DNA of 20,591 nt from DATKZS01 sp035527835 [NCBI: bacterium]. GTDB lineage: Bacteria > RBG-13-61-14. Location: the NCBI GenBank assembly GCA_035527835.1, contig DATKZS010000118.1, forward strand, positions 1 through 20,591, read 5' to 3'. How positions within the stretch are numbered: the first letter of the stretch is position 1; the number at the start of each line of letters is the position of its first letter. A model generated the notes under the pieces. The model had not been told where the DNA came from and ran no database searches. It worked only from the letters and a program-made list of their open reading frames with translations. Positions 1 through 20,591 of this stretch are shown here, piece after piece. Both the position numbers and the translations under genes were made by a program.

Positions 1-1
1 G

Positions 2-100
2 CTGATCACCCCGATTGCGATGGAGAAGGAGCTTCGGTTCGCGATCCGGGAGGGCGGCCGGACGGTTGGCGCCGGGGTGACGGTGGAGGTAATTGAGTAA
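2..100 (+). CDS. tuf: Elongation factor Tu, C-terminal end (partial)
   Basis: The first 33 codons of the window, read in frame from base 2, end at a TAA and translate to the invariant end of EF-Tu ([19 protein letters not shown], then [13 protein letters not shown]). This is the last strand of the C-terminal beta-barrel domain, which contacts aminoacyl-tRNA. The rest of the gene lies upstream of the window. EF-Tu delivers aminoacyl-tRNA to the ribosome as a GTP complex. Its position just before rpsJ is the usual junction of the str and S10 gene blocks. No terminator with a clear U-tract is visible before rpsJ, so read-through is plausible but not shown. Confidence 0.96.
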
Positions 101-110
101 GAAGAGAATT

Positions 111-184
111 AACAAGGATATTTAGGATAAACAGGATAAGAATTGTTGTTATTTCTTATCCTTGGAATCCTGGTCATCCTTGTT
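111..184. repeat. Imperfect inverted repeat with phased GGAT units
   Basis: Two 32-base arms (111-142 and 153-184) are imperfect inverted copies around a 10-base loop. Each arm carries three GGAT (or ATCC) tetramers exactly 9 bases apart: GGAT at 116, 125 and 134, ATCC at 158, 167 and 176. The RNA could fold into a long interrupted hairpin in the tuf/rpsJ spacer. It is AT-rich compared with its neighbours, which suggests an inserted interspersed repeat rather than native leader sequence. A role in attenuation is possible but is inference only. Confidence 0.8.
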
Positions 185-205
185 GCTCCTTTCTTATTAG
201 GAAGA

Positions 206-229
206 GCACCGGTTATAAGCCGGCGGCAC
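206..229. repeat. Short palindromic repeat, ACCGGTT family, copy 1
   Basis: The sequence CACCGGTTATAAGCCGGC forms a near-palindrome (CCGG, then TTATAAG, then CCGG). It recurs almost unchanged at 12668-12691 between rpsM and rpsK, and a related palindrome lies at 13148-13169. It sits in the leader between tuf and rpsJ, about 50 bases before the rpsJ start. Two near-identical copies at equivalent intergenic positions argue for a dispersed REP-like element. Confidence 0.75.
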
Positions 230-280
230 GAAGTGATTCAGAGTTAGGCGGCGAAGAGAGAAGAAGACAAGGGAGCTTTT

Positions 281-589
281 ATGGCGACGCAAAGGATCCG
301 GATTAGGCTTAAGGCTTATGACCACAATCTTTTGGACCAGTCGGTCCGGGAGATCGTGGACACGGCCAAGAGGACGGGCGCGAAGGTTGCCGGGCCGATA
401 CCCCTGCCCACCGACATCAACCGTTTTTGCGTGCTGCGTTCTCCGCACGTTGACAAGAAGAGCCGGGAGCAGTTCGAGGTCCGGACCCACAAGCGTCTGA
501 TAGACATTCTGGAGCCGACGCAGGCCACGGTTGACGCGCTGGGCAAGCTGGATTTGTCGGCGGGCATAGATATTGAGATCAAACTCTAG
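281..589 (+). CDS. rpsJ: Ribosomal protein S10
   Basis: The 102-aa product is the usual length for S10, a protein of the 30S head that also serves as NusE in Nus-factor antitermination. The body of the family is visible: [14 protein letters not shown] near the N-terminus, then the loop with [20 protein letters not shown] and the strand [14 protein letters not shown]. The ATG at 281 has a purine-rich site (AGGGAG) 5-6 bases upstream. The gene opens the S10 block. The next gene is rplD after only 16 bases, where rplC would normally stand. The protein itself is complete and ends in the normal DIEIKL-type tail. Confidence 0.98.
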
Positions 590-605
590 GAACGGGCGGT
601 AAGTC

Positions 606-1259
606 ATGGAAGGCGAAAAGACAACCGGTTCGGGCCCGATCACGTTCGACGTGATGGACGCGCACAAGAACCCGGCGGGCAAGATTGAGCTTGACCCGGC
701 GGTGTTCGACGCCCCGGTCAAGACGCACCTTTTGCACGAGGTGGTGGTGTACCAGGAGGCCAAGCACCGGCGGGGCACGGCCTGCACCAAGACGCGGGCG
801 GAGGTGGCGGGGGCCAACAAGAAGCTTTACCGGCAGAAGGGCACGGGCCGGGCGCGGGCGGGCGAGCTCCGGTCGCCGGTGCGGCGCGGCGGCGGGGTGG
901 TCTTCGGTCCGAAGCCGCGCGACTTCGGGTTCAAGGTCGGCAAGAAGGTGAAGAAGGCGGCGCTTCGGTCGGCGCTCTCGGCCAAGCTCAAGGAAGAGAA
1001 GCTGATCGTGGTGGACGAGCTCAAGCTTACGAAGGTGAAGACGAAGCTTCTGCTGGATTGGCTCGCGGGCGTTGGCGCGGGCCGGAGCGCGCTGGTGGTG
1101 ATCCCGGCGGCGGACCAGACGGTGGAGCTCTCGGCCCGGAACCTGAGGAAGGTGAAGGTGCTCCGGGCGCAGGGCATCAACGTGCGGGACATCCTGCTGC
1201 ACGACAAGCTGGTGCTGACCCGGGAGGCGGCGGTGAAGATACAGGAGGCGCTGGCATGA
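606..1259 (+). CDS. rplD: Ribosomal protein L4
   Basis: This 217-aa protein is L4 of the 50S subunit, whose extended loop lines the peptide exit tunnel; in some bacteria L4 also represses its own operon. The loop is clear at about residues 56-97 (RRGTACTKTRAEVAG, then YRQKGTGRARAGELRSP), followed by VVFGPKPRDFGFKV and KKAALRSALSAKL. The C-terminus (NVRDILLHDKLVLTREAV) is typical. The first ten residues (MEGEKTTGSG) are a slightly unusual lead. The ribosome-binding site is weak (GGGCGGT), in contrast to the strong sites elsewhere in the cluster. That may relate to the missing rplC directly upstream. The stop overlaps the rplW start by 4 bases. Confidence 0.97.
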   Translation: MEGEKTTGSGPITFDVMDAHKNPAGKIELDPAVFDAPVKTHLLHEVVVYQEAKHRRGTACTKTRAEVAGANKKLYRQKGTGRARAGELRSPVRRGGGVVFGPKPRDFGFKVGKKVKKAALRSALSAKLKEEKLIVVDELKLTKVKTKLLLDWLAGVGAGRSALVVIPAADQTVELSARNLRKVKVLRAQGINVRDILLHDKLVLTREAAVKIQEALA

Positions 1260-1549
1260 GCCTTTCCATCTACCATATCATCAAGCGTCCGGTGATCACG
1301 GAGAAGAGCACGCAGATGGACGAGTCGCTGAACAAGGTCGTGTTCGAGGTTGACCGGCGGGCGACCAAGACCCAGGTGCGGGACGCGGTGGAGAAGCTCT
1401 TCAAGGTGAAGGTGTTGTCGGTGAACAGCATGCGTCTCCGGGGCAAGCCGATCCGGCGGGGCCACACGTTCAGCAACAAGTCCAACCGGAAGAAGGTCAT
1501 CGTCACGCTGCGGCCGGGCGACCGGATAGACTTTTACGAGGGAGCATAA
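1256..1549 (+). CDS. rplW: Ribosomal protein L23
   Basis: The 97-aa product matches L23, which sits at the exit of the 50S peptide tunnel and docks trigger factor and SRP. Visible family features are IIKRPVITEKS at the N-terminus, the strand KVVFEVDRRATKTQVRDAVE, FKVKVLSVNSM, and the basic extended loop RLRGKPIRRGHTFSNKSNRKK. I chose the ATG at 1256 because it overlaps the rplD stop as ATGA and has a perfect AGGAGG at 1243-1248. The longer reading from 1058 has no family similarity upstream and lies inside rplD. The overlap suggests translational coupling with L4. Confidence 0.97.
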   Translation: MSLSIYHIIKRPVITEKSTQMDESLNKVVFEVDRRATKTQVRDAVEKLFKVKVLSVNSMRLRGKPIRRGHTFSNKSNRKKVIVTLRPGDRIDFYEGA

Positions 1550-1567
1550 GCAAAAGGAGAATGAGTC

Positions 1568-2389
1568 GTGGCGCTTAAGACATTCAAGCCGACCTCGCCG
1601 GGCCGCCGTTTCATGACGGCGGTGGTGTTCGAGGAGCAGACGAAGAAGGAGCCGGAGAAGTCGCTGGTGCGCTCGCTCAAGAGCGCGGGCGGCCGCAACA
1701 ACCTGGGCCGGACCACGGTGCGGTGGCGGGGCGGCGGCCACAAGCGGGCGTACCGGATCGTTGACTTCAAGCGGCAGAAGTCCGACGTGCCGGCCACGGT
1801 GGCGGCGCTGGAGTATGACCCGAACCGGTCGGGGTGGATCGCGCTTCTGCATTACGCGGACGGGGACAAGAGCTACATTCTGGCGCCGCAGCGCCTGAAG
1901 GTCGGAGACAAGGTGGTGGCGGGCGAGAACGTTGACATCAAGCCGGGCAACCACCTTCCGCTCCGCAACATCCCCTTGGGCACGATCATCCACAACCTGG
2001 AGATGAAGCGGGGCAAGGGCGGCCAGTTGATCCGGTCGGCCGGGACCTTCGGCCAGCTCATGTCCAAGGAGGGCAAGTACGCCCAGGTGCGGATGCCCTC
2101 GGGCGAGCAGCGGCTGGTGCTCCTGGAGTGCTGGGCGTCGGTGGGCCAGGTGAGCAACCCGGACCACGGCAACGTCAAGATCGGCAAGGCCGGGCGCAAG
2201 CGGTGGATGGGAAAGCGTCCGAACGTCCGTGGCGTGGCCATGAACCCGGTGGACCATCCGCACGGCGGCGGCGAGGGCCGGGGCAAGGGCAACCACCCGC
2301 AGAGCCCGTGGGGTTTCCCGGCCAAGGGCAAGAAGACACGGAAGAACGCGCGGACCGATAAGTACATCGTGCACCGCAAGAAGGGGTAA
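1568..2389 (+). CDS. rplB: Ribosomal protein L2
   Basis: This is the 273-aa L2, a core 50S protein needed for subunit joining and close to the peptidyl-transferase centre. The N-terminal OB-like part (about residues 40-120) contains [21 protein letters not shown]. The SH3-like second half ends in the signature [13 protein letters not shown] at residues 226-238, with the conserved histidine at 230, then [10 protein letters not shown] and a basic tail. The start is a GTG at 1568 preceded by AAAGGAG. An ATG at 1561 is out of frame. The context around the start (ATGAGTCGTG) recurs before rpsE and rpmJ. Confidence 0.98.
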
Positions 2390-2400
2390 GGGGAGGGGTC

Positions 2401-2685
2401 ATGACCAGGTCGTTGAAGAAGGGCCCGTTCGTTGACGGGCACGTGATCGCAAAGGTCAGGGCGGCCCGGGAGAGCGGGAGCAAGAAGCCGATCCAGACCT
2501 GGAGCCGGCGCTCGACCATCGTCCCGGAAATGGTGGGCATGACCTTTTCCGTGCACAACGGCAAGAAGTTCCTTCCGGTGTTCGTGAACGAGAACATGGT
2601 GGGGCACAAGCTGGGCGAGTTCGCGCCGACCCGGACGTTCCACAGCCACTCGGGCGACCGGAAGACCAAGCTCAAGACCGCGTAA
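2401..2685 (+). CDS. rpsS: Ribosomal protein S19
   Basis: The 94-aa product is S19 of the 30S head, which pairs with S13 near the A-site and contacts the 50S subunit. The whole family pattern is present: [15 protein letters not shown] at the start, [18 protein letters not shown] in the middle, then [27 protein letters not shown] and APTRTFHSH. The ATG at 2401 follows a GGGGAGG site and lies 11 bases after rplB. Length and sequence are ordinary. Confidence 0.98.
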
Positions 2686-2719
2686 GGCGCGGGCCGGGGA
2701 GAGAAGAGGAGCAGATACC

Positions 2720-3058
2720 ATGGCCGAAGCAACGGCGAAACTGAATTATCTCCGGATGAGCGCGCAGAAGGTGCGGCTGGTGGCCGAGACCATCAAGGGC
2801 AAGCCGGTCTCGGCGGCGCTCGCCATCCTGGAGCAAACGCCCAAGCGGGCGAGCCGGCCGCTCCGGAAGCTCTTGCAGTCGGCGGTGGCCAATGCCTCCG
2901 AGAACCACGACATGGACGCCGACGCCCTGGTGGTGAAAAACGTGATGGTGAACGAGGGGCCCACGCTCAAGCGGTGGATGCCGCGGGCCATGGGCCGGGC
3001 CACGCCGATCCGGAAACGGACGAGCAAGATAATCATCGTCGTCAGCGAGAAAGGGTAA
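2720..3058 (+). CDS. rplV: Ribosomal protein L22
   Basis: This 112-aa protein is L22, which binds all domains of 23S rRNA and forms part of the exit-tunnel wall through a long beta-hairpin. Family landmarks are [19 protein letters not shown] at the N-terminus, the central helices with [21 protein letters not shown], and the hairpin [34 protein letters not shown]. The tip of that hairpin is where macrolide-resistance changes occur in other bacteria; nothing unusual is visible here. The ATG at 2720 has a purine-rich site (AAGAGGAG) upstream. Confidence 0.97.
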
Positions 3059-3069
3059 GGGAGGCTGCC

Positions 3070-3726
3070 TTGGGTCAGAAAACGCATCCGATAGGATTTC
3101 GGCTGGGCTACATCAAAACGTGGGACTCGAAGTGGTTCGCGGTGAAGAAGAGCTATTCGAGCCTGTTGCACGAGGACTTGAAGATCCGGGATTACGTGAA
3201 GAAGAAACTCTATCACGCCGGGATCTCAAGCGTGGTGATCGAGCGGAGCACGACCAAGTGCCGGGTGAACGTGTACACGGCCAAGCCGGCGATCGTTATC
3301 GGGAAAAGGGGCCAGGAGGTTGACGTGCTGCGGCACGAGCTGCAGCGGTTCACCAAGGCCGAGGTGTTCATCAACATCCACGAGGTTCGTCCGGCGGAGA
3401 CGAACGCGCAACTGATCTCGGAGAACGTGGCGCTGCAGATCGAGCGGCGGGTGGCTTTCCGGCGGGCGATGAAGAAGGCGATCAGCCTGGCGCAGAAGTT
3501 CGGGGCGCAGGGCGTGAAGATCCAGTGCTCGGGCCGGCTGGGCGGCGCGGAGATCGCGCGGCGGGAGTGGTACCGGGATGGCCGGGTGCCGCTGCACACG
3601 CTCCGGGCGGACATAGATTACGGTTACATCCAGGCGCGGACGACCTACGGGGTGATCGGGGTCAAGGTGTGGGTGTTCAAGAACGAGGTATGGAAGGGCG
3701 GGCAGGCGCCGCCGGTTAAGTTATAG
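3070..3726 (+). CDS. rpsC: Ribosomal protein S3
   Basis: S3 binds mRNA at the entry side of the 30S head. The protein starts with the universal [12 protein letters not shown], which places the start at a TTG at 3070, 11 bases after rplV and downstream of a GGGAGG site, and gives 218 aa. The longer in-frame reading from 2974 overlaps rplV and adds residues foreign to the family. A type-2 KH domain covers about residues 39-107, with the GKRG loop at 78-81. The C-terminal half has [16 protein letters not shown] and [13 protein letters not shown]. The tail is short (GGQAPPVKL), as in many bacteria. Confidence 0.96.
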
Positions 3727-3730
3727 GGTT

Positions 3731-3787
3731 AATGGTTTATGGTTTGTGGTTTAACCACAAACCTCAAACTTCAAACCACAAACCATT
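3731..3787. repeat. Heptamer-based inverted repeat between rpsC and rplP
   Basis: The spacer is built of 7-base units: three GGTTTNN units (3734-3754) face a run of CAAACNN units (3758-3785). The centre, GGTTTGTGGTT / AACCACAAACC with one base between the arms, is a perfect 11-bp palindrome. The outermost AATGGTTT and AAACCATT also pair. It is AT-rich and unlike the surrounding genes. It interrupts the usually tight rpsC-rplP junction and most resembles an inserted interspersed repeat. Confidence 0.8.
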
Positions 3788-3811
3788 TTATTAAGTTGGA
3801 GGAATTGAGGC

Positions 3812-4225
3812 ATGTTATCGCCGGCGAAACCAAAATACAGGAAACAGCAGAAGGGCCGGGTGCGGGGTGTCGCGCAGCGTGGCGCCACGCTGGCGTTCGG
3901 GAGCTTCGGCCTGCAGGCTACTTCCGGCGGGTGGGTGACGTCCAGGCAGATCGAGGCGGGCCGGATCGCGATCACGCGGCACGTGAAGCGCGCGGGCAAG
4001 ATGTGGATCCGGATCTTCCCGGACAAGCCGCTGACCAAGAAGCCGTTGGAGACCCGGATGGGCAAAGGCAAGGGCGCGGTGGAGGACTGGGTGGCGGTGG
4101 TCCGCAAGGGCCGCATCCTGTTCGAGGTGGAAGGGGTTACCGGCGAGATGGCCAAGCGCGCGCTGACTCTGGCGGCGGCCAAGCTTCCGCTGCACACGCA
4201 GATCGTGGAATTGGAGGAGCTGTAA
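3812..4225 (+). CDS. rplP: Ribosomal protein L16
   Basis: The 137-aa product is L16, which lies at the 50S A-site and helps position the tRNA acceptor arm. Landmarks are [16 protein letters not shown] at the start, [25 protein letters not shown], the strand [26 protein letters not shown], and the C-terminal [18 protein letters not shown]. The ATG at 3812 is preceded by GGAGG and GAGG sites within the last 15 bases. The final A of its stop codon is the first base of the rpmC start (TAATG). Confidence 0.98.
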
Positions 4226-4488
4226 TGAAGCCCACCGAGATCAGGGAGATGACGGACGACGAGCTCCTGGACAAGCGCGACGAGCTGACGCGCGGGAGGT
4301 TCAACCTGCGCATCCAGATGGCCACCGGGCAGTTGGACTCGACGGCCCGGCTCCGGGGCACGCGGCGGGACCTGGCCCGGGTGAAGACGATCATCCGGGA
4401 GCGGGGCCTGGAGAAGAAGGCAAGCGCGGGTGGGGGCGCCCGGGCCCCGATGAAGAAGGCGGCCGGCAAGGCGGCGCGAGCGAATTGA
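4225..4488 (+). CDS. rpmC: Ribosomal protein L29 with extended C-terminus
   Basis: L29 is a small helical-hairpin protein near the 50S exit site. Residues 1-62 match the family (KPTEIREMTDDELLDKRDEL, then RIQMATGQLDSTARLRGTRRDLARVKTIIRERG). The protein is 87 aa, longer than the usual 60-70 because of a low-complexity Gly/Ala/Lys tail (residues 63-87). The DNA for part of the tail (4424-4448) resembles the hairpin repeat just downstream at 4494-4513, so the tail may come from repeat insertion or slippage. The ATG at 4225 overlaps the rplP stop by one base and has a GGAGGAG site. The longer reading from 3739 is not family-like. Confidence 0.95.
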   Translation: MKPTEIREMTDDELLDKRDELTRGRFNLRIQMATGQLDSTARLRGTRRDLARVKTIIRERGLEKKASAGGGARAPMKKAAGKAARAN

Positions 4489-4493
4489 ATGGA

Positions 4494-4555
4494 CGCGGGT
4501 GAGGGCACCCGCGCTCCAGGGAACCCGCGCTCCAGGGCATCCGCGGCCCGATGAG
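4494..4555. repeat. GC-rich hairpin and 16-bp tandem repeat after rpmC
   Basis: An 8-bp perfect hairpin (CGCGGGTG, loop AGGG, CACCCGCG) occupies 4494-4513. Two direct copies of ACCCGCGCTCCAGGG follow at 4507-4521 and 4523-4537, with a decayed third copy near 4539-4555. The block fills most of the 111-base rpmC/rpsQ spacer. A related GC-rich hairpin sequence is found within the end of rpmC at 4424-4448. It could slow transcription or tune rpsQ expression, but nothing in the sequence shows this. Confidence 0.75.
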
Positions 4556-4599
4556 GGCGCCCGGCCCCTAATGATACAAGGAATGCGAGGAGAGAGGTA

Positions 4600-4893
4600 A
4601 TGGAACAGGCGGTCATGCCCGGCAAGACAGACAAGCGCGGCCACCGCAAGGTCCGGACGGGAGTGGTGGTGAGCAACAAGATGGACAAGACGGTGGTGGT
4701 GCGGATAGACCGGGTGAAGATGCATCCGCGCTACAAGAAGTACATCCGGGTGTGGAACAAGGTCAAGGCGCACGACGAGAAAAACGCCTGCGGAATCGGG
4801 GACGAGGTCCAGATCATGGAGACCAGGCCTCTCAGCAAGGACAAGCACTGGCGGGTTCTTAAAATCCTGAAGAAAGCGGAAGCGGTCGAGTAA
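4600..4893 (+). CDS. rpsQ: Ribosomal protein S17
   Basis: The 97-aa product is S17, an OB-fold primary binder of 16S rRNA. Clear features are [20 protein letters not shown], the loop [19 protein letters not shown], and [27 protein letters not shown]. The ATG at 4600 follows a strong GGAGAGAGG. A second ATG at residue 6 is a possible alternative, but it lacks an equally good site. The N-terminus is about ten residues longer than in compact S17 proteins. The gene is separated from rpmC by the repeat block at 4494-4555. Confidence 0.97.
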
Positions 4894-4911
4894 GGGCTGG
4901 GAGGAGCGGTC

Positions 4912-5280
4912 ATGATTCAATCAGAATCCATCTTGAACGTGGCGGACAATTCCGGCGCCAAGAAGGTGATGTGCATCAGGGTGCTGGGGGGCAGCCGGCG
5001 CCGTTACGCCAGCGTGGGCGACATCATCGTGGCGTCGGTGAAGGAAGCGATGCCGACGTCGAAGGTAAAGAAGGGCGACGTGGTGAAGGCGGTGGTGGTT
5101 CGGACGGCCAAGGAGATCGGCCGGCCGGACGGGACTTACATCCGGTTTGACGACAACTCGGCGGTCCTGATCAACCCGCAGCTCGAGCCGCTGGGCACGC
5201 GCGTGTTCGGGCCGGTGGCGCGCGAGCTGCGGGCCAAGAAGTTCATGAAGATCATCTCGCTGGCGCCGGAAGTATTGTGA
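4912..5280 (+). CDS. rplN: Ribosomal protein L14
   Basis: This 122-aa protein is L14, a highly conserved 50S protein that contacts 16S rRNA in the intersubunit bridge. The sequence runs [20 protein letters not shown] at the start, [29 protein letters not shown], and ends with [20 protein letters not shown] then [13 protein letters not shown]. The length is exactly typical. The ATG at 4912 follows a GGGAGGAG site. It opens the part of the cluster that corresponds to the spc operon; no separate promoter is evident in the 18-base gap after rpsQ. Confidence 0.98.
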
Positions 5281-5288
5281 GGTCAATC

Positions 5289-5615
5289 ATGCAGCAGCGG
5301 TTACACATCCGGAAGGGGGACACGGTTGAGGTCCTTTCCGGCAAGGAGCGGGGGAAACGCGGCAAGGTACTGAACGTCGAGACCAAGAAGGAGCGGGCGG
5401 TGGTGGAGAAGCTCAACTTCAAGAAGCGGCACTACCGTCCGGGCAATCCGGCGGCGCCGCAGGGCGGGATCATGGAGCGGGAGGGGCCGCTCACGCTGTC
5501 GGTACTGATGCTGGTGTGCCCGAAGTGTCAGAAGCGGACCCGGCCGCGCTTCCAGAAGCTGGAGAGCGGGACCCGGATCCGGGTCTGCCGCAAGTGCGAA
5601 GAGCACATAGATTAA
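5289..5615 (+). CDS. rplX: Ribosomal protein L24 with C-terminal zinc-ribbon-like motif
   Basis: L24 is an assembly initiator of the 50S subunit. The KOW domain covers about residues 4-40 ([20 protein letters not shown]), followed by [15 protein letters not shown]. The C-terminus has two CxxC pairs (C77, C80, C100, C103) that could hold zinc; this form occurs in a number of bacterial groups. I chose the ATG at 5289 (108 aa) because GAGG in the rplN stop region is correctly spaced from it. A GTG at 5277 overlapping the rplN stop would add four residues (MRSI) and remains possible. The gene is complete. Confidence 0.95.
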
Positions 5616-5629
5616 AAAGGACAGTCAAG

Positions 5630-6172
5630 ATGGCGCGGCTCAAGGAAAAGTATCAGAAGGAGATCGTCCCGGCGCTGATGGAGGAGTTCCGGTTCAAGAA
5701 CGTCATGCAGGCGCCCCGGCTCCAGAAAATCGTGGTGAACGTGGGCCTGGGGCAGGCCACGCAGAACATCAAGGTGATTGACACGGCGGTGGCCGAGATC
5801 ACCTTGATCACGGGACAGAAGCCGGTGGTGACCAAGGCGCGGAAATCCATCGCCACCTTCAAGCTCCGGCGGGGCATGCCCATCGGGTGCATGGTGACGC
5901 TCCGGGGCGAGAAGATGTGGGAGTTCCTGGACCGGCTGCTGAACATCGCGCTGCCCCGGGTGCGCGACTTCCGGGGGGTGAGCCTCAAGGCCTTTGACGG
6001 CCGGGGCAACTACTCGCTGGGGATCAAGGAACAGATAATTTTTCCCGAGATCAACTACGACAAGGTCGAGCGCATCTCGGGGATGAACATCACCATCAAC
6101 ACCACGGCGGAAAACGATGAAGAGGCCAAGAGCCTGCTCCAGAGGCTCGGGATGCCTTTCCGGGTCTCGTAA
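5630..6172 (+). CDS. rplE: Ribosomal protein L5
   Basis: The 180-aa product is L5 of the 50S central protuberance, which binds 5S rRNA and P-site tRNA. Landmarks are the N-terminal [67 protein letters not shown] and [10 protein letters not shown], with a C-terminal [20 protein letters not shown]. The ATG at 5630 has an AAGGA site. The longer reading from 5516 runs through the end of rplX and is not L5-like upstream. Confidence 0.97.
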
Positions 6173-6190
6173 AATCAGGGGAGGGAGAAA

Positions 6191-6376
6191 GTGGCGAAGA
6201 AGTCGCTTCGGTTAAAGGCGCAGAGAACTCCGAAGTTCAAGGTGCGGAGATACAACCGGTGTCCGATCTGCGGCCGGCCGCGGGCGTATTACCGGCGGTT
6301 CGACATGTGCCGGATCTGTCTTAGGAACCTGGCCCTGCAGGGCAAGGTCCCGGGCGTGGTCAAATCGAGCTGGTAG
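6191..6376 (+). CDS. rpsN: Ribosomal protein S14, zinc-binding short form
   Basis: The 61-aa protein is the short, zinc-binding type of S14 in the 30S head. Four cysteines in two CxxC pairs (C24, C27, C40, C43; CPICG and CRICL) form the site, and the C-terminus [11 protein letters not shown] is diagnostic of this type. The start is a GTG at 6191 with an AGGGGAGGG site. The longer zinc-free type is often a second copy under zinc starvation; none is present in this window. Confidence 0.98.
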
Positions 6377-6394
6377 GCAAGGAGGGATACGGCC

Positions 6395-6790
6395 ATGATG
6401 ACGGACCCGATAGCGGACATGTTGACCCGGATTCGGAACGGGCTGATGGCGCGGCACGACGCGGTGGAAGTGCCGGCGTCCAAGATGAAACTGGAGATCG
6501 CGCGCATCCTCAAGGCCGAGGGGTATATCAAGAACTTCAAGCAGGTCCACGACGACAAGCAGGGGTCCATCAAGGTGTTCCTGAAGTACGACGACAAGCG
6601 GGTCCCGAGCATCGTGGAGATGAAGCGGGTGTCCAAACCCGGCCGGCGGGTGTACGCGGCGGTGGACGAGATCCCGGTGGTGAAGAACGGCCTGGGCACC
6701 GCCATCCTCAGCACCTCGAAGGGGATCATGAGCGACAAGGCGGCGCGCAAGGAGAAGGTGGGCGGGGAAATCATCTGCACCGTGTGGTGA
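6395..6790 (+). CDS. rpsH: Ribosomal protein S8
   Basis: This 131-aa protein is S8, a primary 16S rRNA binder and, in E. coli, the translational repressor of the spc operon. It begins [19 protein letters not shown] and ends with the S8 signature [21 protein letters not shown], then GGEIICTVW. The site AAGGAGGG lies 11 bases before the ATG at 6395. A second ATG directly follows, so the exact first residue is uncertain by one codon. I did not identify an S8-binding mimic in the mRNA. Confidence 0.98.
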
Positions 6791-6826
6791 CGATCGCCAG
6801 GCGGGGCATCGAGGAGTGAGGATACG

Positions 6827-7375
6827 ATGTCGAGAATAGGGAAACTGCCGGTGGCGCTGCCCGCCGGGGTCACGGTGAAGTGGGAGGAGCCGGTGCTGGA
6901 GGTGAAGGGCCCCAAAGGCGCGCTCAAGCTCGCGCTGAAGAAGCCCGCCGGGATCAAGGTCGAGGGCCAGACGCTCCACGTGACCCGGCCGGACGAGACG
7001 CGGGAGAGCCGGTCGCTGCAGGGCCTTTACCGCTCGCTCATCAACAACATGGTGAGCGGGGTGAGCAAGGGTTACGAGAAGAAGCTGGAGGTCGCGGGCG
7101 TGGGCTACCGGGCGGAGACGGCGGGCAAGGTCTTGAAGCTGTCTCTGGGGTTCGCGTTCGCCAAGGAATTCCCGATCCCGGACGGCATCACGATCAAGGT
7201 GGAGAAGGAAGTGATCACGATCCAGGGGATAGACAAGCAGCTCGTGGGCAACGTGGCGGCGAGCATCCGGGCGCACCGCCCGCCCGAGCCGTACAAGGGC
7301 AAGGGCATCAAGTACCAGGGCGAGCAGATCAAGCGCAAGGCCGGAAAGGCCGCGGTGGGCAGCGGGGCCAAGTAA
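6827..7375 (+). CDS. rplF: Ribosomal protein L6
   Basis: The 182-aa product is L6, a two-domain 50S protein near the sarcin-ricin loop and the factor-binding site. The N-terminus SRIGKLPVALPAGVTV, the mid-part NNMVSGVSKGYEKKLEVAGVGYR, and the C-terminal signature PPEPYKGKGIKYQGE then KRKAGKAA are all present. The ATG at 6827 follows GAGGAGTGAGG. The 93-base spacer to rplR is GC-rich with possible weak pairing (around 7389-7412), but I see no convincing gene or element in it. Confidence 0.98.
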   Translation: MSRIGKLPVALPAGVTVKWEEPVLEVKGPKGALKLALKKPAGIKVEGQTLHVTRPDETRESRSLQGLYRSLINNMVSGVSKGYEKKLEVAGVGYRAETAGKVLKLSLGFAFAKEFPIPDGITIKVEKEVITIQGIDKQLVGNVAASIRAHRPPEPYKGKGIKYQGEQIKRKAGKAAVGSGAK

Positions 7376-7468
7376 GTGTCAGACCGGGGCCGGCGGGCCT
7401 TTGGCGCCGGGCCGATATGGGAAGCGGATTCAATAACGGACGAATGAAGTCAATCGGGGAGTAGGGCC

Positions 7469-7831
7469 ATGGCCTTGAATAGCGTGGAGAAGCGGATCAT
7501 CCGGCAGCGCCGGGTGCGGAGGAAAGTCAGGGGCGTCGCACAGCGGCCGCGCCTGTGCGTGTTTCGGAGCACCAAGCACATTTACGTGCAGGTGATTGAC
7601 GACGCGGCGGGAAAAACGCTGGCGGCGGCCTCCACCCTGTCCCCGGAGCTCAAGGGCAAGCTCAAGAGCACCAAGGACAAGGACGCCGCCAAGGAAGTGG
7701 GCAAGCTGGTGGCTGAGAAGGCCCAGGCGGCGGGGATCAAGAAGGTGGTGTTCGACCGGAACGGCTTTCTTTATCACGGCCGGATCAAGCTGCTTGCGGA
7801 CGCGGCCCGGGAAGCGGGCCTGGAATTTTGA
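7469..7831 (+). CDS. rplR: Ribosomal protein L18
   Basis: This 120-aa protein is L18, which with L5 and 5S rRNA builds the central protuberance. Visible features are the basic N-terminal tail [46 protein letters not shown], and the C-terminal [28 protein letters not shown]. The ATG at 7469 has a GGGGAG site 9-12 bases upstream. Length and sequence are ordinary. Confidence 0.98.
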
Positions 7832-7844
7832 GCGGGGGTGAGTC

Positions 7845-8345
7845 GTGGCGATAGATTATTCGGGCCGTGAGGTTGAGCTTCGGGACAAGGTGGTCCACAT
7901 CAACCGGGTGGCCAAGGTGGTGAAGGGCGGCAAGCGCTTCAGCTTTTCGGCGCTGGTGGTGGTGGGCGACGGCCAGGGCAAGGTGGGCATCGCGCTGGGC
8001 AAGGCCAAAGAGGTCCCGGAAGCGATCCGCAAGGGCGTGGAAAAGGCCCGCCGCACCATGGTGAAGGTGGCGCTGGTCGAGGGCGGCACCATCCCGCACG
8101 AGCAGGTCGGGGTGTGCGGGGCGGCCAAGGTGCTGCTTAGGCCGGCATCTCCCGGCACCGGAGTGATCGCCGGCGGCCCGGTGCGGGCGGTGGTGGAGGC
8201 CGCGGGGATCAACAACATCCTGACCAAGGCCATCGGCACCAACAACCCGCTGAACGTGGTCAAGGCCGCGTTCGACGCCCTGCTCCGGTTGCAGAAGAAG
8301 GACGACGTGGCCGCGCGGCGCGGAATGAACCCGGACGAGGTCTAA
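7845..8345 (+). CDS. rpsE: Ribosomal protein S5
   Basis: S5 stabilises the 30S body and takes part in decoding accuracy and mRNA unwinding. The 166-aa protein has the N-terminal dsRNA-binding-like part ([20 protein letters not shown], then [20 protein letters not shown]) and the C-terminal domain with [34 protein letters not shown] and [17 protein letters not shown]. The start is a GTG at 7845 with a GGGGG site. The context TGAGTCGTG is shared with rplB. The loop where spectinomycin-resistance changes occur shows no obvious oddity. Confidence 0.98.
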
Positions 8346-8378
8346 AGACCCCGGCCGGGAATGTCGAGGTACAGGATC

Positions 8379-8561
8379 ATGGCGAAGGCAACCATAAAAA
8401 TCACGCTCAAGCGGAGCACCATCAACCGGCCCCGGAAGCACAAGGCCATAGTGAAGGGCCTGGGTCTCACCCGGCTCCACCAGACGGTGGAGCGGCCCAA
8501 CACCCGTGCCATCCGGGGCATGGTCAAGAAGGTGATCCACCTGGTCGAGGTGGAGGAGTAA
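8379..8561 (+). CDS. rpmD: Ribosomal protein L30
   Basis: L30 is a small 50S protein, absent from some lineages. The 60-aa product has the family line [40 protein letters not shown], and [15 protein letters not shown] chose the ATG at 8379 because it gives the standard length and the MAK start of the family and has GAGGT upstream. An ATG at 8361 would add six residues with a poorly spaced site. The stop is one base before the rplO start, so translation is probably coupled. Confidence 0.95.
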
Positions 8562-8562
8562 G

Positions 8563-9009
8563 ATGGGAGTAAATCTCAGCAACCTGAAGCCGCCCAAGGG
8601 CCGGAAGCGGCCGAAAAAGCGCATCGGCCGCGGCGAGTCGTCCGGCTGGGGCAAGACGGCGGGACGCGGCAACAAGGGGCAGCGGGCGCGCACCGGCACC
8701 GGCAAGACCCACAGCTCGTTCGAGGGCGGCCAGATGCCCCTGGTGCGGCGCATACCCAAGCGCGGCTTCATCAACATCTTCCGGGTCCCGTCAGCCGAGA
8801 TCAACGTGGAGACCCTGAACCGTTTCCCGGCCGGCTCCGAGGTCGGCCTCGATGAGCTCAAGTCCGCCGGTCTGATGAAGGGCAAGACCCGCGTCAAGAT
8901 CCTGGGCAAGGGCGAGCTCAAGCATTCGCTTACCATCAAGGCGCATGCCTTCAGCGAGTCCGCGAAGTCCAAGATCGAGGCGGCGGGCGGCAAGGCCGAG
9001 GTATTGTAG
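8563..9009 (+). CDS. rplO: Ribosomal protein L15
   Basis: The 148-aa product is L15, a late-assembly 50S protein. The long basic glycine-rich N-terminal arm (LKPPKGRKRPKKRIGRGESS, WGKTAGRGNKGQRARTG) threads into 23S rRNA. The globular part carries FEGGQMPLVRRIPKRGF and ends LTIKAHAFSESAKSKIEAAGG then KAEVL. The ATG at 8563 follows GGAGGAG within the end of rpmD, one base after the rpmD stop. The next gene, secY, begins 3 bases after this stop. Confidence 0.98.
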   Translation: MGVNLSNLKPPKGRKRPKKRIGRGESSGWGKTAGRGNKGQRARTGTGKTHSSFEGGQMPLVRRIPKRGFINIFRVPSAEINVETLNRFPAGSEVGLDELKSAGLMKGKTRVKILGKGELKHSLTIKAHAFSESAKSKIEAAGGKAEVL

Positions 9010-9012
9010 ACG

Positions 9013-10341
9013 ATGTCATGGGGCAACATAGGTAAGATCCCCGAGCTGCAGCGCCGGCTCCTCTTTACGCTCGGAATCCTGGCGGCTTTCAGGGTGGGCG
9101 TGCACGTGCCCGTGCCGGGCGTGAACCTGCAGGCCCTCGCCACCTTCTTCGAGCAGCAGAAGGGCGGGCTGTTCGGCCTGATCAATACCTTTTCCGGCGG
9201 CGGCTTCGAGCGCATGAGCGTGTTCGCGCTCGGGATCATGCCCTACATCACCGCGTCCATCATCCTCGACCTGCTCACCGTGGTCTTCCCCTACCTGGAC
9301 AAGCTCAAGAAGGAGGGCGAGGTCGGCCGCAAGAAGATCACGCAATACACGCGCTACTTCACCATCGTTCTTTCCGCGGTGCAGAGCGCCACCATCGCCA
9401 TCTGGCTGGAGAGCCTGGTGGTGTCCGGAGGACAGGGCGGGCTCCATGTGGTGACCCAGGGCGGCTGGGTCTTTCGGATCATGACCGTCATCAGCTTGAC
9501 CGCCGGGACCGCGCTCATCATGTGGCTCGGCGAGCAGATCACCGAGCGCGGAATCGGCAACGGCATCTCGCTCATCATCTTCGCCGGCATCGTGGCCAGG
9601 GTGCCCGCCGGACTGTACCAGGTCCTGGAGCAGTTCGGGACCGGCGAGCAGAACATCTTCACCATCGCCCTGGTCGGCGTCGGCATGGTGGCGGTGATCG
9701 GGGCCATCGTGTTCGTGGAGCGGGCCCAGCGCCGCATCTCGGTGCAGTACCCGGCCAGGATCGTGGGACGGAGAATGAGCAAGGGCGTCAAGACCCATCT
9801 GCCGCTCAAGGTGAACTCCGCCGGCGTGATCCCGCCCATCTTCGCCTCGAGCCTGCTCATGTTCCCCTCGACCTTCACCAGCCTCTTCACCCAGAACGAC
9901 GCCACCTGGGCCCAGTGGCTCATGGCCGCGCTCAACCCGACCGGATGGCAGTACAACTCGATTTACGGCATCCTGATCATCTTCTTCACCTATTTCTACA
10001 CCGCCGTCCAGTTCAACCCCATTGACGTGGCCGATAACCTGAAAAAACACGGCGGATACATCCCCGGAGTCCGGCCCGGACAGAACACCGCCGAATTCAT
10101 TGACCGCATCCTGACCAGGATCACCCTGGGCGGCTCCCTGTACCTGGTCGCGGTCTGCGTGCTTCCCTCCATCTTCATCAGCACGGTCAACATCCCGTTC
10201 TATTACGGCGGCACCAGCCTGCTCATCGTGGTGGGCGTGGCCATGGACACCGCCCAGCAGATGGAGGCGCACCTGCTCGCCAGGCACTACGACGGCTTCC
10301 TCGGCGCCAAGGGCCCGAGGATGAAGGGCCGTCGCCGGTAG
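9013..10341 (+). CDS. secY: Preprotein translocase subunit SecY
   Basis: SecY is the ten-helix channel of the Sec translocon in the inner membrane and works with SecE, SecG and SecA. The 442-aa length is typical. Visible parts are the N-terminal ELQRRLLFTLGILAAFRVGV, the plug region with FSGGGFERMSVFALGIMPYI, GERGIGNGISLIIF-type sequence (TERGIGNGISLIIFAGIVA), the cytoplasmic loop RMSKGVKTHLPLKVNSAGVI with PPIFASSLL, PGVRPGQNTAEFIDRILTRI, and the basic tail GPRMKGRRR. The ribosome-binding site is weak (a distant GAGG), so coupling to rplO is likely. From about here the third codon position shifts from mainly G to more C. Confidence 0.98.
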   Translation: MSWGNIGKIPELQRRLLFTLGILAAFRVGVHVPVPGVNLQALATFFEQQKGGLFGLINTFSGGGFERMSVFALGIMPYITASIILDLLTVVFPYLDKLKKEGEVGRKKITQYTRYFTIVLSAVQSATIAIWLESLVVSGGQGGLHVVTQGGWVFRIMTVISLTAGTALIMWLGEQITERGIGNGISLIIFAGIVARVPAGLYQVLEQFGTGEQNIFTIALVGVGMVAVIGAIVFVERAQRRISVQYPARIVGRRMSKGVKTHLPLKVNSAGVIPPIFASSLLMFPSTFTSLFTQNDATWAQWLMAALNPTGWQYNSIYGILIIFFTYFYTAVQFNPIDVADNLKKHGGYIPGVRPGQNTAEFIDRILTRITLGGSLYLVAVCVLPSIFISTVNIPFYYGGTSLLIVVGVAMDTAQQMEAHLLARHYDGFLGAKGPRMKGRRR

Positions 10342-10363
10342 TAAGAAAGAAGGAGGAGCGGTA

Positions 10364-11008
10364 ATGGACATAATCATGCTCGGCCCCCCGGGGTGCGGCA
10401 AGGGGACCCAGGCGAAAAGGCTCACGGAAAAGTACGGCATCCCGCAGGTCTCCACCGGCGACCTGCTCCGCGAGGCCGTCAAGAACGGGACCGAGCTGGG
10501 CAAGGAGGCCAAGAAGTTCATGGACGCGGGCAAGCTGGTGTCCGACGACGTGGTGATCGGCATGGTCAAGGAGCGGCTCAACAAGGACGACTGCAAGCCC
10601 GGCTTCATCCTTGACGGCTTCCCCCGCACCGTGCCCCAGGCCGAGGCCCTGGACAAGACGCTCACCGGACTGGGCCGCGGCATCAACCGCGTCATCAACA
10701 TTGACGTGCCCGACGACGAGGTGGTGGGGCGCCTCTCCGGCCGGCGGACCTGCAAGAACTGCGGCGCCATGTACCACGTCAAGTTCAACACGCCCAGGAA
10801 GAAGGGCGTCTGCGACAAGTGCGGCGGCGAGCTCTACCAGCGCGATGACGACAACGAGAAGACGATACGCAGCCGCCTCCAAGTTTATCACGACCTGACC
10901 TCGCCGCTCAAGAGCTATTACGGCAAGAAGGGGCTGGTCAAGGACATCCCCGGCGTCGGCGACATCGCCGGGATCACCCAGGCGGTGATGAAGGCGCTGG
11001 AAAGCTAA
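10364..11008 (+). CDS. adk: Adenylate kinase, zinc-binding LID type
   Basis: Adenylate kinase interconverts ATP + AMP and 2 ADP in the cytoplasm. The 214-aa protein has the P-loop GPPGCGKGTQ (residues 7-16), the AMP-binding part STGDLLREAV (30-39), and the segment GFILDGFPRT (80-89). The LID has four cysteines (C130, C133, C150, C153) in two CxxC pairs, the zinc-stabilised version. The ATG at 10364 has a strong GAAGGAGGAG site. Its place between secY and map is standard for the spc block. Confidence 0.98.
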   Translation: MDIIMLGPPGCGKGTQAKRLTEKYGIPQVSTGDLLREAVKNGTELGKEAKKFMDAGKLVSDDVVIGMVKERLNKDDCKPGFILDGFPRTVPQAEALDKTLTGLGRGINRVINIDVPDDEVVGRLSGRRTCKNCGAMYHVKFNTPRKKGVCDKCGGELYQRDDDNEKTIRSRLQVYHDLTSPLKSYYGKKGLVKDIPGVGDIAGITQAVMKALES

Positions 11009-11013
11009 AGGCG

Positions 11014-11769
11014 TTGAGCATTACCTTGAAAACCGCGAAAGAGGTCGAGGCCTTGAGAAGGTCGAACCGGATCGTGGTGCGGATCTTGAAAGAGCTTATG
11101 GAATACGCGCGGCCCGGCGTTTCCACCATGGACCTGGAGCTCCGGGCCCGAAAGAGCCTGGGAAAGGTGCCGAACGCCAAGCCGGCGTTCCTGGGCTACC
11201 GCGGGTATCCGGCGGTGTTGTGCGCGTCCATCAATGAGGAGGTCGTGCACGGTATCCCCAGCGAGAAGCGCGTGCTCAAGGAAGGAGACATCCTGAGCCT
11301 GGATTTCGGGGTCGAGCTCGACGGCTATTTCGGAGACGCCGCGGTCTCGGTCCCGATCGGGACGGTGAGCGAGGAAAAGGCGCGGCTCTTGGCCACGACC
11401 CGCGAGTGCCTGGAGCGGGCGGTGGCCGCCGTGGTTCCCGGCAACCACCTCTCGGACATCGCCCGGGCGGTGCAGGAACACGCGGAAAAGAACGGCTTCA
11501 GCGTGGTGTACCAGTTCGTGGGCCACGGGATCGGCCGCAAGATGCACGAGGAACCGCAGATCCCGAACTGCGGCATGCCGCGGCCGAACGTGAAGCTGGT
11601 CCCGGGCATGGTCCTGGCCATCGAGCCGATGATCAACGCGGGCCGGCCCGACGTCGAGGTTCTGGAGGACGGGTGGACGGCGGTGACGGCCGACCGCGGG
11701 CCGTCGGCGCATTTCGAGAGATCGGTGGCCGTGACGCCGGGCGAAGCGGACGTGCTCAGCGCCTGGTGA
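11014..11769 (+). CDS. map: Methionine aminopeptidase, type I
   Basis: This enzyme removes the initiator methionine from new proteins. The 251-aa sequence carries all the metal ligands of the family: D97 (LDFG), D108 (GDAA), H171 (GHGIG), E204 (AIEPM) and E235 (HFE), plus H79 (VVHG) near the substrate. The start is a TTG at 11014, 5 bases after adk, with AAAGG upstream; the N-terminal TLKTAKEVEALRRSNRIV fits the family and no ATG is well placed. Third positions here are again G-rich, unlike secY. The 75 bases to infA hold no convincing gene. Confidence 0.96.
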   Translation: MSITLKTAKEVEALRRSNRIVVRILKELMEYARPGVSTMDLELRARKSLGKVPNAKPAFLGYRGYPAVLCASINEEVVHGIPSEKRVLKEGDILSLDFGVELDGYFGDAAVSVPIGTVSEEKARLLATTRECLERAVAAVVPGNHLSDIARAVQEHAEKNGFSVVYQFVGHGIGRKMHEEPQIPNCGMPRPNVKLVPGMVLAIEPMINAGRPDVEVLEDGWTAVTADRGPSAHFERSVAVTPGEADVLSAW

Positions 11770-11844
11770 ACGGGCCATGAAGGCAAGCGGAAAAAGCAGC
11801 AGGACGTAAAAGGATGAAGAATCAGGCGCGGCCAAGGGGTTTTC

Positions 11845-12060
11845 ATGGTGAAGGATGACGTAATCTCGGTGGAGGCCACGGTCAAGGAGGCGTTGCCCAA
11901 CGCCAACTTCCGGGTGGAGCTGGACAACGGGCACAAGCTCCTGGCCCACATCTCCGGAAAGATGAGGATGCATTACATCAAGATCGTGCCGGGAGACCGG
12001 GTGACCGTGGAAATCAATCCCTATGATCCCGCCAAGGGACGGATCACTTTCCGCAAGTAA
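11845..12060 (+). CDS. infA: Translation initiation factor IF-1
   Basis: IF-1 binds the 30S A-site during initiation. The 71-aa OB-fold protein is typical: [60 protein letters not shown] and ITFRK. The ATG at 11845 follows AAGGGG. The gene order map-infA-rpmJ-rpsM is common in many bacterial phyla. No secondary copy is visible in the window. Confidence 0.98.
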
Positions 12061-12103
12061 CGGCCCGGACGCCGCGACGAAAAAATAAAGGAAGGAATGA
12101 GTC

Positions 12104-12217
12104 ATGAAGGTGCAGGCTTCGGTGAAAAGGCGGTGCAAGGATTGCAAGATCATACGGCGCCGCGGCGTGGTGCGCGTGATCTGCAAGAACCCGCGCCATA
12201 AACAGCGTCAGGGCTGA
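12104..12217 (+). CDS. rpmJ: Ribosomal protein L36, zinc-binding form
   Basis: This 37-codon gene encodes L36, the smallest 50S protein. The product starts [20 protein letters not shown] and ends [17 protein letters not shown]. The zinc ligands C11, C14, C27 and H32 are all present, so it is the C+ form. The ATG at 12104 is preceded by AAGGAAGG and the recurring context AATGAGTCATG. It lies between infA and rpsM exactly as expected. The stop is 17 bases before rpsM. Confidence 0.97.
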
Positions 12218-12234
12218 AGGAGCGAGGAGGAAAG

Positions 12235-12615
12235 ATGGCCAGAATAGCCGGGGTGGACATCCCCAATAAGCAGATCGGGACGGCCTTGACCTACATCTTC
12301 GGGATCGGCAAGACCGCCGCCGGCCAAATCCTGGAGGAGGCGGGAATTGACCCGACCATCCGCAGCAACAGCCTGGACGAGAACCAGGTCGCCGCCATCC
12401 GCCGCATTATTGACTCCAAGTTCAAGGTGGAGGGCGAGCTGCGCAAAGAGACCAGCATGAACATCAAGCGGCTCATGGACATGGGATCGTACCGCGGACT
12501 CCGCCACCGCCGCGGGCTGCCCGTGCGCGGACAGCGGACCCACACCAACGCGCGGACCAGGAAAGGGCCAAGAAAGCCCATCGCCGGCAAGAAAAAGGCG
12601 CCGGGGCCCAAGTGA
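12235..12615 (+). CDS. rpsM: Ribosomal protein S13
   Basis: The 126-aa product is S13 of the 30S head, which contacts tRNAs and the 50S subunit. The N-terminus [37 protein letters not shown], and the signature [20 protein letters not shown] are clear, followed by the basic tail [20 protein letters not shown]. The ATG at 12235 has a strong GAGGAGGAAAG site. The following 98-base spacer contains a palindromic repeat, an unusual interruption of rpsM-rpsK. Confidence 0.98.
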
Positions 12616-12631
12616 TCATGAAACTGGACAG

Positions 12632-12691
12632 ACCGGTTTTTGACCGGTGCCATCAAGGCGGACGGGAGCACCGGTTATAAGCCGGCGCCAC
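12632..12691. repeat. Palindromic repeats between rpsM and rpsK (ACCGGTT family, copy 2)
   Basis: Two palindromic motifs occupy the spacer. ACCGGTTTTTGACCGGT lies at about 12632-12648. CACCGGTTATAAGCCGGC at 12669-12686 sits inside a 24-base unit (12668-12691) that is nearly identical to 206-229 in the tuf/rpsJ spacer. The near identity of two copies more than 12 kb apart points to a dispersed element family rather than chance. Confidence 0.75.
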
Positions 12692-12713
12692 CCCTCGAAG
12701 AAAAGGCGGGAAC

Positions 12714-13103
12714 ATGGCCAAGAAAAGAGATAAAGGCAAGAAGAAAGTCAAGAAGCAGGTGGAGCACGGAGTGGTGCACATCCAGAGCTCCTTTAACAAT
12801 ACGATCATCACCATCACCGACGCGCAGGGCAACGCCCTGTCCAGCGTCAGCGCGGGCGTGGTGGGGTTCAAGGGCTCGCGCAAGAGCACGCCGTTCGCCG
12901 CGCAGCAGGCGGCCTCCGAGGCGGCCAGGCGGGCGCAGGACCAGGGACTGAAGAGCGTGGAAGTGCTGATCAAGGGCCCGGGCTCCGGACGCGAGTCGGC
13001 GCTCCGGGCGCTGCAGGCCTCGGGCCTGCGCGTCACCCTGATCAAGGACGTGACGCCCATTCCCCATAACGGGTGCAGGCCGCCCAAAAGGCGGAGAGTA
13101 TAG
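12714..13103 (+). CDS. rpsK: Ribosomal protein S11
   Basis: S11 lies on the 30S platform and lines the mRNA path near the E-site. The 129-aa protein has a lysine-rich N-terminus ([20 protein letters not shown]) and the family core [52 protein letters not shown], with [20 protein letters not shown] and the ending [18 protein letters not shown]. The ATG at 12714 is preceded by AAGGCGGG. The sequence is fully ordinary apart from the repeat-filled spacers on both sides. Confidence 0.98.
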
Positions 13104-13111
13104 GCTGAGTA

Positions 13112-13197
13112 GCACGGGTTTCCAACCCGTGCCCCTAAAGTTTGGTCGCACCGGTTGCAAACCGGTGGCACGGGACGCGCCGGCCCCAAACGGCGCG
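13112..13197. repeat. Three consecutive hairpins between rpsK and rpsD
   Basis: Three stem-loops stand in a row: GCACGGGTT-TCC-AACCCGTGC (13112-13132, perfect 9-bp stem); CACCGGTT-GCA-AACCGGTG (13149-13167, perfect 8-bp stem, same family as 206-229); and CGCGCCG with CGGCGCG (13076-style arms at 13176-13182 and 13191-13197, 8-base loop). Each stem ends in purine/pyrimidine palindromic sequence, and no U-tract follows any of them. They lie just ahead of the rpsD ribosome-binding site. Confidence 0.75.
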
Positions 13198-13218
13198 CCG
13201 GATAGAGGAGGTGTTTGA

Positions 13219-13848
13219 GTGGCTCGGTATCGAGAATCAGTGTGCCGCTTCTGCCGCAGGGAGGGTCTCAAGCTCTATTTGAAGGGAGACCGCTGTTACT
13301 CGGACAAGTGCGCGGTGGACCGCCGCAACAAGCCGCCGGGACAGCACGGCGACAAGCGGGTGAAGCACTCGGACTACGGCATTCAGCTCCGCGAGAAGCA
13401 GAAAGTGAAGAGGATTTACGGCCTGCTCGAGAGCCAGTTCAGCCTGAGCTTTGAAAAGGCGGAGCGCTCGAAGGGCGTCACCGGCTATAACCTCCTCCTC
13501 AACCTGGAGCGGCGGCTCGACAACGTCGTGTATCGCCTGGGCTTCGCCCTCTCCAGGAACCAGGCGCGGGAGCTGGTGCGCCACGGCCATTTCACCGTGA
13601 ACGGACGCAAGGTGAACATCCCGTCCTACGAGCTCTCGGCCGGCGACGTGATCGAGGTCAGGCCAAAGAGCCGGGACTCGGCGGCCATCAAGGGTGCCCT
13701 CGAATCCCTGGCCCGCCGCGGCAACCTGGCCCGCTGGCTCGAGATGGACGCGGCCAATTTCAAGGGAGTGATCAAGGAATTCCCGGCGCGCGAAGATATT
13801 ACCATGCCCATTGAGGAACAGTTGATAGTCGAGCTCTACTCCAAGTAA
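13219..13848 (+). CDS. rpsD: Ribosomal protein S4, zinc-binding form
   Basis: S4 starts 30S assembly and, in E. coli, represses the alpha operon. This 209-aa protein has the N-terminal cysteine set of the C+ type (C9, C12, C26, C31), then [20 protein letters not shown], and the S4 RNA-binding domain at about residues 95-160 with [40 protein letters not shown]. The start is a GTG at 13219 with a GAGGAGG site. The end ([18 protein letters not shown]) is typical. A row of hairpins lies directly upstream; a link to S4 autoregulation is speculative. Confidence 0.98.
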
Positions 13849-13890
13849 GAGCCCGATCACGCTCAAACCCTATCCTGGGAGGGACAATCA

Positions 13891-14901
<1,011 letters not shown>

Positions 14902-14907
14902 TTTATT

Positions 14908-15474
14908 ATGCGACACGCGCTCAAGTCCAGACGTTTCGGCCGGCCCACCGGCCACCGCAACGCATTTTTTCGGAACCTGATCACCGAGCTCATCAGGCAT
15001 GAGAAGATCCAGACCACCCACGCCCGGGCCAAGGAGCTCGCTTCGAAGGTCGCCGGCGTCATAACCCTGGCCAAGCGCGGCGACCTCCACGCCCGCCGGC
15101 AGGCCGCCGCCGTGATCACCGACAAAAAAATCGTGACCAAGCTCTTCGACGACGTGGGTCCGCGCTTCAAGGACAAGGCCGGCGGTTACACCCGCATCAC
15201 CCGCACCGGCGTGCGCCGCGGCGACGCCGCGCCCATGGCCCTGATCGAGCTCACCGTGGCCAGCACCGCCGGCGCTAAAACAGAGGGCAAGAAAACCGAA
15301 AAGCCGGCCAAAAAGGAAAAGGCCGCGAAAAAGGAAAAGCCCGCGAAAAAGGAAAAGCCCGCGAAAAAAGAAAAGCCGGCCAAGAAGGACAAGCCCGCCA
15401 AAAAGCAAGCGAAGGCGGAAAAGGGCAAGGAAAAAGGCAAGGAAAAAGGCAAGGAAAAAAACAAAGCCAAATAA
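14908..15474 (+). CDS. rplQ: Ribosomal protein L17 with long lysine-rich tail
   Basis: Residues 1-118 are a normal L17 ([65 protein letters not shown]), a 50S protein near the exit tunnel. Residues 119-188 form a low-complexity tail: six PAKKEK-like hexapeptides at 133-168 and three GKEK units at 173-184. This makes the protein 188 aa, against about 115-130 for a core L17. The tail is likely disordered and strongly basic and may bind rRNA or another polyanion; this is inference. The ATG at 14908 follows AAGGGGAG. It is the last gene of the cluster. Confidence 0.96.
15304..15459 (+). repeat. In-frame tandem repeats in the rplQ tail
   Basis: Six 18-base units (15304-15411) encode PAKKEK-type hexapeptides and three 12-base units (15424-15459) encode GKEK. 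Copies differ mainly at third positions (for example CCG/CCC, AAA/AAG), and all lengths are multiples of three, so copy-number change would not break the frame. Such tracts are prone to slippage. Confidence 0.9.
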
Positions 15475-15494
15475 CGCTTCGCGCTCATGATCCA

Positions 15495-15524
15495 GGCCCT
15501 GCCCCGGCCAACCGGGGCGGGGCC
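15495..15524 (+). terminator. Hairpin after rplQ, possible terminator of the cluster
   Basis: A 13-bp stem (15495-15507 with 15512-15524, one G-T pair) closes a CCAA loop 21 bases after the rplQ stop. It is very GC-rich (GGCCCTGCCCCGG on the left arm). The sequence after it (GGTTATTTCGGGTTCT) has only a weak U-run, so termination may be inefficient or need Rho. Its position at the end of the co-directional gene block supports the call. Confidence 0.6.
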
Positions 15525-15579
15525 GGTTATTTCGGGTTCTATGCACTGCAAAGCGGATGGATACGCCGCCGGCGCCGAG

Positions 15580-15817
15580 AAGAATTTTTACACGGATGGG
15601 ACGGATTGAAACGGATTCCACGGATCGGAAAGAACGGACATCCGTGCGATCCGTCCTCAATCCGTTGGCATGAATCAACCCGACCCTTTCCCGGTCATCG
15701 GAATTTATTCTCTTCCTTAAGCCTACGGATGATAACGGATGGAACGGATCATTGTCCCGAAAACATTGTTCCGATCCGTGTCATCCATCCCATCCGTTTT
15801 CATCCGTGTAAATTCTT
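15580..15817. repeat. Large inverted repeat with phased CGGAT units
   Basis: The 385-base spacer between the convergent genes rplQ and the 15860-17119 gene is mostly this element. The outer arms (15580-15630 and 15769-15817) are inverted copies, matching in ACACGGATG and CACGGATCGGAA. GGAT or ATCC tetramers recur every 9-11 bases: GGAT at 15594, 15603, 15613 and 15622; ATCC at 15640, 15649 and 15660; GGAT at 15727, 15737 and 15746; ATCC at 15774, 15783, 15792 and 15802. Each half can also fold on itself. No open reading frame of interest lies within. The remaining spacer bases (15525-15579, 15818-15859) show nothing recognisable. Confidence 0.8.
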
Positions 15818-15859
15818 TAACCCCGCCTGAAGACGATCCGCTCCCGAATGTGGAGAACC

Positions 15860-17119
15860 TTATTTTATGAGCAGCGGGCCGGCCAGCGCGTGAGAGCCGC
15901 GCGGCGACCCCGGCTCGGTCACCGCGATGAAGAACCGCGACGCGCCGCCGGGAGCAGCGCCACGGAACGACCGGTCCAACCGGAAATCATCCGTGCTCCA
16001 GGACGCGGCCTGGCCGAGCTCCCCGCCGCTGTCCCGGAGCAGGCTGACCTCCTCCCGCGGCCCGCGGCCCGCGACCATGATCCGTAAAGCGCCGTTCGCG
16101 GCCGCCGCCGAGAAATTGCCCTTCCAGTCAATAAAAGTCCGCCCTCCCCAGGACGCGTAAGCATCGCCCCGCCCGAGCGCCTTCCAGATGCTCGGAGCTT
16201 CATCCCCCTCGCTCCATACCCCGATCCACCCGTCGCGGTCCGCGACCGCGGCCATGACCGTGCCCCGGCCCCGCGCCGCGGGCCATGAATTCTTGAATCC
16301 TTCCATGAAACCACCCGCCGGCGAGGCGTCATCCGGCTGGCCCGTCACCACCAGCAGATGAGGCGGGAGAGCAAGGCCTTTTCCGACGGGCGGGACCGCG
16401 AGCAAAAGGCCGCCCTCCTGCTCCGCGAAAATTTCCAGAATCTTTTCAGGCTTCGCCGCCGCTTTCAAATTCTCGACCAGCGCCGTTTGCGCGGCCGGGT
16501 CCAGGCCCGGATTGATGATGATGTGCCACGTCTCGGCCCCGGCCTGTTTGCTGAGACCCGTGATCAAGAGGGGGACGCCGAGGGCCGGCTTGCCGGGCCC
16601 AGCGGCCGGCGGCCGTTCGCCGTGCTCCGCGATGCAGAAATCCAGGCCGGGCGCGGCGCAGTCGCCGAGCTTGCCCCAGAACAGGCGCGGGCCGCGGTAG
16701 TTGTCCGCCACCGGGAACACCGGGTCCGACCACGACTGGATCACTCCGGTCAGCGAGTAGGCCTCGATCCGCTGCAAGGCCGGCAGCTCGAACTTCAGCG
16801 GCTGGAAGATCACCCCGCGGTCAGCGGCAACGAACTTGACGTGGAACGGCCGAATCCAGGGACCGTCGGTCCACAGCCAGGCCTCGCCCCGGAAGTCCCG
16901 GTCAATGTCCCACGTCTCGGTCCGCGCCACCACTGCGACGGTAGTGTACACATCCGTCCGCGGCGTTGACGGCGCCATGACCTCGACCCGGCCCAGCGAC
17001 GGCTCGCGGCCGGAGATCGGAGCGGCCGCGCACCAGAGCGCCAGGACCAACGGCCATGCCGCTCCCGAAAGTGAAGAGCCTGCGCCTTTGTGTTTTTTGC
17101 TCCAGCGCATGGCGTTCAT
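15860..17119 (-). CDS. Putative exported protein, degenerate DUF3604/PHP-like
   Basis: The ATG at 17119 follows the pgeF stop by one base and has GAGGCAGG upstream; it gives 419 aa. The N-terminus (RWSKKHKG, then the hydrophobic run AAWPLVLALWCAAAPISG) looks like a signal peptide. From memory of the family, three segments resemble DUF3604/PHP-type proteins: RLFWGKLGD (145-153; usually YWGDLHxH), LDFCIAEHGE (159-168; usually LDFxxxTDH), and GWIGVWSEGDEAPSIWKALG plus RGDAYASWGGR (about 297-327). The metal-binding histidines and aspartates are mostly replaced, so a hydrolase activity is doubtful. It is the last gene of a four-gene unit with rluD and pgeF. It could be an unrelated beta-rich periplasmic protein; the family link is tentative. 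Confidence 0.6.
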   Translation of the reverse strand: MNAMRWSKKHKGAGSSLSGAAWPLVLALWCAAAPISGREPSLGRVEVMAPSTPRTDVYTTVAVVARTETWDIDRDFRGEAWLWTDGPWIRPFHVKFVAADRGVIFQPLKFELPALQRIEAYSLTGVIQSWSDPVFPVADNYRGPRLFWGKLGDCAAPGLDFCIAEHGERPPAAGPGKPALGVPLLITGLSKQAGAETWHIIINPGLDPAAQTALVENLKAAAKPEKILEIFAEQEGGLLLAVPPVGKGLALPPHLLVVTGQPDDASPAGGFMEGFKNSWPAARGRGTVMAAVADRDGWIGVWSEGDEAPSIWKALGRGDAYASWGGRTFIDWKGNFSAAAANGALRIMVAGRGPREEVSLLRDSGGELGQAASWSTDDFRLDRSFRGAAPGGASRFFIAVTEPGSPRGSHALAGPLLIK

Positions 17120-17120
17120 T

Positions 17121-17879
17121 TTATCCTGCCTCGGCAACGATTGCGATGAAGTGATAGAGCGACGGCACGCCCTTGCCCTCGCGGCGATACGAGAAGAAGA
17201 GCTCGGCGTGGCAGTAGGTGCAGACGCGGAGCTCCTGGATGTTCCCGGGCTTCAGCCCGGCCTCTTCCAGGATGATGCGGTTGGCCGAAGAGAGGTCGAG
17301 GCGGGCATGCCCCGGCCCGTCGGGCTCGAGCACGTCCGCGGCCCGTCCGGCCAGGGCCTTGCCGATGGCCTGGATCACCGGCGCGTCAACCTGGTAGTGG
17401 CAGGGCAGGATGGATGGACCGATGCCGGCGATGAGGTCCGTCGCCCGCGAGCCGTACTCCCGGCGCAGGATGCTCACGGCCTCTCCGGCGGCCCTGAGCG
17501 CGGTGCCCTTCCAGCCGGTATGCACTGCCGCCGCCACTCTCCGGGCCGGGTCGCAGATCAGGACCGGCACGCAGTCCGCCGTGCGCACGGCCGCGGCCAC
17601 GCCCGGCGCGCTCACGATGATGATGTCGGCGTGGAGCCCGCGGACGGCGGCGACGTCCCGGATTTTTCTCACGTGGACCGCGCTCAAGCCGTGGACCTGG
17701 CGCACGGTGGCGATATGGCGGAGTTGCGGAAAGGACGCCTTGATGCGGTCATGCGCCACCGCATGGCCCCGGCCAAGGTCACGGGTGCCGAAGCCGTGCG
17801 CGACGCCCGGGAGCGCCAGCGCCGGGAGCGTGAAAAAAGGCGCGCCTTTTATGATGGACCCAGGCATGGAGGGTCTCAT
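17121..17879 (-). CDS. pgeF: Peptidoglycan editing factor PgeF (multicopper polyphenol oxidase / DUF152 family)
   Basis: The 252-aa protein has the family motifs in order: TVRQVHG (H63), RTADCVPVL (C103), AAVHTGWKGT (H120), GIGPSI (153-158), and a C-terminal CTYCHAELFFSYRREG. H63, C103 and H120 are the metal ligands of the family. E. coli YfiH was described as an enzyme that removes mis-incorporated residues from peptidoglycan precursors; other members were called laccases or purine nucleoside phosphorylases, so the exact role here is open. The start overlaps the rluD stop as ATGA. The rluD-pgeF pairing is widespread in bacteria, which supports the call. Confidence 0.93.
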   Translation of the reverse strand: MRPSMPGSIIKGAPFFTLPALALPGVAHGFGTRDLGRGHAVAHDRIKASFPQLRHIATVRQVHGLSAVHVRKIRDVAAVRGLHADIIIVSAPGVAAAVRTADCVPVLICDPARRVAAAVHTGWKGTALRAAGEAVSILRREYGSRATDLIAGIGPSILPCHYQVDAPVIQAIGKALAGRAADVLEPDGPGHARLDLSSANRIILEEAGLKPGNIQELRVCTYCHAELFFSYRREGKGVPSLYHFIAIVAEAG

Positions 17880-18865
17880 TGCACGCGGCCCGACCTGGCG
17901 GGCAGTTTCACTCCGGTGAGCAGCCCGAGAGATGAAGCGACCACGGCGATGTCCGGCGGCAGCGGCGACTCGAAAACCATGCGCAGGCCGGTGGACGGAT
18001 GATCGAAACCGAGACGATAAGCGTGCAGGGCCTGGCGGTCGAGGCGCCTGAGCGCCGCGCGCGGCTCCGGCTTAAGCCGGGCCGGGACCGTGCGGCCCTT
18101 GCCGTAGAGCGCGTCGCCCGCCACCGGGTGATTATGGTCGGAGAGATGCACCCGGATCTGGTGGGTGCGGCCGGTCTCGAGCGTGAGCTCGACCAGGCTC
18201 ATGCCGTTATTGCGGGCCAGGGTGCTAAAGCGGGTCACGGCGCGGCGGCCCTTCTCGGTATGGCTGGTCATCTTGAGCCGGTGGTGAGGGTTCCTGCCGA
18301 TCACGGTCTCGAACGATCCGGAGAGTTTTTCCATCTCGCCATAGACCACGGCCAGGTACTTGCGGTCAATGGAGTGGGCCTTGAACTGGGCGGCGAGGCC
18401 GTGGTGGGCGAGGTCGGTCTTGGCCGCGACCATGACGCCGGAGGTCAGCTTGTCGAGGCGGTGGACGATGCCGGGCTTGATGGACCCCCCCACGCCGGAG
18501 AGGTCGTGGCAGTGATACAGCAGCGCGTTGACCAGGGTGCCGGTGGAGCGGCCGGGGGTGGGATGGGTGAGCAGGCCCGCGGGCTTGTCAAAGACAATGA
18601 TATGCCGGTCCTCGTAAATCACGGTGAGCGGGATGGGCTCGGGCTCGAGGCCGGCGGCCACGGGATCGGGCACGTCGGCGATGATGGCGTCGCCGATTTT
18701 GAGCCGGGCGGAGGGCAGCGCGGGCTTTCCATTCACGGTGATCCGGCCTTCGTGGAACAGGGCCTTGAGCCGCGAGCGGGAGGGCAGGCCCGGTTGGCGG
18801 GAGAGGAACTGGTCAACCCGGAGGGGAGCGTCGAGACTGGCGATTGCAAAGGAGTGGCGGGCCAA
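17876..18865 (-). CDS. rluD: 23S rRNA pseudouridine synthase RluD/RluA family
   Basis: This 329-aa enzyme converts uridines to pseudouridine in 23S rRNA (helix 69 for RluD). An S4-like domain covers about residues 14-65 (RVDQFLSRQPGLPSRSRLKA, then GRITVNGKPA). The catalytic domain has VIYEDRHIIVFDKPAGLLTH (82-101), HRLDKLTSG (135-143; catalytic D138), KYLAVVYG, and GRTHQIRVHLSDHNHPVAGD with ALYGKGR. The start is a TTG at 18865, five bases after the small upstream gene, with no clear ribosome-binding site, so coupling to that gene is likely. RluA/RluC cannot be fully excluded, but the S4 domain and the pgeF neighbour favour RluD. Confidence 0.92.
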   Translation of the reverse strand: MARHSFAIASLDAPLRVDQFLSRQPGLPSRSRLKALFHEGRITVNGKPALPSARLKIGDAIIADVPDPVAAGLEPEPIPLTVIYEDRHIIVFDKPAGLLTHPTPGRSTGTLVNALLYHCHDLSGVGGSIKPGIVHRLDKLTSGVMVAAKTDLAHHGLAAQFKAHSIDRKYLAVVYGEMEKLSGSFETVIGRNPHHRLKMTSHTEKGRRAVTRFSTLARNNGMSLVELTLETGRTHQIRVHLSDHNHPVAGDALYGKGRTVPARLKPEPRAALRRLDRQALHAYRLGFDHPSTGLRMVFESPLPPDIAVVASSLGLLTGVKLPARSGRVQ

Positions 18866-18870
18866 GGGGG

Positions 18871-19140
18871 TTACCAGATCTTGGACTTGTACTTGCCGGA
18901 GAATTTGAAGAGCATGTCCACCACGGCCAGGTCGAAGTAATTATATTTGGCCACGATCTCGGGCGCGACGCGGGAGCGGTAGAGCTCGCGGCCTTCCTCC
19001 AGCTCGTCCTCGATGGCCTCGAACAGGTTGTCGTTCTCGATGCCCTGCTTGACCTTGTCGGAGTTATACACGTTAATATCGGAGACGATGGCCCGCGCCA
19101 GCCGCCGCGCCTTGTCCGGTTCCGTGATCATCGGGGACAT
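18871..19140 (-). CDS. Conserved-looking small protein of unknown function, first gene of the rluD unit
   Basis: This reads as 89 aa from the ATG at 19140, which has GGAGG 9-13 bases upstream; a second ATG lies three codons on. An in-frame extension to 19227 would overlap the promoter and is unlikely. The product is charged and probably helical: ARRLARAIVSDINVYNSDKV (11-30), then an acidic stretch FEAIEDELEEGRELYRSRV (40-58), then a C-terminal FDLAVVDMLFKFSGKYKSKI. No cysteines, signal peptide or membrane segment are seen. I recall similar small proteins in other Gram-negative lineages but cannot name a function. It directly precedes rluD by five bases and follows a strong promoter. Confidence 0.8.
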   Translation of the reverse strand: MSPMITEPDKARRLARAIVSDINVYNSDKVKQGIENDNLFEAIEDELEEGRELYRSRVAPEIVAKYNYFDLAVVDMLFKFSGKYKSKIW

Positions 19141-19226
19141 TGACCCGCCTCCGGTCCCGCGCCCGACCCAAGCTTCGCGTTTTGTACAGTATTCATCCGC
19201 CGTATCCCTGTAATGCAACTGATTCA

Positions 19227-19255
19227 ATTTTATTAAGATACTCGCGCGGTGTCAA
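19227..19255 (-). promoter_or_regulatory. Near-consensus sigma70 promoter for the small gene-rluD-pgeF unit
   Basis: Read leftward, a perfect TTGACA (19255-19250) is followed after exactly 17 bases by TAAAAT (19232-19227). Transcription would begin near 19220, about 80 bases before the ATG at 19140. The surrounding 30 bases are AT-rich in a GC-rich region, as expected of a promoter. No operator or riboswitch is obvious in the leader. Confidence 0.8.
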
Positions 19256-19271
19256 GCAGGGAATGGCGGCC

Positions 19272-19360
19272 AGGGTCAGAGCTCCAGTTTTCAGTTAATA
19301 TCGGGCGGGCCGAAGATTTCGGAAACCTTCTCGTAAACTGAAAAATTAAGCTCTGACCCT
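19272..19360. repeat. ~90-bp inverted-repeat element, copy A (AGGGTCAGAGCT ends)
   Basis: The 89-base element begins AGGGTCAGAGCT and ends AGCTCTGACCCT, a perfect 12-bp terminal inverted repeat. Inside it the arms continue with TTTTCAGTT and AACTGAAAA. It carries no gene. A diverged copy lies at 20141-20231, on the other side of the PilZ-type gene. The form fits a MITE-like or REP-like non-autonomous element, possibly moved by an IS200/REP-associated transposase encoded elsewhere; that is inference. Confidence 0.8.
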
Positions 19361-19525
19361 CCCCCTCTCAGGCTCAGTGCAGAACATACCGTGGACCAGG
19401 CTTTCCGGCTGGAGCCCGCGCCGCGGGCGCCCACATGAGACGTGTGGACTACCCCGGCCTCAATCGCCCAGCTCATATTCACTGCGCAATGCGAATAACT
19501 CAGGATAGAAGCGGAGCGGCGGGCG
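19361..19525. other. Spacer without recognised features
   Basis: Between inverted-repeat copy A and the end of the PilZ-type gene I see no gene, RNA or clear terminator. Short open frames run through here on both strands, but one of them (- strand, 19617-19291) passes through the repeat and the other overlaps the PilZ-type gene; neither has a good start site or family similarity. Confidence 0.6.
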
Positions 19526-20047
19526 TCAGACCCGGAGGCGGAAATAGCGGGTCTCTTCGCGGCAGCGTTTGTGGATGTGTCCCAGGTGCGTTGATTCTCC
19601 GGGGCAGGCCAGACCAAAAACGTCCTTGATCAGGTCCTTGTCCGGACGGGCCTTTTTGAATTCATGCTCGATGGCCCGGAAGAGGCGGGTCTGGCGTTTG
19701 ACGTACTCATCCACCCGGGCCCGGTCCTCCGGATAGATGCGCTTGAATTCCAGGGCAAAGCCGCGCTCGCGGCGTCCGGTCCTGACTTTGATGCCCTGCT
19801 CGGAGAGCCACACCACCTTGCCGTGGCAGCGCAGCGGCGGCGCTTGCGGGTCCATGGCAAAAGTCAGCTCGACCTCCTCGAAGCAGGGAACGATGACCTC
19901 GGTGGCCAGGTAACATCCGCCCAGGCTGATCACCTTGGCCGCGCCCCGGTGGGTGACCGTGCCCCAGGTAAACTCGGACGGGAAATCGCACGACGCGCGC
20001 TGGTAGCGCCGCTCCAATGAATTGAGTTTCTTGCCCTTGCCAGTCAA
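19526..20047 (-). CDS. PilZ-domain-like protein with Cys/His-rich C-terminus
   Basis: From the TTG at 20047, which has a purine-rich AAAGGGGG upstream, the product is 173 aa. Residues about 12-115 look like a PilZ domain, the c-di-GMP-binding fold: RRYQR (13-17) matches the RxxxR motif, VISLGG (39-44) sits where (D/N)xSxxG is expected but has Val instead of Asp/Asn, and FALEFKRIYPEDRARVDEYV is the usual end. The C-terminus has a Cys/His cluster (C148, H154, H157, H159, C162) that could bind metal. In-frame starts farther upstream (to 20131) would overlap the candidate promoter. Ligand binding is uncertain because of the motif change. The gene stands alone between two inverted-repeat elements. 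Confidence 0.75.
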   Translation of the reverse strand: MTGKGKKLNSLERRYQRASCDFPSEFTWGTVTHRGAAKVISLGGCYLATEVIVPCFEEVELTFAMDPQAPPLRCHGKVVWLSEQGIKVRTGRRERGFALEFKRIYPEDRARVDEYVKRQTRLFRAIEHEFKKARPDKDLIKDVFGLACPGESTHLGHIHKRCREETRYFRLRV

Positions 20048-20101
20048 AGGACCCCCTTTGCCCCGATCCCCGCGCCGCGGCGGAATTATCGAACTGATTA
20101 C

Positions 20102-20131
20102 TATATACATCTTCCGCCGGGTAAAATGCAA
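20102..20131 (-). promoter_or_regulatory. Candidate promoter of the PilZ-type gene
   Basis: Read leftward, TTGCAT (20131-20126) and TATATA (20107-20102) are 18 bases apart and lie about 55 bases before the TTG start at 20047. The -35 match is moderate and the -10 match is good. Its location agrees with the choice of the downstream TTG start. Confidence 0.4.
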
Positions 20132-20140
20132 GCATGGCTT

Positions 20141-20231
20141 GGTCAGGGCCTCAATTTTCAGTTAATGGGGGCATTGCCGGAAAATGAGGCCATCCTGACA
20201 TTAACTGAAAACCGAAGCTCTGACCCTGACC
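20141..20231. repeat. ~90-bp inverted-repeat element, copy B
   Basis: The 91-base element starts GGTCAGGG and ends CCCTGACC, and inside it TTTTCAGTTAATG faces CATTAACTGAAAA. The right arm contains AGCTCTGACCCT, the same terminal sequence as copy A; the left arm is missing a few bases of it. Size, arm sequence and internal TTTTCAGTTAAT shared with copy A make common origin very likely. Confidence 0.78.
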
Positions 20232-20378
20232 GACTCGCCGCAGTCATTGCGCGGACGCGGGTTATATGATACCATTAGCAGCCTGTTGAATGAGCGGCTG
20301 GTTCCATCCAAGACCGCGGCGCTGACCCCGGCATCAGCGGACCAGTCATGACCAATCCCCGGCAGGCAAATCAGGTAT
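20232..20378. other. Spacer upstream of tRNA-Lys without firm features
   Basis: No gene or repeat is recognisable here. A TATGAT at 20265-20270 could be a -10 element for the tRNA, but there is no acceptable -35 at the right distance, so I do not call a promoter. Confidence 0.5.
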
Positions 20379-20455
20379 GGGCCGTTAGCTCAGCCCGGTA
20401 GAGCAGCGGACTTTTAATCCGTTGGTCGCGAGTTCGAATCTCGCACGGCCCACCA
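20379..20455 (+). tRNA. tRNA-Lys (anticodon UUU)
   Basis: The 77-base sequence folds as a full cloverleaf: acceptor arms GGGCCGT and ACGGCCC, D arm GCTC/GAGC, anticodon arm GCGGA-CTTTTAA-TCCGT with anticodon TTT, and T arm GCGAG-TTCGAAT-CTCGC. The discriminator A and an encoded CCA end the gene. The UUU anticodon reads AAA and AAG lysine codons. No duplicated 3' end that would mark an integrated element is seen in the window. Confidence 0.97.
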
Positions 20456-20490
20456 ACATTGCTTGAAACACTTGCCTCTGTTCACATCTG

Positions 20491-20526
20491 GCCCGCCGGA
20501 TCAATCGGCCGGGCAGTTTGTTTTTA
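20491..20526 (+). terminator. Probable Rho-independent terminator after tRNA-Lys
   Basis: About 35 bases after the tRNA, GCCCG-CCGG pairs with TCGG-C-CGGGC (5 + 4 pairs, including one G-T, with a single bulged C; loop ATCAA). It is followed by AGTTTGTTTTTAT, a good T-tract. The last 65 bases of the window after it show nothing recognisable. Confidence 0.7.
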
Positions 20527-20591
20527 TCGGCTTTTGCCGGGACGTTACGGCGCCTTCGACATCCCTATCCTGTATCTGCTTGTGCATTTGA

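What the first reader, a model, noticed from the sequence alone, without database searches (positions are those of the whole stretch)
589..606. rplC (L3) is missing from its canonical position between rpsJ and rplD
The rpsJ stop and the rplD start are 16 bases apart, and both flanking genes are complete. All the other expected genes from rpsJ to rplQ are present in standard order. L3 is a core, normally essential 50S protein that nucleates assembly, and its gene is almost always here. Either rplC has moved elsewhere in the genome, or the lineage has an unusual ribosome, or the assembly lost a segment exactly between two genes. The weak ribosome-binding site of rplD would fit a recent loss of the upstream coupled gene.
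Basis: partly seen in the sequence, partly recalled or inferred. Interest (0 to 1): 0.68.

Follow-up and report, generated by a model that had tools for sequence, protein, structure and literature searches.

The report
Ribosomal L3 gene moved from operon
The gene for ribosomal protein L3 really is missing from its usual slot in this bacterium's ribosomal gene cluster; in the closest relatives found the gene sits elsewhere in the genome, so this is most likely an old gene move, of a kind that has happened several times in bacteria, and not a bacterium without L3.

Summary
Confirmed: rpsJ (281-589) and rplD (606-1259) are complete, 16 bp apart, and no L3 is encoded in the window (best six-frame hit E 0.69; control 2e-92). 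No genome is held for the window, so its own L3 was not seen. Its nearest relatives found, G114 and G125 (support 95.6/99 and 100/100), show the same junction and carry one bona fide L3 gene on another contig. Assembly error, recent loss or an L3-less ribosome are therefore unlikely; relocation is best supported. Operon proteins reject one clade for such genomes (p 7.6e-37): several moves. Unexpected: 31 of 32 relocated L3 share an "HE" loop motif that 30 of 104 operonic ones have (operonic rows enriched for it; kinship-corrected pairs too few for significance). Whether native genes moved or were displaced laterally is open.

The parts
1..100 (+). 3' end of tuf (EF-Tu), upstream neighbour
   Evidence: Read by eye from the sequence, as before rpsJ in L080. 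No family search was run on it.
281..589 (+). rpsJ (uS10), complete
   Evidence: NF001861/TIGR01049 above cut-off; PF00338
590..605 (+). 16-bp rpsJ-rplD spacer where rplC is expected
   Evidence: no L3 anywhere in the window
606..1259 (+). rplD (uL4), complete, follows rpsJ directly
   Evidence: TIGR03953; PF00573
1256..15474 (+). Rest of the S10-spc-alpha cluster in standard order: rplW, rplB, rpsS, rplV, rpsC, rplP, rpmC, rpsQ, rplN, rplX, rplE, rpsN, rpsH, rplF, rplR, rpsE, rpmD, rplO, secY, adk, map, infA, rpmJ, rpsM, rpsK, rpsD, rpoA, rplQ
   Evidence: ORFs. Family matches (rplW, rplB, rpsS, rplV, rpsC, rplP, rpsQ; the stretch tried for rpmC gave no match; adk, map, rplQ); the other names are read from the sequence

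Best explanation
rplC has left the S10 operon in the lineage this window comes from, and L3 is made from a separate gene elsewhere in the genome. The operon closed up cleanly, so rpsJ and rplD are now neighbours with a 16-bp spacer and are presumably still co-transcribed with the rest of the cluster; L3 is presumably supplied from its own transcription unit and joins the 50S subunit normally. Shown: the junction; its presence in both readable sister genomes; a full-length L3 gene on another contig in both. Inferred: that the window's own genome has such a gene, and that it is expressed in balance. The move is old (most simply, at least as old as the common ancestor of the window, G114 and G125) and is one of several independent moves of rplC in bacteria.
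For: Window + G114 95.6/99, + G125 100/100 in a tree of 50 rows and 15 ribosomal proteins, of which 8 are visible in G114; identity 66.7% over 1198 columns (G114) and 63.9% over 2157 (G125). G114 and G125: no L3 between rpsJ and rplD (69 and 20 bp), one L3 each, on other contigs (G114:C9, G125:C36), both above the TIGR03625 cut-off of 142.9 bits (270.6 and 235.5). Their L3 proteins are compatible with common descent (quick test, p-AU 0.839). Where both genes lie on one long contig, binning is excluded as the cause: G067, G068, G074, G102 and G438. Cross-phylum sample 17 of 105, each with the junction read as DNA. Of 15 query genes, the 6-15 visible keep standard order in 30 of 30 relocated genomes. 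Ten of 10 relocated L3 proteins tested are bona fide L3. In 995 bacterial genomes 44 of 56 r-proteins were strictly ubiquitous and L3 is in neither list of exceptions (PMC3353972, passages).
Against: The window's own genome is not held, so its L3 gene was not seen. G114 and G125 share no gene next to L3 that was found: four G125 neighbours tested (DUF362-ferredoxin, ndk and two more) do not match the G114 stretch, so no location can be predicted, and a further rearrangement or a separate move must be assumed. In the quick L3 tree G114 and G125 fell apart, as they do in the fuller one. The third genome of that group, G124, has no detectable L4 or L3. G525 has the tight junction (55 bp) and no L3 found at all; incompleteness is likely but untested.
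Confidence: 0.93

Rival explanations
1. Assembly artefact: a segment with rplC was dropped exactly between rpsJ and rplD (for example a collapsed or chimeric join).
For: The window is a single contig, and no reads or genome are available.
Against: Both readable sister genomes have the same junction and carry L3 on another contig. The deletion would have to fall cleanly between a stop and a start codon.
Confidence: 0.03
2. The lineage has no L3 and an altered 50S subunit.
For: No L3 in the window; G525 has the junction and no L3 found.
Against: Both sisters with a readable junction encode a full-length L3; L3 is not among the non-ubiquitous proteins of 995 bacterial genomes (PMC3353972, passages); of six genomes with L4 but no L3 found, five have L4 at or near a contig end.
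Confidence: 0.02
3. Lateral displacement: a free-standing rplC of another lineage (the HE-loop type) was acquired, and the native operon copy was then lost; the same kind of gene did this repeatedly across phyla. (A variant of the relocation reading, not of the two above.)
For: 25 of 26 relocated L3 rows have the HE loop against 12 of 57 hand-picked operonic rows; with four close kin that were left out there, 29 of 30. Label changes: 7 on the L3 tree against 13 on an L4 tree of the same genomes. L3 data do not reject one clade for all relocated rows (p-AU 0.22), while the operon proteins do (p 7.6e-37). End branches of relocated L3 are hardly longer (medians 0.352 v 0.342), which speaks against long-branch attraction.
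Against: Several relocated groups have operon-encoded HE-type relatives (G105/G122 beside L119, L127, L197, L200; the G032 group in a weakly held set with L097, L180 and others), which fits a native HE-type gene moving. The six further HE-type relocated genomes form one clade with G032 (support 100), so they add no new event. One clade is not rejected by L4 either (p-AU 0.097), so single genes have little power. The L3 tree includes the loop columns themselves. Independent pairs on supported branches: sign test median p 0.125 and 0.25, not significant. G344 is relocated and not HE type. The extra residue is not unique: two solved L3 chains align to the G114 loop there without a gap, but lack the E.
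Confidence: 0.17

Closest known systems
Canonical bacterial S10-spc-alpha cluster
   Same: The other genes from rpsJ to rplQ are in standard order in the window (names partly by reading)
   Different: rplC absent between rpsJ and rplD
Stand-alone rplC of the window's sister genomes G114 (L226:12862-13683) and G125 (L225:8764-9564)
   Same: Same rpsJ-rplD junction; L3 lies among non-ribosomal genes
   Different: Window's own copy unseen; no shared neighbour found between the two sisters
Other single genes out of place around this operon: rpsJ not seen upstream in cyanobacterial loci, rplB not found near rplD in many verrucomicrobial loci
   Same: One gene is away while its neighbours stay (no rpsJ match in 9 of 75 loci, no rplB match in 25 of 77)
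   Different: A different gene; seen in passing as missing tblastn matches and not checked further
Operon rearrangements catalogued in Gammaproteobacteria and Bacilli (PMC8046335, passages seen)
   Same: Deletion, insertion and rearrangement within this cluster are an established kind of event
   Different: The word rplC does not occur in its main text

Membership tests
Canonical S10 operon | rplC between rpsJ and rplD | tested here: not met
   16-bp spacer, no L3 in the window
Canonical S10 operon | rpsJ, rplD, rplW, rplB, rpsS, rplV, rpsC, rplP in order on one strand | tested here: met
Lineages with relocated rplC | Tight rpsJ-rplD junction without rplC | tested here: met
   Window; sisters G114, G125
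Lineages with relocated rplC | A full-length L3 gene elsewhere in the same genome | not testable with these tools
   No genome held for the window; met in both readable sisters
Lineages with relocated rplC | Window branches with genomes that show the relocation | tested here: met
   95.6/99 with G114, 100/100 with G114 + G125
Bacterial uL3 (TIGR03625) | Relocated genes of other lineages pass the curated cut-off | tested here: met
   10 of 10 tested, out of 36 relocated L3 genes typed
HE-loop L3 lineage spread laterally | HE motif in the window's own L3 | not testable with these tools
   Own L3 unseen; both sisters have it
HE-loop L3 lineage spread laterally | Relocated L3 proteins form one clade against the organisms' tree | tested here: inconclusive
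   Not rejected by L3 (p-AU 0.22) but not rejected by L4 either (0.097); rejected by the operon proteins

The most novel reading that the evidence does not exclude
rplC is a preferred escapee of the S10 operon: a distinct L3 subtype with an HE loop has repeatedly become a free-standing gene, at least in part by lateral displacement of the operon copy, in the window's phylum-level group and in many others, so a core 50S protein thought to be inherited with its operon has a partly separate history.
Probability: 0.17. Interest if true: 0.62.

Novelty: new member of a known kind. Interest (0 to 1): 0.36.

Why it matters
It settles a tempting but probably wrong reading (a bacterium without L3, or a broken assembly) and shows that absence of rplC from its slot is a poor sign of either: 17 of 105 comparable genomes in a cross-phylum sample lack the adjacency. 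It also means that pipelines which take L3 from the contig of the S10 operon will miss it in these lineages, and that L3 may not share its history with the operon in marker-gene trees. If the link between relocation and the HE-loop subtype holds in a denser sample, it makes testable whether a core 50S protein gene is being replaced laterally.

Tried and rejected
Own-genome search: no genome held. Naming the group: of the loci used, only the 80 carry names; the nearest relatives are unnamed handles, so the phylum is not named here. The one genome-contig scan with L4 found no close relative (best segments 51% identical or less); wider L4 searches reached 58%, and only the concatenated proteins showed G114 and G125 to be nearest.

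Recent loss (weak ribosome-binding site) rejected because the junction is shared with distant sisters. A single relocation in one clade of organisms rejected. One conserved new location rejected: lineages differ in neighbours (part of its output cut); among G001 and G067-G076 a tatA-like/ArsR-like neighbourhood recurs by eye (TatA by Pfam only in G068), and G125 and G114 share none found. One L3 clade for all relocated genes was first favoured by a quick search, but a fuller search reversed the order (free tree better by 32); it is neither shown nor rejected. L3 data reject the exact organism topology, but so do L4 data, so this was not used as evidence for transfer. No RNA family other than a tRNA reached its Rfam gathering score in the window.

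Counts and their limits: and 30/87 list only part of their matches, ranked by E-value; 105 of 336 and 130 of 247 genomes could be compared, some places being taken. Of the 336, three belong to G114's own phylum. One search holds groups with more than one member (G067/G070; G114/G125). The 10 of 130 are two groups (G002/G008/G009 and G032 with six kin). One search's many-phyla set contains the seeds G001, G114 and G125. Rows dropped: loci with under 9 or 6 of 15 proteins; relocated G070, G071, G072 and G076 were left out as close kin, and operonic rows were hand-picked. operonic rows include top matches to an HE-type query and are enriched for that type; less biased operonic backgrounds: 9 HE of 32 in many phyla, 8 of 35 in the large phylum, 2 of 12 loci, 0 of 76 loci. 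G192 (L250) looks relocated and HE type but its L4 was not listed, so it is not counted. On checking, I lowered the lateral-displacement odds from 0.20 to 0.17 because the six new genomes of the second set are one clade with G032.

Literature: searches gave, in their listings and the passages opened, no paper describing relocation of rplC; most subscription papers are not held. Kunisawa 2011 (gene order in Deferribacteres) and Coenye and Vandamme 2005 were seen only as references and may contain it.

Full report
OBSERVATION. rpsJ (281-589) and rplD (606-1259) are complete and separated by 16 bp. A profile from 199 L3 sequences finds no L3 in the six frames of the window (best E 0.69), against 2.3e-92 in a control locus. 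Of 80 related loci, 66 show both genes; in 65 the interval is 621-1019 bp, and the exception, L080, has 30 bp.

WHERE L3 IS. No genome is held for the window. In the genome of L080 (G001) L3 lies on another contig, among non-ribosomal genes. Comparing places of L3 and L4, L3 is not beside L4 in 4 of 57 genomes around G002 (59 searched; counted by eye from the tables) and in 17 of 59 around G001 (61 searched; by eye), several on single long contigs, which excludes binning errors there. In a sample that lies almost wholly outside G114's phylum (336 genomes, of which 105 could be compared) it is 17 of 105, and for all 17 the DNA shows rpsJ followed by rplD at -9 to 179 bp between match ends. In the large phylum of G032 (247 genomes, 130 comparable) it is 10 of 130, in two groups; 9 of the 10 junctions were read, and G002's contig starts inside rplD. 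In 30 of 30 relocated genomes the 6 to 15 query genes that could be seen keep their order. In L4-centred loci from many phyla, a set that contains the seeds G001, G114 and G125, no match was found for rplC in 6 of 37, rpsJ in 0 of 37, rplW and rplB in 0 of 38.

KINSHIP OF THE WINDOW. With ribosomal proteins (15 used, 8 visible in G114) the window joins G114 (95.6/99) and then G125 (100/100), two of the three held genomes of one phylum-level group. Both show the tight junction and one L3 elsewhere, bona fide by TIGR03625. G124, the third, shows neither L4 nor L3. The distances (0.64 and 0.79 substitutions per site) make the loss old. L3 of G114 and G125 fell apart in two free L3 trees, but holding them together is not rejected (p-AU 0.839, quick test). 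Their neighbourhoods differ: G125 L3 lies beside ndk and a DUF362-ferredoxin gene; G114 L3 lies near a contig end with a GGDEF response regulator and a dapA-like gene nearby.

HOW IT WORKS. Most likely the operon lost rplC and L3 comes from a single gene elsewhere. Co-transcription of rpsJ and rplD and balanced expression of L3 are inferences. uL3 contributes to forming 23S rRNA domain VI during assembly (PMC9935924, passages), so a true absence would be remarkable, and nothing here calls for it.

HOW OFTEN AND HOW. The operon proteins reject one clade for all relocated genomes (lnL lower by 287.5, p 7.6e-37); parsimony gives 10 changes, so there were several moves, though the deep branches are uncertain. 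An unexpected pattern: the L3 loop carries either an HE motif, roughly HG[TVS]HExxR (type B), or other sequences such as HGSxFHRAPG (type A). Type B: 25 of 26 relocated against 12 of 57 operonic rows, 29 of 30 with the four kin left out there, and 31 of 32 against 30 of 104 in the extended set, whose operonic rows are enriched for B. Less biased operonic backgrounds are 9 of 32, 8 of 35, 2 of 12 and 0 of 76. The exception is G344. The six genomes added in the second set are one clade with G032 and so are not a new test. The L3 tree needs 7 label changes against 13 for L4, but it includes the loop columns. Against a lateral-displacement reading: several relocated groups have operonic type-B relatives, single-gene tests cannot separate the cases (p-AU 0.22 for L3, 0.097 for L4), and independent pairs are too few (median p 0.125 and 0.25). 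The plain Fisher value (3.6e-11) ignores kinship and is not evidence by itself.

VERDICT. Real, but most likely not an absent ribosomal protein: an old relocation, one of a recurrent kind. The window adds a member to a phylum-level group with the trait. The recurrence and the link with a loop subtype are the parts worth following; I found no paper on rplC relocation in the listings and opened passages of searches of the open library.

Noticed in passing
window 111-184: Imperfect palindrome (32-nt arms, 75% complementary, 10 nt between) in the tuf-rpsJ gap; the 101-285 stretch folds better than most shuffles (z -2.27, 6 of 200 as good). Looks like a dispersed repeat or leader hairpin; no Rfam family reached its gathering score there.
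   Followed up: partly
window 15587-15812: Cluster of ACGGAT-type direct and inverted repeats just downstream of rplQ (44-nt arms, 75% complementary).
   Followed up: partly
window 15860-17137 (-): 425-aa ORF downstream of the cluster with no Pfam match at E 0.001.
   Followed up: no
window 14908-15474: rplQ has a long lysine-rich repetitive C-terminal tail after the L17 domain (domain match ends at residue 115 of 188).
   Followed up: no
L138:2467-3408, L160:5576-6421 and relatives: Relocated L3 of G001, G068 and several kin carries a long acidic C-terminal tail.
   Followed up: no
L087:363-1265 and L231:1886-2473: In two relocated lineages far apart in the tree (G002, G352) L3 lies next to an FtsJ-family methyltransferase gene.
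   Followed up: partly
L242: G478 has rplC behind rpsJ but about 820 bp of other DNA between rplC and rplD (rpsJ-rplD interval 1468 bp).
   Followed up: no
L243: G525 has rpsJ and rplD 55 bp apart and no L3 found in its genome; incomplete genome or a true absence.
   Followed up: partly
loci, L027-L074 in part and L040-L077 in part: No rplB match near rplD in 25 of 77 loci, mostly verrucomicrobial by title; no rpsJ match in 9 of 75, all cyanobacterial by title.
   Followed up: no
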